Assembly (NCBI GenBank): GCA_014381555.1
Contig: JACNLO010000057.1
Span: forward strand, 1 to 64,000
Source of the DNA: Planctomycetota bacterium
GTDB taxonomy: Bacteria > Planctomycetota > Phycisphaerae > Phycisphaerales > SM1A02
Reading direction: 5' to 3'
Length of the DNA: 64,000 bases
This document shows, piece after piece, positions 1 to 64,000 of the stretch. The notes below the pieces were generated by a model that ran no database searches, was not told where the DNA came from, and saw only the letters and a list, made by a program, of their open reading frames with translations. How positions within the stretch are numbered: position 1 is the stretch's first letter; every line of letters begins with the position of its first letter. The position numbers and the translations under genes were made by a program.

Positions 1-328
1 AGAGCCAACCCATTCGACTTGTTTGTAATTTCCACGCATTTTTCCCTTTTGCTTGTGCTCGCTCCATAAAAACACAAACGCCTGCACCGAACAATATAGA
101 AAATATAGACATGAACTTTGTGTCAGCAACGTAATGCAAAATGAGCCACGTGTACCAATCTGCACCGGAAAGGTCGCCGTACACTGCAGGTGATTCATAC
201 GCAGAAGTCACCATCGAAAAGGATACTATGTTCATCAGCAAAATGCCGAGTACTGCAACACCTCGAAGTACATCGATGGAAACGATGCGTTCGTTACTTG
301 TTACTGGTTGTGAATATTGAAGATCCAA
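1..328 (-). CDS. DUF418/YeiB-type membrane protein, N-terminal part
   Basis: The reading frame is open from 328 to the window edge, so only the N-terminal ~109 residues are present. The visible protein has SIDVLRGVAVLGILLMNIV near the N-terminus and later FMSIFSILFGAGVCVFME. Both match the conserved opening of the DUF418 (YeiB) family of multi-helix inner membrane proteins, which often show an R-G-x-A-x-L-G-I-L-x-x-N motif. No ATG lies in frame. TTG at 328 is the likeliest start and would overlap the end of the upstream HAD gene by 28 bases, suggesting co-transcription. Function is unknown in the family; some members are proposed transporters or acyltransferase-like proteins. Family assignment is fairly sure, the start is not. 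Confidence 0.75.
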   Translation of the reverse strand, partial: MDLQYSQPVTSNERIVSIDVLRGVAVLGILLMNIVSFSMVTSAYESPAVYGDLSGADWYTWLILHYVADTKFMSIFSILFGAGVCVFMERAQAKGKNAWKLQTSRMGWL

Positions 329-969
329 TGTAGAACTCCCTCTGTGTCTGATAAGTCTTCAAGTAAAAGTTCCGGTTCAGAGGCCTCAAGTTTAGCACGA
401 CTGTGGGAACCAGTGCAAACAGCTATAACGCTACAGCCAGCAGCTTTGCCGCTTGTAACATCATGCACAGTGTCACCAAGTAAAATTACTGGGCAATCCT
501 TTTTGTGTTGGCTAATTGCAACAGGAGGCAAATCGTCACGAACTTTTCCATCAGTTCCCCAAGCATTTGTAGTAAATATGTTTGAATCAAATCCTGCGGC
601 TTCTACTTTCATCCTCCCAGTTTCTTCGTAGTTCCCCGTAACAAGACCTAGAGTAACTTGTTCCATGACGTTAAGTTGATCTACAAGTTTTTTAACTCCA
701 GGCAATATTGTTACAAATACATCAGCAATATTCTTCCTAAGAACTTGGACATAATTAGTGCGAAACTCAGAATGCAACTCTTTAGTATTTTGGATTCCGT
801 ACTTTTGGCAAACATCGTCCCAGATTAGTGGATCGAGCCTTCCACCAATCGGAATACCTTCAAGAGACACTTGTTGTCTAAACATCTCTTCGCATGTTTC
901 TTCAATAGATCTCACGCCAACACCTTCTGAGGAAAGCATTGTGCCGTCAATATCGAAAAGAATTTGCAT
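301..969 (-). CDS. HAD-superfamily phosphatase (phosphoglycolate phosphatase-like)
   Basis: A 222-residue haloacid dehalogenase-type hydrolase. Motif I is FDIDGT at residues 5-10, giving nucleophile D6 and acid/base D8. Motif II is the Thr of LVTGN near 111. Motif IV is GDTVHD near 165-170, with the usual acidic pair. A helical cap sits between motifs I and II, as in the phosphoglycolate phosphatase/beta-phosphoglucomutase subgroup. ATG at 969 is preferred because its A is the last base of the sucC stop (TAATG), a typical coupled junction; a TTG nine bases upstream is the alternative. Substrate cannot be read from sequence. It lies downstream of sucC and upstream of the YeiB-type gene. Confidence 0.85.
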   Translation of the reverse strand: MQILFDIDGTMLSSEGVGVRSIEETCEEMFRQQVSLEGIPIGGRLDPLIWDDVCQKYGIQNTKELHSEFRTNYVQVLRKNIADVFVTILPGVKKLVDQLNVMEQVTLGLVTGNYEETGRMKVEAAGFDSNIFTTNAWGTDGKVRDDLPPVAISQHKKDCPVILLGDTVHDVTSGKAAGCSVIAVCTGSHSRAKLEASEPELLLEDLSDTEGVLHWIFNIHNQ

Positions 970-2177
970 TAGGCGCAAGTTGTTGCAACTGCGTTTGCTA
1001 CTTTAGAAGCAGCGTCTTCTAAGTCAGTTGCCGTTTGCATCGTTGGTAGTTCTTGCTGTGCATCTTTTAGAATATCTCGCGCAGCATCCACATTTGTACC
1101 TTCGAGTCGAACCACAAGAGGAACCGTAAAGCCAACTTCTTTCGCCGCTGAAACTATTGCATCTGCAATAACATCGCACCGCATAATTCCGCCAAAAATG
1201 TTTACAAGAACACCCTCGACCTTTTCATCTGACAAAATAATGTTGAATGCTTCTTTCACGGTTTCTAATGTTGCTGCACCGCCAACATCAAGGAAGTTCG
1301 CTGGGTTCCCGCCGTGCAATTTAATTATGTCCATTGTTGCCATCGCAAGGCCTGCTCCATTTACGAGGCAACCGATATTGCCATCAAGGGCAATAAAATT
1401 CAACCCGAATTCAGAAGCTCGCAATTCAGATGCATTTTCCTCAGTAGGGTCAAACATCTCGCTAATCTCTGGATGGCGGAATAAAGCGTTGTCATCGAAA
1501 TTAAACTTTGCATCAATAGCAACTACTTCACCATCAATATGCTCCTCACTCTTTGGAGTAACTATGAGTGGATTTATCTCTGCTAATGAAGCGTCTGTAT
1601 CTTGAACTAATTTCGATAAGTTCAACATAATGTCACGTGCTTGGTCAACCTGCAAACCTGTGAACCCAAGATTCTTCGCCATGTCTGTAGCTTGTTCAGC
1701 AAGTAAACCGTCTAATGGGTCAATGTGAACTGTTTTAATTGCATCAGGATTTTCATGAGCAACAGTTTCAATTTCAACTCCACCCTCACTTGATGCGATA
1801 AGTGCATTTGAGCCACTTGCACGGTCTGTAGTGATTGCAAGGTAGAACTCGCGATCAATATCTACTCCATCAGCGATGAGTATCTTCGTGACATCAAGTC
1901 CTTCTGGACCGGTTTGCACTGAAATCATTTTGTTTCCGAACATAAAAGTTGCTGCATCATTGACTTCTTCTGGCGTTCTGCAGAGTTTTACAAAACCAGC
2001 CTTCCCCCTACCACCAGCGTGCACTTGAGCTTTAACAACAAGAAGGGTTGCCCCTTCATCAAAAAGTGATTTTGCTGCATCGTTTGCAGCTTCGACTGAT
2101 GTTACCATCGTCCCACATGGAACAGAAATTCCTGCTTCTGCAAGAAGTTGACGTGCTTGATACTCGTGAATTTTCAT
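969..2177 (-). CDS. sucC: succinyl-CoA synthetase (ADP-forming) beta subunit
   Basis: 402 residues, the usual length for SucC. It catalyses the reversible step succinyl-CoA + ADP + Pi to succinate + CoA + ATP with the alpha subunit. The N-terminal ATP-grasp region begins MKIHEYQARQLLAEAGI, followed by the KAQVHAGGRGKAG nucleotide-binding loop. The C-terminal half carries GCLVNGAGLAMATMD, FLDVGGAA and NIFGGIMRCDVIA, typical of the CoA-ligase domain. No sucD lies in the window; here the next gene is a HAD phosphatase with a one-base overlap. sucA and sucB lie about 45 kb away. No Shine-Dalgarno sequence precedes the ATG, but a TATAAT box lies just upstream, so the transcript may be nearly leaderless. 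Confidence 0.96.
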   Translation of the reverse strand: MKIHEYQARQLLAEAGISVPCGTMVTSVEAANDAAKSLFDEGATLLVVKAQVHAGGRGKAGFVKLCRTPEEVNDAATFMFGNKMISVQTGPEGLDVTKILIADGVDIDREFYLAITTDRASGSNALIASSEGGVEIETVAHENPDAIKTVHIDPLDGLLAEQATDMAKNLGFTGLQVDQARDIMLNLSKLVQDTDASLAEINPLIVTPKSEEHIDGEVVAIDAKFNFDDNALFRHPEISEMFDPTEENASELRASEFGLNFIALDGNIGCLVNGAGLAMATMDIIKLHGGNPANFLDVGGAATLETVKEAFNIILSDEKVEGVLVNIFGGIMRCDVIADAIVSAAKEVGFTVPLVVRLEGTNVDAARDILKDAQQELPTMQTATDLEDAASKVANAVATTCA

Positions 2178-2187
2178 AGAATCTTAA

Positions 2188-2193
2188 ATTATA
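2188..2193 (-). promoter_or_regulatory. candidate -10 element for sucC
   Basis: Read on the minus strand this is a perfect TATAAT, 10 bases before the sucC ATG at 2177. Transcription would start around 2181-2182, leaving only a few bases of leader. That fits the absence of a ribosome binding site. No good -35 hexamer is visible at 17 bases. The 38-base gap is shared with the divergent redoxin gene. Confidence 0.45.
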
Positions 2194-2215
2194 CAGCAAC
2201 AAATGGAGACCTGTT

Positions 2216-2761
2216 ATGACCGAAACCCCATCTCTTATGGTTCCTCTTGGAAGTAAGCTTCCTTCTTTTGAACTTCCAGATTCAAATGGAGCACTATACT
2301 CACCCACTAATAATACTTTTGGAACGCTCGTCATTTTCTTGTGCAATCACTGCCCTTACGTCATCCATATTGCGTCCATTTTGGGAAGGATTGAAGAGCA
2401 TTGCAATCGATCGAATATCCAAATGGTTGGGATTAATTCGAACGATATTGAAGCGTATCCTGATGATAGCCCGAAAAATATGGCACTAACCGCACAAAAA
2501 TTCCAGTGGCGGTTCCCATACCTATTTGACGAGTCTCAAGAGGTTGCCAGGGCATTTCAAGCAACATGTACCCCAGAAGTGTTTTTATATGACAAGTCGA
2601 ATTGCTTGTATTACAGGGGGCAATTTGATGATTCTAGACCATCAAATGGCGTTGCAAGCGGTCAAGACCTCCTACACGCCATACAGGAGATGCTAGAGGG
2701 ATTGCCACCACAAAAAGACCAAAAACCATCCACAGGGTGTAATATCAAATGGAGAGCGTAA
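2216..2761 (+). CDS. thioredoxin-family redoxin (AhpC/TSA-like)
   Basis: 181 residues with no signal peptide, so probably cytoplasmic. The opening PLGSKLPSFELPDSNG is the standard start of the AhpC-TSA/redoxin fold. The strand before the active site ends in FLCNHCPYV, a CxxC motif with C43 and C46. TPEVFLYD contains the cis-proline typical of thioredoxin folds. This CNHCPYV subgroup is widespread and annotated as thioredoxin-family protein; its substrates are not established. The gene is divergent from sucC with a GGAG ribosome site before ATG 2216. Confidence 0.85.
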   Translation: MTETPSLMVPLGSKLPSFELPDSNGALYSPTNNTFGTLVIFLCNHCPYVIHIASILGRIEEHCNRSNIQMVGINSNDIEAYPDDSPKNMALTAQKFQWRFPYLFDESQEVARAFQATCTPEVFLYDKSNCLYYRGQFDDSRPSNGVASGQDLLHAIQEMLEGLPPQKDQKPSTGCNIKWRA

Positions 2762-2838
2762 AACGTCAAAAAAGTTTATAACTTTTTCTACATCGATGCT
2801 TGAAGTGATGCATACTACGTATATAACTTCGGACTCCC

Positions 2839-2930
2839 AGACTGGGACGATTCCTACACCATGCCCCATAGGGCACCTCGGATTCTTTGAAATCCGTTTC
2901 GGGTACATACAAGAGGAAACGTCCCAGTCT
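2839..2930. other. strong inverted repeat; possible structured RNA
   Basis: Gene-free stretch between the redoxin and lipoprotein genes. An 11-base perfect inverted repeat (2839-2849 with 2920-2930) is continued inward by a 5-base pair set (ttcct 2851-2855 with aggaa 2914-2918). It encloses two small hairpins: tgccc/gggca around 2864-2877 and cggatt/aatccg around 2879-2896. Together these give a three-way-junction shape about 92 bases long. Not recognised as tRNA, SRP RNA, tmRNA or a riboswitch class. Strand is undetermined because the pairing works both ways. Confidence 0.5.
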
Positions 2931-3057
2931 CCTTTTATGAATTTTTTCGTGCACAAACGAAACTTTCTTCGTATCATGATTAATAGTTGAAACAAAAGAA
3001 GTTTTAAATGCGTTGTACTAAAGCGACGTAATATTTACAGATAATAGGAGGTTCAGT

Positions 3058-3420
3058 ATGAACAGAACAATTTTAGGTTTAACACTCTCCGCCCTTGCAA
3101 CAACATCTTTCCTAGGATGTACCAAGACAGAAGAAGGAGCAGGAATTGGTGCTGCTGTTGGTGCTCTTGCTGGTCAAGCCATTGGTGGTGATACAGGTGG
3201 AACACTCATTGGTGCTGGCATTGGCGCAATCGTTGGTGGGGCTGTAGGAAATAGCCAAGAAGAAGAAGCCCAGCAACAACAACGTGCTGCTGAAGGGTCG
3301 ACCGTCAGGCGAACTACAGTTCATGAAACTTTGAATCCAGATGGATCGATTACTCGAACAGGTACTACAACCACAACTTCAAGCCAATCCTCTGATGGGT
3401 ATACCGGTCTTGAAGACTAA
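3058..3420 (+). CDS. glycine-zipper lipoprotein (copy 1)
   Basis: 120 residues. A type II signal peptide ends in the lipobox FLGC, with Cys21 as the lipidated residue, so the mature protein is probably membrane anchored in the periplasm. It is followed by a glycine-zipper segment with repeated GAGIGAAVGALAGQAIGG and GAGIGAIVGGAVG, the pattern of glycine-zipper 2TM (SlyB/Rickettsia 17 kDa-like) proteins. The C-terminus is polar, with EEEAQQQQ and a Ser/Thr-rich tail. A near-perfect AGGAGG lies upstream of ATG 3058. A shorter paralogue follows 20 bases later. Likely envelope-structural; the exact role is unknown. Confidence 0.85.
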   Translation: MNRTILGLTLSALATTSFLGCTKTEEGAGIGAAVGALAGQAIGGDTGGTLIGAGIGAIVGGAVGNSQEEEAQQQQRAAEGSTVRRTTVHETLNPDGSITRTGTTTTTSSQSSDGYTGLED

Positions 3421-3439
3421 TATTTATAAAGGATTCAGA

Positions 3440-3646
3440 ATGAAAAAAATACTTACAACCCTATCAGTAGCAGCAATCTTGAGTGTATCACTTATAGGTT
3501 GCACTAAAACACAAGAAGGTGCTGGAATTGGTGCGGCAGTTGGCGCACTTGCTGGCCAAGCCATTGGTGGAGATACAGGTGCTACACTTATTGGTGCTGG
3601 CGCTGGCGCAATTATCGGTGGTGCGGTTGGTAGCAATCAAGAGTAA
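3440..3646 (+). CDS. glycine-zipper lipoprotein (copy 2)
   Basis: 68 residues starting MKKILTTLS at ATG 3440, with AAAGGA upstream at 3428-3433. The signal peptide ends in the lipobox LIGC. The zipper GAGIGAAVGALAGQAIGGDTG is identical to the preceding gene across that stretch, and GAGAGAIIGGAVG follows. The protein stops right after the zipper, lacking the polar tail of copy 1. Adjacent position, same orientation and high DNA similarity indicate tandem duplication. A strong terminator follows at 3671, so the two genes likely form one transcript. Confidence 0.82.
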   Translation: MKKILTTLSVAAILSVSLIGCTKTQEGAGIGAAVGALAGQAIGGDTGATLIGAGAGAIIGGAVGSNQE

Positions 3647-3670
3647 CTAGTATTACCAAACACAAGAATA

Positions 3671-3696
3671 CCCCGCTTGCAAAAGCGGGGTTTTTT
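3671..3696 (+). terminator. intrinsic terminator after lipoprotein genes
   Basis: Stem ccccgctt/aagcgggg with a short loop, followed directly by TTTTTT. It sits 24 bases after the second lipoprotein stop. Confidence 0.92.
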
Positions 3697-3761
3697 GTTG
3701 GGTTAGAAACTACACAAGGGATCATTTTATCTGCGCCGACTTTGTCGTCGCAGAAGAAATG

Positions 3762-3834
3762 AGCCACCCACGGGAGTCGAACCCGTGACCTAAGCTTTAC
3801 GAAAGCTTCGCTCTACCAACTGAGCTAGGGCGGC
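3762..3834 (-). tRNA. tRNA-Thr (CGU anticodon)
   Basis: Folds as a full cloverleaf on the minus strand: 7-bp acceptor (GCCGCCC with GGGTGGC, one G-U), D arm GCTC/GAGC, anticodon stem AAGCT/AGCTT with loop TTCGTAA giving anticodon CGT, and T arm ACGGG/CCCGT with TTCGACT. The discriminator is T, and CCA is not encoded. It lies 8 bases past the stop of the HEAT-repeat gene. Confidence 0.95.
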
Positions 3835-3842
3835 GAATGATC

Positions 3843-5975
3843 TCAAGGAATAAATGTCATGATTGATGTGTTTGGCTGGTCCAACGCACCATTCAAACGT
3901 GCTGCTGCATCTGCGAGATACCCATTTGCATTCTCAGCTAGATCTATAACCATTTCCATTTGCCAATCCTGAGCATTGTTGCCCCAACGGCGAACTGAAC
4001 TTGCAGCTTCATCAAGCAACATTATACGATGTTCAAGTTCCCCATCTTCTAGCGCTGCTGCTATTAATGCTTGTTGAGCATTCTCGTCATCAATCATCGC
4101 AAGGGTTTGTGCAATTACAATTTGTGATTCAGAATCTGAAGTAGTTAAGGCTTCAATCAAGGTCCCTGTTGCATCGTCAACTTGCAACACAGTATTTGCT
4201 AATGCAATGTCTCGAAGAATTTCAAGAGCGCGAGTAGAAAAAGCAAGTTGCTCTTCATAACTCAGCCGTCCGCCAGACGCCTTACCTAATAGGTCTTCGA
4301 TAATGCTCAACTTTGCTGAATCAGAAACTGCAACATCTGCAGTCTCAATCATATCTCGACCACCAATTGCGTTTGCAAGAACCTGTGCGTCACCACCAGA
4401 AGTAAGCACAAATGTTGGTGTAACTGCAGTTTCTGATGAAGAACCGATTTCTTGTGCTATTAAAACGCCATGATCTGAATTGCGCGAAATCACGACAGCT
4501 AAATCAATTCCCGGAACAACTCCTGATGCCTGAATCGCCTCAGTGGCTGTGCTTCCTTGTCCTGCAACAATCCAGCCATTCGAGTCAAGGAATGCAGCCA
4601 ATTCAAGACATTGTTCTGGATCTTCGCCAACAATTATCGCGAAAGCATCGCCTCCGCTCCGAACTGCAGAAGCCAGTAATGGAACGACTCGGTAACTTCC
4701 AGAAAAACTACTTGTTGGTAGTGTTGAAGCGAGTGTAAGGGCAGCTTCATACTGAACTCTTCGATCTGGATAAAACATCGCCTTAATAAGTGGTTTTTCT
4801 CCCGAAAGAAGCGATTCGGCACCAGCAGTTTCTGACAATGCAGAAATCGCTTCAAGAGCAAGGGCAGTGTCACTTCTGGCAAGTGCAACATCTAATACGA
4901 GTTGTGCCACTTTTGGACCAAATACCGTCGCATAGAATTCAGGGCTATATGGAAGATTTCCATAAACAAGATCATTTTGCCCAGCGAGATCTCGATCTCT
5001 TCGTAGATTCGCTGCAACAAATACACTCATAGCGCTTTCATTTTCTGGATTCAAACCAAGTGCTTGAGAAGCATAATACATTGCCATCACATCCCCAAAT
5101 ACTTCTTGTGGCACATCAAGCGGAACAAGTTGTTGCTGTGAATCCCATTTCCAGAACAAGTTTGCACCACCAATCGGTTGCGGCATTACAGATGTTCGTT
5201 CTTCAAAAAACTGATTTGCTACAACTGTATTCAACACTGAAGGATCCACGTCTTCAGCAATCTCAAGTTGTGCCAATGTTTTCTTAACAGCATCTAAGAC
5301 CGCTGGAGATTCCTCCGCATCATTCAACCTCTCGATTAGTGATGGAGCTGCATGCTTGTAACCAATCTCGCCAAGAACTTTTACAACAAGAACTTTAGAA
5401 TTACTATCTAAGTGTGGAAGTGCAACTGAAAGTGGGAGTACTACATCACGTTGAATTGAAACTAACATTTCTCGAACCGTCCTCAATGTTTGAGTGTCGG
5501 TTGAATTGTGTAGAGTTTTCAACAGAGCGGGAACAGCATATTCACCAGCTTCTTTTAATCTTTTTTCAGCAAGAATTCTTTGACGTGTCGTGCCTTGCAA
5601 TAAATCAATTGATTCTTGAATTCGAGCAGTGTTGCGAATTATATTTGTTCGCCCAGTCTCAAAACGGTTTTCTAAATTTGCAGAAAGCGGTTCCAAATCT
5701 GAAACGTACATCGCCCATCCTATAGCCCTATCAAATCGTTCTCTACGCTCCTTTGTTTCTGTCACTATTTTATAAAAGTCTTCATCACTGATCTCGTCAT
5801 TGATAATCCATACCGCTGCCCCACTTGCTTGATCGACATTAGCAATTAGACAATAGTGAATGAAATCTTCAAGCTTAGATTCAACATCTGCATTTTGAGC
5901 TGAAACTACAGAGGAAAATACCACGATTGAGAATGTGGTAAGTGAGAAAATAAAACGATTTACGATGTTGGACAT
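3843..5975 (-). CDS. secreted HEAT-repeat protein
   Basis: 710 residues from ATG 5975, which has GGAG seven bases upstream; a start 45 bases further up has no such site. The N-terminus is a classic signal peptide ending ...VVFSSVVSAQ, so the protein is exported. The region about 110-230 has HEAT-like units (AVPALLKTLHNS, LPLSVALPHL, APSLIERLND). Further alpha-solenoid helices recur to the end. No catalytic motif was seen. HEAT solenoids usually act as binding scaffolds in the periplasm or at the outer membrane. The gene is transcribed divergently from the B12-riboswitch operon and may read into tRNA-Thr. Confidence 0.75.
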   Translation of the reverse strand: MSNIVNRFIFSLTTFSIVVFSSVVSAQNADVESKLEDFIHYCLIANVDQASGAAVWIINDEISDEDFYKIVTETKERRERFDRAIGWAMYVSDLEPLSANLENRFETGRTNIIRNTARIQESIDLLQGTTRQRILAEKRLKEAGEYAVPALLKTLHNSTDTQTLRTVREMLVSIQRDVVLPLSVALPHLDSNSKVLVVKVLGEIGYKHAAPSLIERLNDAEESPAVLDAVKKTLAQLEIAEDVDPSVLNTVVANQFFEERTSVMPQPIGGANLFWKWDSQQQLVPLDVPQEVFGDVMAMYYASQALGLNPENESAMSVFVAANLRRDRDLAGQNDLVYGNLPYSPEFYATVFGPKVAQLVLDVALARSDTALALEAISALSETAGAESLLSGEKPLIKAMFYPDRRVQYEAALTLASTLPTSSFSGSYRVVPLLASAVRSGGDAFAIIVGEDPEQCLELAAFLDSNGWIVAGQGSTATEAIQASGVVPGIDLAVVISRNSDHGVLIAQEIGSSSETAVTPTFVLTSGGDAQVLANAIGGRDMIETADVAVSDSAKLSIIEDLLGKASGGRLSYEEQLAFSTRALEILRDIALANTVLQVDDATGTLIEALTTSDSESQIVIAQTLAMIDDENAQQALIAAALEDGELEHRIMLLDEAASSVRRWGNNAQDWQMEMVIDLAENANGYLADAAARLNGALDQPNTSIMTFIP

Positions 5976-6068
5976 TGAGTTGCTCCGTTGAGATAGGCAA
6001 ACACGACCAGAAGAGGTCATTTAAGAACTGCGAGAGTATCTTAGCAACCTTTTTGGTCCAATAAAGCA

Positions 6069-6074
6069 TATACT
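6069..6074 (+). promoter_or_regulatory. candidate -10 box for the B12-riboswitch operon
   Basis: TATACT, about 40 bases before the first conserved pairing of the riboswitch, so a start near 6081 would include the whole aptamer. No convincing -35 box is present. The box overlaps a small palindrome (atata-cttcg-tatat, 6068-6082) that could equally be an operator. Confidence 0.3.
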
Positions 6075-6112
6075 TCGTATATCAGTTCGTTTTGCAGTTG
6101 TTCTGCATGATT

Positions 6113-6345
6113 GGCACATATTTGCCAAAGGGAAGGTGGTGAAAATCCACCGCGGACGCGCCGCCGTAATTGGATTGCCTAGTTTGGCACTTCTTATCAA
6201 AAAAGCCACTGCTTGCTATTTCAAGCGGGAAGGTGGATAAGAATCGACTCCTTAAGCCGGAAAACCTCTCTCTGATACCAGTGTTGCCTGCGCGAATCAG
6301 GACACGGCGCTGTGCCTATCGGCATTTCTCGTGATTCTTCGCAAA
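6113..6345 (+). promoter_or_regulatory. cobalamin (adenosylcobalamin-type) riboswitch
   Basis: The conserved cobalamin aptamer boxes occur in order: GGGAA (6130-6134) with GGTGAAAATCC (6138-6148), a CGCGCCGCCGTAA-like segment at 6157-6169, the exact B12-box GCCACTG (6205-6211), GGGAAGG (6227-6233), and AGCCGGAAAACC (6255-6266). A closing helix can form between GGCACA (6113-6118) and TGTGCC (6311-6316), and a P13-like stem between ctgat (6272-6276) and atcag (6296-6300). The downstream part offers competing hairpins: tgcc-tatc-ggca at 6313-6324, and gaatca 6294-6299 with tgattc 6332-6337. No poly-T terminator follows, so control is more likely translational, through the GGAGA site at 6356-6360. 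Confidence 0.93.
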
Positions 6346-6366
6346 GGCCAAATATGGAGATCGCGC

Positions 6367-7248
6367 ATGTCGCCACTATCAATAATCGTTCTTTCACTCA
6401 TCTCAAACCCTTGGGCAGATTCTGTCGTTTCTTTCGACGAGGGCGTCGGCGGAAGCCCTGGCTACAACATTCCAGAAGTCTCCCTTGGTGAACCAAGCCG
6501 GTTTACAGGAGAAGATATCTGGCCAGGTGTTGTTAGCCCGTTTAATTCACCATGGCTTTCAAATGAAATTGTATCCATCGGAGTTGGGGGTTCGCTAGTG
6601 GTTTCATTTGATGAACCTGTTCAAGATAACTCAGCAAATCCTTGGGGTGTTGATTTACTCATTTTTAGCAATACTGGTTGCGTGGACAATTCGTATCCGA
6701 ATGCAATTGTCGGTGGGCTCTTTAGTAATGACGGTGGCATGATTGAGGTCTCACAGAATGGAAAACAGTGGTACCAAATCACAACTGTTCTTGCAGATGG
6801 TCTTTGGCCAACACGAGGGTTTATAGATTCACAACCATACGACGCAATCGAAGGTACACAACCGAGCGCCTTCACTATGCCTGTAGACCCACGACTCACG
6901 CTTGATGATGTAATGAACCTTGGCAATGATGACCTTATGTCACTCTATAAAACTTCTGGAGGTGGGACACCAGTTGATATTTCAGAAACAGGGCTCAGCG
7001 AAATTTCTTTCGTGCGTATTACTGTCGATGCAAGTTCTAAACTTACACCTGAAATTGACGGTTTTGCTGATGTCACTGCACAACTTGCCGGCGACGTCAA
7101 CATGGACGCTGTAGTAGATGTAAATGATTTACTTGCTCTGATTGGTGCATTTGGCGAACTTGAAGTTGGTGGTGAACTAGCAGATTTCAATGGTGATTTT
7201 GTGGTTGATGTAGTTGATTTATTAGTTGTGATAGGTAATTGGTCTTGA
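6367..7248 (+). CDS. B12-regulated secreted protein with C-terminal dockerin repeats
   Basis: 293 residues from ATG 6367, preceded by GGAGA at 6356-6360; a GTG at 6331 lies inside the riboswitch expression platform and is unlikely. An N-terminal signal peptide ends near PWADS. The body, about residues 20-240, is a predicted beta-rich domain with SFDEGVGGSPGYN, VSIGVGGSLVVSFDEPV and NPWGVDLLIFSN, a pattern seen in cell-surface proteins of unknown function. The C-terminus holds two dockerin-like calcium loops, GDVNMDAVVDVNDLL near 243 and DFNGDFVVDVVDLL near 273. It is the first gene after the cobalamin riboswitch, so expression should fall when B12 is plentiful. A role in B12 or corrinoid capture is an inference from this position only. 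Confidence 0.85.
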   Translation: MSPLSIIVLSLISNPWADSVVSFDEGVGGSPGYNIPEVSLGEPSRFTGEDIWPGVVSPFNSPWLSNEIVSIGVGGSLVVSFDEPVQDNSANPWGVDLLIFSNTGCVDNSYPNAIVGGLFSNDGGMIEVSQNGKQWYQITTVLADGLWPTRGFIDSQPYDAIEGTQPSAFTMPVDPRLTLDDVMNLGNDDLMSLYKTSGGGTPVDISETGLSEISFVRITVDASSKLTPEIDGFADVTAQLAGDVNMDAVVDVNDLLALIGAFGELEVGGELADFNGDFVVDVVDLLVVIGNWS

Positions 7249-7895
7249 GAAAAGCATTCACTCTTATTGAATTACTTGTGGTCATCGCGATTGTTGGAAT
7301 TCTCGCCTCTGTAATGGTTCCAGCAATTAGCGGCGGGCACACTCTATCTCAAACTGCTGTCTGCAAAAACAACCAACGACAACTTGTACTTGCTGCAGCT
7401 GCGTATCGAACCGACCATGGTACAAATCCTCCATCTGTCGTCTCAATGTTTACACATTGGGATGATGATTCCATTCTTTGGCAGTACATCGGAGGAGAAA
7501 AAGAAAACACAGCTTGCCCGAATCATTCAAGCTCAGAATACTCAGTTACTGGATATAACTACAACACGTCTTTTATTGGTGACGAATTCATTATTGGGAG
7601 TGGATTCATCGTCAAAGGACTCTTACCAGCTGAGTGCTCACATCCAAGTCATTGTGCATTATTTGGAGATGGATATGAAAATAAGTTTATGAGAGCAACA
7701 TTGAGTGATGCCTCTATTCGGTGTGGTGGAAGACAGGAATACCGGCACAACTTCTCAACTGTCGTTGGGTGGCTTGATGGGCATGTGAGTTCACAAGAAA
7801 AACAATTCAACAACAACTGTACTGACGAGCAACAGGTTGGATTCTTAAGTGAAGATAATTCAGCGTACGACCCCCGAAAAATAGTTTTACAGTAA
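7245..7895 (+). CDS. type II secretion pseudopilin-like protein (H-X9-DG family)
   Basis: About 216 residues. The N-terminus KAFTLIELLVVIAIVGIL is a textbook class III prepilin leader and hydrophobic helix, with cleavage before F and Glu at +5. The C-terminal part has FGDGY and RHNFSTVVGWLDGHV, the H-x9-DG type signature of the large pseudopilin-like family of planctomycetes. Six or more Cys residues suggest disulfides in the exported globular domain. TTG 7245 overlaps the stop of the dockerin gene (TTGA), implying translational coupling; TTG 7239 is an alternative. Sharing one B12-controlled transcript with a secreted dockerin protein is unusual. No gene follows in the same direction. Confidence 0.88.
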   Translation: MRKAFTLIELLVVIAIVGILASVMVPAISGGHTLSQTAVCKNNQRQLVLAAAAYRTDHGTNPPSVVSMFTHWDDDSILWQYIGGEKENTACPNHSSSEYSVTGYNYNTSFIGDEFIIGSGFIVKGLLPAECSHPSHCALFGDGYENKFMRATLSDASIRCGGRQEYRHNFSTVVGWLDGHVSSQEKQFNNNCTDEQQVGFLSEDNSAYDPRKIVLQ

Positions 7896-7950
7896 CGCGT
7901 CTGATTACAGTCAACTAATAGCCACGGTATTTCTTCTCTTTTGTATTGTG

Positions 7951-9153
7951 TCAAAGCCAAGGGAAAGCTAGGCAAGACACAATGTCGCCTTCATGCAATT
8001 CGATCTCTGAAGGTGGGAGTTGAACAAGCCCGTGGGTTGTTGCAGTGTGCACCAAATCACCAGACCCCTGCCATTGAGGAACTCTCACCATTCCATCCAC
8101 TAGAGAACATGGACGAAATGCTCTTCGTCGAGGGTTTGGTTTAACCGCGGATGCGAGTGGTGCTTTTTGCCAAGGCAAATCAACAGGCATACCCTGTAAT
8201 GCTCGTACAATTGGCCAACCGAAAATACAACTGCAAGCTAATGCTGAGACAGGGTTTCCTGGAAGACCAAGCACGGATGCGCCAGAATGTTTGCCAACAA
8301 TGACAGGTTTGCCAGGCTGTATTTTTACACCTTTAACGACAATGTCTACACCAGCTTTGTCAAATGCATCGGGAAAGAAGTCACGCTTCCCAGCGCTTAT
8401 TCCACCGATGGTTACAACTAGATCAGACCGTCCATCAAGCACCTGTGCAATCAAATCATTTGTTCTCTGAGGATCGTCCGGAACATGGATCGATTCTACC
8501 ACTTGACATCCCATCGAACGAAACGCTGATGAGATCATTGGGTTGTTCCCGTTACGAATTTGATGCGGCAATGGTTGTTCATTTGGCGCAACAACTTCAT
8601 CTCCACTTGTAATCACAATAACCCGAGGCATCGAAACAACTTCTATTTCCTGCTGCCCAACACTCGCAGCGATTCCAATGTGTTGTGGTGACATTTTTGT
8701 GAATTTATTTACCAACACGTCCCCTGCTTTTGCATCAACCCCTTGAAAGTGTATTGCTTTTCCTTTTTGGATATCAGCGCAATGAAATGTCACCATGTCA
8801 TTACCACCGTCAGTTAATTCATGTTGCACAACTGAATCAAAGCATGGTGGAATCGGTGCTCCAGTAGCGATAGCAACGCAAGTGTTGGGCTGGCGCTCAC
8901 CAGAAAATGTTGATCCTGCCGAAACATGATTAAGCACTTGCATCGAAACACCTTCTTCAATTTCACTAGCAACAACTGCATATCCATCCATTTGAGATCG
9001 GTTGTACGGAGGAAAATCTCGGTCGGCAACGATGTCCACTGCTAGAAATCGGTTGTCCGATACATCAAGTGTAACTTTTTCAGTAGTACTCACATTGTGC
9101 ACAACTGAAAGTGCAACATCAAGTGCATTAGAATAAGAAGGTAGAGTTGGCAT
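7951..9153 (-). CDS. moeA: molybdopterin molybdenumtransferase MoeA
   Basis: 400 residues. It inserts molybdate into adenylylated molybdopterin, the last general step of Moco synthesis. Family motifs seen are DFPPYNRSQMDGYAV (substrate loop), GAPIPPCFDSVV, VITSGDEVV, TIGGISAGKRDFFPDAF and GLPGNPVSAL. Length matches the family. ATG 9153 overlaps the moaD stop as TAATG, giving tight coupling. It is the last gene of the nadE-mutL-moaD-moeA run. Confidence 0.95.
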   Translation of the reverse strand: MPTLPSYSNALDVALSVVHNVSTTEKVTLDVSDNRFLAVDIVADRDFPPYNRSQMDGYAVVASEIEEGVSMQVLNHVSAGSTFSGERQPNTCVAIATGAPIPPCFDSVVQHELTDGGNDMVTFHCADIQKGKAIHFQGVDAKAGDVLVNKFTKMSPQHIGIAASVGQQEIEVVSMPRVIVITSGDEVVAPNEQPLPHQIRNGNNPMISSAFRSMGCQVVESIHVPDDPQRTNDLIAQVLDGRSDLVVTIGGISAGKRDFFPDAFDKAGVDIVVKGVKIQPGKPVIVGKHSGASVLGLPGNPVSALACSCIFGWPIVRALQGMPVDLPWQKAPLASAVKPNPRRRAFRPCSLVDGMVRVPQWQGSGDLVHTATTHGLVQLPPSEIELHEGDIVSCLAFPWL

Positions 9154-9413
9154 TACCCACCACTCACTGGAGGAAGAAATGCGATTGTGCACCCATCTTC
9201 TAGCGGGGTATCCGCGGGGCACAGTTGCTTGTCAATCGCAATTGCACACCATTCTTTAAGTGCTAAAAATTGTTCATTATCACCAGCAAGTGTATCAAAC
9301 AAATCACCTGCTGTTGATCCAATCGGCATCATCATTACCTTGTCTCGACATCCGATTGCTTCTGCTGCAGATGCAAAGAGCATGACATTACATTTTATTT
9401 CACCGTCTTCCAA
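9153..9413 (-). CDS. moaD: molybdopterin synthase sulfur-carrier subunit MoaD
   Basis: 86 residues with a beta-grasp ubiquitin-like fold. The C-terminus PPVSGG carries the Gly-Gly that is adenylated and thiocarboxylated to donate sulfur to precursor Z. The first strand IKCNVMLFASAAEAIG fits MoaD. TTG 9413 keeps this strand complete and overlaps mutL by 14 bases; an ATG at 9383 would cut into the strand. MoaE is not in the window. Immediately followed by moeA. Confidence 0.85.
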   Translation of the reverse strand: MEDGEIKCNVMLFASAAEAIGCRDKVMMMPIGSTAGDLFDTLAGDNEQFLALKEWCAIAIDKQLCPADTPLEDGCTIAFLPPVSGG

Positions 9414-11127
9414 ATCGTTGCTCCAATTCTTCTATCGATAACCGCATTGTTGTTGGGCGACCGTGGGGACAGCTTCCACTTCGTTCTACTTCTTGTCTCT
9501 TTTTTAACAAGTCGCACAATTCTCTGTGTGACAATTGATCGCCTGCCTTTATGGCTGCTTTGCAAGACATCATATCTACAATTTCTGCAAGAGCTTCTTC
9601 TTCACTACTTGGAAAATCACTATCTCCAAGTTTCTCAAGCAATTCTCTTATAAAAGTTGCACCGTCGACATTCCTAGAAACAAGGAGAGTAGGCAACGCA
9701 TACACAGAGATTGACGCGGGTCCTGAAGCAGATGCTTCGATGCCAAGCCGATCTAGTAAGGATTCATGTGTTTCTAGCGCTTCAATTTGTCCTGCGTCTG
9801 CATCAATTGCATCTGGAACTAAAAGTCGCTGTGATTCTAAACACCCTGATGAGAGCCGTTGCATAAACTCTTCAAACATAACACGCTCGTGCAATGCGTG
9901 TTGATCAATAATGAGGAGCCCACGTTCATCTTGTGTAACAAGAAAACATTTGTGTACTTGAAGCACCGCATCACTCCCAAGTATTGTTGGAAGTGGAGTA
10001 GCCATCGGTAAATCTATACCAGCAACTGCTTGTCTAGCTTCGTAAACATTAAATGAAGGAGTGCTAACTGCTCCAAACTCCGCTTGACTCCCCCCTGCAT
10101 GAGAAAACTTCGTCTCTTTTGATGGCTGATACACTGGAATATATTCTTTGGTTGCAAGCGCACTAGCGACAGTTTTGTTCACAAGACGCCAAACAGTGTC
10201 GCGATTTCGAAAACGAACTTCACTCTTTTGAGGATGCACATTGACATCAACCAACGCTGGATTAATCTCAAGAAATATGGCAGCTGTTGGCCATCGTTTT
10301 TGCTCGATAAGGCCTCTAAATGCTTCTTTCAAAGCATGTGAAATCGAGCTATCACGTATTGCTCTGCCATTGACGTGCAAGCGAATATGTTTTGATGTTG
10401 GCCTAGCAATGCTAGGAGTTCCAACTAACCCCCAGAGTGTCATGCCTTCAATAGAACCATTAAGTTCAATCAATTCCCCCTCAAGTTCCCCACCAAAGAT
10501 TGACATAATTCTTTCTTTTGATGTGGCTTGTGGGTAATCAAGAATTGTTCTATCGCCGCTCTTGAGAACAAAGGAAACATCATGGTGGGAAGCAGCAAGA
10601 CGCTGAACCACATCTCGGACTCGGGTTGTTTCTGCCCCATCAGATTTCAAAAATTTACGGCGTGCTGGCGTGTTAAAAAAAAGTCGCCTCACTTCTACAG
10701 TCGTCCCAGTACTCACAGCAATCGGCTTTGGCGGAGCACTAGTGCCCCCATCGACTTCAATTTGCGTCCCAGCTACATCATCTTTTCTTCTACTTGTCAA
10801 TGAGAGATGGCTAATTGAGCCAATAGAAGCGAGTGCTTCTCCCCTAAAACCAAGCGATGCAATCGCTGAGAGATCCGCTTCTTCTGAAATCTTGCTCGTT
10901 GCATGTGGCGTAATTGCGAGTTCAAGTTCTTCTGAAGCAATACCGCATCCATTATCGCAAACTCGAATCAAGTCCTTCCCCCCGTGATCAAGTTGAATTT
11001 CAATTTTGCTGCACCCAGCATCAATCGAATTTTCAATAAGTTCTTTCACGATACTCGCTGGTCTTTCAACCACTTCACCAGCGGCGATTTGGTTAATGAG
11101 GACTGTCGGCAATTTACGAATTGTCAT
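9400..11127 (-). CDS. mutL: DNA mismatch repair protein MutL
   Basis: 575 residues. The N-terminal GHKL ATPase has ELIENSIDAG, DNGCGI, TPHATSKI and GFRGEALASI, the four Bergerat-fold motifs. The C-terminal domain has DQHALHERVMFEE, the DQHA(x)2E(x)4E nicking-endonuclease motif, plus SCKAAIKAGD and SCPHGRPTT. This is therefore the nicking type of MutL, as in bacteria without MutH. ATG 11127 overlaps the nadE stop as ATGA. It coordinates strand removal after MutS recognises a mismatch. Confidence 0.96.
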   Translation of the reverse strand: MTIRKLPTVLINQIAAGEVVERPASIVKELIENSIDAGCSKIEIQLDHGGKDLIRVCDNGCGIASEELELAITPHATSKISEEADLSAIASLGFRGEALASIGSISHLSLTSRRKDDVAGTQIEVDGGTSAPPKPIAVSTGTTVEVRRLFFNTPARRKFLKSDGAETTRVRDVVQRLAASHHDVSFVLKSGDRTILDYPQATSKERIMSIFGGELEGELIELNGSIEGMTLWGLVGTPSIARPTSKHIRLHVNGRAIRDSSISHALKEAFRGLIEQKRWPTAAIFLEINPALVDVNVHPQKSEVRFRNRDTVWRLVNKTVASALATKEYIPVYQPSKETKFSHAGGSQAEFGAVSTPSFNVYEARQAVAGIDLPMATPLPTILGSDAVLQVHKCFLVTQDERGLLIIDQHALHERVMFEEFMQRLSSGCLESQRLLVPDAIDADAGQIEALETHESLLDRLGIEASASGPASISVYALPTLLVSRNVDGATFIRELLEKLGDSDFPSSEEEALAEIVDMMSCKAAIKAGDQLSHRELCDLLKKRQEVERSGSCPHGRPTTMRLSIEELEQRFGRR

Positions 11128-12779
11128 GTTGTTTCCCTCGTTAACGTCCACGATCTTTTCATGACCAGAGGCATGCGACGACCTCTTCCAAACGTGCGTG
11201 GAGATGTTTTTAAGATGACAGCAGCTTGATACCGTTTGAATTGTGTTCGATCAACCATTTTTACAATATTTGAAATAAACTCTCTTGGCACTGATAGTTT
11301 TTCTTCAATATCATCAATCCCAAGATCAAAATCAATATGCAACCGAAGGACTTCATCCAAATCTTCATAAGAAGGCAATGTGTCTTGATCGAGTTGGTCT
11401 GGGCGAAGTTCCGCTGATGGCGGTTTCGTAACAGTTTCCAATGGAATTGGTGGAACATCAAAACCGCAATGTGCGTGGTTACTATTTATCCACTTTGCTA
11501 ACGACCAAACATCTGTTTTATATATATCACCTATTACTGAAACTGCACCCACCATGTCTCCATAGAGGGTGGTATATCCAACTGCAAGTTCAGATTTATT
11601 TCCTGTAGCAAGAACTAACGACCCTTGTTCGTTCGCAGAAGCCATGAGTAGTAGCCCGCGAATTCGTGCTTGAGCATTTTCAGCCGCAAGGCCAGTCGCC
11701 TCCTTGCAACCTTCATCAAGTGTTCTCTCAAAAGCAGCATGAATATGTTCTATTGGCAATGTTTCAGATTGAATTCCAAGATTCTTTGAAAGTTGCTCAG
11801 CATCTTCTATTGAACCAAGCGAAGAGAATCTAGATGGCATCAGTATTCCAGTTACCGCATCTGAGCCAATGGCAGCAACTGCAATCGTTGCAACTAGAGC
11901 TGAATCTATGCCACCAGATATTCCCAAGTGTGCATGAGAATGCCCTGTGTCTTTGAAGTAATCTTTTGTTCCAAGGATAAGTGCATTCCATCGTTCTTCT
12001 TCTTCACAAGTAAGAGAATGAGAAAAAGATTTTGCATCAAGAGGTACTGAAAGGGATCCGGTTTCAAACAAAGGCAATTCACCGAGCATTCCTTTTTCAG
12101 AGATAACATACGAGCCACCATCAAAAACGAGGTCGTCTTTCCCACCAACTTGATTACAGACTGCGATAGTGACGGAATGTTCTTTTGCAAGTTGCAAAGA
12201 ATATTGCACATGCGTTTCTCTTTTTCCAGTGACGAATGGCGAGGCACTAGGCGAAACAATAATATCGCATCCTTTGGAAAGAAGTTCACCCAAAGGGTTA
12301 TTTGCATAACTTGGTGCTGCATTTGCATCGAAGCCACGCCAAAAGTCTTCACAAATAGCGATACCTACTTTTTTCCCATTCAGTTCAAATGTACAAGATG
12401 AGTCACCAGGAACAAAATAGCGAACTTCATCGAAGACATCGTAACTTGGCAACAACTGCTTATCGCACGTTGCAATTATTTCACCGTTTTGTAAAACACT
12501 TGCACTATTATGCAATCGACCTGAATGCGCAATGGATCTTGGATGCGAAACGATAATCGTCGCATCAGGACAGTCTTTAGCAATTTGGATTATTGCATCT
12601 TCACATGCTTGAACAAAACCAGTGCAAAGAAGTAAATCTCTAGGTGGGTACCCACAAATTGACATCTCTGGAGTCACAATAATGTCAGCATCTAGCGAAC
12701 GAATTGCACGAATCATTCGATTGGTGTTTCCATCGATATCACCAATTACTGGGTTAAGTTGAACTAAACCGATACGCAT
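11124..12779 (-). CDS. nadE: glutamine-dependent NAD+ synthetase
   Basis: 551 residues in two domains. The N-terminal nitrilase-type glutaminase (about 1-250) has catalytic Glu in VTPEMSICGYP, Lys in TCDKQLLPSYDVF, and Cys in AICEDFW. The C-terminal synthetase has the PP-loop GISGGIDSALVATIAVAA and LATGNKSELAVGYTTLYGD. It makes NAD+ from deamido-NAD+, ATP and glutamine-derived ammonia. ATG 12779 is chosen because MRIGLVQLNPVIGD is the usual nitrilase-fold start. First gene of an overlapping four-gene run. Confidence 0.95.
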   Translation of the reverse strand: MRIGLVQLNPVIGDIDGNTNRMIRAIRSLDADIIVTPEMSICGYPPRDLLLCTGFVQACEDAIIQIAKDCPDATIIVSHPRSIAHSGRLHNSASVLQNGEIIATCDKQLLPSYDVFDEVRYFVPGDSSCTFELNGKKVGIAICEDFWRGFDANAAPSYANNPLGELLSKGCDIIVSPSASPFVTGKRETHVQYSLQLAKEHSVTIAVCNQVGGKDDLVFDGGSYVISEKGMLGELPLFETGSLSVPLDAKSFSHSLTCEEEERWNALILGTKDYFKDTGHSHAHLGISGGIDSALVATIAVAAIGSDAVTGILMPSRFSSLGSIEDAEQLSKNLGIQSETLPIEHIHAAFERTLDEGCKEATGLAAENAQARIRGLLLMASANEQGSLVLATGNKSELAVGYTTLYGDMVGAVSVIGDIYKTDVWSLAKWINSNHAHCGFDVPPIPLETVTKPPSAELRPDQLDQDTLPSYEDLDEVLRLHIDFDLGIDDIEEKLSVPREFISNIVKMVDRTQFKRYQAAVILKTSPRTFGRGRRMPLVMKRSWTLTRETT

Positions 12780-12802
12780 AATTACATATGGTACCAATGC
12801 AA

Positions 12803-12830
12803 CGCGAGCCCGCCAAAAGACGGGCTCGCG
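12803..12830. repeat. perfect 10-bp stem hairpin between genes
   Basis: cgcgagcccg (12803-12812) and cgggctcgcg (12821-12830) form a perfect GC-rich stem with an 8-base loop. It lies between the end of the HTH-receiver gene and the start of nadE, both on minus. No T-run follows on either strand, so it is either a non-canonical terminator or a transcript-stabilising hairpin. Confidence 0.65.
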
Positions 12831-12875
12831 TATCACACACTGGTTCGGAGAAACCAGAAGGAAAGGAGTTAAGGG

Positions 12876-13460
12876 TTAACAGACGACTGCAACTGCGTTT
12901 TCTATAGAATCAATCACTTGTCGCACTGTAAATGGCTTTCTAAGAACACCATCGAATCCACTGCATGTCAATCGAGTGATTTGTCCATCTGTAAGGTGAC
13001 CACTCATCGCAATAATTTTAGTTGCTTGCATATCGTCTCCATTTCGTAGTCCCTTTGTAAATGATGTGTAATCATCGCCACAAAATGACAAATCAAACAA
13101 CATTACATGGGGTCGAAAACGTTCACATTCAACACCAGCGCTAAATGGATTACTGCAAGATTGAACAACATATTCTGTTTGGTCATTGAATACACGTTGT
13201 AGTGTTGAACATACTTCTTCATCACAATCAACAATCAATACACGAGTATTTCCCGACATCTGGCCATCAAATGGTATGCCATGTTCTTGCATGAAATTCA
13301 ATAGTGCTTGTACAGGAATTCGACGATCCTTCGATCCTGGAATTCGGTACCCCTCAATTTGACCACTATCAAACCATTTGCTTACTGTGCGTGCTGCGAC
13401 ATTGCAAACTTTTGCTACTTCGCCTGTTGTAAGTACATCTTTTTCGAACGGATTCATCAT
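12876..13460 (-). CDS. HTH DNA-binding and receiver-domain regulator
   Basis: 194 residues. The N-terminal ~60 are a MerR/excisionase-type helix-turn-helix (LTTGEVAKVCNVAARTVSKWFDSGQIEGYRIPG, seen as two joined motifs). The C-terminal ~120 are a receiver domain with the acidic pocket DCDEE near 78-81, phosphoacceptor D123 in MLFDLS, S153 in MSG and K175 in RKPF. All key receiver residues are present, so phosphorylation is plausible. The order HTH then receiver is the reverse of standard response regulators. ATG 13460 has GAGG five bases upstream; a GTG lies 15 bases earlier. No partner kinase is nearby. Confidence 0.85.
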   Translation of the reverse strand: MMNPFEKDVLTTGEVAKVCNVAARTVSKWFDSGQIEGYRIPGSKDRRIPVQALLNFMQEHGIPFDGQMSGNTRVLIVDCDEEVCSTLQRVFNDQTEYVVQSCSNPFSAGVECERFRPHVMLFDLSFCGDDYTSFTKGLRNGDDMQATKIIAMSGHLTDGQITRLTCSGFDGVLRKPFTVRQVIDSIENAVAVVC

Positions 13461-13498
13461 TATTGCCTCGTTCACCTTCAGTTAGAGTTCGGTTAGTT

Positions 13499-13513
13499 CC
13501 ACGTTCCACGTGG
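13499..13513. promoter_or_regulatory. palindrome upstream of the HTH-receiver gene
   Basis: ccacgt-tcc-acgtgg is a perfect 6-bp inverted repeat about 39 bases upstream of the regulator's start. Position and symmetry fit an operator, possibly autoregulatory; that is inference. Confidence 0.35.
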
Positions 13514-13580
13514 GTTGACGCTAAGTGAGGTTTCGACAATGCAGGGGACTCTATTTACTCCAAGGGTAGGGATTGTGCTG

Positions 13581-13622
13581 AAAAAACGTTCGGCCGCAAA
13601 GATTTTGCAATCTCAGCGACCG
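13581..13622 (-). terminator. intrinsic terminator of pck
   Basis: Read on minus, a 7-bp outer stem (CGGTCGC with GCGGCCG, one G-U) and an inner agatt/aatct stem are followed by AACG and a run of six T. It begins about 32 bases after the pck stop. Confidence 0.8.
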
Positions 13623-13654
13623 ATAACGTCGTTGTATGTCAATTCAGGTAAGTA

Positions 13655-15226
13655 TTAGGCGATTGGGCCAGCTAATCGAACAGCTTCATCCATAGAATAT
13701 TTTTGGTCATTTTTCCTAAATTTATCCGCAAGTTCTTTTGCCATAGTGGTATACGCGTCAGAATCATCCCATGTTTGGCATGGGTCGAGAACATCATCAG
13801 GTACGTTTGGCGCTGTGGTTGGGATATGAAGACCAAAAATTGGATGTTCGACATATTGGGATTTTGCGAGTGACCCGTCAAGGATAGCGGTCACGAACGC
13901 ACGAGTCCACTCAAGTTTGAATCGCTCACCTGTTCCATATGGCCCCCCTGTCCACCCAGTATTTAGGAGCCACACATGTGCATCTTGCTCTTCAACTCGG
14001 CGGGCGAGCCATTTTGCATACTCCATTGGTGGTCTTGGAAGGAATGGTCCTCCAAAGCACGGACTAAAGTTAGGGACAGGTTCAGTTATACCTGCTTCAG
14101 TTCCAGCAAGTTTCGAGGTGTACCCATTAATAAAATAATACATCGCTTGTTCTGAAGTCAACTTACTCACAGGTGGAAGGACTCCAAAGGCGTCAGCTGT
14201 TAAGAAAATGACATTTTTCGGGTGCCCACATACACTTGGGATAATTGCATCTGGAATGTACTCCACAGGATATGCAACCCGAGTGTTTTCTGTTTTGGAA
14301 CCATCGTCGTAATCTGGAATACGTGATTCTTCATCAAGCACGATATTTTCTAGAACGGATCCGAATTTGATTGCATCCCAAATTTGTGGCTCACCTTCTT
14401 TGGAAAGTTTAATGCACTTTGCATAACAACCGCCTTCGAAGTTAAAAATTCCGTCATTACTCCAACCATGTTCGTCGTCTCCAATCAATGGGCGATTCGG
14501 ATCTGCGGAGAGTGTAGTTTTTCCTGTTCCACTTAGTCCAAAGAAGAGTGCAGCGTTCGTTTCGTCATCTCTATCAACATTCGCAGAGCAATGCATTGGA
14601 AACACATCCACTTCGGTCATATCAAAATTCATAGCATAAAAGATTGATTTCTTTATCTCGCCTGCATACCGAGTTCCGCAAATTACAACCTTCTTTTGCT
14701 CCATAGATTGAATCACACAAACACCACTATTCAACCCCAAAGATTCGTAATCTTCAATAATTAAATTACATGCGTTGATAATGGTCCAATCTGGACTAAA
14801 TGTGTTTTGGTCTGCGCCTCGGATAAACATTGTCGAAGCAAACAAACATTGCCATGCCTCTTCTGTAACGACCGATACGTTCAGTCTGTACCGTTCATCG
14901 GCACCTGCGAATCCATCAAAACGAAAGAGTTCCTCTTTCATTCCTAAATACTCCGTCGCCATTGCTTCAATTTTTGCAAAATTTTCTGGAGTGATTGGTC
15001 TATTGGTATTTCCCCAAGCAATGGCGTCATGAATCGCTGGAGTATCTTCAACAAACTTGTCGTTGGGTGAACGACCGGTACGATCACCAGTATCACAACA
15101 AAGGGCGCCATTGGAAGCTAGAACGCCTTCTTTGCGAAGAAGCGATGTCTCAACAAGTTCGGCTGTTGACAAATTAGAATGAATTGTAACGCCGGGAAAA
15201 TCGAGGGTTTTTGTTGCAGTTTTCAT
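13655..15226 (-). CDS. pckA: phosphoenolpyruvate carboxykinase (ATP)
   Basis: 523 residues, normal for the ATP-dependent family. It converts oxaloacetate and ATP to PEP and CO2, the entry step of gluconeogenesis. Motifs: RYAGEIKKS, MHCSANV, the kinase-1a P-loop GLSGTGKTTLSAD, kinase-2 GDDEHGW, and TGWTGGPYGTG. ATG 15226 (MKTATKTLDFPG) agrees with the family start. Upstream, 15227-15388 is shared with the divergent tRNA-His. It ends in a clear terminator at 13581-13622. Confidence 0.96.
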   Translation of the reverse strand: MKTATKTLDFPGVTIHSNLSTAELVETSLLRKEGVLASNGALCCDTGDRTGRSPNDKFVEDTPAIHDAIAWGNTNRPITPENFAKIEAMATEYLGMKEELFRFDGFAGADERYRLNVSVVTEEAWQCLFASTMFIRGADQNTFSPDWTIINACNLIIEDYESLGLNSGVCVIQSMEQKKVVICGTRYAGEIKKSIFYAMNFDMTEVDVFPMHCSANVDRDDETNAALFFGLSGTGKTTLSADPNRPLIGDDEHGWSNDGIFNFEGGCYAKCIKLSKEGEPQIWDAIKFGSVLENIVLDEESRIPDYDDGSKTENTRVAYPVEYIPDAIIPSVCGHPKNVIFLTADAFGVLPPVSKLTSEQAMYYFINGYTSKLAGTEAGITEPVPNFSPCFGGPFLPRPPMEYAKWLARRVEEQDAHVWLLNTGWTGGPYGTGERFKLEWTRAFVTAILDGSLAKSQYVEHPIFGLHIPTTAPNVPDDVLDPCQTWDDSDAYTTMAKELADKFRKNDQKYSMDEAVRLAGPIA

Positions 15227-15347
15227 TGTATTTCTCTTACTAAAAGGATGAATGAAGATTGGTTGCGTGAAACCTCGCATTCTACCGTACACCCGCCCTG
15301 TTTGTGTTATTAATTTAATTGAAAACCGACCAAAAGTACATGCGTGA

Positions 15348-15376
15348 TTGACCAAACAACTCGTTGCGGATACCCT
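15348..15376 (+). promoter_or_regulatory. promoter of tRNA-His
   Basis: TTGACC (15348-15353), a 17-base spacer, then TACCCT (15371-15376). The first tRNA base is 13 bases downstream. The -10 sequence is identical to that before tRNA-Phe. Confidence 0.7.
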
Positions 15377-15388
15377 GCCATTCCCTAT

Positions 15389-15462
15389 GGCGATCGTAGC
15401 TCAGTCGGTAGAGCACCGGGTTGTGATCCTGGATGTCGCGGGTTCAAGTCCCGTCGGTCGCC
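15389..15462 (+). tRNA. tRNA-His (GUG anticodon)
   Basis: Complete cloverleaf: acceptor GCGATCG/CGGTCGC, D arm GCTC/GAGC, anticodon stem CCGGG/CCTGG with loop TTGTGAT giving GTG, and T arm GCGGG/CCCGT with TTCAAGT. Genomic G at 15389 can serve as the histidine-specific G-1 opposite C73 at 15462. CCA is not encoded. Confidence 0.96.
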
Positions 15463-15507
15463 CTTTACGAATTTTGACCCATCAGAGAAAAACTACCAGC
15501 GGGATAG

Positions 15508-16290
15508 TTATTCCAACTCAATACCGCACTCGCTGCAAACATTTGCTCCTGACACTCTTTTGGGGTAGCCACAATGGACGCAGTGATCTTTTGACCAAGG
15601 TCGCTTCCTCCAAACAAGAAGTATCACCATGAATGGTCCAAAAAGCCAAAGTGATGTAAAGACAGACATAATAAGTGCACCGAATGAGCCGGTTGCACAG
15701 TAGCAATCTGTCTTTCTTCTCACCATTAAAAAAAGTGGAATCGATAGTAAGAGTTCTACGAGAGACCCTGCAAACAACCACCCAGTAAGTTTAACTAGTG
15801 GGCTAGGATCTCTCTTTCCGCGAAGAATGAAAATAAAGAGTAATGTTGACCAGATAACCCATGATATGAAAATAAATAAAATTGGATAGCTCATCTCCGG
15901 TTCAAATCCACCGTCAAAGATCCAAATACAACTGTACAAGAGGGGTGCTATTCCCCAAGAATCCCCCTCACCATTCTTACCGAGAATAAGCGTCAATACA
16001 ATCGAGATTACTGCAGAAGCAAAAATAACGCATAAGGTCGTCCCGATAAAGCCAGCCATCAAGACGCTGATTTTTAGTGGCATCCCTTTGCTGGCTACTT
16101 TTGGAGGTTTGACTATAGGCAAAACGAAAATGGCTTGTGTCGCTACAAAGAAAAGTGACGCGATGATTATGTACTCATTGGAATCTAAACCCAAGTCATA
16201 CGCTAGAAATGCGCCTGAAAAAGCTGCCACCGCTAGAGCAATACTCACCACCACTCCAAGAAAAACCAACCACCGTTTTGATCCCAGCAT
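15508..16290 (-). CDS. multi-pass membrane protein with C-terminal zinc ribbon
   Basis: 260 residues starting MLGSKRWLVFLG at ATG 16290, divergent from the nitrilase gene at 16324. At least six hydrophobic segments fill the protein. The last ~25 residues form a four-cysteine ribbon, CVHCGYP...CSECG, a short cytosolic zinc-binding tail frequent in planctomycete membrane proteins. No enzyme motif was seen and no function can be assigned. Confidence 0.7.
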   Translation of the reverse strand: MLGSKRWLVFLGVVVSIALAVAAFSGAFLAYDLGLDSNEYIIIASLFFVATQAIFVLPIVKPPKVASKGMPLKISVLMAGFIGTTLCVIFASAVISIVLTLILGKNGEGDSWGIAPLLYSCIWIFDGGFEPEMSYPILFIFISWVIWSTLLFIFILRGKRDPSPLVKLTGWLFAGSLVELLLSIPLFLMVRRKTDCYCATGSFGALIMSVFTSLWLFGPFMVILLVWRKRPWSKDHCVHCGYPKRVSGANVCSECGIELE

Positions 16291-16323
16291 GTCTACACAG
16301 TACCAGAAGATACAATTCTCATT

Positions 16324-17118
16324 ATGAAATTCCATGCAATCCAACATGATGTTGTCCAAAATGACCCTCGTGCAACCCAAGCAATAATTGAAGGACTAGT
16401 CGACGATGCAAACATTGCTTATGGGGATTTCGTTGTACTTCCTGAAATGACAACAACTGGTTTTTCGATGGATATTGACGTTGTATGTCAAGGTGATGCC
16501 GTTGCTTGGGCATGCGAACTCTCAAAAAAGCTAGGTATTTGGGTGCAAGTGGGTTGGGCAAAGAGAAATTGTAACCGTGCGAAAAATTGCATTTCAATAT
16601 GTTCGCCAGATGGCGAACCAGCGGTAACTTACGAAAAAATATTTACTTGTAACCCTTTAGGCGAGAACCAAATTATTGACAATGGACACGAGATAGTCAT
16701 TCTCGAAATTGAAGGAAGGCATATCTGCCCACTCATTTGTTATGACTTACGATTCCCAGAACTTTGGCGGCTCGCAGCCCTTGAAGGAGCAGATATATTT
16801 ACAAACTCTGCAAACTGGCCTCGCATAAGGATTCACAGTTGGTCTGCTCTACTCGTTGCAAGAGCAATCGAAAATCAAGCCCAAGTTATCGCTGCGAATC
16901 GAGTGGGTGAAGATGATGTTGCACTATGGGGAGGATGTTCAGTCGCTCTTTCTGAAGAGGGCAATATTCTCGCAAGTGCTGATGAGGATTCAGAAGTTTG
17001 CATCAGTGCACTATTTGACAAAACTGCATCTGAGAAATGGCGAAATGACTTTCAAGCGCTTCAAGATACGCACCGAGAACTTCTAGGGAATATAGAGGTT
17101 CGGCATGTATCGGCTTGA
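16324..17118 (+). CDS. carbon-nitrogen hydrolase (omega-amidase/YafV-like)
   Basis: 264 residues of the nitrilase superfamily. The catalytic triad is visible: Glu in VVLPEMTTTGFSMD, Lys in YEKIFTCNPLGE, and Cys in PLICYDLRFPELWR. The PEMTTTGF opening and the overall length are closest to the omega-amidase (Nit2/YafV) branch, which hydrolyses alpha-ketoglutaramate or similar omega-amides. Precise substrate is inference. tRNA-Phe follows 42 bases later but has its own promoter. Confidence 0.85.
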   Translation: MKFHAIQHDVVQNDPRATQAIIEGLVDDANIAYGDFVVLPEMTTTGFSMDIDVVCQGDAVAWACELSKKLGIWVQVGWAKRNCNRAKNCISICSPDGEPAVTYEKIFTCNPLGENQIIDNGHEIVILEIEGRHICPLICYDLRFPELWRLAALEGADIFTNSANWPRIRIHSWSALLVARAIENQAQVIAANRVGEDDVALWGGCSVALSEEGNILASADEDSEVCISALFDKTASEKWRNDFQALQDTHRELLGNIEVRHVSA

Positions 17119-17143
17119 TGAGGAATGCAGAGTCGGGTACCCT
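17115..17143 (+). promoter_or_regulatory. promoter of tRNA-Phe
   Basis: TTGATG (17115-17120), a 17-base spacer, then TACCCT (17138-17143). It overlaps the stop of the amidase gene. The tRNA begins 18 bases downstream. Confidence 0.65.
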
Positions 17144-17160
17144 TTGCAACTTAAGAGTTC

Positions 17161-17233
17161 GGCGAAATAGCTCAGTTGGTAGAGCACTGCACTGAAAATG
17201 CAGGTGTCCCCGGTTCAAGTCCGGGTTTCGCCA
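17161..17233 (+). tRNA. tRNA-Phe (GAA anticodon)
   Basis: Acceptor GGCGAAA/TTTCGCC, D arm GCTC/GAGC, anticodon stem CTGCA/TGCAG with loop CTGAAAA giving GAA, and T arm CCCGG/CCGGG with TTCAAGT. Discriminator A at 17233; CCA is not encoded. Confidence 0.97.
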
Positions 17234-17262
17234 TTAAACTATCCCGCGGGTCGATTCCTGAT

Positions 17263-17811
17263 TTATCCAGCTTCACGAAGGCGATCAATTCGCATCTTGT
17301 GTACGAGTCGTTTCATTGTGTCATTCGTTGCGTTTGCAGCGCTCATTCCACCAAGGGGATAATATTCAGATAGTGCAGCTGCAAGCCTTGCCTCAGTTGT
17401 CATCATGAAATATGCAGGCCGATCAAGAATACGAGTTGCAAACTTTAACGCTCTTTGCAAATATCTAGGTGTTGTTGCAAGAACAAGCGTGTCCCCCTCA
17501 AGATTCATCGGAAGACAACGAAATTGCCACGCTTGACGATGAGTTACAAAAGATCTTGCTTCAGTGCGTGGAATAAATGTAACTGGATCAATCGTCGGTG
17601 CGTTATATGCATATTGGTATGCCCAAGCTTCTTCAATTGCTTCGGTTGAAACATTACAAAGTTTCTCGGCAATCTCGCCAAATGGTCGTCCGCTTTCTTG
17701 TTGTTGTTCAAGAATTGATTGAACATCGACTTCGGTGAGCAATCCTTGTTCGACAAGTACTTCGCCTAAAAGGAGAGTGCGTCCGTTCTTCCATACATTT
17801 AATTCATCCAT
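17263..17811 (-). CDS. stand-alone GspE/PilB N-terminal (MshEN) domain protein
   Basis: 182 residues. LLLGEVLVEQGLLTEVDVQSILEQQQ and FGEIAEKL are the first subdomain of the type II secretion/type IV pilus ATPase N-terminal region; the second half resembles its C-terminal subdomain. There is no Walker A or B, so it is not an ATPase by itself. MshEN domains in related proteins bind cyclic di-GMP, and a regulatory role is possible. It has no secretion genes beside it, unlike its usual fusion to GspE. Start is ATG 17811. The neighbouring M29 aminopeptidase gene is on the same strand, upstream. Confidence 0.78.
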   Translation of the reverse strand: MDELNVWKNGRTLLLGEVLVEQGLLTEVDVQSILEQQQESGRPFGEIAEKLCNVSTEAIEEAWAYQYAYNAPTIDPVTFIPRTEARSFVTHRQAWQFRCLPMNLEGDTLVLATTPRYLQRALKFATRILDRPAYFMMTTEARLAAALSEYYPLGGMSAANATNDTMKRLVHKMRIDRLREAG

Positions 17812-17923
17812 GCCACACCATCGGTAAGCATCTCACCGCACTATATTGGAGTATGGAATATGGGCGGCAGAGTAAGTAAAGCAGTGTCGATTGTGCAGGC
17901 AAATAGTGTTATAGGTCTACAAA

Positions 17924-19063
17924 TTAGACTGTACACGCTTCCCCAATGAGGTTTTCTGGGTTTAGACCTAGAAGTTCATCTTTGACAAATACCCCATCTT
18001 CACGGATTGCCTCTCCGTCAAAGCTAATGGTACCTCCACCATATTCAGGCCGTTGTATCAACACTAAGTCCCAGTGAACTTCTGATTTATTCCCATTGCA
18101 TGCATCGTCGTATGCATTACCTGGCGTAAAGTGCATCGAGCCCGCAATCTTTTCATCAAAAAGAATGTCCTTCATCGCTTCCTTAATGTAAGGATTAAAT
18201 CCAATTGCAAACTCTCCTACATACCTCGCACCCTCGTCTGAGTTGAATATATCTTCCAAAAACTCCCCACCCTGATCAGCGGAGCAACCAACAATTTTGC
18301 CATCCATAAATTCTAAACGAATGTTTTCAAACGAATGCCCTCTATAGATAGAAGGAGTGTTGTAATGAATAACACCGTTTATCGAATCTTTCACAGGTGC
18401 TGTAAAGACTTCGCCATCTGGAATATTCAACTTGCCGCAACATGGAATCGCAGGAATATCTTTGATAGAAAATCGCAAGTCGGTATCGCCTGGTCCTTTA
18501 ATGTGAACTTGATCAGTGGCATTCATCACTTCTACTAACTTGTCAGCAGCTTCTGCCATCAGACTGTAATCAAGAGTGCACACATCAAAGTAAAAATCTT
18601 CAAACGCTTCGGTGTTCATACCAGCAAGTTGAGCCATACCTGGGGTTGGCCATCGAAGCACACACCAGCGAGTGTGATTCAATCGTTGCTTCATGTGTAC
18701 TGGAGTTCCGTAAATTCTCCCCCATGCCTGTTGACGTTCTGGATCTAGGCCACTTAATTCACTAACATTATGAGAACCACGCATACCAAGATATGCATCC
18801 ATGTGTTTCATGCGTTCAAGGTCATACGAAGACCATGTTTCATAACACGCATCATTCGCACCATCATGAATTGCTCGCATAATCTGCCCATCACGAAGCA
18901 CAACGTGTGCATGACCGCCCACTTCATGTGTTGCTTTAATGATTGAAATAATCATTTCGCGAGGCATGTCGAATGCTTCTACAAGAATATGCTCATCCGC
19001 TTGTAAAGCAGTTGAGTAATTAATCAATAAATCTGCTAATTGTGTATACCTTGGGTCAATCAT
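17924..19063 (-). CDS. M29-family metallo-aminopeptidase
   Basis: 379 residues, in the usual range for AmpS/AmpT/PepS. These enzymes remove N-terminal residues from peptides using two divalent metals. Conserved elements include the IPDGEVFTAP, YVGEFAIGFNP, GSMHFTPGNAYDDA and SEVHWDLV segments, which hold the metal ligands Glu, Glu, His and Asp. No signal peptide, so cytoplasmic. AGGA lies a few bases upstream of ATG 19063. Confidence 0.92.
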   Translation of the reverse strand: MIDPRYTQLADLLINYSTALQADEHILVEAFDMPREMIISIIKATHEVGGHAHVVLRDGQIMRAIHDGANDACYETWSSYDLERMKHMDAYLGMRGSHNVSELSGLDPERQQAWGRIYGTPVHMKQRLNHTRWCVLRWPTPGMAQLAGMNTEAFEDFYFDVCTLDYSLMAEAADKLVEVMNATDQVHIKGPGDTDLRFSIKDIPAIPCCGKLNIPDGEVFTAPVKDSINGVIHYNTPSIYRGHSFENIRLEFMDGKIVGCSADQGGEFLEDIFNSDEGARYVGEFAIGFNPYIKEAMKDILFDEKIAGSMHFTPGNAYDDACNGNKSEVHWDLVLIQRPEYGGGTISFDGEAIREDGVFVKDELLGLNPENLIGEACTV

Positions 19064-19114
19064 TGGGGATGTGTCCTTTCGATTATGAAGAGCAACACAT
19101 AATACCAGATGCTT

Positions 19115-20059
19115 TCAGATGCCCGCGAAGATATCCTGAGCAAGATCAATAACATCCGAGTCCAATGTACAGTCATCTCGCACCCACAATTTCCCTTGGT
19201 ATTCATCATGCATAGGTGCAAGCCAAAACCAGCCTCCTAATTGGGATTCCAACATCTGGTTCGGTTGCCAAAACCCATCAGAACAACGCCCGTGAGCTAC
19301 GCGTGATCCCTTGGCTGGATGTTCGTCCCATCTCTCTATATGTGATCCGAGAAATGCTGACTCAACATCACCAGACCCTTGAATGTAGGGTGTACAGACA
19401 AGGATAAGATTTGCCTCCTTTGGCATAAATTGTTTTTGCGCTCGATGCAGAAGCCGATCAATCCTTGGCAATTCATCCACAAAACCACTTGGAAAACCAA
19501 TCACTAAAGATACTCTCTTTTCATCATTTGGAGAAACAATTTTCACCCCACCAAGTTCAGTTCCCTCTTCATCTCGAACAACATGTTCATCACCGAGACG
19601 CGCGGTCTCAATAAAAGAGGCGGCTTGCGTCACATAAAACTGCATCGCTTCATCTTGTAATTCTTCTTTCCATCGAATTTTAACGACCCACGGCCTTTCA
19701 ATTTGCTCAAGAATTCTAAGGCGTGAGGAAATTTTCAATCGACGGTTTTTTGGACGACTACTGCCAAGGCGTTTGACGTGTACAAATAACCGGACACCAT
19801 CACGTTGCAGTAGCAAATCACATGTTTTTCCTGATGGAGTTGGCACTTCTATTTGAATCGAACACCCACACCTTCTAGCATGCAATGCAACCAATGCCTC
19901 AGCAAAAGAATCTAAAAAACCTCTGCGGTTTTTACGGGCTTGTAATCTGTGATAGAGTGGATCGAGTTCAGTGTCTCCCTGCCAAGTACGAATCATCCCG
20001 ACAATCGCAGGGTTCAAATCATGAGCAAAACGATCAAGACCAAGTTCACTTGGGGTCAA
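19115..20059 (-). CDS. uncharacterised protein, possible PD-(D/E)XK-type fold
   Basis: 314 residues from TTG 20059, with GGAGA five bases upstream. Not recognised as a named family. Residues 54-96 show E54, then CDLLLQRDG with D81, then a strand ending FVHVK with K96. The order E...D...xVK resembles the core of PD-(D/E)XK nuclease folds, but the expected acidic residue before the lysine is His94. The rest is mixed alpha/beta without signal peptide or membrane segments. It lies between hflX and the aminopeptidase on the same strand, 32 bases after hflX, so it may be co-transcribed. Function unknown. Confidence 0.6.
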   Translation of the reverse strand: MTPSELGLDRFAHDLNPAIVGMIRTWQGDTELDPLYHRLQARKNRRGFLDSFAEALVALHARRCGCSIQIEVPTPSGKTCDLLLQRDGVRLFVHVKRLGSSRPKNRRLKISSRLRILEQIERPWVVKIRWKEELQDEAMQFYVTQAASFIETARLGDEHVVRDEEGTELGGVKIVSPNDEKRVSLVIGFPSGFVDELPRIDRLLHRAQKQFMPKEANLILVCTPYIQGSGDVESAFLGSHIERWDEHPAKGSRVAHGRCSDGFWQPNQMLESQLGGWFWLAPMHDEYQGKLWVRDDCTLDSDVIDLAQDIFAGI

Positions 20060-20091
20060 AATGTTCTCCTACATAGCATATCTGTCATAGT

Positions 20092-21483
20092 TTACTCTTG
20101 AAACCGGTGTGGAGGTAGTTGGCAACTCTCGCACTCTTTAGTGTCCATCGACCAAAGTTCTTCTATAAAATCTTTTGCTTGGCATCCGTCAATTTGCACG
20201 TCACGCTCTCTTGATAATACCTGTTCAATTTGATTTCGCCCAATCCGTACTGTGAAAAATGAACGGTCATCCTTCCAATCACGATGAAGAACCTCCGTTC
20301 GCTTTTCAATAAAGTCCACCGCTTTACTAGCACTACTTGGAAGCGAAAGAACAACTTCACGAACATCCCCAATTACATGAACTTGCACTTCTGAAATCAA
20401 GGTTTCTATTCCCTCGCCAGTTGAAGAAGATATTTGAATTGCATCTGGATATCTTGAGACCCAGACCAATCGGTCAGAGGGATTTTCAAGAAGATCTATT
20501 TTGTTCAATACTAATAGTCGCGCTTGATGCTCCGCTCCAATTTCTACTAAAGTGTTTTCCACTGTCTCAAGTTGAGACATCGCGTTTGAATCAGAAGCAT
20601 CAAGGACTATTAACAGCAATTGGCACTGAATTGTTTCTTCAAGAGTTGAACGAAAACTTGCAACTAAGTGGTGTGGCAATCTGCGAATAAAGCCAACGGT
20701 ATCTGACAACATTGCATTTGTTCCACCGCCAAGTTCTAATCGCTCAACTCTTGTAGAAAGTGTTGCAAAGAGTTGATCATGTGCCCATGCGCCACCTGAG
20801 GTGAGTGTATTAAACAGCGTCGACTTACCAGCATTCGTGTACCCAACGAGCCCGACAGTAAAGTAATCACTATTTCTCTTTTCAACTTCCCGTACTGACC
20901 GTTTCTGAATCTCTTCAAGTTCTCGACGCAATTGTTTTTGTCGACGTTGAACCAACCTGCGATCAATTTCTATTTGTTGTTCACCTGGACCACGTGTTCC
21001 AATTCCAACTGGGGCTCCACCAGTAACTTGACCTAAATGGTCCCACATTGCACGAAGTCTTGGGTATGTATATTCGAGTTGTGCAATTTCAACTTGTAAT
21101 TTTGCTTCAGTAGTTGATGCGCGACTAGAAAAAATATCCAATATTAACTCACTTCGATCGATAATTTTTCGATTTGTCGCTTCTTCTAGATTACGGATTT
21201 GTGCTGGAGTCATGTCATGATCAAAAATAATTACTGATGCATCAACAGATTCTGCAAGATCTTTAAGTTGAGTAACCTTTCCCCTCCCAAGAAAAGTACG
21301 CCCACTAGGAAGACGGCGTTTTTGTGTCAACTGACCTACTACAACTCCGCCTGCTGACTCCGTCAAGGCACATAGTTCATCGAAGCGATCTTCAAGAGGG
21401 ATACATTCTCCTCTGAGAGTCATGGCGACAAGCACCGCTCTTTCTGCAACTACATTTAGATCTTCTCGTTGTTCATGACCCAT
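20092..21483 (-). CDS. hflX: ribosome-associated GTPase HflX
   Basis: 463 residues. The HflX-specific N-terminal domain contains TFLGRGKV and ends GTRGPGEQQIEIDRR. A coiled linker is followed by the GTPase: G1 GYTNAGKST, G3 DTVGFIRRLPHHLVASF, G4 NKID. HflX splits stalled or stress-damaged 70S ribosomes. Start ATG 21483. No hfq beside it. Confidence 0.95.
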   Translation of the reverse strand: MGHEQREDLNVVAERAVLVAMTLRGECIPLEDRFDELCALTESAGGVVVGQLTQKRRLPSGRTFLGRGKVTQLKDLAESVDASVIIFDHDMTPAQIRNLEEATNRKIIDRSELILDIFSSRASTTEAKLQVEIAQLEYTYPRLRAMWDHLGQVTGGAPVGIGTRGPGEQQIEIDRRLVQRRQKQLRRELEEIQKRSVREVEKRNSDYFTVGLVGYTNAGKSTLFNTLTSGGAWAHDQLFATLSTRVERLELGGGTNAMLSDTVGFIRRLPHHLVASFRSTLEETIQCQLLLIVLDASDSNAMSQLETVENTLVEIGAEHQARLLVLNKIDLLENPSDRLVWVSRYPDAIQISSSTGEGIETLISEVQVHVIGDVREVVLSLPSSASKAVDFIEKRTEVLHRDWKDDRSFFTVRIGRNQIEQVLSRERDVQIDGCQAKDFIEELWSMDTKECESCQLPPHRFQE

Positions 21484-21582
21484 AGTACTCGCGGCTCCTC
21501 GCCACTCGTGGTATTGTAGTGCACTTAAAGAAAGTACTTTATATACATTTTGAACACATGAAGAAGGGGGAAAGGAATTCGC

Positions 21583-23205
21583 ATGTCATTTCGACCTCGA
21601 CTCATGCCAATAATGTTGGTATTACTCACAACCCTCGCAATTGTTCAGTTATCAATTGCTATAACAAGTGCTTCTCCTAGTTATGAGTGGTTCGACCCAC
21701 TTATCGATGTTCGGGGCGTCCTAGTGGACCGCCATGTAAAAGTGCCAGACGAAGAAGAAATGCAGAAAGCAGCAATCAAAGCGATGATTGAATCTCTAGA
21801 AGATCCCTATGCCCTGTTTGTTCCAGACGAGAAGGAAAAAGCTTTCATCAAAGATCTCGAAGGTGATTACGCAGGAATTGGTGCTGAGGTCCGTATGATT
21901 GACGGAGAACTCGTCATCATCACACCAATGGATGATTCACCCGCACTCAATGCAGGTGTTAGAGCTGGAGATGTAGTTGAAAATATCGATGGCGAACGAG
22001 CAATTGATTCAACTATTCAAGAGCTCATTGATCAACTCACTGGACCTGTTGGAACTGATGTTCAAGTCTTTGTTCGACATAAGGATGGATCAAAAGAAGA
22101 GCTCACGATTACTCGTGGGCATATTCAATCTCCTAGTGTTTCAGGATTAATTCGCAGAGATCAAAAATGGTCTTGGTGCTTAGATGAAGATAATAGCATT
22201 GCGTATATACGCATCAGGCAATTTAATGAAACAACTCCAAACGAATTGGCTGTTGCATTACAAGCTGCCAAGCGAGAAGGTGTTCTTAAGGGACTCGTTC
22301 TTGATTTAAGAGATAATCCCGGCGGAGCACTCTCTGCAGCAATCACAATTTCAAATATGTTCCTTGAGAGCGGAAATATTGTCACTGTTACAGGTAGAGC
22401 AAACCCTACAAGATCATGGGATGCCCAGCCCGATCATATTCTGCATAACGTTCCTATTTTGGTTATTGTTAATGGTAATTCTGCTTCTGCATCTGAAATA
22501 GTTGCAGGGAGTTTGCAGGCAAACGAACGTGTCGCCATTCTTGGAACAAGAACTTTTGGCAAAGGGTCTGTGCAAGAAGTTTTAGAACTTGCCTCTGGTG
22601 GAATGTTAAAATTTACAACTGCACGATATGACCTTGCCAATGGAAGAACTATTGACAAACAACTTTCTGAAGACAAAAGTCTTTGGGGTGTAGATCCAAA
22701 CGAAGGGCTGGTCATTCTTGAGTCACCTGAAGAGTTCAGCGCCCGTTTAAAAAGCAGAGAACCATACATCGTCATCACTGATGATGAACCAAAAGAAGGT
22801 GCTTGTGGGAATGTGGAATGGATTGAAGAAACTTTTCAAGACCATCAGCTCGCACAAGCTCTTCTTGCTATTCAAACCAAACTTGAAACAGATCAGTGGC
22901 CAATTCTAACTGAAACAAACCCTGTAATTCAAGGAGTCCGTGAAGAGGTTACTGAACTTGCAAAAGAAAGAATTGAAATATTAAAAACTCTGATTGACGT
23001 TGATAAACAACTGACATTTCTCCAGACTGAACTTGATGAAGAAGATGCTTCTCTGTTTCCAGAAGATACCAATCTAAAGAATGTAAGTATGACTATCAGA
23101 GATACTGATGGGAACATCCTTGGCACTTGGCGTGTCAAAAATGGTGACGTTGAAGCAGCACTAGATTCATTACAATTGGAACCAGAAGAACAAACATACG
23201 AATAA
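21583..23205 (+). CDS. S41-family C-terminal processing protease
   Basis: 540 residues. An N-terminal hydrophobic segment (MLVLLTTLAIVQLSIAI) acts as signal peptide or anchor, so the enzyme faces the periplasm. A PDZ domain (about 90-180) contains GDYAGIGAEV and ALNAGVRAGDVVENIDG. The peptidase domain has DLRDNPGG, the Ser-bearing GNSASASEI near 298-306 and the Lys of GTRTFGKGSVQ (K327), the catalytic Ser-Lys dyad. A ~130-residue acidic, partly coiled C-terminal extension follows. It begins a plus-strand run with tsaD. Confidence 0.92.
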   Translation: MSFRPRLMPIMLVLLTTLAIVQLSIAITSASPSYEWFDPLIDVRGVLVDRHVKVPDEEEMQKAAIKAMIESLEDPYALFVPDEKEKAFIKDLEGDYAGIGAEVRMIDGELVIITPMDDSPALNAGVRAGDVVENIDGERAIDSTIQELIDQLTGPVGTDVQVFVRHKDGSKEELTITRGHIQSPSVSGLIRRDQKWSWCLDEDNSIAYIRIRQFNETTPNELAVALQAAKREGVLKGLVLDLRDNPGGALSAAITISNMFLESGNIVTVTGRANPTRSWDAQPDHILHNVPILVIVNGNSASASEIVAGSLQANERVAILGTRTFGKGSVQEVLELASGGMLKFTTARYDLANGRTIDKQLSEDKSLWGVDPNEGLVILESPEEFSARLKSREPYIVITDDEPKEGACGNVEWIEETFQDHQLAQALLAIQTKLETDQWPILTETNPVIQGVREEVTELAKERIEILKTLIDVDKQLTFLQTELDEEDASLFPEDTNLKNVSMTIRDTDGNILGTWRVKNGDVEAALDSLQLEPEEQTYE

Positions 23206-23230
23206 TTACATGGAATGGGGGATACTACCT

Positions 23231-24274
23231 ATGACCCTTGTATTAGGAATCGAATCGAGTTGTGATGAAACTGCAGCATCTGTAGTACAAGATGGTTGCA
23301 CAGTTCTTTCTAACATTGTCGCATCTCAGGACGAACTTCATACTGAATATGGTGGCGTTGTCCCTGAAATTGCAAGCCGCGCTCACTTGGAACGAATTCT
23401 TCCAGTAATCCAAGAAGCAATAAAAAATGCAAACATAGAACTCAGCGCTATCGATGCAGTTGCGGTTGGCAATCGACCAGGTCTCATCGGTTCACTTCTC
23501 GTTGGAGTCGCTGCAGCGAAAACACTTGCGTGGACACTTAACAAACCGATTATCGCAGTTGATCATGTCATCGCGCATCTGTGGGCACCACACCTATCAG
23601 GTGCGAGCATTGAATACCCAGCGCTTGGAGTTGTTGTTTCAGGTGGTCATACTTCTTTACTTCTCTTAACCGATCCTTCAAATGCCAAGTGTTTAGGTAA
23701 GACAATCGACGACGCAGCAGGTGAAGCTTTTGATAAAGCTGCGGCGATACTTAAACTTGGTTGGCCCGGTGGGCAACGAATTGATAACGCAGCTGCAAAG
23801 GGCTCCCCTGTTCACCGATTACCAAGACCAAAAACAAAGGGCAACCGCCCCGACTTTTCGTTTAGTGGATTAAAAACTGCTCTGTTGTATGGAGTTCGGG
23901 GAAACCCTTCAAAAGTTGACGGGAAAATGATCTTCCCTCACAGTCCAGAAGAACTCTCAACACAGGAAATATGTGACTGGGCATCCTCATTTCAACATGC
24001 TGCAGTTGACTCTATCATTAACGGTGTCCACAACGCTCTTTCGAATAATCCTGTACGATGTGTTGTCTCAGGTGGTGGCGTCTTAGCGAACTCTCTCCTG
24101 CGAACAAAACTTACAGTTACCGCTGAACAGTTTCACATCCCAATACATCTTCCTGAATCTACTTACTGCGTCGACAATGCAGCAATGATTGCAGGCCTAG
24201 GACATTACTTATTCACACACGGTCAACGCGACTCACTTTCCATAACTGCATCACCTCGAGGCATTGCCTCATAA
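23231..24274 (+). CDS. tsaD: tRNA N6-threonylcarbamoyladenosine transferase TsaD
   Basis: 347 residues, the standard length. It transfers threonylcarbamoyl from TC-AMP to A37 of ANN-decoding tRNAs, with TsaB and TsaE. Signatures: LGIESSCDETAASVV, the metal motif DHVIAHLWAP (HxxxH), GGHTSLLL, DDAAGEAFDKAA and VVSGGGVLANS. ATG 23231 has GGGGGA about 8 bases upstream; an ATG at 23210 has none. Confidence 0.96.
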   Translation: MTLVLGIESSCDETAASVVQDGCTVLSNIVASQDELHTEYGGVVPEIASRAHLERILPVIQEAIKNANIELSAIDAVAVGNRPGLIGSLLVGVAAAKTLAWTLNKPIIAVDHVIAHLWAPHLSGASIEYPALGVVVSGGHTSLLLLTDPSNAKCLGKTIDDAAGEAFDKAAAILKLGWPGGQRIDNAAAKGSPVHRLPRPKTKGNRPDFSFSGLKTALLYGVRGNPSKVDGKMIFPHSPEELSTQEICDWASSFQHAAVDSIINGVHNALSNNPVRCVVSGGGVLANSLLRTKLTVTAEQFHIPIHLPESTYCVDNAAMIAGLGHYLFTHGQRDSLSITASPRGIAS

Positions 24275-24291
24275 CCTTATCTTTACCTCTC

Positions 24292-24894
24292 ATGAATACA
24301 AATCCAAAAAAGAAGTCAAGCAGAACTAATGATCTCTTGCCGCCAATATCTGCTTTTCAACAATCAACTCACAAAATGATTGACGACAAACACCCCTCAA
24401 TGCTTCGAGAAGAGGAGTTACTAAAGAATGTTGTTCTTGATTTTGGTCGAAGCAGTGGCCCAGGTGGACAACACAGAAACCGAAAAGCAACCGCATGTAC
24501 AGCAACGCATATTCCAACTGATATTAGTTCTGAGGCAACAGAGAGACGAAGGCAAAGTGAAAACAGAAAAATGGCGATTAGCAGGCTAAGGCGAACACTT
24601 GCCATCCTTCTTCGAAGAAAAATCAACTTAGATTCTTATACTCCAACTGAACTTTGGGAGAATCGGCGACAAGGCGACAAGCTTCCAATCAATCCTAAAC
24701 ACCAAGAATATCCTGCTATTCTTGCAGAGACTCTTGACATTATTCTCGCAACTGATTTTAACATGAGTGATTCTGCAGATATTCTTCAAGTAACAGGCAC
24801 ACAACTTCTTACAATTATCTCGCATGACAAAGCAGCTCTAACTTGGCTTAATGATCAGCGTAAGGAACACGGTCTAAAACCGTTGCAGACATGA
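24292..24894 (+). CDS. release-factor-like protein with GGQ domain
   Basis: 200 residues. FGRSSGPGGQHRNR places the GGQ at residues 58-60, the motif that triggers peptidyl-tRNA hydrolysis in class I release factors. Codon-recognition domains are absent, so this is neither RF1 nor RF2; it is like the ArfB/RF-H type of small factors. The C-terminal ~100 residues are helical and basic at first (RRQSENRKMAISRLRRTL), then LPINPKHQEYPA. Ribosome rescue or quality control is a reasonable inference. It overlaps the next gene as ATGA. Confidence 0.85.
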   Translation: MNTNPKKKSSRTNDLLPPISAFQQSTHKMIDDKHPSMLREEELLKNVVLDFGRSSGPGGQHRNRKATACTATHIPTDISSEATERRRQSENRKMAISRLRRTLAILLRRKINLDSYTPTELWENRRQGDKLPINPKHQEYPAILAETLDIILATDFNMSDSADILQVTGTQLLTIISHDKAALTWLNDQRKEHGLKPLQT

Positions 24895-26108
24895 CGACGA
24901 CTTCAAATATATCAAGAACCGTAAACGATATCATCGGAACTATTCTTCCTGAGTTAATTACTATCAGGCATGACCTCCACAAGCATCCAGAACTTGGTTA
25001 CAACGAAACTCGAACGAGTGGGGTCATTCAAGATTTCTTAACAAAAATTGAGGTCCCCTTTGAAGCAGGGCTTGCAAAGGGCACAGGAGTCCTTGGGCAT
25101 CTTGAGGGGAACGGTGACAATTCGATTGCGCTGCGAGCGGACATTGACGCTCTGCCCATCACTGAAGAAAATGAATTTGATTGGAAATCCATCCACGAAG
25201 GGTGCATGCACGCGTGCGGTCACGATGGGCACACAACAATTTTGCTTGGAGCAGCAAAAGTTTTGTCGACTATTGCAAAAGAACAAGAGTTACCAAACCC
25301 AGTCACATTTGTTTTCCAACCCGCGGAAGAAGGCGGTGGCGGTGGAGAACAGATGGTACTTGATGGGTGCCTTGATGGTTCACGTATTGGCAAACCAGTA
25401 GGAATGATGTTCGGCCTGCACGGCTGGCCTCAACAAAAACTTAACGATGTTGCAACTAAGGTAGGCCCCATGCTTGCAGCTGACATCGGAGTCAACGTTA
25501 CCATTCGTGGTGTAGGTGGACACGCTGCTTTCCCACACCTTTGCTGTGATCCGATTTTGTGTGCTTCTCAACTCGTACTTGCACTACAGCAACTCGCGTC
25601 GAGAAATACTGATCCCCTTGATGCTCTGGTAGTTTCAATAACTCAGTTCAATGGAGGTTCGGCGCACAACATTATTCCAGAAGAAGTCAAACTAGTTGGC
25701 ACCATGAGATATCTTGAACAAGAAACTGGTGAGATGGCAAAAAAACGATTTGTCGAGATTGTGAATGGTGTTGCCACAGCACATGGTTGTGAAGCGTCCA
25801 TCACATTGCATGATGGTTATCCAGTCACTCGCAATGATGAGAAGGCGGTTGAAACATTTTTTGAAATAGCAAACGAAACTTTATTAGAGGACCAGGTTTT
25901 ACTTTTTGAAAAACCGGTAATGGGAGGCGAGGATTTTTCATATTATTGCAAAGAAGTGCCTTCTTGCTTTTTTGCACTTGGACTACTTCCCCAAGACAAA
26001 GAATCAATGCCTTCGTTACATCAGCCAACATTCGATTTCAATGACGATGCAATCAAAACAGGTATAACTATGTTTTGTGCCCTCGCTCTTCAAACAAAAT
26101 TAAATTGA
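24891..26108 (+). CDS. M20-family amidohydrolase (amino acylase/hippurate hydrolase-like)
   Basis: 405 residues. RHDLHKHPELGYNETRTS, then HACGHDGHTTILLGAA, PAEEGGGGGEQM, FGLHGWP and the late LHQPTFDFND supply the metal-binding Cys/His/Glu ligands of the M20D subgroup. These enzymes cleave N-acyl amino acids, hippurate or related amides in the cytoplasm. Start ATG 24891 overlaps the GGQ gene stop by four bases. It converges on the HD-GYP gene with a 9-base overlap of the ends. Confidence 0.93.
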   Translation: MTTTSNISRTVNDIIGTILPELITIRHDLHKHPELGYNETRTSGVIQDFLTKIEVPFEAGLAKGTGVLGHLEGNGDNSIALRADIDALPITEENEFDWKSIHEGCMHACGHDGHTTILLGAAKVLSTIAKEQELPNPVTFVFQPAEEGGGGGEQMVLDGCLDGSRIGKPVGMMFGLHGWPQQKLNDVATKVGPMLAADIGVNVTIRGVGGHAAFPHLCCDPILCASQLVLALQQLASRNTDPLDALVVSITQFNGGSAHNIIPEEVKLVGTMRYLEQETGEMAKKRFVEIVNGVATAHGCEASITLHDGYPVTRNDEKAVETFFEIANETLLEDQVLLFEKPVMGGEDFSYYCKEVPSCFFALGLLPQDKESMPSLHQPTFDFNDDAIKTGITMFCALALQTKLN

Positions 26109-27632
26109 TGCTTGTGAAATATGAAAATCAATCATGACATCGTAGTGGATGAAATTGATTTTCAAAAATAACTCTGCAAGTTCCGGGTCAAACTGCGAAC
26201 CTGCACAAGCTGTTATTTCTTCAAGAACTTCGGATCTACTCATTTTCTCTCGATACGAACGAGAAGAGCACATAGCATCAAATGCATCTGCAATTCCAAG
26301 AATACGTCCAAAAAGTGGTGTCTCTTCACCTTTTGTCCCGTCAGGATACCCACCGCCATCCCACCTTTCATGGTGAGAGCGTACTCCAGGAAGTACTGAA
26401 TGCAGTTGATGGACTTCTCGTAATATGTTTTCGCCAATAACTGGATGAGCTCGAATCTGATTAAATTCTTCGTCGGTCAATCTTCCGGGTTTTCGAAGAA
26501 TTGCTTCAGGAATACCAATCTTTCCTATGTCGTGCACTAATCCACAAATATGAACTTGCTCTATTGTTGTCGAATCAAGTTCCATAATTTGAGCAAGTTC
26601 TTTTGATAGCCATGCCACTCGCTCAGAGTGCCCACAGGTGTACGTATCCTTCGCATCAATTGCATTAACGAGTGCTGAAACAGTTCCAAGAAGAAAACCG
26701 TGCCTTTCTTCAGTGTATCTTCGTTCAATGTCCGCACGCTTTAAGTTTGACATCGCAAGTGAAGCAATTTCTGCTAGACCTGTGCAATATTCAATATCCT
26801 CATCAGCGGTTTCTCCTCTAGCTTGCCCTTCTCGGTTATCAAGATAGATACATCCTGCGACTGACTTACCAATCATGATGGGAACACACAATGCTTCCTC
26901 GATGTTGTATTGCATAATGCTCTGTGCTTCTTGTTCAATTACTTCTGTCTTCTGAAACCGAACTGGTTCCCCTTCCATAGCAGCATCAAGTAATGAGCGA
27001 CTAATATTGAGTGAGCCATCAGAAGCAACTCTTCCTTTGGTTGCAAGTATTTCAACTCGATCCCCTCCTACTGCTCTTAAGATTGCAACATTTCTAAACA
27101 ACGTTCCAGCGCTTGCAGCTGTAGCGATTGCTAGAGCCATATCTGTTTCTGATTCCGACGCATGAAAAATTCGGCTACATTCTAGTAACCCCTGCAATCG
27201 TTCTTGTGCCAGTTTTACACCGCTCTGGGTACGGTCAATTCGAAGAATCGAAGTGCCACGAACTGATTTAGCATCATCAAATGTTTCAGAGTAAAGATTC
27301 CCTGCATTACGATCAATAATTTGAAAGGTAAATGGTTCGATTGTGATGAGATCACCAGGATGCAAACGAATGGGTTTTGAATCTTTTAATTTAATTCCAT
27401 TGATAAATGTTCCATGCCGAGATCCACTATCTTGAATTTTCCAGATAGGGTCACCGTCTGATGTATGTTTGACAATAACTGCGTGATTTCGTGAAACTGT
27501 CGCTCCAGATGGCAGTGCAAGTGTATGTTCTGCCCCCCTACCGATTGTGATTGGTGCGTCGCCATCTAACATCAGCGAATGAAACACTGGTCCATGCAAT
27601 GTCTCTAGCACGAGTTTTTGATGCTCTGTCAT
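26100..27632 (-). CDS. FHA-GAF-HD-GYP signalling protein
   Basis: 510 residues from ATG 27632. An N-terminal FHA domain (about 1-105) has IGRG, SRNHAVI and GTFING and should bind phosphothreonine. A GAF-like domain (about 125-300) follows. The C-terminal HD-GYP domain has CGHSERVAWL, HDIGKIGIPEA, SHHERWDGGGYPDG and DAFDAM, all the residues for cyclic di-GMP phosphodiesterase activity. FHA input suggests a link to Ser/Thr kinase signalling. Divergent from the ribosomal protein operon. Confidence 0.92.
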   Translation of the reverse strand: MTEHQKLVLETLHGPVFHSLMLDGDAPITIGRGAEHTLALPSGATVSRNHAVIVKHTSDGDPIWKIQDSGSRHGTFINGIKLKDSKPIRLHPGDLITIEPFTFQIIDRNAGNLYSETFDDAKSVRGTSILRIDRTQSGVKLAQERLQGLLECSRIFHASESETDMALAIATAASAGTLFRNVAILRAVGGDRVEILATKGRVASDGSLNISRSLLDAAMEGEPVRFQKTEVIEQEAQSIMQYNIEEALCVPIMIGKSVAGCIYLDNREGQARGETADEDIEYCTGLAEIASLAMSNLKRADIERRYTEERHGFLLGTVSALVNAIDAKDTYTCGHSERVAWLSKELAQIMELDSTTIEQVHICGLVHDIGKIGIPEAILRKPGRLTDEEFNQIRAHPVIGENILREVHQLHSVLPGVRSHHERWDGGGYPDGTKGEETPLFGRILGIADAFDAMCSSRSYREKMSRSEVLEEITACAGSQFDPELAELFLKINFIHYDVMIDFHISQASI

Positions 27633-27681
27633 ACCTTGTATAGAATACCGTGAGAATTGTGTGCAGTCCCCAAACGTAGTG

Positions 27682-27710
27682 TTGCTCGATAGCGAAGTCT
27701 TTGCTACACT
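27682..27710 (+). promoter_or_regulatory. promoter of the rplK operon
   Basis: TTGCTC (27682-27687), a 17-base spacer and TACACT (27705-27710), placing the start roughly 85 bases before rplK. Confidence 0.65.
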
Positions 27711-27802
27711 ACCACGTTCACTAAAAACACCGTTACTACCACTGCGTCGTGACTTGCTGGCCAGCATTCACACAGAACGTTGGTGGAAGGCAGGAGAATC
27801 AC

Positions 27803-28231
27803 ATGGCCAAAAAGATAGAAAAGCAATTTAAGGTGCTAGCACCCGGCGGTCAAGCCACACCAGCACCCCCTCTTGGTCCTGCATTAGGCGCAAATGGCGT
27901 GAATCCAGGGCAATTTATTCAACTATTTAATGATCGAACACGCGATCTCAACGGAAAAATCGTTGGTTGCATCATTACGCTGTATGCGGATCGATCATTT
28001 GATATTGAGATAAAGTCATCTCCCGCAGCAGTGCTCTTACGAGCTGCAGCTGGAATTGAAAAGGGCTCGGGAGTACCTCATACTGAAAAAGTGGGCTCGG
28101 TCACAAAAGATCAAGTCAGAGCCATCGCTGAAGAAAAAATGGAAGATCTCAATGCTGCATGTATCGAGTCAGCAATGCGGATTATCGAGGGTACCGCCCG
28201 CTCAATGGGCGTGACTGTGGAGGGAGCATAA
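27803..28231 (+). CDS. rplK: 50S ribosomal protein L11
   Basis: 142 residues. [26 protein letters not shown] is the L11 signature. It binds 23S rRNA in the GTPase-associated centre. ATG 27803 has AGGAGA upstream. First gene of the operon. secE and nusG, often just upstream, are not here. Confidence 0.97.
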
Positions 28232-28234
28232 ACC

Positions 28235-28918
28235 ATGCCACGAATAACAAAACGGCAAAAAGCGAATCTGGAAATTGCTACGAAAGGGAAAATGCCCCAC
28301 AGCGTCCCAGAAGCAGTAAAACTACTAAAAACATATCCCGCAGCCAAGTTTGATCAAACTGTAGAGGTTGCGGTCCATCTATCTATTGACCCAAGGCAAG
28401 CCGATCAGCAACTACGAGGCTCCGTATCGATGCCCAAAGGTGTTGGGCGATCTGCCAAAGTCATTTGTTTCTGTGGCAAGGATAAAGAAGATGCAGCTAA
28501 AGCTGCAGGTGCAATCGAAGCGGGTTCTGAAGAACTCGTAAAGAAAATTGAAGGCGGTTGGCTTGACTTTGACGTTGCAATCGCCTCACCAGATATGATG
28601 CGATTTGTAGGTAAGCTTGGACGCCAACTAGGTCCAAAAGGCCTCATGCCTTCACCAAAAGCAGGTACTGTGACACCAGATATCGAAACTGCAGTTGCTG
28701 AATTCGCTGCAGGTAAGGTCGAATATCGTAATGATGATGGTGGAAATATCCACTGTATCGTTGGAAAAATTAGCTTTTCAGAGGAAGATCTCACTGAAAA
28801 TCTAAACTTTTTTATCAACCTCATTTCAAAAGCACGCCCAGCAGCCGTAAAAGGTGAATTCATCAAGAATTGTTCAATTAGTGCCACAATGACCCCAAGC
28901 GTAAAGGTAGCAACATAA
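28235..28918 (+). CDS. rplA: 50S ribosomal protein L1
   Basis: 227 residues with the L1 signature VAIASPDMMRFVGKLG followed by GPKGLMPSPKAGTV. It builds the L1 stalk and in other bacteria represses its own operon by binding the leader. Three bases after rplK. Confidence 0.97.
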   Translation: MPRITKRQKANLEIATKGKMPHSVPEAVKLLKTYPAAKFDQTVEVAVHLSIDPRQADQQLRGSVSMPKGVGRSAKVICFCGKDKEDAAKAAGAIEAGSEELVKKIEGGWLDFDVAIASPDMMRFVGKLGRQLGPKGLMPSPKAGTVTPDIETAVAEFAAGKVEYRNDDGGNIHCIVGKISFSEEDLTENLNFFINLISKARPAAVKGEFIKNCSISATMTPSVKVAT

Positions 28919-28945
28919 ACTGCTACTCCCTAAGGAGTTACACCA

Positions 28946-29491
28946 ATGAGTAAACAAATCAAAAATATGATTGTTTCCGATTACAAACGCCGTTTTAGCG
29001 ATGTTAAGAATGCGTTAATCATCGATATCCGTGGCATTGAAGCAAACGAGAATAACAACCTTCGTGTTGACCTTCTTGGTAAAGATATCCACATCACAGT
29101 TTTAAAAAATAGTCTTGCAAAAACTGCGTTTGAAGGCACTTCCCTTGAGGTTCTTTCAACCACACTTACTGGTCCTTCCGCGCTTGTATTCGGTGGTGAT
29201 TCGGTCGTCGATGTTGCTCGAAATATCGTCGACTGGGCTAAAAAAGTCAAAAAGCTTGACTTAAAGGCGGCAGTGCTCGATGGAGAGTTGTTTGATGGCC
29301 CCGATGGGGTAAAGCGTCTCAGCGACTTCCCAACGAAAGAAGAAGCGCAGGGTACAGTCATCCAGTTGGTTCTTTCACCTGCTGGAAATCTCGTAAAAGC
29401 AGCTACAAGTCCAGGTGGCAACGTAATGGGAATTATCAAAGAAATCAGAACTCGTTTAGAAGAGGGAAACAAGGTCGAAAAGATCGCCTAA
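28946..29491 (+). CDS. rplJ: 50S ribosomal protein L10
   Basis: 181 residues. It anchors L7/L12 dimers to the ribosome. The N-terminal rRNA-binding domain includes VLKNSLAKTAFEGT and GPSALVFG; the C-terminal helix binds L12. TAAGGAG lies ahead of ATG 28946. A 110-base gap to rplL holds no gene. Confidence 0.96.
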   Translation: MSKQIKNMIVSDYKRRFSDVKNALIIDIRGIEANENNNLRVDLLGKDIHITVLKNSLAKTAFEGTSLEVLSTTLTGPSALVFGGDSVVDVARNIVDWAKKVKKLDLKAAVLDGELFDGPDGVKRLSDFPTKEEAQGTVIQLVLSPAGNLVKAATSPGGNVMGIIKEIRTRLEEGNKVEKIA

Positions 29492-29601
29492 TCAACACGA
29501 GAAGTACACGACATCGCGTTTGGGACTGGCCCGTGAGGGTTAAAAGTCACACAGGGTGGCTCCTCTCCCACGCATGACACCTTAAGTTATGGAGTATGAA
29601 C

Positions 29602-30009
29602 ATGTCCGAAGAAGCAACAGCAACAAAAGAATTTGATAAAGCAATCAGCAAAATTGGCGATGAAATCGCTGGTCTTACTTTGACTCAAGCAGTCGATTTA
29701 GCTGATTACATGAAAGATACCTACGGTATTGAACCAGCAGCAGGCGGTGCAGTAATGATGGCAGGCCCAGCTGGTGGCGATGGTGGTGAGGACGAACAAA
29801 CAGAGTTTGATGTTATTCTTGAAGCTTGCGGCGACAAGAAAATTGCAGTCATCAAAGCTGTTCGTGAAATAACTGGTCTAGGGCTAAAAGAAGCCAAGGC
29901 ATTGGTTGACGAAGCACCAAAAGCAGTCAAAGAGAAGGTGTCCGACGACGAAGCTAACGATATCAAAGGCAAACTTGAAGAAGCAGGCGCAAGCGTCACA
30001 ATCAAGTAA
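29602..30009 (+). CDS. rplL: 50S ribosomal protein L7/L12
   Basis: 135 residues. An N-terminal dimerisation helix, a short Ala/Gly hinge ([14 protein letters not shown]), and the C-terminal factor-binding domain with [23 protein letters not shown] 29602 is chosen over 29596 because GGAG at 29591-29594 is seven bases away. The N-terminal region is somewhat longer and more acidic than average. Confidence 0.96.
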
Positions 30010-30032
30010 CCTATTGCTAGTCTAAAACTTAG

Positions 30033-30067
30033 AGCAGCGAGTACATCTGTACTCGCTGCTTTTTTTC
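30033..30067 (+). terminator. intrinsic terminator/attenuator between rplL and rpoB
   Basis: Perfect 11-bp stem gcagcgagtac/gtactcgctgc with the loop atct, followed by a run of eight T. In other bacteria a similar site lets only part of transcription continue into rpoBC. Confidence 0.9.
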
Positions 30068-30350
30068 TGCACTGACAATGTAGGTATTATTTCATGGATA
30101 ATCCTTCCTCGTCCGATAACCAACGACCAATCAACTCCCAGTACAAAATGCTTGACCATTCTAAAAAATAAAAAAATAATAATAAAAGTTCAAGTTTTTG
30201 ACCCCGCTCCTTGCCCAAAAATAGCGCTTCGTATACCCTACGTGGCTCGGCAGCGGCGGTCGCGGCAACTTGGAAGACACAGTAAGAAACACACATAAAA
30301 ACAGACAAACTGCCTTTCAACGCAGTAACGGTCAGTTATGAGGTTTATTT
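30068..30350 (+). other. gene-free rpoB leader region
   Basis: About 283 bases between the terminator and rpoB. An A/T-rich stretch near 30165-30190 is followed by TTGACC (30198) and TATACC (30232). The best spaced pair is CTTGCC 30210-30215 with TATACC 30232-30237 (16 bases), a weak candidate rpoB promoter. The rest, a ~110-base leader, shows no clear hairpin. Confidence 0.4.
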
Positions 30351-33300
30351 ATGGCGACGATTACGGTACGCGATTTTTCAAAACGCGGAGATGCAATTCC
30401 TGTACCACCACTTACAAAAGTTCAGGGTGAAGCGTACGAAAGACTCATTCAATCTGATCTTGAACCATTAAAAAGAAAACCAATCGGGATTGAAGCGCTT
30501 CTTCGTGAAGTCTTTCCTATTGAAGCATACGACGGTTCAATGCGTGTTGAATATTTATATTACAAACTCGATGAGCCAAGGTACACAGTAGATGAATGCA
30601 AAGAACTTAGACTTACGTACGGTCGCCCATTTAAAATAGGTGTCCGTTTTGTTAGAGATGGTATTGCAGAAGTACTAGAAGAAGAAATTTATATTGGTGA
30701 AATTCCACTTCTTATCGGTGGTGGTGAATTTATCATTAATGGTTCTGAACGTTGCATTGTAAATCAACTTCACCGCTCCCCTGGTGTCGACTTTTCAATT
30801 CAAGACGACATGGGTGATCGACAATTGCATAAAGCAAGAATCATCCCAGAACGTGGTTCATGGATAGAAATTGAAGTCACGAAAAAAGATGTCTTAGCGA
30901 TGAAGATTGACCAATCTGCAAAAATCGCAGCTACAACATTCCTCAGAGCACTTGACGAAGAATATAGTTCGACTGAAAAAATTCTTGATAAGTTCTACGA
31001 TGTCAAGGAAATGTCAGTAAATAAGTTGAAACCTGAGTATTACTCAGCTGAACTCATTATTGATTCTGACACTGGGGAAGAACTCTGCAAAATTGGTGCT
31101 CAAATTGGCGACGCCTATGAAGCAATCCTTGCTTCTCCAATAAAAAAGATTTCGGTTATTGCAGACCCACCAGATGCACTAATTTTAAACACGCTCGCTG
31201 TTGAAAAACTTGACTTCCTTGCAGATGCAACTGAACACGAAGCATCACTATTAAAGATTTATGGTCGATTACGCCCAGGAAACCCACCACAAGTTGATAA
31301 AGCTCGTGCATTATTTGCTGACAAATTCTTCGATGACAACCGATACCGTCTTGGAAAAGTTGGACGCTTCCGCATCAATCGTAAATTTGATATGGAAATC
31401 TCTGAAGATGTAATGCATCTTCGACCAGAAGATTTCATAGCTGTAATCGAGTACATGCTCGACTTACGATCACGAAAAGATTCTGCTCACATTGACGATA
31501 TAGACCACTTAGGTAACCGTCGCTTGAGAACATTGGATGAACTTGCTGTTGAAGAAATGCGAAAAGGTTTCCTCAAACTTCGACGAACTGTTCAAGAGCG
31601 AATGAGCGTTAAAGATCCAGACGAACTCAATAAGGTTGCAGATCTTGTCAACTCCAAGGCGGTAAGTTCTGCCATTGATTTCTTCTTTGGAAGAAGTGAA
31701 CTTTCTCAAGTAGTTGACCAAACAAATCCACTCTCCATGCTCGTTCACGAACGTCGACTCTCTGCATTAGGACCTGGCGGACTCAACAGAAAACGTGCTG
31801 GGTTTGAAGTTCGCGATGTTCATATTTCTCACTATGGTCGTATTTGCCCAATTGAAACTCCTGAAGGCACCAACATTGGTCTCATTGCTTCTCTTGGTAT
31901 CTATGCAAAAATTGATGAATATGGCTTCATTCAAACACCATATCGTGCTGTTCAACGGAATAAAGCCACTGATGAAGTTTGCTTTCTCCGAGCTGATGAA
32001 GAAATGAATTCGGTCCTTGCCCCAACTGAAGTCCTCGATGAAAAAGGAAAAATCACTGGCGATCATGTTATTGCTCGTCGCAGTGGTGAGCTCACCCAAG
32101 TTGATTCGAATGAAGTTAAGTACATTGATATTTCTCCAAAACAGCTTGTGGGAGTTTCTGCATCACTAATCCCATTCCTGGAACACGATGATGCCAACCG
32201 TGCTTTGATGGGTTCAAACATGCAACGCCAAGCAGTCCCACTCATTATTCCTGACCCTCCAATTGTGGCAACAGGGATGGAGAAAATTGTCGGCCATTAT
32301 TCAGGCATGTTGGTCAAAGCAAAACAAGGTGGCAAAGTTACATATGTCGATTCTAGGCGAATTTTAATTGATAACTCTGATGAATATATTCTTAAGACCT
32401 TTAGAGGTCTTAATGAACGAACCTGCCAATCGCAAAAGCCAATTGTTAAAATTGGCGACACGGTCAAGAAGGGACAAATCATAGCTGATGGTGCTTCTAC
32501 CGTGAACGGCGAACTCGCTATTGGCAAAAATGTCCTCGTTGCCTTCAATACTTTTGATGGCTACAACTTTGAAGATGCAATTGTCATCTCTGAACGTCTT
32601 GTCAAAGACGATGTCTTTACCTCAATCCACATCAATTCATATGAGGTTGAAGTACGAGACACTAAACTTGGCAAGGAAGAATTCACGTGCGATATTCCAA
32701 ACGTCTCCGAGAGACAATTGATGAATCTCAATGAAGATGGCATCATTAGGCAAGGCGCTCGGGTTGGACCAAATGACATTCTTGTGGGCAAAGTTGTTCC
32801 AAAAAGTAAAAACGAACTAACTCCAGAAGAAAAATTGCTTCATGCAATCTTTGGTCGCGCCGGTGAGGATGTTAAAAACGAATCGCTCAATGTTCCTGCA
32901 GGATCAAGCGGTGTTGTTATTGGCACTAACCACTTCAGTCGACGTATGCACCTGGACTCTGATCAAAAGAAACAGATCAAGAGAAAAATGGATGCTTATG
33001 AAGATGAGATGAATAATATTGCCATAACTCTCTTTAGAGACATGGTCAGCGAAATGAATGCGATTCTAGGTACCGAAATGGTTGACCCAGCTACTCGCCA
33101 AAAAGTTGGTCTCTCAGATATTCCTGAGGTTATCATTGAACAGATTGATGGTTTCTCTGAGAAATGGGTTAAGGGCTCAAAAGACGCAAAGATAGAAGCT
33201 GCAAAAATCCAAGATCAATATTGGCCACGCATTGAAGCACTGTACAAGGAACGGGAACGAAAACTCGCACACATGAAACGTGGTGATGAACTTCCATCGG

Positions 33301-34136
33301 GTGTCCTTGAAAAAGTTGTCGTGTATCTGGCAAACAAGCGTACTATTTCTGTAGGTGACAAAATGGCTGGTCGACACGGGAACAAAGGCGTGATTGCTCG
33401 TATCGTTCCAGAAGAAGACATGCCATTCATGGATGACGGTACTCCCGTAGACATTCTTCTCAATCCACTGGGTGTGCCATCTCGAATGAATGTAGGACAG
33501 TTGTTGGAGTTACACCTAGGCTGGGCAGCAAAAGTTCTCGGGTTCCAAGCTGTTACACCAGTGTTTGATGGAGCTACCGAAGCCGAAGTTCTTGGTGCAA
33601 TTGAAGAAGCAAACAATACTGTCCTTGCAAAACGAGAGCATTTTGAAGAAACAGGTGAAAACCCAGGTACTTCTAAAGAAATTTTGGCAAAAATCCCCTT
33701 TGCTGGAAAAGTGCAACTACACGATGGTCGCACGGGTGAACCATTTAAACAACCAAGTTCAGTCGGCGTGATGTACATGTTGAAATTACATCACTTGATT
33801 GATGACAAAATCCATGCACGATCAACAGGTCCTTACAGTTTAATTACCCAACAACCCCTTGGCGGTAAAGCTCGTACTGGCGGCCAACGATTTGGCGAGA
33901 TGGAAGTTTGGGCTTTAGAGGGTTACGGCGCAGCGTACATGTTGCAAGAATTGCTCACAGTTAAAAGTGACGATGTAGAAGGCCGTACGAAAATTTATGA
34001 CTCCATCGTGAAGGGCACCAATGTCCTAGAAGCAGGTATGCCCGTCGTGTTTGACGTGTTATGCCACGAGATAAGAGGTCTTTGTATGAATATTGAGTTG
34101 GAGAAGGATCAAGAAGAAACTGGAAGTCTTCTCTGA
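30351..34136 (+). CDS. rpoB: DNA-directed RNA polymerase subunit beta
   Basis: 1261 residues. The lobe and fork regions include SPGVDFSIQDD and SALGPGGLNRKRAGFEVRDVH, the rifampicin-region LSALGPGG block. Further on come ICPIETPEGTNIGLI, NTFDGYNFEDAIVISE, GDKMAGRHGNKGVIARI and the C-terminal GGKARTGGQRFGEMEVWAL. All core blocks are present without a large lineage insert. It forms one side of the active-site cleft. Confidence 0.98.
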   Translation: MATITVRDFSKRGDAIPVPPLTKVQGEAYERLIQSDLEPLKRKPIGIEALLREVFPIEAYDGSMRVEYLYYKLDEPRYTVDECKELRLTYGRPFKIGVRFVRDGIAEVLEEEIYIGEIPLLIGGGEFIINGSERCIVNQLHRSPGVDFSIQDDMGDRQLHKARIIPERGSWIEIEVTKKDVLAMKIDQSAKIAATTFLRALDEEYSSTEKILDKFYDVKEMSVNKLKPEYYSAELIIDSDTGEELCKIGAQIGDAYEAILASPIKKISVIADPPDALILNTLAVEKLDFLADATEHEASLLKIYGRLRPGNPPQVDKARALFADKFFDDNRYRLGKVGRFRINRKFDMEISEDVMHLRPEDFIAVIEYMLDLRSRKDSAHIDDIDHLGNRRLRTLDELAVEEMRKGFLKLRRTVQERMSVKDPDELNKVADLVNSKAVSSAIDFFFGRSELSQVVDQTNPLSMLVHERRLSALGPGGLNRKRAGFEVRDVHISHYGRICPIETPEGTNIGLIASLGIYAKIDEYGFIQTPYRAVQRNKATDEVCFLRADEEMNSVLAPTEVLDEKGKITGDHVIARRSGELTQVDSNEVKYIDISPKQLVGVSASLIPFLEHDDANRALMGSNMQRQAVPLIIPDPPIVATGMEKIVGHYSGMLVKAKQGGKVTYVDSRRILIDNSDEYILKTFRGLNERTCQSQKPIVKIGDTVKKGQIIADGASTVNGELAIGKNVLVAFNTFDGYNFEDAIVISERLVKDDVFTSIHINSYEVEVRDTKLGKEEFTCDIPNVSERQLMNLNEDGIIRQGARVGPNDILVGKVVPKSKNELTPEEKLLHAIFGRAGEDVKNESLNVPAGSSGVVIGTNHFSRRMHLDSDQKKQIKRKMDAYEDEMNNIAITLFRDMVSEMNAILGTEMVDPATRQKVGLSDIPEVIIEQIDGFSEKWVKGSKDAKIEAAKIQDQYWPRIEALYKERERKLAHMKRGDELPSGVLEKVVVYLANKRTISVGDKMAGRHGNKGVIARIVPEEDMPFMDDGTPVDILLNPLGVPSRMNVGQLLELHLGWAAKVLGFQAVTPVFDGATEAEVLGAIEEANNTVLAKREHFEETGENPGTSKEILAKIPFAGKVQLHDGRTGEPFKQPSSVGVMYMLKLHHLIDDKIHARSTGPYSLITQQPLGGKARTGGQRFGEMEVWALEGYGAAYMLQELLTVKSDDVEGRTKIYDSIVKGTNVLEAGMPVVFDVLCHEIRGLCMNIELEKDQEETGSLL

Positions 34137-34193
34137 TCCAACCGTTCGTATTTTCGAAACGATCTTCAATACACCTGATAGGAATAAAAAACC

Positions 34194-37100
34194 ATGTCTG
34201 AACAAGTCTTTGATAAAGTTAACGATTTCAAATCTGCACGAATTGGTCTTGCAAGCCCAAGCGACATTCGCAGTTGGAGCTTTGGCGAAGTCAAAAAACC
34301 AGAAACCATTAACTACCGAACCTATCGACCAGAGAAAGATGGTCTTTTCTGCGAACGAATCTTTGGACCTGAACGTGACTACGAATGCGGTTGCGGAAAA
34401 TACAAAGGAACTAAGTTCAAGGGAATCATTTGTGACCGGTGTGGCGTCAAGGTAACTCACTCAAGAGTTCGACGAAAGCGAATGGGACATATCAACCTTG
34501 CTGCATCTACTGTGCATATTTGGTTTTTCAAAGCACTCCCAAGTCGACTTGGAACGCTTCTTGGGATGAAGACATCCGATCTTGAGAAGATTATTTACTT
34601 TCAAGATTATGTCGTCCTAGAAGCAGGTGATGCTGAAATGGATGGCACCCCGCTTGAATACAAGCAAGTTATTACAGAAGATCAATATCGTGAAATTACA
34701 AGTCGCGGCGGATACGGAGATTTCCGTGCAGTCATGGGCGGCGAAGCTATTCGAGAAATTATCGAAGCACTTGATTTACATGAAGAAGTAACAATCATTC
34801 GCGAGGGATTAGCAAGCACTCGATCAAAGCAGAAAACTGCTGATCTAGCTAAACGCTTAAAACTTATCGAGCAGTTACGAGGAAGCCACAACGATCCTGC
34901 ATGGATGGTTCTTGACGTTGTCCCTGTAATTCCACCTGAACTTCGACCACTCGTTATGCTTGAATCGGGCAACTTTGCAACAAGCGATTTGAATGATTTG
35001 TATCGACGAATTATCAATCGAAATAACCGATTAAAAAAATTAATGGACCTCAACGCACCTGAAGTTATCATTCGTAATGAAAAACGAATGTTACAACAGG
35101 CTGTAGATGCCCTTTTCGATAACGGACGATGTCGACGACCTGTCCTTGGCAGTTCGAACCGACCTCTTAAATCAATTACTGACATGATTAAGGGAAAACA
35201 AGGCCGTTTCCGTGAAAACTTACTTGGAAAGCGAGTTGACTATTCTGCACGATCCGTAATCGTTGTTGGCCCAACTCTTAAATTAAACCAATGTGGTCTT
35301 CCCAAGAAAATCGCACTGGAGTTATACCAACCATTTATTATCCGCTGCCTGAAAGATCGTGGGCTCGCTGATACTATCAAATCCGCTAAACGAATGCTTG
35401 AGCGTAGAGATGAAGAAGTTTGGGATATTCTTGAACATGTCATTCATCAACATCCAGTGTTGTTAAACCGTGCACCTACCCTTCACCGTATGGGTATCCA
35501 AGCGTTTGAACCCGTTCTCGTTGAAGGCAAGGCCATTACCCTTCACCCACTTGTTTGTACAGGGTACAACGCTGACTTCGACGGTGACCAAATGGCTGTT
35601 CACCTTCCCCTTTCGGTTGAAGCACAAACTGAAGCCCATGTTCTGATGCTTTCAACACATAATATTTTCTCCCCTGCACACGGGAATCCACTCGTGTCCC
35701 CAAGTCAAGATATTGTCATGGGTGTGTACTTTTTGACTCACATGGATATTAATGACACACGGCCTGATGAAGATTTGCGGAAATTCCGGAACGCGCATGA
35801 GGCGATTCTGTCATACGATTACGAGCAAATTTCACTCCAAGAAAAGATTCAAGTTCGTCTTCCGAGATATCCAAATATTGTAACTGACGAAAGTGGCCCT
35901 ATCGAAAAGATGCCTGAAAATGGCCGAATTGTAACCACCGTCGGTCGTATCCTGTTCTGTGAAATCCTTTCCCAAGGAATGCCTTTCTACAATTGCTCGC
36001 TTACGAAGAAGGGCTGTAGTCGTGTCATCGATGATACTTTTGAAATAATGGGTCGACCAGAAACACTTACTCTTCTTGACGATATGAAGGATGTCGGTTT
36101 CAAAGCATCAACTTGGTCAGGCATTTCCATTGCAATCACAGATATGCGTATACCTTCCAACAAACAGGATCTTCTTGACGGAACACAAGCAAAAGTTGAT
36201 CGAGTTGAACAAGCTACAGCAGCTGGTGCAATTACAAACCAAGAACGTCACAACCAACTTCTTGACCTCTGGTCTCATTGCCGAGAAGAACTTACTGGTT
36301 CCCTAATTAAGACCCTTGAAGTTGATCGCCGTGACCCTAAAGATAACAGTTATGTTGAAGTCGATTCTAATGAAGGTATTCGTTATCTCAACCCTGTCTA
36401 CTTAATGTCTACTTCTGGTGCTCGTGGTAACGTAAGCCAGATGCAACAACTTGCGGGTATGCGTGGTTTGATGACAAAACCAAGTGGTGAAATTATTGAA
36501 ACACCTATTAAAGCGAACTTCAGGCAGGGATTGAATGTTCTTGAATACTTCTCGTCAACTCACGGTGCACGAAAAGGGCTCGCAGATACAGCTCTAAAAA
36601 CAGCTGACTCAGGTTACCTCACTCGTAAACTTTATGACGTCGCCCAGCCAGTAGTCGTGAACGATTTTGATTGTGCAACAAAACGTGGAATCACAAAACG
36701 TGCGGTCTATAAAAATGATGAAATACACATTCAACTTCGCGACTTAATTGTTGGGCGAACAAGCATGCAAACAATCATTAACCCTGTAACCGACAAAGTA
36801 ATCGTTGCAAACAAACAGATTATTGATGAAAGCGTTGCAAACGATTTGGAAAATCTCAATATCGAAGCAGTTCAAGTTCGAAGTCCACTGACTTGCGAAT
36901 CCGAATCGGGTTGTTGCGCATTGTGTTACGGGCATGATCTATCAACAAGCCAACTCGTTGAAGAAGGCATGGCTGTTGGAACCATCGCTGCGCAGTCCAT
37001 TGGCGAACCAGGAACCCAACTTACAATGCGTACCTTCCACACAGGTGGTGTAGCATCCCGTGAGTTTGTTGAAACAAATTACAAGGCTTCACATTCTGGC

Positions 37101-38588
37101 ACAATGATGCTCCGGGATTGCAATGAAGTTCCTTTACCAGAAGATAAAAATGGTTATCTCATTACACTTAAGCAAACTGGCGAACTTGTCATCGTTGATG
37201 ATAAAGGTCGAGAACTCGACAAGGCGTTCCGTGTACCTTATGGTGCAACTGTCCGCATGCCTTCTGGAACGAAGGTGAAGAAGGGGAACATTTTGGTTGA
37301 ATGGGATCCGCACATCATGCCAATTCTTGCTGAGAAAACTGGTTCCGTTGTCTTCAAGGATATTGAAATCGGCACCACGATGCGAGAAGAAGATAGCAAG
37401 GGTGTTACCGAACGAATCATTACAGAACATACCGGTGATTTACATCCTCAAATTCTTATTCAGGAAAATGAACAGACACTAGACTTCCACCACTTGCCTG
37501 CAAAAGCACGCCTTGAAGTAAAGAACGGCGATCTCGTCGTAACTGGACAAATGCTCGCAAAGCGCCCTCGAGAAGTGAAGGGTTCTGCAGATATCGTTGG
37601 CGGTCTACCTCGTGTTACCGAAATTTTCGAAGCGAGGGTTCCAAAAGAGCCAGCAATTCTAGCACGCGTGACTGGTCGAGTTGATCTTCAGTCCGAACGT
37701 AAGCGCGGCAAAATGGTAATTCATATTGTTCCAGAAGGCAGTGACCCAGTTGAGCACCTTGTTCCACAAGGCAAGCATTTGTTAGTCCATACCGGTGATA
37801 ATGTCATTGCCGGAAGCCAACTTACTGAGGGCCCAAGGGATCCAAACAACATTCTTGAAATTAACGGTGAAGAAGCACTCTATAACTACATGATTTCTGA
37901 AGTTCAAAATGTCTATCGAGCTCAAGGCGTTCCTGTTTCAGATAAGCACATTGAAGTTATCCTCTCCAGAATGCTTAGTAAAATCCAGGTTCAAAAAGCT
38001 GGTGATACTGAACTACTCCCGATGGACTTTGTAGAACGGTATAAATTCCGTGTATCAAATAAGAATCTCGATGGCTCACTTATGATTAAAGATTCAGGTG
38101 ATACTGATTTTGCTGTTGGAGACATTGTCGAAAAAGATACTATCAAAGAAGCGAATGCAATTGCTGAAGCTGAAGGTAAAACACCTGCAAAGACTACAAG
38201 GCCGAAGAAAGCAACTGGAAAGCCACTGCTTCTTGGAATTACTAAAGCTGCTCTCCAATCAGAATCTTTCTTGTCAGGTGCATCATTCCAAGAGACTACG
38301 AAAGTTCTCACTGAAGCTGCATTACGTGGAGCTGAAGATCACCTCAAAGGACTCAAGGAAAATGTGTTACTTGGACACCTAGTTCCTGCAGGAACTGGTT
38401 TTGATCCATATCAGAGTATGAAAGTTAAATTGCTCATTGATCCTATCCCAACAGATGAAGATGATGAGGATAGCATGATAGCTTTAGCAACTTCTCGTGC
38501 CGAAGCCGCTGGAGCACAACCCAGTAGCAGTGGACCAACTGTTCAAGTGCCTTCTACATCAGCAGTCGAAGTAGGCGAACTCTCATAG
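34194..38588 (+). CDS. rpoC: DNA-directed RNA polymerase subunit beta'
   Basis: 1464 residues. The N-terminal zinc finger is CGCGKYK...CDRCGVKV (about 63-82). The catalytic loop [10 protein letters not shown] near 459-468 supplies the three Asp that hold Mg. A second zinc site is [12 protein letters not shown]. The trigger-loop area is [12 protein letters not shown]. The C-terminal ~70 residues are acidic and low complexity (DEDDEDS and Ser-rich). Starts 57 bases after rpoB. Confidence 0.98.
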
Positions 38589-38645
38589 ACATAGTTTCGT
38601 TACACCTTTGTAATAGTTCTACCTACCTCACACCCCGTAGAGTAA

Positions 38646-39104
38646 TCATGCGCTTGGGAACTCTGCACCCTGTGTATGGTTTTGATCTTTGTGTCGAACC
38701 ATTCTGAGGTGATTCCCTCGTTCATTAAGATGCACTTCGTTCATAAACGCGCGAATCATTGCAAGCCCCCTTCCCGATGGGAGTGTCAGGTTCTCATTAG
38801 CAGTAGGGTCGGGAATCGTCTGCGGATCATACCCCCTGCCTTGATCGATAACTTCAATTTCAACAAATTCACTCGTCACTGACCAAAGAACATCTATCTC
38901 GGATGTAGTATCGCCTTGATGACCGTGGAGAACTGCATTAGCAAGTGCTTCTTCAAACGCAACCCGAACTGAAAATAGATCGTGATCGCAATATTGGTTT
39001 TGCCGCATTAAGTCGAGAACAGATTCTTGAACCTCATCAAATGATTCGCGAAGACCGCAAATGGTGACCCGTTGTTTGTCTGGTTGTTCTGCTTTTGAGC
39101 ACAT
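38646..39104 (-). CDS. RsbW-like anti-sigma factor serine kinase
   Basis: 152 residues of the GHKL ATPase fold. The N-box is EALANAVLHGH, the G1 box DQGRGYDP, and the G2 box GRGLAMIRAFM. This is the HATPase_c_2 type that phosphorylates STAS antagonists and may sequester a sigma factor. The STAS gene lies 107 bases upstream on the same strand, a standard partner-switch pair. No sigma factor or PP2C phosphatase gene is beside them. Confidence 0.85.
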   Translation of the reverse strand: MCSKAEQPDKQRVTICGLRESFDEVQESVLDLMRQNQYCDHDLFSVRVAFEEALANAVLHGHQGDTTSEIDVLWSVTSEFVEIEVIDQGRGYDPQTIPDPTANENLTLPSGRGLAMIRAFMNEVHLNERGNHLRMVRHKDQNHTQGAEFPSA

Positions 39105-39211
39105 TCAATACTCTATTGCCTCATTTGTTTTTTTTCCAGAAAAATCGGTAGGATTCTCACAAAAAAACAACTAAACATCTTACTTGGAGTAACACTCAGA
39201 AAAAGTGGTTA

Positions 39212-39571
39212 TTACTTTCGAACAGAACCCATTGCATCAGCTAGTGTGTCGCAAATCGAAAAGGCCTTGTCTAATTTTGTGATCCGAAATACATCTCTAA
39301 TCGGCCCATCGAGTGAAGCAAGAACGAGTTTCCCGTTCTTGTCTCCAATTTTCGTATTTACGGTAATCAGCATCCCCAAAGCTGAAGAAGAGAGGGCGTG
39401 TACATTCTTAAAATTTAGAATAACCTTGGGACAAGCCTTTCTCTCGACTACTGAAGACAATTCGTCTCCAATGCGGCTAATGCAAATCTCATCAAGAATG
39501 TTGGTTTCAACAAACTCGACATTAGTGATACCATCTTGTTCAAAAATTTGGAGCATTGATGTTTCAGCCAT
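39212..39571 (-). CDS. STAS-domain anti-sigma factor antagonist (RsbV/SpoIIAA-like)
   Basis: 119 residues. LNFKNVHALSSSALGML contains the Ser in the SSSALG turn that the cognate kinase phosphorylates in SpoIIAA-type proteins. Upstream partner of the RsbW-like gene, and likely co-transcribed. In known systems the unphosphorylated form frees the sigma factor. Confidence 0.88.
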   Translation of the reverse strand: MAETSMLQIFEQDGITNVEFVETNILDEICISRIGDELSSVVERKACPKVILNFKNVHALSSSALGMLITVNTKIGDKNGKLVLASLDGPIRDVFRITKLDKAFSICDTLADAMGSVRK

Positions 39572-39596
39572 AATGATTAATCCTCACAGGTGTACC

Positions 39597-42500
39597 TTAC
39601 CGTAAGAATGAATCGTTCGCGCCAGAATCGAGAATACTTCGGCTAAATAACATTTCTTCATTTTCTTGCTGAATGATAATCTCAGGTCTTAGAAGAATAA
39701 TCAGTGTTGTTTCTTCGCGATTAGTAGTTCTATTTGTAAAGAACCTATTGAGATATGGGATTTTTGATAGCACTGGAACACCCACTTCAGTTTCGTATTC
39801 TCGAACCTTGCGTTGTCCACCTAGGAGCGCCGTTCCCTTATCTGGTACAGAAACAGTTGTTCTGATACGGTGTCGCAATGTAGATGGCAAGTCCACAGTT
39901 GAGTCAATCCCAATGGCACCTCCACCGCCTGCACCACCACCAGCTGCGGCTGCCGAGAAATCAGCAGTTGAGTTAAACTCGACTTCTTGGACATTAAAAT
40001 CTACTTCCATCGTGACATAACGTCTGTCTGCGGAAATAACGCCTTGTACTTCGAACCGTACACCTGAGCCAGCAGTTCCAATTATTGGAGTGTACCCAAT
40101 TGCACCCGCGTTAGAATCTAGACTGAGTGATGAAACATACGCAACTTCACGCGAAATATTAATCCAAGCGCGTTGGCCATTATGCATTGTTAGACGCGGA
40201 GCAGTAAGAATTGTATTACGCTTATCTGCCTGCGTTGCTTCTATCATAAGGTCCACTTGTACATCGTCCATGAATTGCAAACCAAAGCCCAGTGCTGGGT
40301 TGGCACCAGAAACTAGAGATCCAAAAGAGTTGAAGTTGCCAATGGTGTTGATTAATTGATTTGAGTTTTGCACAATTCCTAGTGGACTAATGCCTGAACC
40401 CTGCCCTTGTCCAACATTGGAGTACGCACCATTTGGTGGAGTTAGAGTCCAAATCATTTGAGATGGATCATCAGGGTCTGGTGTAGGAACATAAGTACCC
40501 CATGGAATTGTGTTTCCCGGAACAGTTGGGTTGCCATCACCATCTGGACCTGTCCATACGATTGGATCTACCAACTGTCCATTTGGATGGAAGAAATCGC
40601 TTAATGAAGCAGTTGGGTCATTCATGCTAAGTTGGTTGGACATATCATTATTTGTATTAAAATACAGGTCTAAGTCAAAACCAATCTGTTCGAACCAATC
40701 GGTTGCAATTTGTAAGAATCGAGATTCGACATTTATCTGCAACGCACGGACTTCTCGTAATTTTGCAAGCAATGAAGTTATTTGGCGATGAACTGCAGGG
40801 GTTTGCTTAATAATGAAGTTTCCATTGATTGAATCAATCTCATGTTGCCCATCATCATCCCAATCCCAAGCCCCTGATGGGCTCGTAATGTATTTTTCAA
40901 TGAGGGTCTGCAATTCATCCATCAATTCCTCTTGTGTTTTGCCCTCATCAACGTCACCGTCACCGATGCCACCACCCGAGCCACCACCAGAGCCACCACC
41001 TGTGCCACCGCCACCGCCCCCACCACCTCCACCGCCGCCACCGAAGCCACCCCCCGTTCCACCACTGCCACCACCGGAACCACCCCCAGTATTTCCCCCA
41101 CCTGTAGTAGAGAGTGCAGGTGCGTCAAAGTTTCTAATTTCAAAGAGAAGATCGGTAACGCTGTACACTTCAATATAAGTGTGATCTTTGAGTGCATGTT
41201 TTGTGGAAATTTCGAGTACCCCATCTCGAATGTCGTACCAAACCAAGTCGCCCGCATCCGCTCTGAGAGGATCAGATGGATTATTCTTGATGTTTACGTA
41301 ATTCAAAACTCGTTCCAAAAAGATGAGTAGACTGACGTCACCCATCTTCAAACTATTAATGACAAACGTTGGAGATACATCAAAACCGGTTTCCATCGCT
41401 TCAAGTGTTGCCCAATCAATAAAGAAATCTTCTTGGATACCAGACGATTGTTGAATTTCATCTAAGACATCTTCTAAACTGCGATCTTCGATGTCATGCG
41501 CAGTTCCTGTGCTTTTATCCATGGCGACTTTAATCGCGCGGTTTTGTATTGTCTCACTAAAACCTGCGGCAGAGCCGAGACGACGAATCGTCAGGTTTTC
41601 CCATTCCGATGGATAAGTCATGATTCCAGAAGTTGATTTATCACCAGGACCAAGGTAGTTTTCTTCTGGCGGAACAAGTGCTTCTTGGTTTTGTAGAAGA
41701 AGTTCAGCAGTTCTGAACTCTTGCATACGACCAGATTTTGCGAAATCTTCGTAGAGTTTCGCTTGCTTAAGCACATCCCGAAGAGTAAGAGCGGCTTCAT
41801 TATGCTGATCTATAAAAAGTATTTCCTCAACGATGCCGATTGCCTGAGCATATTTTCGCTCATATTGAAGCTGCCGAATCCGTTTCATATTCTCAAGAAT
41901 CAACTGCGATCTTTTTTGAGATTCTTCAGCTTGACGCTTTGCTTGATCGCTTGAGCGTTCTTCAGCTTGGGTGACTAATCGCTGTTGTTGCCATGCTTCT
42001 TGAAGTTTGGCTATTTCAGCGTTTAAAGTAGTCGCTTCGGATCTTTTCTCATTGAATTCGTCCTCAGAGAATAAATTCTTGTCTAGACCTTCAAGTCGAG
42101 CTAGCGAACCAGCAACAATTTGGCGTGCTCTGTCAAAATCTTCTCGTGCAAGCCGATCTTTAGCAGATGTCATTGAATCCTTGAAAAGCTCTCGAGCTTC
42201 TGCTCGAGCCATTTGAATTTGTTGTTGATACTCAGACAAAAGCTTCGATTGGTCAAGCATTGAATATGCGTGTTGCAACCCTTTTATTATTTCATCATTG
42301 TTTGGTAGATATTGGCTAGCTTCAGAATATTTAATTGCTGCTTTTCGCCATTCTCCTTCTGCAGCGGACTCTTTTGCTTCCTTAAGTAGTCGTACACCAA
42401 GTGCACTTTGTGAGTCCTTGCGTTTTGACTCTGCAATTAATGCAAGGAGTTCTTCATGAGTTAATTCTGAAATCTTGTCGATGAGTTCATCCGAAGCATC

Positions 42501-42653
42501 AGGAATCACAACATCATCTTCTTCTTCAAGCGCTGGTAATGGTTGTGCTACAACGTACTTAGCGAACATTGAAACTGAACAAAAACTACACGCAATAGCC
42601 AGCATAAAACCAAAGCGGTGTGACAAAGTTAATCGATTGACTAGACGGGTCAT
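39597..42653 (-). CDS. large secretin-family outer membrane protein
   Basis: 1018 residues from ATG 42653 with GGAGAG upstream. An N-terminal signal segment ends near YVVAQ. Residues about 50-290 are helical and coiled, with TPR-like repeats and Gln/Glu/Arg-rich stretches. A polyglycine tract (about 516-562) links to the C-terminal secretin domain (about 600-1000), which has GTALLGGQRKV, VPVLSKIPYLNRFFTNR and LIILLRPEII. Secretins form outer-membrane rings of type II secretion or type IV pili. No gsp or pil operon surrounds it, and the long coiled N-terminus is unusual. Confidence 0.88.
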   Translation of the reverse strand: MTRLVNRLTLSHRFGFMLAIACSFCSVSMFAKYVVAQPLPALEEEDDVVIPDASDELIDKISELTHEELLALIAESKRKDSQSALGVRLLKEAKESAAEGEWRKAAIKYSEASQYLPNNDEIIKGLQHAYSMLDQSKLLSEYQQQIQMARAEARELFKDSMTSAKDRLAREDFDRARQIVAGSLARLEGLDKNLFSEDEFNEKRSEATTLNAEIAKLQEAWQQQRLVTQAEERSSDQAKRQAEESQKRSQLILENMKRIRQLQYERKYAQAIGIVEEILFIDQHNEAALTLRDVLKQAKLYEDFAKSGRMQEFRTAELLLQNQEALVPPEENYLGPGDKSTSGIMTYPSEWENLTIRRLGSAAGFSETIQNRAIKVAMDKSTGTAHDIEDRSLEDVLDEIQQSSGIQEDFFIDWATLEAMETGFDVSPTFVINSLKMGDVSLLIFLERVLNYVNIKNNPSDPLRADAGDLVWYDIRDGVLEISTKHALKDHTYIEVYSVTDLLFEIRNFDAPALSTTGGGNTGGGSGGGSGGTGGGFGGGGGGGGGGGGGTGGGSGGGSGGGIGDGDVDEGKTQEELMDELQTLIEKYITSPSGAWDWDDDGQHEIDSINGNFIIKQTPAVHRQITSLLAKLREVRALQINVESRFLQIATDWFEQIGFDLDLYFNTNNDMSNQLSMNDPTASLSDFFHPNGQLVDPIVWTGPDGDGNPTVPGNTIPWGTYVPTPDPDDPSQMIWTLTPPNGAYSNVGQGQGSGISPLGIVQNSNQLINTIGNFNSFGSLVSGANPALGFGLQFMDDVQVDLMIEATQADKRNTILTAPRLTMHNGQRAWINISREVAYVSSLSLDSNAGAIGYTPIIGTAGSGVRFEVQGVISADRRYVTMEVDFNVQEVEFNSTADFSAAAAGGGAGGGGAIGIDSTVDLPSTLRHRIRTTVSVPDKGTALLGGQRKVREYETEVGVPVLSKIPYLNRFFTNRTTNREETTLIILLRPEIIIQQENEEMLFSRSILDSGANDSFLR
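40968..41106 (-). repeat. polyglycine-encoding low-complexity tract
   Basis: About 139 bases of GGN-type triplets on the minus strand, encoding ~46 residues that are nearly all Gly with a few Ser, Thr and Phe. It lies inside the secretin gene, and the frame is intact. Confidence 0.85.
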
Positions 42654-42893
42654 AGAACTCTCCATAGTAAGTAAACCAGCACTCTAACTCTAAGTAGCGC
42701 GACATTATTATTTCGACTATTCAGCACAATGCTCAACAACCGAAACTCCCACCAATCCTACAAACTCGCCCTAAACTTAAAATCACCCAAAAAAGTAAAA
42801 GATATGCCCCGAAGAATCGGATAGCGTACTTTGACAAAAGCAGACTCGCAAGTGGTTCTGAGCTCCGTTACGAATCTTTCGTGACTCTTTTTT
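42654..42893 (+). other. gene-free interval with plus-strand terminator
   Basis: Between the secretin start and the carA stop, both minus-strand genes. It ends in a plus-oriented intrinsic terminator: gttacgaa (42867-42874) pairs with ttcgtgac (42878-42885), then TCTTTTTT. No plus-strand gene precedes it. A small hairpin, ccga-agaa-tcgg, lies near 42809-42820, and TTGACA occurs at 42831. An unannotated small RNA is possible. Confidence 0.45.
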
Positions 42894-44043
42894 ATAGGGT
42901 TTCAGATTGTGCATGCGATTTCATCATATTCACGAATTGTTCGAAGAGATACGATGAGTCATGAGGGCCAGGAGATGCCTCTGGGTGGTACTGAACGCCC
43001 ATTATTGGCAATTCCGCATGCATAAACCCCGCCACAGTATCGTCATTGAGATGCCGATGTGTCACGATGCATCCCGAATCAAGAAGTGATTGCTCATCTA
43101 CGCAAAAACCGTGATTTTGGCTTGTAATCTCGACTTTTCCGGTCTCAACCTCTCTAACTGGCTGATTCGCACCCCGATGCCCAAACTTAAGTTTCCAAGT
43201 TGTGGCACCAAGTGAGAGTGCGAGCATCTGATGCCCTAAGCAAATACCAAACATCGGAAACAATCCGACCAATTCCTTAAGCATTTCGACGGTAGATTCC
43301 ACTGCAGCGGGGTCACCAGGACCATTTGAGATAAATACACCATCTGGCTTATATGTTTTGATCTCAGCAGCACTTGTGGTGTTTGGGACAGATACAACCT
43401 CACATCCAATCGACACTAAGTGTCTATATATATTGGATTTAGCGCCACAGTCAATTGCAACTACCTTCCATTGTGGACTGACTTTATGATTATTTGAAGT
43501 TCCCCATTTTCCAAGACATTCCGACCAAGTCGACTTCCCTTCGCAAGAAGAGCTACTCGCAAGATCTTTCCCAACCATTATCGGACTCTGTTTTGCTATT
43601 TCCACAAGATTGTGATCCGAGATAGAAGAGTCAGTAGTCATTGCTCCACGCAATGCACCAGATTCTCGAATTATTCGAACGATGGCTCTTGTATCGATAC
43701 CAGTGATTGCTGGGACCCCTTCTGCTGCAAGCCAGTGAGTTAAACTACTGTCAGACCTATAGTTCGAAACCGTTTTGGATAATTCCTTAACCACAAAACC
43801 AGAAACTTGAACTTTGTGTGATTCCATATCTTCTGCATTAACGCCATAATTGCCAATTTGGGTTGCAGTCATCAATAAAATCTGCTCCGAATAACTAGGG
43901 TCAGTTAGTGCCTCTTGGTATCCGGTCATTGCAGTATTGAAAACCACTTCACCGCAAATGGGTGTTGAGCATGGACTTCCAAACGATTCTCCAAATACTA
44001 ATGTGCCATCTTCGAGTGCTAATCTACATACCTTCGATTCCAT
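42892..44043 (-). CDS. carA: carbamoyl-phosphate synthase small subunit
   Basis: 383 residues. The class I glutamine amidotransferase domain has the nucleophile Cys in GICLGHQML and the His/Glu in GVQYHPEASPGPHDS. The N-terminal CarA-specific domain has GEVVFNTAMTGYQE and GITGIDTRAI-like segments. It makes ammonia from glutamine for carbamoyl phosphate, used in pyrimidine and arginine synthesis. carB is not in the window. Divergent from priA. A GTG six bases upstream is an alternative start. Confidence 0.96.
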   Translation of the reverse strand: MESKVCRLALEDGTLVFGESFGSPCSTPICGEVVFNTAMTGYQEALTDPSYSEQILLMTATQIGNYGVNAEDMESHKVQVSGFVVKELSKTVSNYRSDSSLTHWLAAEGVPAITGIDTRAIVRIIRESGALRGAMTTDSSISDHNLVEIAKQSPIMVGKDLASSSSCEGKSTWSECLGKWGTSNNHKVSPQWKVVAIDCGAKSNIYRHLVSIGCEVVSVPNTTSAAEIKTYKPDGVFISNGPGDPAAVESTVEMLKELVGLFPMFGICLGHQMLALSLGATTWKLKFGHRGANQPVREVETGKVEITSQNHGFCVDEQSLLDSGCIVTHRHLNDDTVAGFMHAELPIMGVQYHPEASPGPHDSSYLFEQFVNMMKSHAQSETL

Positions 44044-44105
44044 AATCACATTCTAACAACAAATAAGTATATGGCTCCAAGGTCCACTACTGCTCTGCTA
44101 CCACT

Positions 44106-44133
44106 GCTCAGAGCCAAACCAGCTCAGAGCCAA
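44106..44133. repeat. two direct 12-base repeats upstream of priA
   Basis: gctcagagccaa occurs at 44106-44117 and 44122-44133, a 16-base period. They lie in the carA-priA divergent gap. They may be an operator, or chance in a compositionally biased patch. Confidence 0.35.
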
Positions 44134-44216
44134 GCCCAGTATGACCCAGAGACAGAGTTTGAGTTTGGAAGAAATGAAATGAGCAGTGTTTTGAATTGGT
44201 CTGTACACTCGACAGT

Positions 44217-46496
44217 ATGGCTGGTCTTTTTGATGAACCTTCTGTTTCTTACGTTCAAGTTGCAGTTGAACGTGGTATCGATCAATTTCAAGATGGATTA
44301 ACTTACGGAGTACCCAATCGGTTGCACCCTCTGCACATTGGACAATTGGTCACGGTTCCTTTGGGAAAAGGGAATTCACCAACTCAAGCTTGGGTTATTC
44401 AAACAAATGAACTTTCCCCAACACTTCCAAAAGGGAAAGAAGCAAAACAAGTATTCGACACCGTTCGAGACACCATACTACTTCAGACTGATTTAGTTGA
44501 ACTTGCAAAATGGATGAGTCAGTATTACTACACACCAATAGGTCCAACACTTGCAACTATGCTTCCAGGGCCAGTGCGTCATGGCACTGGACTCGTAACA
44601 AGGCAACTTGTCGACCTAGCCACGAATCCACCACAAGTCTCCATCACAAAAAAACAGCAACATGTGGTAGACACCCTCTCAGGCTTACCTGACACTGAGA
44701 GACCTTTAGAACCCTCGACCTTAATGAAACTAGCAAACATTGGAAGTCGAGGTCCAATAGAACGACTTATTGACCACGGGCAGCTTACGTGCCATCACGT
44801 AACTCGAGTCGAGGCATCATGGTTTCGTCAATCTGTAGACACATCAACGCCAGAGAAACTAACTGATGAGCAAACATCTGCAATTGAAAACATTGCCTCT
44901 ACATTTTCAGAGTATTCATCCCACTTGTTATTTGGAGTTACAGGTTCAGGTAAAACAGAGGTTTACATTCGACTCATTGAGAAAGCAATCGCTAATGGTG
45001 GTGTTGCACTCTACCTTGTTCCTGAAATTTCATTAACTCCTCAAACCGCAGCTCGACTCATGGGACGATTCCCAGACAAGAGGATTGCTGTATTACATTC
45101 GGCACTAACAAAATCACAACGCCATCAACAATGGTGCCTAGTATCTGATGGTAAAGCGGATATCGTCCTTGGTGCAAGAAGCGCTGTTTTTGCTCCAATC
45201 CAAGAACATCAACTTCGTATTGTTATCGTTGACGAAGAACACGACCATTCATTTAAGCAAGAACAAGCGCCTCGGTATCACGGGAGAGATGTAGCCATTC
45301 GCAGAGCGTGGATGGCAAAGTGCCCAATAGTTCTTGGTTCAGCAACTCCATCAATGGAATCGTGGTGGAATGCGACATACAGAAAAATTTCCACAGTTCA
45401 TACACTTACAAAAAGGGCTCCCGGATTATCCTCTCCTGATATTGAAGTTGTAGATATGAAACATGAACGGAGACAAGGAGAAATAGGATCCTCTGTATTA
45501 AGCGAAAAACTAGAAAGGGCAATCCACCAAACTATTGCAAAGGGTGGGCAAGTTTTACTCTTGTTAAATCGAAGAGGGTTTGCTCCTTGGATAGCATGTT
45601 CGAATCGAACTTGTGGATGGATGATGAAGTGTGACCATTGTGATTCGTCAATGGTGTATCACAGAAGAAAACCTCTTGAACAAGCAGGTTTTGTTCGTTG
45701 CCACCACTGTTCAACTGAACAAAGAGTGCCAAAACAATGCCCAGACTGCTCAAAAAAAATAATCCAACTCGGCGCAGGAACGCAACGAGTCGAGGCAATC
45801 CTACGTGAAACATTACAAATACCAAACGAACAAATTGCTCGCCTTGATTCTGACACGATGGGTAAATCCAGCGACTTACATTCCATGCTCGACAAGTTTG
45901 GAAAGGGCGAAATAAAAATATTACTTGGCACTCAAATGATTGCTAAAGGGCTAGATTTTCCAAACGTCCAACTCGTCGGTGTAATCGATGCTGACACAGC
46001 AATAGACCTGCCAGATTTTCGCGCGGCAGAACGCACATACCAAATTGTTTCGCAAGTTTGTGGTCGTTGTGGAAGAGGAAAAGAAACTGCCAAAGCAATT
46101 ATTCAAACATTTAGCCCACATGCTTCGCCAATCATCCTTGCGAGTAAGGGTGAATATACACAATTTGCATCTGAAGAATTAACCTTCCGAAAAACAGCAC
46201 AAGTACCTCCTGTTTTAAGGATGGCGCGTTTCATCATTCGCGACAGAACTTTTGAAAATGCTGCTGGTCGAGCGGATTCACTTGCTGACAGACTTAGTTC
46301 AATTGCTTCTGAGAATGTTGTAGTATCAACAGCAACAGCTTGTGTACTTCCTCGAATTGCTGATTGGTTTCGTTTTGACGTTATCGTCACTGCCCCAACC
46401 TCAAAAGAACTCCAAACATTTCTAAAAATTGCTCGCAAAAGCGTTCATGCAAGCAGAGATTTAGCCGTTGATATCGATCCAATTTCAATGCTTTAG
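44217..46496 (+). CDS. priA: primosomal replication restart helicase PriA
   Basis: 759 residues from ATG 44217; a TTG 21 bases earlier is less likely. Superfamily 2 motifs: Walker A GVTGSGKTEVY, Walker B IVDEEHDHSFKQ, motif III GSATPSMES, and motifs V/VI GTQMIAKGLDFPNV and QVCGRCGRG. Eight cysteines between them (CSNRTCGWMMKCDHCD and CHHC...CPDC) bind two zincs. It reloads the replication fork machinery at stalled forks. Confidence 0.96.
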   Translation: MAGLFDEPSVSYVQVAVERGIDQFQDGLTYGVPNRLHPLHIGQLVTVPLGKGNSPTQAWVIQTNELSPTLPKGKEAKQVFDTVRDTILLQTDLVELAKWMSQYYYTPIGPTLATMLPGPVRHGTGLVTRQLVDLATNPPQVSITKKQQHVVDTLSGLPDTERPLEPSTLMKLANIGSRGPIERLIDHGQLTCHHVTRVEASWFRQSVDTSTPEKLTDEQTSAIENIASTFSEYSSHLLFGVTGSGKTEVYIRLIEKAIANGGVALYLVPEISLTPQTAARLMGRFPDKRIAVLHSALTKSQRHQQWCLVSDGKADIVLGARSAVFAPIQEHQLRIVIVDEEHDHSFKQEQAPRYHGRDVAIRRAWMAKCPIVLGSATPSMESWWNATYRKISTVHTLTKRAPGLSSPDIEVVDMKHERRQGEIGSSVLSEKLERAIHQTIAKGGQVLLLLNRRGFAPWIACSNRTCGWMMKCDHCDSSMVYHRRKPLEQAGFVRCHHCSTEQRVPKQCPDCSKKIIQLGAGTQRVEAILRETLQIPNEQIARLDSDTMGKSSDLHSMLDKFGKGEIKILLGTQMIAKGLDFPNVQLVGVIDADTAIDLPDFRAAERTYQIVSQVCGRCGRGKETAKAIIQTFSPHASPIILASKGEYTQFASEELTFRKTAQVPPVLRMARFIIRDRTFENAAGRADSLADRLSSIASENVVVSTATACVLPRIADWFRFDVIVTAPTSKELQTFLKIARKSVHASRDLAVDIDPISML

Positions 46497-46518
46497 TTGT
46501 CCGTTTCAAAACAGCTTC

Positions 46519-46527
46519 TGGTATAAT
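46519..46527 (+). promoter_or_regulatory. extended -10 promoter of sucA
   Basis: TGGTATAAT, a TGn-extended perfect -10. A weak TTGTCC lies 19 bases upstream. It is placed 37 bases before the sucA start at 46565, just after the priA stop. Confidence 0.7.
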
Positions 46528-46564
46528 TGGTTATTTATCAGCACACGAATAGGACATGCAACAT

Positions 46565-49336
46565 ATGCATTCTGAAAAGAAAGCGCAAGTGGCAATTACC
46601 CCAGCCACAATTGCTCCATCAATTAATAGTTGGAGTGCAGATTATCTCGACAATCTGCATCGTGAATGGAAAGATAATCCAAACGCTGTATCTAGGGAAT
46701 GGCAAGACTTTTTTAAGGGCTTTGAACTTGGCAACTCTACCAAAGCACCTGGTTTTGATTCTGAATGCGTGAGAACGGATCAAACTAAGGTTGACTCACT
46801 TATTTATCACTATCGATCAGCTGGGCATTACGCTGCGGATCTTGACCCTCTCTCAATTACTCCTAGAACAAATCAACAACTACAACTTACAGCATTCGAT
46901 CTTAACGAATCACAACTTGAAGAACTATTTGATCCAGGGCATCTTTCAATGCCGAATCCTTCAACTCTGCATGACATTATCGAGAAACTTGATACCACAT
47001 ACTGCAAACACATCGGAGTCGAATACCTTCACATAGAAAATACCGAGCAAAGACGTTGGCTACAACACAAAATGGAGCCAATCAATAATATCCCTACGTT
47101 TGATTCGACCACAAAAAAACGAATTCTACGAAAACTAATTGAAGCAACAACTCTTGAACACTTTTGCGCGACAAGATACATCGGGAAAAAACGTTTCAGT
47201 CTTGAGGGCAGCGAATCGCTTATTCCGATGATAAGTGAATTAATAAATCACGCTGGTGATCATAATGTTAAGGTTGTAACAATTGGCATGGCTCACCGTG
47301 GCAGGATTAATGTTCTTGTTAATATCTTGAATAAAACATATGACCAACTCTTCACTGAATTTGAAGATAACTGGGCAGAAGCGTATGCTGAAGGTGGTGG
47401 AGATGTTAAGTATCACCTTGGATACAGTGCTGACATTCTCACTGACAACAACGAACCTGTGCACATAACCCTCGCATCAAATCCTTCTCATCTTGAATTT
47501 GGGCACTCAGTCGTTCTTGGTAAAGCAAGAGCTAGACAACGAATCCAACACGAAGAAGACCGTGCAATGTGTATCCCCTTAATTATTCATGGGGATGCTA
47601 GTTTTCCAGGGCAGGGAATTGTTGCAGAGATGTTTAACATGGCACATCTAGATGGATACACAGTTGGAGGAAGTGTTCATTTTGTCGTCAATAATCAAAT
47701 TGGTTTTACGACGAATCCAAGAGATAGTTACAGCGGTAGATACTGCACTGATATTGCAAAAATGGTTGGCGCACCAATCTTCCACGTCAATGGTGATGAT
47801 CCCGAAGCATGCGTCCATACAGTTCGCATGGCTGTTGAATATAGACAAAAATTTCATAATGATGTTGTCATCGATATGTGGAGTTACCGAAAGCACGGAC
47901 ATAATGAATCTGACGAACCTGCCTATACACAACCAAAAATGTACGACGCCATTATGAATATGACAAATGTCACTGACAAGTATTCACAAACATTAATTAG
48001 TCAAGACATTGTTACGCAGGATGAGCGAGGAGTCATGACTGATGAAGTTCGTTCAAATCTTGACGAGTCACAACAACGATCAATCGAGAAACCTGTCAAC
48101 CCTCTTGTTGAACCGTATGGAGAAACAACTGTGTGGGAAGGTCTTCGTGGAGACCCAACCATCAGAAAAGCAAATACCACCGTTACAATTGAAATGCTTA
48201 AAACCGTTTCAAAAGCTCTTGGAACTCTCCCTACAAACTTCTCTCATCATCCTAAGTTAAAAAAATTATTATCCATGAGAGCAAGCGCGATTGAAAACGA
48301 TTCGCTCTTGGATTGGGGGATGGGCGAACTTCTGTCATATGGCACACTTCTTGAAGAAGGAAGCCCAGTTCGTCTCACTGGTCAAGATGTTGAGCGTGGA
48401 ACGTTTAGCCATAGGCATGCGGTCATATTCGACACTGATACTGGCGAACCATTTTTACCACTCAACAACATTAGTTCAACACAAGCAACCATGTGTGTTC
48501 ATAATAGCCCGCTAACGGAAAGTGCTTGCGTTGGTTTTGAATATGGTTACTCTCTTGGTGACCCTCAAATGTTGATTGTTTGGGAAGCACAATTCGGAGA
48601 TTTTGTGAATGGGGCACAAGTAATCATTGACCAATTCATTGCATCTGCAGAAGTTAAATGGCAACGAGCATCTGGTCTCGTTCTCCTACTCCCCCACGGA
48701 TATGAGGGGCAGGGTCCTGAACATTCTTCTGCACGTCTAGAGAGATTTCTTGCCCTCTGTGCAAACAATAATATGACGGTCATTTACCCAACAACACCTT
48801 CTCAAATCTTCCATGCGTTGCGTCGACAAATTAAATGGAACTTTCGCAAACCACTTGTTGTCATGTCACCAAAAAGCTTACTTCGGCATCCAAAGGCTGT
48901 TTCTCCTGTTTCAGATTTAATCGATAGCGGATTTAAAATTGTTATCGATGACAACAAAGCAAATCCAGCCATAATCAAACGCGTCCTCTTTTGCTCTGGA
49001 AAAGTCTATTACGACTTGCTTGCATATCGAGAAAAAGTAAATGCGTTAGACCGAATTGCCATTGTTCGTATTGAAGAACTATATCCATTTCCTCAAATTG
49101 CTCTTCAAGCGATAACTCACCGTTATGAGGGTGCCGAATTCATGTATGTTCAAGAAGAACCTGAAAACATGGGGGCATGGCGATACATCGACTCAGAATT
49201 CCGCGACAATCTCGATATCTCACTAACCCGTGTCTGTAGAAGAGAAAGTGCATCTCCAGCTGTTGCATCGAATAAAATGCACGGCATCGAACAACACCGT
49301 ATCCTAGTTGAGGCAATTGGTTTATCCACTGAATAA
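46565..49336 (+). CDS. sucA: 2-oxoglutarate dehydrogenase E1 component
   Basis: 923 residues. [16 protein letters not shown] and [12 protein letters not shown] are the typical N-terminal helix. The thiamine diphosphate region has [24 protein letters not shown] and [14 protein letters not shown]. The C-terminal half has [17 protein letters not shown] and [13 protein letters not shown]. It decarboxylates 2-oxoglutarate and passes succinyl to E2. ATG 46565 is ten bases from AGGA; ATG 46556 is too close. sucB follows two bases later. Confidence 0.97.
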
Positions 49337-49338
49337 TT

Positions 49339-50538
49339 ATGTCTACTCCTATCATCATTCCATCTCTTGGAGAATCCATCACAGAAGTTGTCTTAGGACA
49401 ATGGCTTGTTAAAGATGGACAGTGGATTAACAGAGACACTCCTCTTGTGGAAGTTGAATCTGACAAAGTAACGCAAGAGCTTCCATCTCCCGTTTCAGGC
49501 ATTCTCACTATCGAAAAACAGATTGGTGAAGAGTGTGTCATTGGAGATACCATTGGTTCCATTGATGAAACTGCTGATGCTCCGATTGAAACTCAAGAAG
49601 AACCTGATGCCATTGAGGAAGTAAAAAATGAAACCATTTCCTCAGCACAACAAACAAAAAAAGTGACTCCACTCGCACAAAAAGTTGCGACTGATTTGGG
49701 TGTCTCCCTTGAAAACATCGATGGCTCAGGTCCTTCTGGTCGGATTACCAAATCAGATGTTATTAGTGCTGGAGATTCACCCAAAGTATCTACTCCAGCG
49801 CCTCTTGTAGAACAACCTGTCATGCAGAACAGAAACATTCGGCGTGAAAAAATGTCTATGCTTCGAAAACGAATTGCACAGCGGCTTGTTGAGGCGCAAC
49901 ACTCTGCAGCAATGCTGACTACTTTTAATGAAGTAGACATGAGTAAGGTTATAACATTACGAAAAGTTCATAAAGAAGAATTTAATGATCGCTACGGCAT
50001 AAACTTAGGGTTCATGTCATTTTTCACAAAAGCATGTATCTCTGCCCTGCATGCATGGCCTAGCGTGAACGCTTCGCTTATTGAAGGTGAAATTGAATAC
50101 CACGATTATGTCGACATGTCTGTGGCTGTTGGAACTGACCGCGGATTGGTTGTTCCAGTTATTCGCAACGCAGAGCAACTGTCATTTGCAGAAATTGAAT
50201 TAAGAATAAAAAATGCTGCAACCAAAGCAAGGGACGGGAAACTTACAATTGAAGAAATGACTGGAGGAACCTTTACCATCAGCAATGGCGGGGTGTACGG
50301 TTCCATGATGTCAACCCCAATTCTTAACCCACCCCAATCTGGAATCTTAGGTCTTCATAGAATTCAAAATCGTGCGGTTGAAGATGTTGATAATCCAGGA
50401 AATATAGTTCTTCGACCAATGATGTACCTAGCATTGAGTTACGACCATCGTCTTGTGGATGGAGAAGGCGCGGTAAGTTTTCTCGTTCATATAAAAAATT
50501 GCATCGAAGAACCCCAACGACTATTGCTTGGTCTGTAA
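49339..50538 (+). CDS. sucB: 2-oxoglutarate dehydrogenase E2 (dihydrolipoyl succinyltransferase)
   Basis: 399 residues. The lipoyl domain (about 1-76) has the lipoyl-lysine motif [12 protein letters not shown] linker and a peripheral subunit-binding domain with [19 protein letters not shown] follow. The catalytic domain ends with [16 protein letters not shown], holding the active His. It transfers succinyl from lipoyl to CoA. Only one lipoyl domain is present. Tightly linked to sucA; E3 is not in the window. Confidence 0.97.
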
Positions 50539-50542
50539 TCGT

Positions 50543-51469
50543 ATGCCTGAGTACGGACATATCCCTGTTCTTTCAGAAGAAGTTGCTAGTCTCCTAGATC
50601 CACAAACTAACGAAGTCATCGTAGATCTCACTGCCGGTCGTGGTGGGCATGCCCATCTTCTTGCAACAATTGCCGGAAAGACCTCTACGGTTGTCCTGTT
50701 CGATCTTGATAAGACAAATCTGGACTATGCTGCAAAGAGAATTCGCGAATTAGGTGTCAACGTGCACGCCATTCATGGAAATTTTGCCACATCTGCCCAT
50801 GCCATTACAGAACTTGGACTTCGGGCAGATTGTGTTCTTGCCGATTTAGGGTTTGCATCGAACCAAATGGATTGCTCTCAACGAGGGCTCAGTTTCAAGG
50901 ACGATGGTCCCCTCGATATGCGGCTCAACACTGATGCTGGTGTCACGGCGGCTGACATTATCGAGACGTCGAGCGAGACAGAGCTCGCAGATATGATTTT
51001 TCAACTCGGAGAAGATCCGTATTCAAGAAGAATTGCTCGAAAAATTGCACAGGAGAGACAAATTAAGCCGATTTTGAGTACGGTCCGCCTTGCGCAAATT
51101 GTGCGTAGTGCATACGGAGCTCGAGCTCGTTCATCACGAATGCATCCTGCAACAAGAACCTTCATGGCGTTGCGAATTGCAGTAAATGGCGAACTCGAAG
51201 CACTCGATGCACTCCTCGAGGATATGCAAGCGGGCTGCCGCATGGTCAACGAAAACGGCTGGCTCAATGTAGGCGCTCGATTGGCTGTGATTAGTTTTCA
51301 TAGTCTTGAAGATCGCAGAGTCAAACACTCCTTCGTCAACCTTGAAAAGTGCGGCTTGGCAAAACGGCTTACTCGCAAGCCAATTTGCGCTTCAGACGAA
51401 GAGATTGTGGCAAACCCACGATCTCGACCTGCAAAACTTCGTGCAGTACATGTACTACCCGAAGCGTAG
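50543..51469 (+). CDS. rsmH: 16S rRNA m4C1402 methyltransferase RsmH
   Basis: 308 residues. YGHIPVLSEEV is the usual RsmH opening; DLTAGRGGHA is the SAM-binding motif I. Later ADLGFASNQMD and FHSLEDRRVKHSF match. It methylates N4 of C1402 in the decoding centre. In most bacteria it opens the dcw division cluster, and here an FtsL-like gene and ftsI follow it. Confidence 0.96.
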   Translation: MPEYGHIPVLSEEVASLLDPQTNEVIVDLTAGRGGHAHLLATIAGKTSTVVLFDLDKTNLDYAAKRIRELGVNVHAIHGNFATSAHAITELGLRADCVLADLGFASNQMDCSQRGLSFKDDGPLDMRLNTDAGVTAADIIETSSETELADMIFQLGEDPYSRRIARKIAQERQIKPILSTVRLAQIVRSAYGARARSSRMHPATRTFMALRIAVNGELEALDALLEDMQAGCRMVNENGWLNVGARLAVISFHSLEDRRVKHSFVNLEKCGLAKRLTRKPICASDEEIVANPRSRPAKLRAVHVLPEA

Positions 51470-51497
51470 CAAACAAAGGATTGATCGGCTAGACACT

Positions 51498-52121
51498 ATG
51501 ACTCGTGAAAACAAACTCTCAATCGTAATTGCCTTTGGACTTCTAATCTTCGTTGGGATGTTGGTTGCTGACCACTTCTCGATTGCTTCTCACCGCGAAG
51601 TAGCGAACCTAGGTTCAAACATATCTACGCCACCACTCATTTCCCCAACACTATTGATTGATGGACCACCACCATCGAAGAGAATCGCACCACAATCCAA
51701 CCCTGCTGGTGACAGTGTCCATGTCGTTGTTCATGGGGAAACGTTACGTTCGATTTGTTTAGATTTTTATGGGGATTCAAAACTTGCAGAAGGTGTCGCT
51801 CTTTGGAACAACTTACAAAATCCAAATGTTATTGAAAATGGTTCTCAGATTGCCCTCCCTGCTCGCTCCACATTGATTGCTGGAAGCAAAGTATTGCAAT
51901 CAAAAGTCGAGGCTGTTTCGCCAATTCAACAGCAATCCCCTGCCGTCACAATGGGAACATACACTGTTAAAAAAGGTGACACGCTTTCTGAAATTGCGCA
52001 AAAAATCATGGGAACAACCAAAAAAACACAACTCCTTATTGATGTAAATAAAGATGTTATGCCAAATCCAAATCGTATTGAACCTGGAATGATCTTGCAG
52101 TTTCCATTGAAGTCCTCCTAA
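51498..52121 (+). CDS. membrane-anchored protein with two LysM domains
   Basis: 207 residues from ATG 51498, 28 bases after rsmH. One transmembrane helix (about 8-25) is followed by a Pro-rich linker. LysM 1 (about 75-121) has VVHGETLRSICLDFYG and IALPAR. LysM 2 (about 154-203) has YTVKKGDTLSEIAQKIMG and GMILQFP. LysM binds the glycan chains of peptidoglycan. Its place between rsmH and the ftsL-like gene suggests a division or septal-wall role, which is inference. Confidence 0.88.
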   Translation: MTRENKLSIVIAFGLLIFVGMLVADHFSIASHREVANLGSNISTPPLISPTLLIDGPPPSKRIAPQSNPAGDSVHVVVHGETLRSICLDFYGDSKLAEGVALWNNLQNPNVIENGSQIALPARSTLIAGSKVLQSKVEAVSPIQQQSPAVTMGTYTVKKGDTLSEIAQKIMGTTKKTQLLIDVNKDVMPNPNRIEPGMILQFPLKSS

Positions 52122-52125
52122 AAAT

Positions 52126-52359
52126 ATGGCCCGAAAACTTATATTTTCAATCATATTACTAAGTTTTGCATTTCTTGAACTCCTCACAGTTCGGCAGGGA
52201 CAAATTAATACCGTTCATGAGATGGCACAACTACATCAAGCAATTGATTCACACAACGAAACAATTCATTCGCTCTCTGTTGATATCGAGACTATTTGCT
52301 CACCGATACATCTCCAACAAGCAATTGTCTCTGCTGAAGTAGGCCATGAGAACAACTAA
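52126..52359 (+). CDS. FtsL-like small membrane protein
   Basis: 77 residues: a short cytosolic N-terminus, one transmembrane helix (about 5-19), then a helical, heptad-rich region to about 60. Size, topology and the slot between rsmH and ftsI match FtsL, a division-complex scaffold. Sequence alone is too short and divergent for certainty. It overlaps ftsI by 14 bases. Confidence 0.65.
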   Translation: MARKLIFSIILLSFAFLELLTVRQGQINTVHEMAQLHQAIDSHNETIHSLSVDIETICSPIHLQQAIVSAEVGHENN

Positions 52360-54082
52360 ATCAATCACAAATCGTATAACAATCACTGCAATTTTTATTG
52401 CTGTACTCGTAGGAATTATGTTTGGCGCCGCACTCTACAAAGTAGTAGTACTTAAAGTTTCGCCACCTAGCGCGCTCGTGCATGCAACCGACCCTGTCAT
52501 CAGCACTTCTCATACTATTGCAACACGAGGTAACATTATTGACTCTCGTGGAAGAATTCTTGCAGCAAGCAGAATTGGCCACACATTATTCGCCGATCCA
52601 TCTCTTGTAGAAGATCCAGAAAAACTTGCACTAGAGCTAGGCCAAAAACTTGGCATCTCTCCGGCATTTATTGAAGAAAAAATTCGCTCAAGACCAAGCA
52701 GCAAATATGTAGTCCTCGAACCGCTTCTCGATCACAACCAAGTTGAAACCGCTCGCACGTTGCAACTTCGTCCTATTGGAATTCAAGAACGGCTTGTAAG
52801 AGAATACCCACATGGAGATGTTGGTGGTTCATTAATCGGCTTCGTCGGAGCCGAACACTCTGGGCTTGCTGGGTTCGAGAATAGATATGACAATCAACTC
52901 TCAGGCGAGTCAGGCAAGTTTGTTCGCCAGCGTGATATAAAACGAAAAACTATATGGGTCTCCCCAGACCAATATCACCCTACAAATAACGGGGAAGATA
53001 TCCAACTTTCTATCGATGTTGTCATTCAAAACATTGCTTCATCACGGCTGCTTGAAGCAATACATCATTGCAACGCTGGAGGTGGCAGGATTGTCGTTGC
53101 CAACCCATCGACTGGAGAAATTCTCGCAATGGCTGACATATTGAACCCACGAGATGGATGGACACAACAGCCAAGCGACCCAAATAGAGAGATAAACCCT
53201 AGACTTGGTAGAAATCGCTGTGTTACTGATCCATATGAACCGGGTTCTACATTTAAACCCTTTGTTTGGTCAGCCGCAACCGAGCTTGGGCTAGCAGAGG
53301 TTGATGAAGTTTTACAAACACCTTCTGACAAACCTTATCGAACAACATTTGGCAGAAGTATTCGCGATGCACATTACTATGGACCATCAACATGGAAAAA
53401 AGTTCTCGTCAAATCAATGAACAGTGGAATGGCCATCGTCGCTGAACGTTTTTCACACGAACAATTACAGAACACTATTCGTAGTTTCGGTTTTGGAGAA
53501 CGAACCTTAGCTGGGCTTGGAGGTGAAACTTCTGGCATCATCACATCTCCATCAAACTGGAACGATTACACACAAACTTCTGTTTCAATGGGACATGAAA
53601 TTGCCGTGACTCCACTTCAAATGGTTCAGGGATTTTGCGCATTTGCTCGAGATGGCACTGTTCCGCAATTACAACTTACTCCAGCTCAGGATGGTGATAT
53701 CTCGATTGTGCGTAATGCCATTTCCCCTAAAACTGCTGCGCTTACAAGACAAATTTTGGGCGAAGTTATGACCGAAGGTACTGGGAAACTAGCTCGAAGC
53801 GATATGTATTTGCTTTTTGGAAAATCAGGTACAGCCCAATTACCTCGAAGTGATGGGAAAGGATATTTTGAAGAGCGTTACATTTCTAGTTTTATAGCAG
53901 GAGCTCCAATCGATTCACCTGCAATTGTTGTACTTTGTGTGATCGACGACCCTGACAAATCTATTGCTCATTATGGGGGAACCGTTGCAGGACCAGTTGT
54001 GCGTGATGTCATCGAATCGTCACTGCAATATCTTGGTGTAACACCATCAACAGAATTTCTTGTTCAAGCGAGTGTTGAATAA
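52346..54082 (+). CDS. ftsI: class B penicillin-binding protein FtsI-like transpeptidase
   Basis: 578 residues. An N-terminal membrane helix is followed by the pedestal with TRGNIIDSRGRILA. The transpeptidase has SxxK in EPGSTFKPF (S301, K304), SxN in KSMNSGM, and KSGTA as the KTG-type box. It cross-links septal peptidoglycan. Position after rsmH and the ftsL-like gene supports FtsI over PBP2. murE, usually next in dcw, is absent; a UbiA gene converges instead. Confidence 0.93.
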   Translation: MRTTKSITNRITITAIFIAVLVGIMFGAALYKVVVLKVSPPSALVHATDPVISTSHTIATRGNIIDSRGRILAASRIGHTLFADPSLVEDPEKLALELGQKLGISPAFIEEKIRSRPSSKYVVLEPLLDHNQVETARTLQLRPIGIQERLVREYPHGDVGGSLIGFVGAEHSGLAGFENRYDNQLSGESGKFVRQRDIKRKTIWVSPDQYHPTNNGEDIQLSIDVVIQNIASSRLLEAIHHCNAGGGRIVVANPSTGEILAMADILNPRDGWTQQPSDPNREINPRLGRNRCVTDPYEPGSTFKPFVWSAATELGLAEVDEVLQTPSDKPYRTTFGRSIRDAHYYGPSTWKKVLVKSMNSGMAIVAERFSHEQLQNTIRSFGFGERTLAGLGGETSGIITSPSNWNDYTQTSVSMGHEIAVTPLQMVQGFCAFARDGTVPQLQLTPAQDGDISIVRNAISPKTAALTRQILGEVMTEGTGKLARSDMYLLFGKSGTAQLPRSDGKGYFEERYISSFIAGAPIDSPAIVVLCVIDDPDKSIAHYGGTVAGPVVRDVIESSLQYLGVTPSTEFLVQASVE

Positions 54083-55054
54083 TCAAGCACGCCAAGAGAT
54101 TGGTTGGCCAGTAACTCCGGTTGCTTCTTTGACGAGCATTATGAGGATTGCGCTACATAATGCAAAGCAAACCATAAATAGTGCAAGGCCGTAAAACTGT
54201 AAAGCCATTAGCCAAGCTGCTGCATACACACATTCCCAGAGAGCTCCATATCGGCGTATTTTTTCAGCTGCGAGTTGCCCAGTACGAGCATTGGATACTT
54301 TCCATCTGATTGTGATTGTAAAAAACGCTACTGCTGCAAGTGGCCATAGTAAAGATGTTACGTCGAATCCTTCAGGGAGGAGCGTTCCATATTTTGCAAA
54401 TGGTCCGCTCAAAAGTACAACTGACCAAAAAACCCAACCTAACGTTATTCCTACCCACCCTCGGAACGAAATTTTTGGTCGTTTGCCTTCTAAGTTATAC
54501 ATTGCAATTGAGCAAATCATGGCATGCGTCATCACAAGCCAAACGGGCAAGGTAAAGGTGAGTCCAATATTTGCAATCAACATGTGTGATGCATAAATAA
54601 GGCCAATGCTCACAAGCCCAACTGCTGGAACGTGTTTTCCAGCAATGTTATAAAACAAAATCGCAGCTGCTGTGAGTAGACCTATTCGAACTGGCCATGA
54701 TCCGAGAAATGATGCAGCTAGTAAAGCAAATAGGAGAGAGCAAACCATCAACACAACTGCCTGTGCAATTGGTACCCATCCACTTGGGATAGGTCTTGTT
54801 GGATGAAATGTTGCATCATGCCGAGCATCAATGGTGTCATTCAGCGCGGCTGCAAAACCACACATTCCCACTGCGATAACTGCGGTAGCGAGCATGGAGG
54901 ACCACCAAGGAAGCCCATAAACACTTGTGCCAACGTATGCGGAATCACTTTTTGTGATAAACAGAACTAGCCAGATATTTGCAATCGCACCTATTGCAAC
55001 ACTAAATCGAGTGAACTTTAACGCTGCTATCATTTGCCTAGCTGGTAGTGCCAT
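54083..55054 (-). CDS. UbiA-family prenyltransferase
   Basis: 323 residues with about nine hydrophobic helices. NDTIDARHDATFHPTRPIP is the NDxxDxxxD aspartate-rich motif with the following RP, which binds the prenyl diphosphate through Mg. A second Asp motif is less clear. The family attaches prenyl chains to aromatic or other acceptors (quinones, hemes, lipids); the acceptor is unknown here. Stop at 54083 abuts the ftsI stop. Confidence 0.85.
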   Translation of the reverse strand: MALPARQMIAALKFTRFSVAIGAIANIWLVLFITKSDSAYVGTSVYGLPWWSSMLATAVIAVGMCGFAAALNDTIDARHDATFHPTRPIPSGWVPIAQAVVLMVCSLLFALLAASFLGSWPVRIGLLTAAAILFYNIAGKHVPAVGLVSIGLIYASHMLIANIGLTFTLPVWLVMTHAMICSIAMYNLEGKRPKISFRGWVGITLGWVFWSVVLLSGPFAKYGTLLPEGFDVTSLLWPLAAVAFFTITIRWKVSNARTGQLAAEKIRRYGALWECVYAAAWLMALQFYGLALFMVCFALCSAILIMLVKEATGVTGQPISWRA

Positions 55055-55113
55055 ACGTACATCGTAACGATACGTGGCATCGTTGCCTTCCCTCGCTTAC
55101 CATATACAATCAC

Positions 55114-55584
55114 ATGCAGTCAGAAATCAATCACACTCGTTCTTCAAATGGACTACGAATCACCATTATCGTTAGTGATTACCACACCACAATCACTGAA
55201 AACCTCGCAAACTCTGCTAAACAAGCGTTTATTGAGTGTGGAGGACGTAGTGAAGATTGCAATATCATCCACGTTGCAGGAGCCTGGGAACTTCCCGTCC
55301 TTGCAAAAGTTGTAGCGAGTGCCAATGAAGTTGACGGAATTGTAGCCCTTGGTTGCATTCTCACAGGAGAAACAACGCATGATCGGGTAATCGCTGAGGC
55401 AATTGCACACGGTCTTATGGAGATCTCCATTCAATGGCAGCACCCTGTTTCCATGGGTGTTTTAACTTGCCAAACTCTTGAACAAGCCCAAGCAAGATCT
55501 GGTGGATCATCTGGTAACAAAGGCGTAGAAGCAATGCATGCCGCCATTGAAACCGCAGCTACCATAAAGGAAAACCGACCATAA
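55114..55584 (+). CDS. ribH: 6,7-dimethyl-8-ribityllumazine synthase
   Basis: 156 residues. GAWELPVLAKVVA, ALGCILTGETTHD and PVSMGVLTCQTLEQA are the family motifs; the His of ETTHD is the catalytic base. It condenses the ribityl pyrimidine with a four-carbon phosphate to make lumazine, the riboflavin precursor. ATG 55114 is the usual start region. Overlaps nusB as TAATG. Confidence 0.96.
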   Translation: MQSEINHTRSSNGLRITIIVSDYHTTITENLANSAKQAFIECGGRSEDCNIIHVAGAWELPVLAKVVASANEVDGIVALGCILTGETTHDRVIAEAIAHGLMEISIQWQHPVSMGVLTCQTLEQAQARSGGSSGNKGVEAMHAAIETAATIKENRP

Positions 55585-56030
55585 TGCCAAACGAGTCGCT
55601 AAGTCAACGCTCAATACGTCAACAGGCCCTTCAACTGCTTTGTCAATTTGACGCTGGAAACGAAGATGTTGCTTGTGTCGCAGAAGATCCATTTGACGAA
55701 GACACTTCATCGACAGTCACTCCAAATGAAAAAGCTTTCAAACTAGCTAAGAAAATATGGGAAGATAAAATTTCTGCCGATGCACAAATCGAGTTACTCA
55801 CACCTGATTGGCCAATTCACCGACAACCATTAATTGATCGAAATATTCTACGACTTGCAAGGTATGAAATAATCACGGGTATGACCCCCCCGATTGTAGC
55901 TATTGACGAAGCCATCGAGCTCGCTCGCATCTTCTCTACCGAGCACTCTTCGACCTTTATCAACGGTGTTTTAGATACTTTATATAACCAATCTAAACCA
56001 TTCACCAAAACTGTCAACGGGGAGAGTTAA
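55584..56030 (+). CDS. nusB: transcription antitermination factor NusB
   Basis: 148 residues, all-helical. SIRQQALQLLCQFDA is the N-terminal helix and IVAIDEAIELARIFSTEHSSTFINGVLD the C-terminal signature, seen as two joined motifs. It binds boxA with S10 during rRNA antitermination. ribH-nusB is a common pair. Confidence 0.95.
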   Translation: MPNESLSQRSIRQQALQLLCQFDAGNEDVACVAEDPFDEDTSSTVTPNEKAFKLAKKIWEDKISADAQIELLTPDWPIHRQPLIDRNILRLARYEIITGMTPPIVAIDEAIELARIFSTEHSSTFINGVLDTLYNQSKPFTKTVNGES

Positions 56031-56954
56031 GTGGGTTTATTCCGTGCAACACTTAACTCGCTAAGAAGAGGATTATCGAAAACAAGGTCTGTTCTTGCCG
56101 ACCCTCTATCAACAATGCGAGGGAGAGTGATTGACGCTGAAACAATAGAAGAGCTTGAACACCTATTGCTCTCTTCAGACGTAGGTGTCACAACAACTGA
56201 TGCAATCATTCAAGATATTCGCGAAGCAGCAAACCAAGGCGAATTAAAAAACAGGGACATCATTGAAGTACTGCGTGAACGTTTGCTTGCACGACTTCAG
56301 GGAAAAGATCGATCTCTGGCTATCGCTTCAAAACCTCCAACTGCAATTCTAGTTGCGGGCGTGAACGGAGTTGGCAAAACAACAAGTGTTGCAAAAATAG
56401 GAAAAGCTCTTCTTGATGATAACCGTAGTGTTCTTCTTGCCGCAGCAGACACATTCCGAGCAGGCGCAGTCTCCCAATTATCAACATGGGCTTCGCGGTT
56501 AGGAATAGAAATCGTAAAGGGTGAGCAGGGGTCAGATCCAGCAGCAGTCACCTTCGACGCTGCTTCTGCTGCAGTGGCAAGGAATGCAGATGTCCTTCTC
56601 ATCGATACAGCAGGTCGACTTCACACACAAGAACCATTGATGAGGCAACTGGAAAAGATTAAAGCAGTTACTACAAAAAAAATTCCTGATGCTCCCCATG
56701 AAGTCCTGCTCGTGCTTGATGGTACTCAGGGCCAAAACACCCTCGTTCAGGCGAAACGATTCGCTCAGAGCATTGATGTCACTGGGATTTTTTTGGCAAA
56801 ACTAGACGGCACTGCTCGGGGCGGGATTGTATTTGCAATAGAGGATGAGACTGGGATACCCGTAAAACTAGTGGGAATTGGCGAGCGACCTGAAGATGTA
56901 GAGGCATTCGACCCCGAAACATTTGTCGATGCCCTCATCGATGTTGGCCAATAA
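56031..56954 (+). CDS. ftsY: signal recognition particle receptor FtsY
   Basis: 307 residues beginning with GTG directly after the nusB stop. The NG domain is complete: N-domain helices, then G1 GVNGVGKTTSVAKIG, DTFRAGAVSQL, DTAGRL and TKLD-type AKLDGTARGG. The acidic A domain of E. coli FtsY is missing, as in many bacteria. It docks SRP-ribosome complexes at the membrane. Confidence 0.96.
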   Translation: MGLFRATLNSLRRGLSKTRSVLADPLSTMRGRVIDAETIEELEHLLLSSDVGVTTTDAIIQDIREAANQGELKNRDIIEVLRERLLARLQGKDRSLAIASKPPTAILVAGVNGVGKTTSVAKIGKALLDDNRSVLLAAADTFRAGAVSQLSTWASRLGIEIVKGEQGSDPAAVTFDAASAAVARNADVLLIDTAGRLHTQEPLMRQLEKIKAVTTKKIPDAPHEVLLVLDGTQGQNTLVQAKRFAQSIDVTGIFLAKLDGTARGGIVFAIEDETGIPVKLVGIGERPEDVEAFDPETFVDALIDVGQ

Positions 56955-57002
56955 TGGGGGATTAAACAATCCCCAAATCACGCATTCAGGAGGTATCATC
57001 CC

Positions 57003-59894
57003 TTGTACGTGATACGCCTCTGCATCATTCTGCTCACAGTTATATTCCCCGGAACGACCTTCGCGCAGTCTCAAGTTGTCACTTCGGAAATATCCCTACG
57101 AGGTGACCGGTTATCCGGTGTCGTCTTGCCGGTTCTCCCAAGAGCAACCGATATAGCCGTTCAAGGTCTTCGTGCGAACGCTTGGACGGTTGACGACACA
57201 AAGCGACTACTTGTAGAACAAAACTTCATAGTCACTATCGGTGCCTATACCTTTGAATCAGACACTGGAGTGGTCTGGATTAACAGAATGGAAACACACG
57301 CGGGCGTTGTTTCCCAAATTGCAGTCTACCTTCCTACATTTACTAAATCCTCTAAGCACGCAACTATGGGAGCCCAAGGAGAAAATCTCCTCGTAGTAGG
57401 AAGCACTCTAGGTAAGGTAACACTTGATGTTGCATTGCTTGAATCCAAAAAACCAAAAGGAAAAGAGAAACTTTTACGCCGCGCGGAATCACGGTTAGCC
57501 ACATACATCCAAAACCTGACAAATTCTCCTGAAGAACTTTCGGCTCGACCAAAAGTCATCCCATTTCCTGAACAGCAACTGCAAGATGTACTTGCAAAGA
57601 CAACCGTGGTTGAAAACAGAAAGAGGACATGGCTCAAACCAAAATCTGGATTTGTTTCTATCAGTGCGAATCTTGTTGAATTGCTACCAGATGAATTAGA
57701 AAACGCGATTACCCTCACTGGGGATGTACACATCGTATTACGGTCTCTTGCTGGCATTAGTGACATGGAAATGTCTGCCGCAAGAAGTGTTGTGTTTACA
57801 GATCCCGGTGGCGTCCGCGATATTGCATCAGGCAAAGTTGATATTTCTGATGTTCATGGCATTTATCTTGAAGGCAATGTCGTCATTACGGCGAACGCAG
57901 GAAAGTATTTGTTACGGGCGCCAAAGATGTATTACGACTTCAAAACAGAGAAAGCCGTCATGCTCGAAGCGGTTCTTCGAACGTATGTTGAAGACGGTCG
58001 CGTTCCCATGTTTATCCGAGCAGATGAACTTCGACAGATATCTGAAAATGAATGGGTCGGAGAGGGTGTACAAGTGTCTACGAGTGCGTTTGCAACACCT
58101 GACATTGCGGTTGGTGCAACCAAAATGACCATTACAAAACAAGAGAATGGAAACACATACGTCAAAAGCGAGAACAATACGATTCGACTTGGTGGCGTCC
58201 CCATCATGTACTGGCCAAAGTATGAAGGCGAAGCGGGTGGGATTCCATTACGTGGAGCAAAAATTGGGTTCAAAGATGATTTCGGACTCATGGTCGAAAC
58301 AAAATGGGATTTATATTCCCTCTTAGGTGTGCCGAAACCAGAAGGCGTAAAGACCACATTACGAGTTGACACGTTTACAGAACGTGGTTCAGCTGTTGGG
58401 CTCGATTTTCTCTACACAACCGATCACAGTAGCGGTCTTATTAATTCGTACCTCCAATCAGATTCTGGGACTCAAAAGACTGCTTCTGGTCTCGAAACAC
58501 CAGTCACGAATACAGACCGAGGGTATTTCTTGTGGTCAAACAAAACAAAACTGAACGAATACTGGAGAGTTCAAACACAACTCAACTACATCAGTGACCC
58601 CACCTATATGTCTGTGTGGAGACAAAAGGATTACAACAATCATCTTGAATACGAGTCCAGCATCTATGCAAAGTATCAAAAAGAAAACACAGCATTCACC
58701 GCACTCTTAAAAAGTGATTTAAACAAATTCATCTCTACGAGTTGGTTACTCGCATCGAGACAGTATAAGGTTGATAAAACCCCTGAGTTAGGCCTGTTCT
58801 TTTACGGAGAAAAGTTACTAAACGATGCAATCACTTGGTCAAGCCAAACAAAAATTATGCGGGAGCGCATGGTCTTTCAAAATGGTACACCTAATGAACT
58901 TGGGCTTCGTAGAGCAGCTTTCGGATTAGCGAGTGCAGATACCGCCATTTCTGCGCCACTCACTGCTTCTGGTTTACAGGAAAACTATCAGAACAGACTT
59001 GTAACTCGCCAAGAGTTCTCCATGCCACTACAAGTTGGTAATATTAAACTTGTTCCCTACGCAAGTATTCAAGCACAATGGGGAATCTCAAACACCGAAG
59101 AAGTAGATCAACTCCGTGAATCAAATTATTGGTTCAGAACAGTCGGCCTTCGCGCTTCAACACAATTCAATCGCATTTACAATAGTGTTGATAATGACCT
59201 CCTAGATCTTCACAGATTACGACACGTCATTGAACCTTATCTTACAGTGTGGAATGGCGATAGCAATATTGACATTTCATCTATTCCTCAATACGACGCA
59301 AGCATTGACAACATTGCAGAGGGCACACTCACTTGGGTTGGTGTTCGAAACACACTTCAAACTTGGAGAGGCGGACCTGGACGATGGTATAAAGTAGATT
59401 GGCTTACCCTTGATACTTCGTTGCTCTTTTCAAGTAATGGGACCATGCAGCGTTATGACAACCCTCAATTTTTTAACTGGCGACCAGAATATTCGTCCAT
59501 GCAAGATGCCTTTGTCGCAAATGGAAAATTTCAGTACAGCGATAGTGTCGCCTTCATAGGCAATGGCACTTGGAATCTAGATGATGGGACATTTTCTCGT
59601 GGCTCAGTTGGTGCAGAACTTGACCACGGACGAGACGTTAGAACATATCTTGAATACCGTGAAATTGATGTCACTAATGACCAATTCCTTTCACTTGGCA
59701 TCAGATACGATTTGACCAAACGGTATTCATTAAACTTTTCCCCATCTTGGAACTTCAATATTGACGATTTGCAATCTCTCAACTTCGCTATGACACGTCA
59801 TTACCCAGAGTTTGATTTGATTGGACAAATTTCATACAACGAAATTCAAGATGAGACAGAATATGGGTTCCGGTTCAAGCTTCTTAAGTTTTAA
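57003..59894 (+). CDS. lptD: LptD-like LPS-assembly outer membrane protein
   Basis: 963 residues from TTG 57003, with a perfect AGGAGG nine bases upstream. A signal peptide ends TTFAQ. The periplasmic part (about 200-330) resembles OstA/LptA jelly-roll strands, e.g. EGNVVITANAGKYLLRAPK. The rest is a beta-barrel with YWPKYEGE and a C-terminal ending in FRFKLLKF, with aromatic last residue. LptD inserts lipopolysaccharide into the outer leaflet. The symbol is by fold and order; sequence is divergent. It converges on rsmA with an 11-base overlap. Confidence 0.78.
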   Translation: MYVIRLCIILLTVIFPGTTFAQSQVVTSEISLRGDRLSGVVLPVLPRATDIAVQGLRANAWTVDDTKRLLVEQNFIVTIGAYTFESDTGVVWINRMETHAGVVSQIAVYLPTFTKSSKHATMGAQGENLLVVGSTLGKVTLDVALLESKKPKGKEKLLRRAESRLATYIQNLTNSPEELSARPKVIPFPEQQLQDVLAKTTVVENRKRTWLKPKSGFVSISANLVELLPDELENAITLTGDVHIVLRSLAGISDMEMSAARSVVFTDPGGVRDIASGKVDISDVHGIYLEGNVVITANAGKYLLRAPKMYYDFKTEKAVMLEAVLRTYVEDGRVPMFIRADELRQISENEWVGEGVQVSTSAFATPDIAVGATKMTITKQENGNTYVKSENNTIRLGGVPIMYWPKYEGEAGGIPLRGAKIGFKDDFGLMVETKWDLYSLLGVPKPEGVKTTLRVDTFTERGSAVGLDFLYTTDHSSGLINSYLQSDSGTQKTASGLETPVTNTDRGYFLWSNKTKLNEYWRVQTQLNYISDPTYMSVWRQKDYNNHLEYESSIYAKYQKENTAFTALLKSDLNKFISTSWLLASRQYKVDKTPELGLFFYGEKLLNDAITWSSQTKIMRERMVFQNGTPNELGLRRAAFGLASADTAISAPLTASGLQENYQNRLVTRQEFSMPLQVGNIKLVPYASIQAQWGISNTEEVDQLRESNYWFRTVGLRASTQFNRIYNSVDNDLLDLHRLRHVIEPYLTVWNGDSNIDISSIPQYDASIDNIAEGTLTWVGVRNTLQTWRGGPGRWYKVDWLTLDTSLLFSSNGTMQRYDNPQFFNWRPEYSSMQDAFVANGKFQYSDSVAFIGNGTWNLDDGTFSRGSVGAELDHGRDVRTYLEYREIDVTNDQFLSLGIRYDLTKRYSLNFSPSWNFNIDDLQSLNFAMTRHYPEFDLIGQISYNEIQDETEYGFRFKLLKF

Positions 59895-60681
59895 CCGTCG
59901 CACATAACTCTTCAAGTTGATGGATTGTTAATGTTGAGGGTCTCATCTCTGGGCTCACGCCTTCTGGAAATTGTATATTCCTACCAAGAATTGACCCAAG
60001 TTGTTTTCTTCGACCTGCAAACAGCATAGTTACAAATTTAGAAAACTTGTCATTTTGATCTTGTTCAAACCCATGTTTTGGCAACAGCTGAACACACGCA
60101 CTTGCAATTTTTGGTTGAGGCCAAAAACAAGTATTAGGAACTTTTGTGATTAAAGATACATCTGCATTTCTTTGGACTAAGATAGATAGAACACCCCACT
60201 CAGAAGAATTTACTTTTGCCATCAATCTCTGAGCAACTTCATATTGGATAGTTACATATTGACCAAGGCATCGAGAGTGATTCACAAGAATATCAACAAG
60301 AAGCGGGCTTGCAATTTTATAAGGCAAATTAGCAACAAGTCTCCATTGCTCATCGCCCGTTGCATCAACAATCTCTTGATTCAACCGCTTCCTGTTCAAG
60401 CAATCACCATGGATTAAATTGATGGAATCTCCAAACCGATCTTGTAACAATCCAGTCAAACCCTTATCTAGTTCGCAGGCAATTACCCGGCAACCACGAT
60501 TAAGAAGCTCTTCGGTCAAAGTTCCTGTTCCAGGGCCAATTTCAACTACGAGATCGCCTTCTTGCACCCCAGATGCATTAACAAGCTTGGTTAGGATATT
60601 GTGGTCATGGAGGAAATTCTGCCCCAATCGATGCAATGGGGACAGCCCATACTCATCTAATAATGCTCGTATGTCGCGCAA
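59884..60681 (-). CDS. rsmA: 16S rRNA m6,2A1518/1519 dimethyltransferase
   Basis: 265 residues. LGQNFLHDHNIL, the SAM motif EIGPGTGTLTEELL, and catalytic NLPY in VANLPYKIASPLL. It dimethylates two adenines in the 3' end hairpin of 16S rRNA. Start is TTG 60681, 12 bases after the efp stop. Last gene of rny-efp-rsmA. Confidence 0.95.
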   Translation of the reverse strand: MRDIRALLDEYGLSPLHRLGQNFLHDHNILTKLVNASGVQEGDLVVEIGPGTGTLTEELLNRGCRVIACELDKGLTGLLQDRFGDSINLIHGDCLNRKRLNQEIVDATGDEQWRLVANLPYKIASPLLVDILVNHSRCLGQYVTIQYEVAQRLMAKVNSSEWGVLSILVQRNADVSLITKVPNTCFWPQPKIASACVQLLPKHGFEQDQNDKFSKFVTMLFAGRRKQLGSILGRNIQFPEGVSPEMRPSTLTIHQLEELCATVKT

Positions 60682-60692
60682 TGGTTGCAGGT

Positions 60693-61268
60693 TTATGCCT
60701 TTCCGAGATACTCTCCGGACTCGGTATTAATTTTGACAACTTGACCTATTTCAATAAAGGGTGGAACTCGTACTCGTGCCCCTGTTTCAACTGTTGCTTC
60801 TTTTAATTGATTCGTGGCAGTTGCAGCTTTTGGCTGATCTGTCGTTTCGGTGATTTCGAGTTCAACAGAAGCTGGCAAATCAATTCCCAATGCACTCCCA
60901 TTAAACATTAACACTGTAACTTCAAGACCATCTTTTAACCATTGGCTTTGAGATTCCATCACAACACCAGAATCAAGTTCAAGTTGGTCGTAGGATTCGT
61001 TATCCATAAAAACCCAGGGACCTTTTCCTTGCCCACTGTTGTCATATAGAAATTGCATTGACCGCTTGTCGATGTTCACATCCTCAACCTTGTCAGAAGA
61101 GTTGAGTCGGTTCACTTTAATTGTACCGGTCTCGACATTTTTCATCTTTGCTTGAACATAGGCCGGTCCCTTGCCAGGTTTTACATGTTCTGTCTCAATG
61201 ATAATTTGTAGCTTCCCATCATAAATTAACGCTTGTCCACGTTTTAATTCTGTAGATTTAATTGGCAT
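60693..61268 (-). CDS. efp: translation elongation factor P
   Basis: 191 residues. An N-terminal KOW-like domain carries HVKPGKGPAYVQAK with Lys33 at the loop tip, the position modified in many EF-P proteins. Two OB-like domains follow, ending PPFIEIGQVVKINTESGEYLGKA. It relieves stalling at polyproline. AAAGGA lies ahead of ATG 61268. No EpmA/EpmB is visible here. Confidence 0.96.
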   Translation of the reverse strand: MPIKSTELKRGQALIYDGKLQIIIETEHVKPGKGPAYVQAKMKNVETGTIKVNRLNSSDKVEDVNIDKRSMQFLYDNSGQGKGPWVFMDNESYDQLELDSGVVMESQSQWLKDGLEVTVLMFNGSALGIDLPASVELEITETTDQPKAATATNQLKEATVETGARVRVPPFIEIGQVVKINTESGEYLGKA

Positions 61269-61283
61269 ATCAAGTATCCTTTT

Positions 61284-62855
61284 CTAATGCGCAGTCGCCT
61301 CTGCACGTATTTCACGAAGCACTGTAACTTTAATCTCGCCTGGGAATGTCATTTCTTCTTCGATTCGCTGAGCAATTCGTTTTGACATTGAAAATGCTTC
61401 GCCATCAGAAACCGACTTCGCGTCAACAATAACGCGAATTTCACGTCCTGCTTGAATTGCATGGGATTCTGAGACACCCTGTTGTTCCTTAGCTATCGAT
61501 TCAAGTTGTTCCAACCGCTTGACGTACATTTCCATAGATTCTCGTCGTGCACCAGGCCGTGCGCTACTGACAGCATCAGCAGCCATCACAATAGGCGTGT
61601 ACGGAGTGGTCGCAGGAATATCTCCATGGTGCCCTGCAACTGCATTCAAAACTGCTTCAGCTTTTTCACCATACTTTCGGCAGAAGTCCATTCCAATTTG
61701 AGGATGGGTTCCCTCAATCTCATGGTCCATTGCCTTACCGATGTCGTGTAAGAAGCCACACCTCCGAGCAAGTTCACCATCGAGCCCAAGTTCATCTGCA
61801 ATAACCTGACACAAGAATGCCACTTCGACCGAGTGCCTAAGTACATTTTGTCCATAACTTGTCCTGAAATGCATTTTTCCCGCTGCTTCAATTATTTTTG
61901 GGTGCAACCCTCGAATGTTTGTTTCCATTACAGCATCGTTGCCTGCCTGAATAATTTTTTCATGTATATCCGTCTTGACAGATTCAACCACCTCTTCAAT
62001 TCGTGAAGGATGCACCCGACCATCAGATACTAATTTTTCAAGCACCTTGCCTGCTATCGCACGACGAATTGGGTCAAAACATGAGACCGAAATAACTCCA
62101 GGAGTATCATCAATCAAAATATCAACTCCAGTTGCTTGCTCAAGTGCACGAATATTCCGACCCTCACGGCCAATCACGCGACCCTTCATATCGTCTGAAG
62201 GAATGCGAACAGACCGAACTGTCATCTCTGAAACATGGTCAGAGGCATATCGCTGTATTGCTTGTAATGTGATTTCTCGACTCTTAGATTTTGCTCGATC
62301 GGTCGCATCATCAACGATTTCCTGCATCAATTCATTCGCCTCATGCTCTGAATCGTGGCGAACCTCTTCAAGGAGTTGGCCTTTTGCTTCTTCAGATGAC
62401 ATCCCAGAAACTTCCTCAAGTCGGGCTCGAAGAGTGCCTCGCTCTTTAGAAAACTCCTCCCTATCTCGTTCCAAAACCTCAGTCTGGTTGTCGATTTCAC
62501 TACGAAGGGTATCGAGTTTTGTCTCTCTGTTCGATAATTGATCCATCATCTGGTCGAGCCCATCTTCACGTTTTGCTATTCGAGCTTGATCACGTCTTAA
62601 CTCTTCATGAGCAACTGAAACTTCTGCTTCAAGTTCTTTACGATGTTTTGCTGCAGATCTTTCTGACTCAAGTTCGATTTTTTGTTTTATAGAATCCCCT
62701 TCAATTTTTGCCGCTGAAATTATCTGGTCAGATTCTTTTTTCGCCAATCTGAGCGTGCCACCAGTCATTGCCCTAAGCAAAAACCAACCGATAGCCACTC
62801 CTGCTAGTAAAGATCCCACGCCAATTCCAAGTTGTAGCCAGATGTTTGCAATCAT
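61284..62855 (-). CDS. rny: ribonuclease Y
   Basis: 523 residues. An N-terminal transmembrane segment (about 5-25) and a long coiled coil (to about 205) precede a KH domain with GRVIGREGRNIRALEQATG. The HD domain has GFLHDIGKAMDHE. RNase Y is a membrane-bound endonuclease starting mRNA decay. Start ATG 62855 keeps the anchor. Confidence 0.95.
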   Translation of the reverse strand: MIANIWLQLGIGVGSLLAGVAIGWFLLRAMTGGTLRLAKKESDQIISAAKIEGDSIKQKIELESERSAAKHRKELEAEVSVAHEELRRDQARIAKREDGLDQMMDQLSNRETKLDTLRSEIDNQTEVLERDREEFSKERGTLRARLEEVSGMSSEEAKGQLLEEVRHDSEHEANELMQEIVDDATDRAKSKSREITLQAIQRYASDHVSEMTVRSVRIPSDDMKGRVIGREGRNIRALEQATGVDILIDDTPGVISVSCFDPIRRAIAGKVLEKLVSDGRVHPSRIEEVVESVKTDIHEKIIQAGNDAVMETNIRGLHPKIIEAAGKMHFRTSYGQNVLRHSVEVAFLCQVIADELGLDGELARRCGFLHDIGKAMDHEIEGTHPQIGMDFCRKYGEKAEAVLNAVAGHHGDIPATTPYTPIVMAADAVSSARPGARRESMEMYVKRLEQLESIAKEQQGVSESHAIQAGREIRVIVDAKSVSDGEAFSMSKRIAQRIEEEMTFPGEIKVTVLREIRAEATAH

Positions 62856-63266
62856 CAATATATCTGTGGAAGACCACAGCCTTTTAACAAGGTGTGAAGC
62901 CAATCCTTAGATGTAATCCAATCGTACAATCAACATTACAAAGGTGTAACGAAGAGACATATAATTGGCTATCTAGAACTACGTAGGTGCATCGACACTC
63001 CCACTCTCTGTTGGTTTTTCTTAAAAACCGTTTTTATGTGTGTAACACACGTAGTTCAATACCAAAATCAATCTATCAACCGCATATCCTCTTTTGAGGG
63101 ATCGTTTTGCAGTTGCCAGCCAAATGACTGGTACGATCGGCTTTCCAAATGGACTAGCCGAGAAAACTGTGTTGCCTCAAACAGTTTGTGGCAACTTCTG
63201 TAAGAATATGTAGTATTCCAAAGTAAGGCCTCTTCGTCAAGTAGAATACCTCGTACAAAAGCTCCT
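62856..63266. other. gene-free region with two strong inverted-repeat folds
   Basis: About 410 bases between divergent rny and the permease gene. Fold 1: a perfect 9-bp repeat (62976-62984 with 63049-63057) encloses the hairpin ggttttt-ctt-aaaaacc (63013-63029). Fold 2: an 8-bp repeat (63111-63118 with 63189-63196) encloses tcggct/agccga (63137-63161) and aaactgt/acagttt (63164-63187). gttgcc at 63171-63176 could also pair with ggcaac at 63190-63195, giving an alternative hairpin. No known RNA class was recognised. Confidence 0.45.
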
Positions 63267-64000
63267 ATGCCTAATTTTTTTTATTGGTTTTTACGGTTCA
63301 GCATCCTGAACCCCATATGCATCCGTTTAGTTGGCGCAGCATCTAGGCGTCATCGAGATTTGTATATCCGTTCTGTCTACATTGCTATTCTTGCAACGGT
63401 TCTAATCTTTGGACTTCTAGCGATAACTTCAGTCGGGCGATTTTCACTTCGTGAACTTGCAGCTGGAAGTGCTGGAGTATTCTCAATTCTTGCTCTGCTA
63501 CAACTCCTATTCATTTGTGTGCTCACACCAGTCTTTATGGCTGGTGCTATCTCCAAGGAAGCCAATCCACAAACTTGGGACATTGTGCTCACCACTCCTC
63601 TGTCGCCATTACAAATAATTCTTGGCAATATATTTGGCCGTCTCTTTTTTATACTCGCGTTACTCATTGGAGCGCTTCCTATTATGATTGTGACGCAATT
63701 TTTTGGGGGTGTGCCGCTAAGAACCATTTTATTCACTCAACTAGTTGCAGGCATGCTCGCGCTAGTTGTTGCATCTATCGCTATTGGAATGAGCGTAACA
63801 AGAACTGCTGGCAGGAAAGCTGCCGTTAGTTTTTTCGTAATAACAGTACTGTATTTATTACTTACATTCGCAATTGATCGTGGGATAAGAGAACCAGTTT
63901 CTTTCGGATCTGGAGCTTCTTGGACTACAATTCTCACACCCTTCAATCCATTCCTTGTTCTAGAAGCACTCTTAAAACCCTCAACGTATGTTGTTCCAGA
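63267..64000 (+). CDS. ABC-2 type transporter permease, N-terminal part
   Basis: Runs off the window; ~244 residues visible from ATG 63267. At least five hydrophobic helices alternate with short loops. The loop after the second reads ISKEANPQTWDIVLTTPLSP, the signature of a family of ABC-2 permeases. These export unknown substrates with a partner ATPase, which would lie past the edge. Start lacks a strong ribosome site. Confidence 0.85.
   Translation, partial: MPNFFYWFLRFSILNPICIRLVGAASRRHRDLYIRSVYIAILATVLIFGLLAITSVGRFSLRELAAGSAGVFSILALLQLLFICVLTPVFMAGAISKEANPQTWDIVLTTPLSPLQIILGNIFGRLFFILALLIGALPIMIVTQFFGGVPLRTILFTQLVAGMLALVVASIAIGMSVTRTAGRKAAVSFFVITVLYLLLTFAIDRGIREPVSFGSGASWTTILTPFNPFLVLEALLKPSTYVVP

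Follow-up and report, generated by a model that had tools for sequence, protein, structure and literature searches.

What is the branched inverted repeat that occupies the intergenic stretch 2839-2930, with a redoxin gene on one side and a glycine-zipper lipoprotein gene on the other? A sequence-only reading had proposed a small RNA, a cis-element for the lipoprotein genes or a mobile palindromic repeat. We followed up the element within the window, the 64,000-nucleotide stretch of DNA that was analysed, in its own genome (1,994,086 bases in 91 contigs) and in related genomes. The small RNA emerged as the best supported of the three identities, by the fold, a -10-like box, a T-rich end and occurrence in 10 of 13 genomes of the genus, whereas the mobile repeat was given up. 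With a probability of roughly 0.55, we take the element to be a gene whose product, a structured small RNA of about 115 nt, is transcribed independently.

Fold of the intergenic element

As the sequence-only reading had described, 2839-2849 and 2920-2930 form a perfect inverted repeat of 11 bp, which crosses one mismatch and continues with 5 further pairs, giving 17-nt arms of 94% complementarity. Two inner hairpins lie inside this outer stem in the fold predicted for the + strand (Table 1). The 92-nt fold has an energy of −41.1 kcal/mol on this strand and a z-score of −5.81, with none of 200 shuffles being as stable, which bears out the earlier view that there is more structure than chance would give. 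The outer stem taken alone was less exceptional. Seven perfect inverted repeats of at least 11 bp with spacers of 3-100 were counted in the window, compared to a mean of 2.0 and a maximum of 7 in 50 dinucleotide shuffles; when at least 7 G/C were demanded in the arm, the count was 3, compared to a mean of 0.16 and a maximum of 1 in 50 such shuffles. By itself the outer stem is uncommon without being the only one of its size in the window, and it is the whole fold, together with its conservation, that carries the case.

The fold energy of the whole element ranged from about −36 to −44 kcal/mol among its copies in the genus, and z-scores against shuffles lay between −3.8 and −6.4 in all 11 of them. 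Arm-to-arm length varied from 83 to 91 nt. The length differences were not divisible by 3, so that no common reading frame runs across the element, which speaks against a coding gene.

Table 1. Coordinates of the element, its flanking signals and the neighbouring genes in the window
Feature	Position	Strand	Basis
Redoxin gene	2216-2761		Pfam AhpC-TSA and Redoxin
Possible -35 hexamer TCTACA, 18-nt spacer	2787-2792	+	By eye; 4 of 6 consensus letters
Conserved -10-like box CATACT	2811-2816	+	11 of 11 copies
5' tail of the putative RNA, conserved (G)GACTCCC	2823-2838	+	Alignment; start placed from the -10 box
Outer stem P1, 5' arm	2839-2855	+	Inverted repeat; mean pairwise identity 0.92-1.0 for 2832-2851
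Inner hairpin P2	2862-2873	+	100% of pair cells kept; two-sided change in 2 of 5 pairs
Inner hairpin P3, sequence-variable	2876-2895	+	Predicted fold
Outer stem P1, 3' arm	2914-2930	+	Inverted repeat; mean pairwise identity 0.96 (2912-2921) and 0.89 (2922-2931)
T-rich stretch after the stem, putative terminator tail	2931-2937	+	T count across copies
ECF-type promoter TGAAAC-N17-CGTT, distinct from the element and assigned to the lipoprotein gene	2988-3014	+	Motif match
Glycine-zipper lipoprotein gene, downstream of the element	3058-3420	+	Pfam Gly-zipper_Omp, 1.7e-09
Second glycine-zipper lipoprotein gene	3440-3646		Follows the 3058-3420 gene

Distribution and genomic context

The search for other copies in the element's own genome, suggested by the sequence-only reading, found none beyond the one. 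A DNA search of 101 relatives yielded 10 further copies, full or partial, in 9 other genomes of the same genus, and also three weak 21-nt matches elsewhere. Weak partial DNA matches of about 21 nt (L011-L013) and antisense matches to the same element (L026-L028) were excluded from the alignments, and a covariance model was built on 11 copies. This model placed the element in 10 of the 13 genomes of the genus, which comprises uncultured marine Phycisphaerales. Under strict filters, with which weak matches are lost, there was no match among 168 other genomes of the family at E up to 0.1, nor, at E up to 0.01, among 387 genomes drawn evenly from the rest of the order. Searching without these filters at 18 lipoprotein loci of other genera and at 24 redoxin or incomplete loci gave only three weak simple hairpins (E 0.03-0.15), which lack the inner hairpins. 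None of the viral contigs searched contained the element. Within the genus, a spacer of 148 nt separates the redoxin and lipoprotein genes of G003, with neither the element nor the CATACT box between them; G007 and G010 are cut off by a contig end at this point and therefore do not count as true absences.

The order of the locus was sucC, (redoxin), element, lipoprotein in all copies, and all 11 lie upstream of the lipoprotein gene and on its strand. In three genomes (G001, G006 and G009) the redoxin gene was not found, and the element was kept with sucC as its upstream neighbour. Its persistence at loci without redoxin makes a terminator of that gene very unlikely. The MAG G011 holds the whole locus in two diverged versions (L022 and L025) on contigs with a coverage of 11.7 and 3.9, probably reflecting a mixed bin. 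In the window, a strong bidirectional terminator-like hairpin is seen past the second lipoprotein gene at 3670-3691, beyond which, at 3762-3834, the - strand carries a tRNA.

A 20-nt pattern searched with up to 3 mismatches in the 13 genomes hit one place outside the locus (G003 C37:11349); the reversed-pattern control gave 0 matches, and about 1.5 chance matches were estimated over the 13 genomes. This candidate second copy falls within a reading frame that is metK-like, judging by its translation, and gave no hit with the RNA model; it was therefore taken as a chance match.

Conservation and covariation

At the same loci, redoxin orthologues encode proteins that are 51-61% identical. In the alignment of the region, 2832-2851 and 2912-2931 reached mean pairwise identities of 0.89-1.0, most flanking non-coding blocks 0.33-0.6, and nothing else in the region is conserved as well as the P1 arms. 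In the interior (2882-2901) identity was 0.52-0.55, with the hairpins still forming, and in the group of G005, G002 and G011b hairpin P3 has another sequence and is retained as a hairpin.

Conservation of the pairing in relatives had been set beforehand as one of the tests, and the pairing was kept: standard pairs filled 98.5% of the pair cells in the plain alignment, compared to 34-54% when slid by 1-3 columns. The secondary structure, one criterion by which small-RNA genes are recognised, was thus conserved across the copies. Covariation, also put forward earlier as a check, was modest overall. In the plain alignment 2 pairs showed two-sided changes, a number reached by 99 of 500 shuffles, with a covariation score reached by 0 of 500; in the model-fitted alignment there were 3 such pairs (reached by 19 of 500). 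The few compensatory changes are confined to P2 and P3. In P1 no two-sided change was seen and 11 of the 16 pairs are constant, so that its pairing is supported by stability and wobble changes, not by compensatory change. This invariance indicates that in P1 the letters themselves matter.

Transcription signals and the proposed RNA

The CATACT box ends 25-28 nt before an invariant CTGGG in all 11 copies. Candidate -35 hexamers picked by eye (in relatives, e.g. TTGCCA, TTGAGA at 17 nt) range from weak to fair, and a promoter scan called no site upstream of the element. At the other end, the sequence-only reading had noted that no T-run follows directly. This is roughly true of the window, where the stem is directly followed by CCTTTTATGAATTTTTT, but at least 5 T are found in the 9 nt past the stem in 10 of the 11 copies, the window's included, commonly as TCTTTTT. 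Three copies, those of the window, G012 and G011b, have an imperfect T-run, and a terminator scan with a loop limit of 8 nt called none on the + strand at the element.

The lipoprotein gene has a promoter of its own. The motif GAAA[CG]-N17-CGTT is present at the locus in all 11 copies and also in G003, where the element is absent, and it resembles ECF promoters, for which an excerpt of PMC8103513 gives ATTGAAACCTTT as the SigW -35 and CGTT as the EcfG -10 element. TGAAAC-N17-CGTT has 2 matches in the window, compared to 0.26 expected on both strands, the other one lying at 53561-53587 (-). A conserved TATCATGAT-like block at 2972-2980 (+), between the element and the ECF-type promoter, is possibly another -10 box.

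From the distance of the CATACT box and the T-rich end, we infer an RNA of about 115 nt that would extend from 2823 to about 2937. A housekeeping promoter containing the CATACT box would start this RNA, which would fold into a long closing stem that encloses two or three small hairpins; closing stem and T-rich stretch together would end transcription, the stem thereby serving twice, as body of the RNA and as its terminator. Since conservation of the stem arms and of the 5' tail GGACUCCC goes beyond pairing and extends to their letters, the RNA may well act through them, probably in trans. Either its CU-rich tail could base-pair with target sites of the Shine-Dalgarno type, or a protein could bind the RNA. 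The anti-Shine-Dalgarno-like CUCC within the conserved tail may be read as a hint at the mode of action, no more, and against the start of the neighbouring lipoprotein mRNA the tail had no better pairing energies than shuffled tails.

The promoter that the lipoprotein gene possesses, and keeps in G003 without the element, strengthens the small-RNA reading. The weak -35, the imperfect T-run, the modest covariation, the failed tail pairing and the absence of any Hfq or ProQ found (see below) weaken it.

Alternative readings

A constant position ahead of a single gene is equally compatible with a cis element, and the main rival to a small RNA is a leader acting in cis on the lipoprotein operon. 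The RNA started at the CATACT promoter would then form the operon's 5' leader and the long stem would act as attenuator or terminator; a small hairpin TCCCA-GAC-TGGGA at its 5' side, which shares the 5' arm of P1, or a bound ligand or protein would decide on read-through. The element precedes the lipoprotein ATG on the same strand by 129-148 nt in all 11 copies (measured from where the match to the 3' arm ends), it stays with this gene where redoxin was lost, and every one of the 11 copies is able to form the alternative 5' hairpin. That hairpin is weak, however, at −2.5 to −2.9 kcal/mol compared to the energy of the whole element. The conserved promoter between element and lipoprotein gene is a separate one, and G003 has both the gene and the ECF-type promoter without the element. 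A leader is possible, although we consider it rather unlikely.

A second alternative is an RNA whose GGA motifs bind and titrate CsrA, in the manner of small relatives of CsrB or McaS. CsrB, RsmZ and McaS are CsrA-titrating small RNAs with GGA motifs; the element shares these motifs and its genome has CsrA, but unpaired GGA are few in the element and not all conserved. Two CsrA-family genes, one of them more diverged, are present in each of the 13 genomes of this genus, in which no Hfq was found. The copies contain 3-6 GGA each, most in the G005, G002 and G011b group, where a hairpin loop carries one GGA and another is unpaired. In most copies, however, just 1-2 GGA are even partly unpaired, the junction GGA is missing from the window's copy, and the excess of GGA over shuffled sequences was significant (P under 0.05) in only 6 of 11 copies, 3 of which are one close group. 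Titration of CsrA thus appears improbable.

Still less credit can be given to an element acting at the DNA level as a protein-binding palindrome, or to a mere terminator of the redoxin gene. The element is an imperfect palindrome and follows redoxin in most copies; yet it also occurs in the three genomes without redoxin, its inner hairpins change in sequence while keeping their pairing, and arms separated by 58 nt would be an unusual arrangement for a dimer site. Invariant arms and a -10 box of its own, moreover, are not required of a plain terminator. Finally, the REP- or MITE-like mobile palindromic repeat was rejected, since the element is present in one copy in its own genome, always at the same locus, with no relaxed second copy.

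Comparison with known RNAs and protein partners

At 2839-2930 no family of Rfam 15 matched at E up to 10. The 6S RNA model (RF00013) matched neither the locus nor any of the 13 genomes of the genus, in which Hfq, ProQ and Ro60 (TROVE) were likewise not found (0 of 13 each). As the controls were positive in few of 14 known genomes (6 for 6S RNA, 5 for Hfq, 1 for ProQ and 1 for Ro60), these absences are moderate evidence.

With trans-acting small RNAs that end in an intrinsic terminator, the element shares the promoter-like box, the compact fold, the T-rich end and the intergenic place; it differs from them in its very long closing stem, in that no target was found and in the genus having no Hfq or ProQ found. 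The long closing stem and a size of similar order are reminiscent of 6S RNA, but a terminal long stem with a central bubble is missing, as is the RF00013 match. Bacterial Y RNA (YrlA) is about 100 nt long, its two ends form a long stem with branches inside, and Ro60 is its partner. The element is similar in size, in the stem formed by its ends and in its branching, but it has no Rfam match and its genus no Ro60 found.

Searches of the literature on small RNAs of Planctomycetes, Phycisphaerales and Rhodopirellula, on glycine zippers and on ECF found no such RNA, nor was a small RNA from Phycisphaerales found in the literature searched. For the whole PVC group, the table of one review contains 8 small RNAs (PMC9029176). 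The Rhodopirellula-1 motif is a candidate structured RNA of Proteobacteria and Planctomycetes, for which the pertinent section of PMC2864571 gives no Rfam number. The element is a credible candidate for a new small RNA, real, conserved, structured and, among the genomes searched, restricted to its genus.

A further and speculative extension, to which we attach little probability, is that a genus-specific regulatory RNA works without Hfq or ProQ, its nearly invariant 16-bp closing stem being read as sequence by a protein, either CsrA or an unknown double-strand binder, and that it ties expression of the ECF-controlled envelope lipoproteins to growth state. As a conserved, syntenic, single-copy candidate beside an ECF-controlled lipoprotein operon, the element would offer a concrete entry to RNA regulation in a lineage in which neither Hfq nor ProQ was found.
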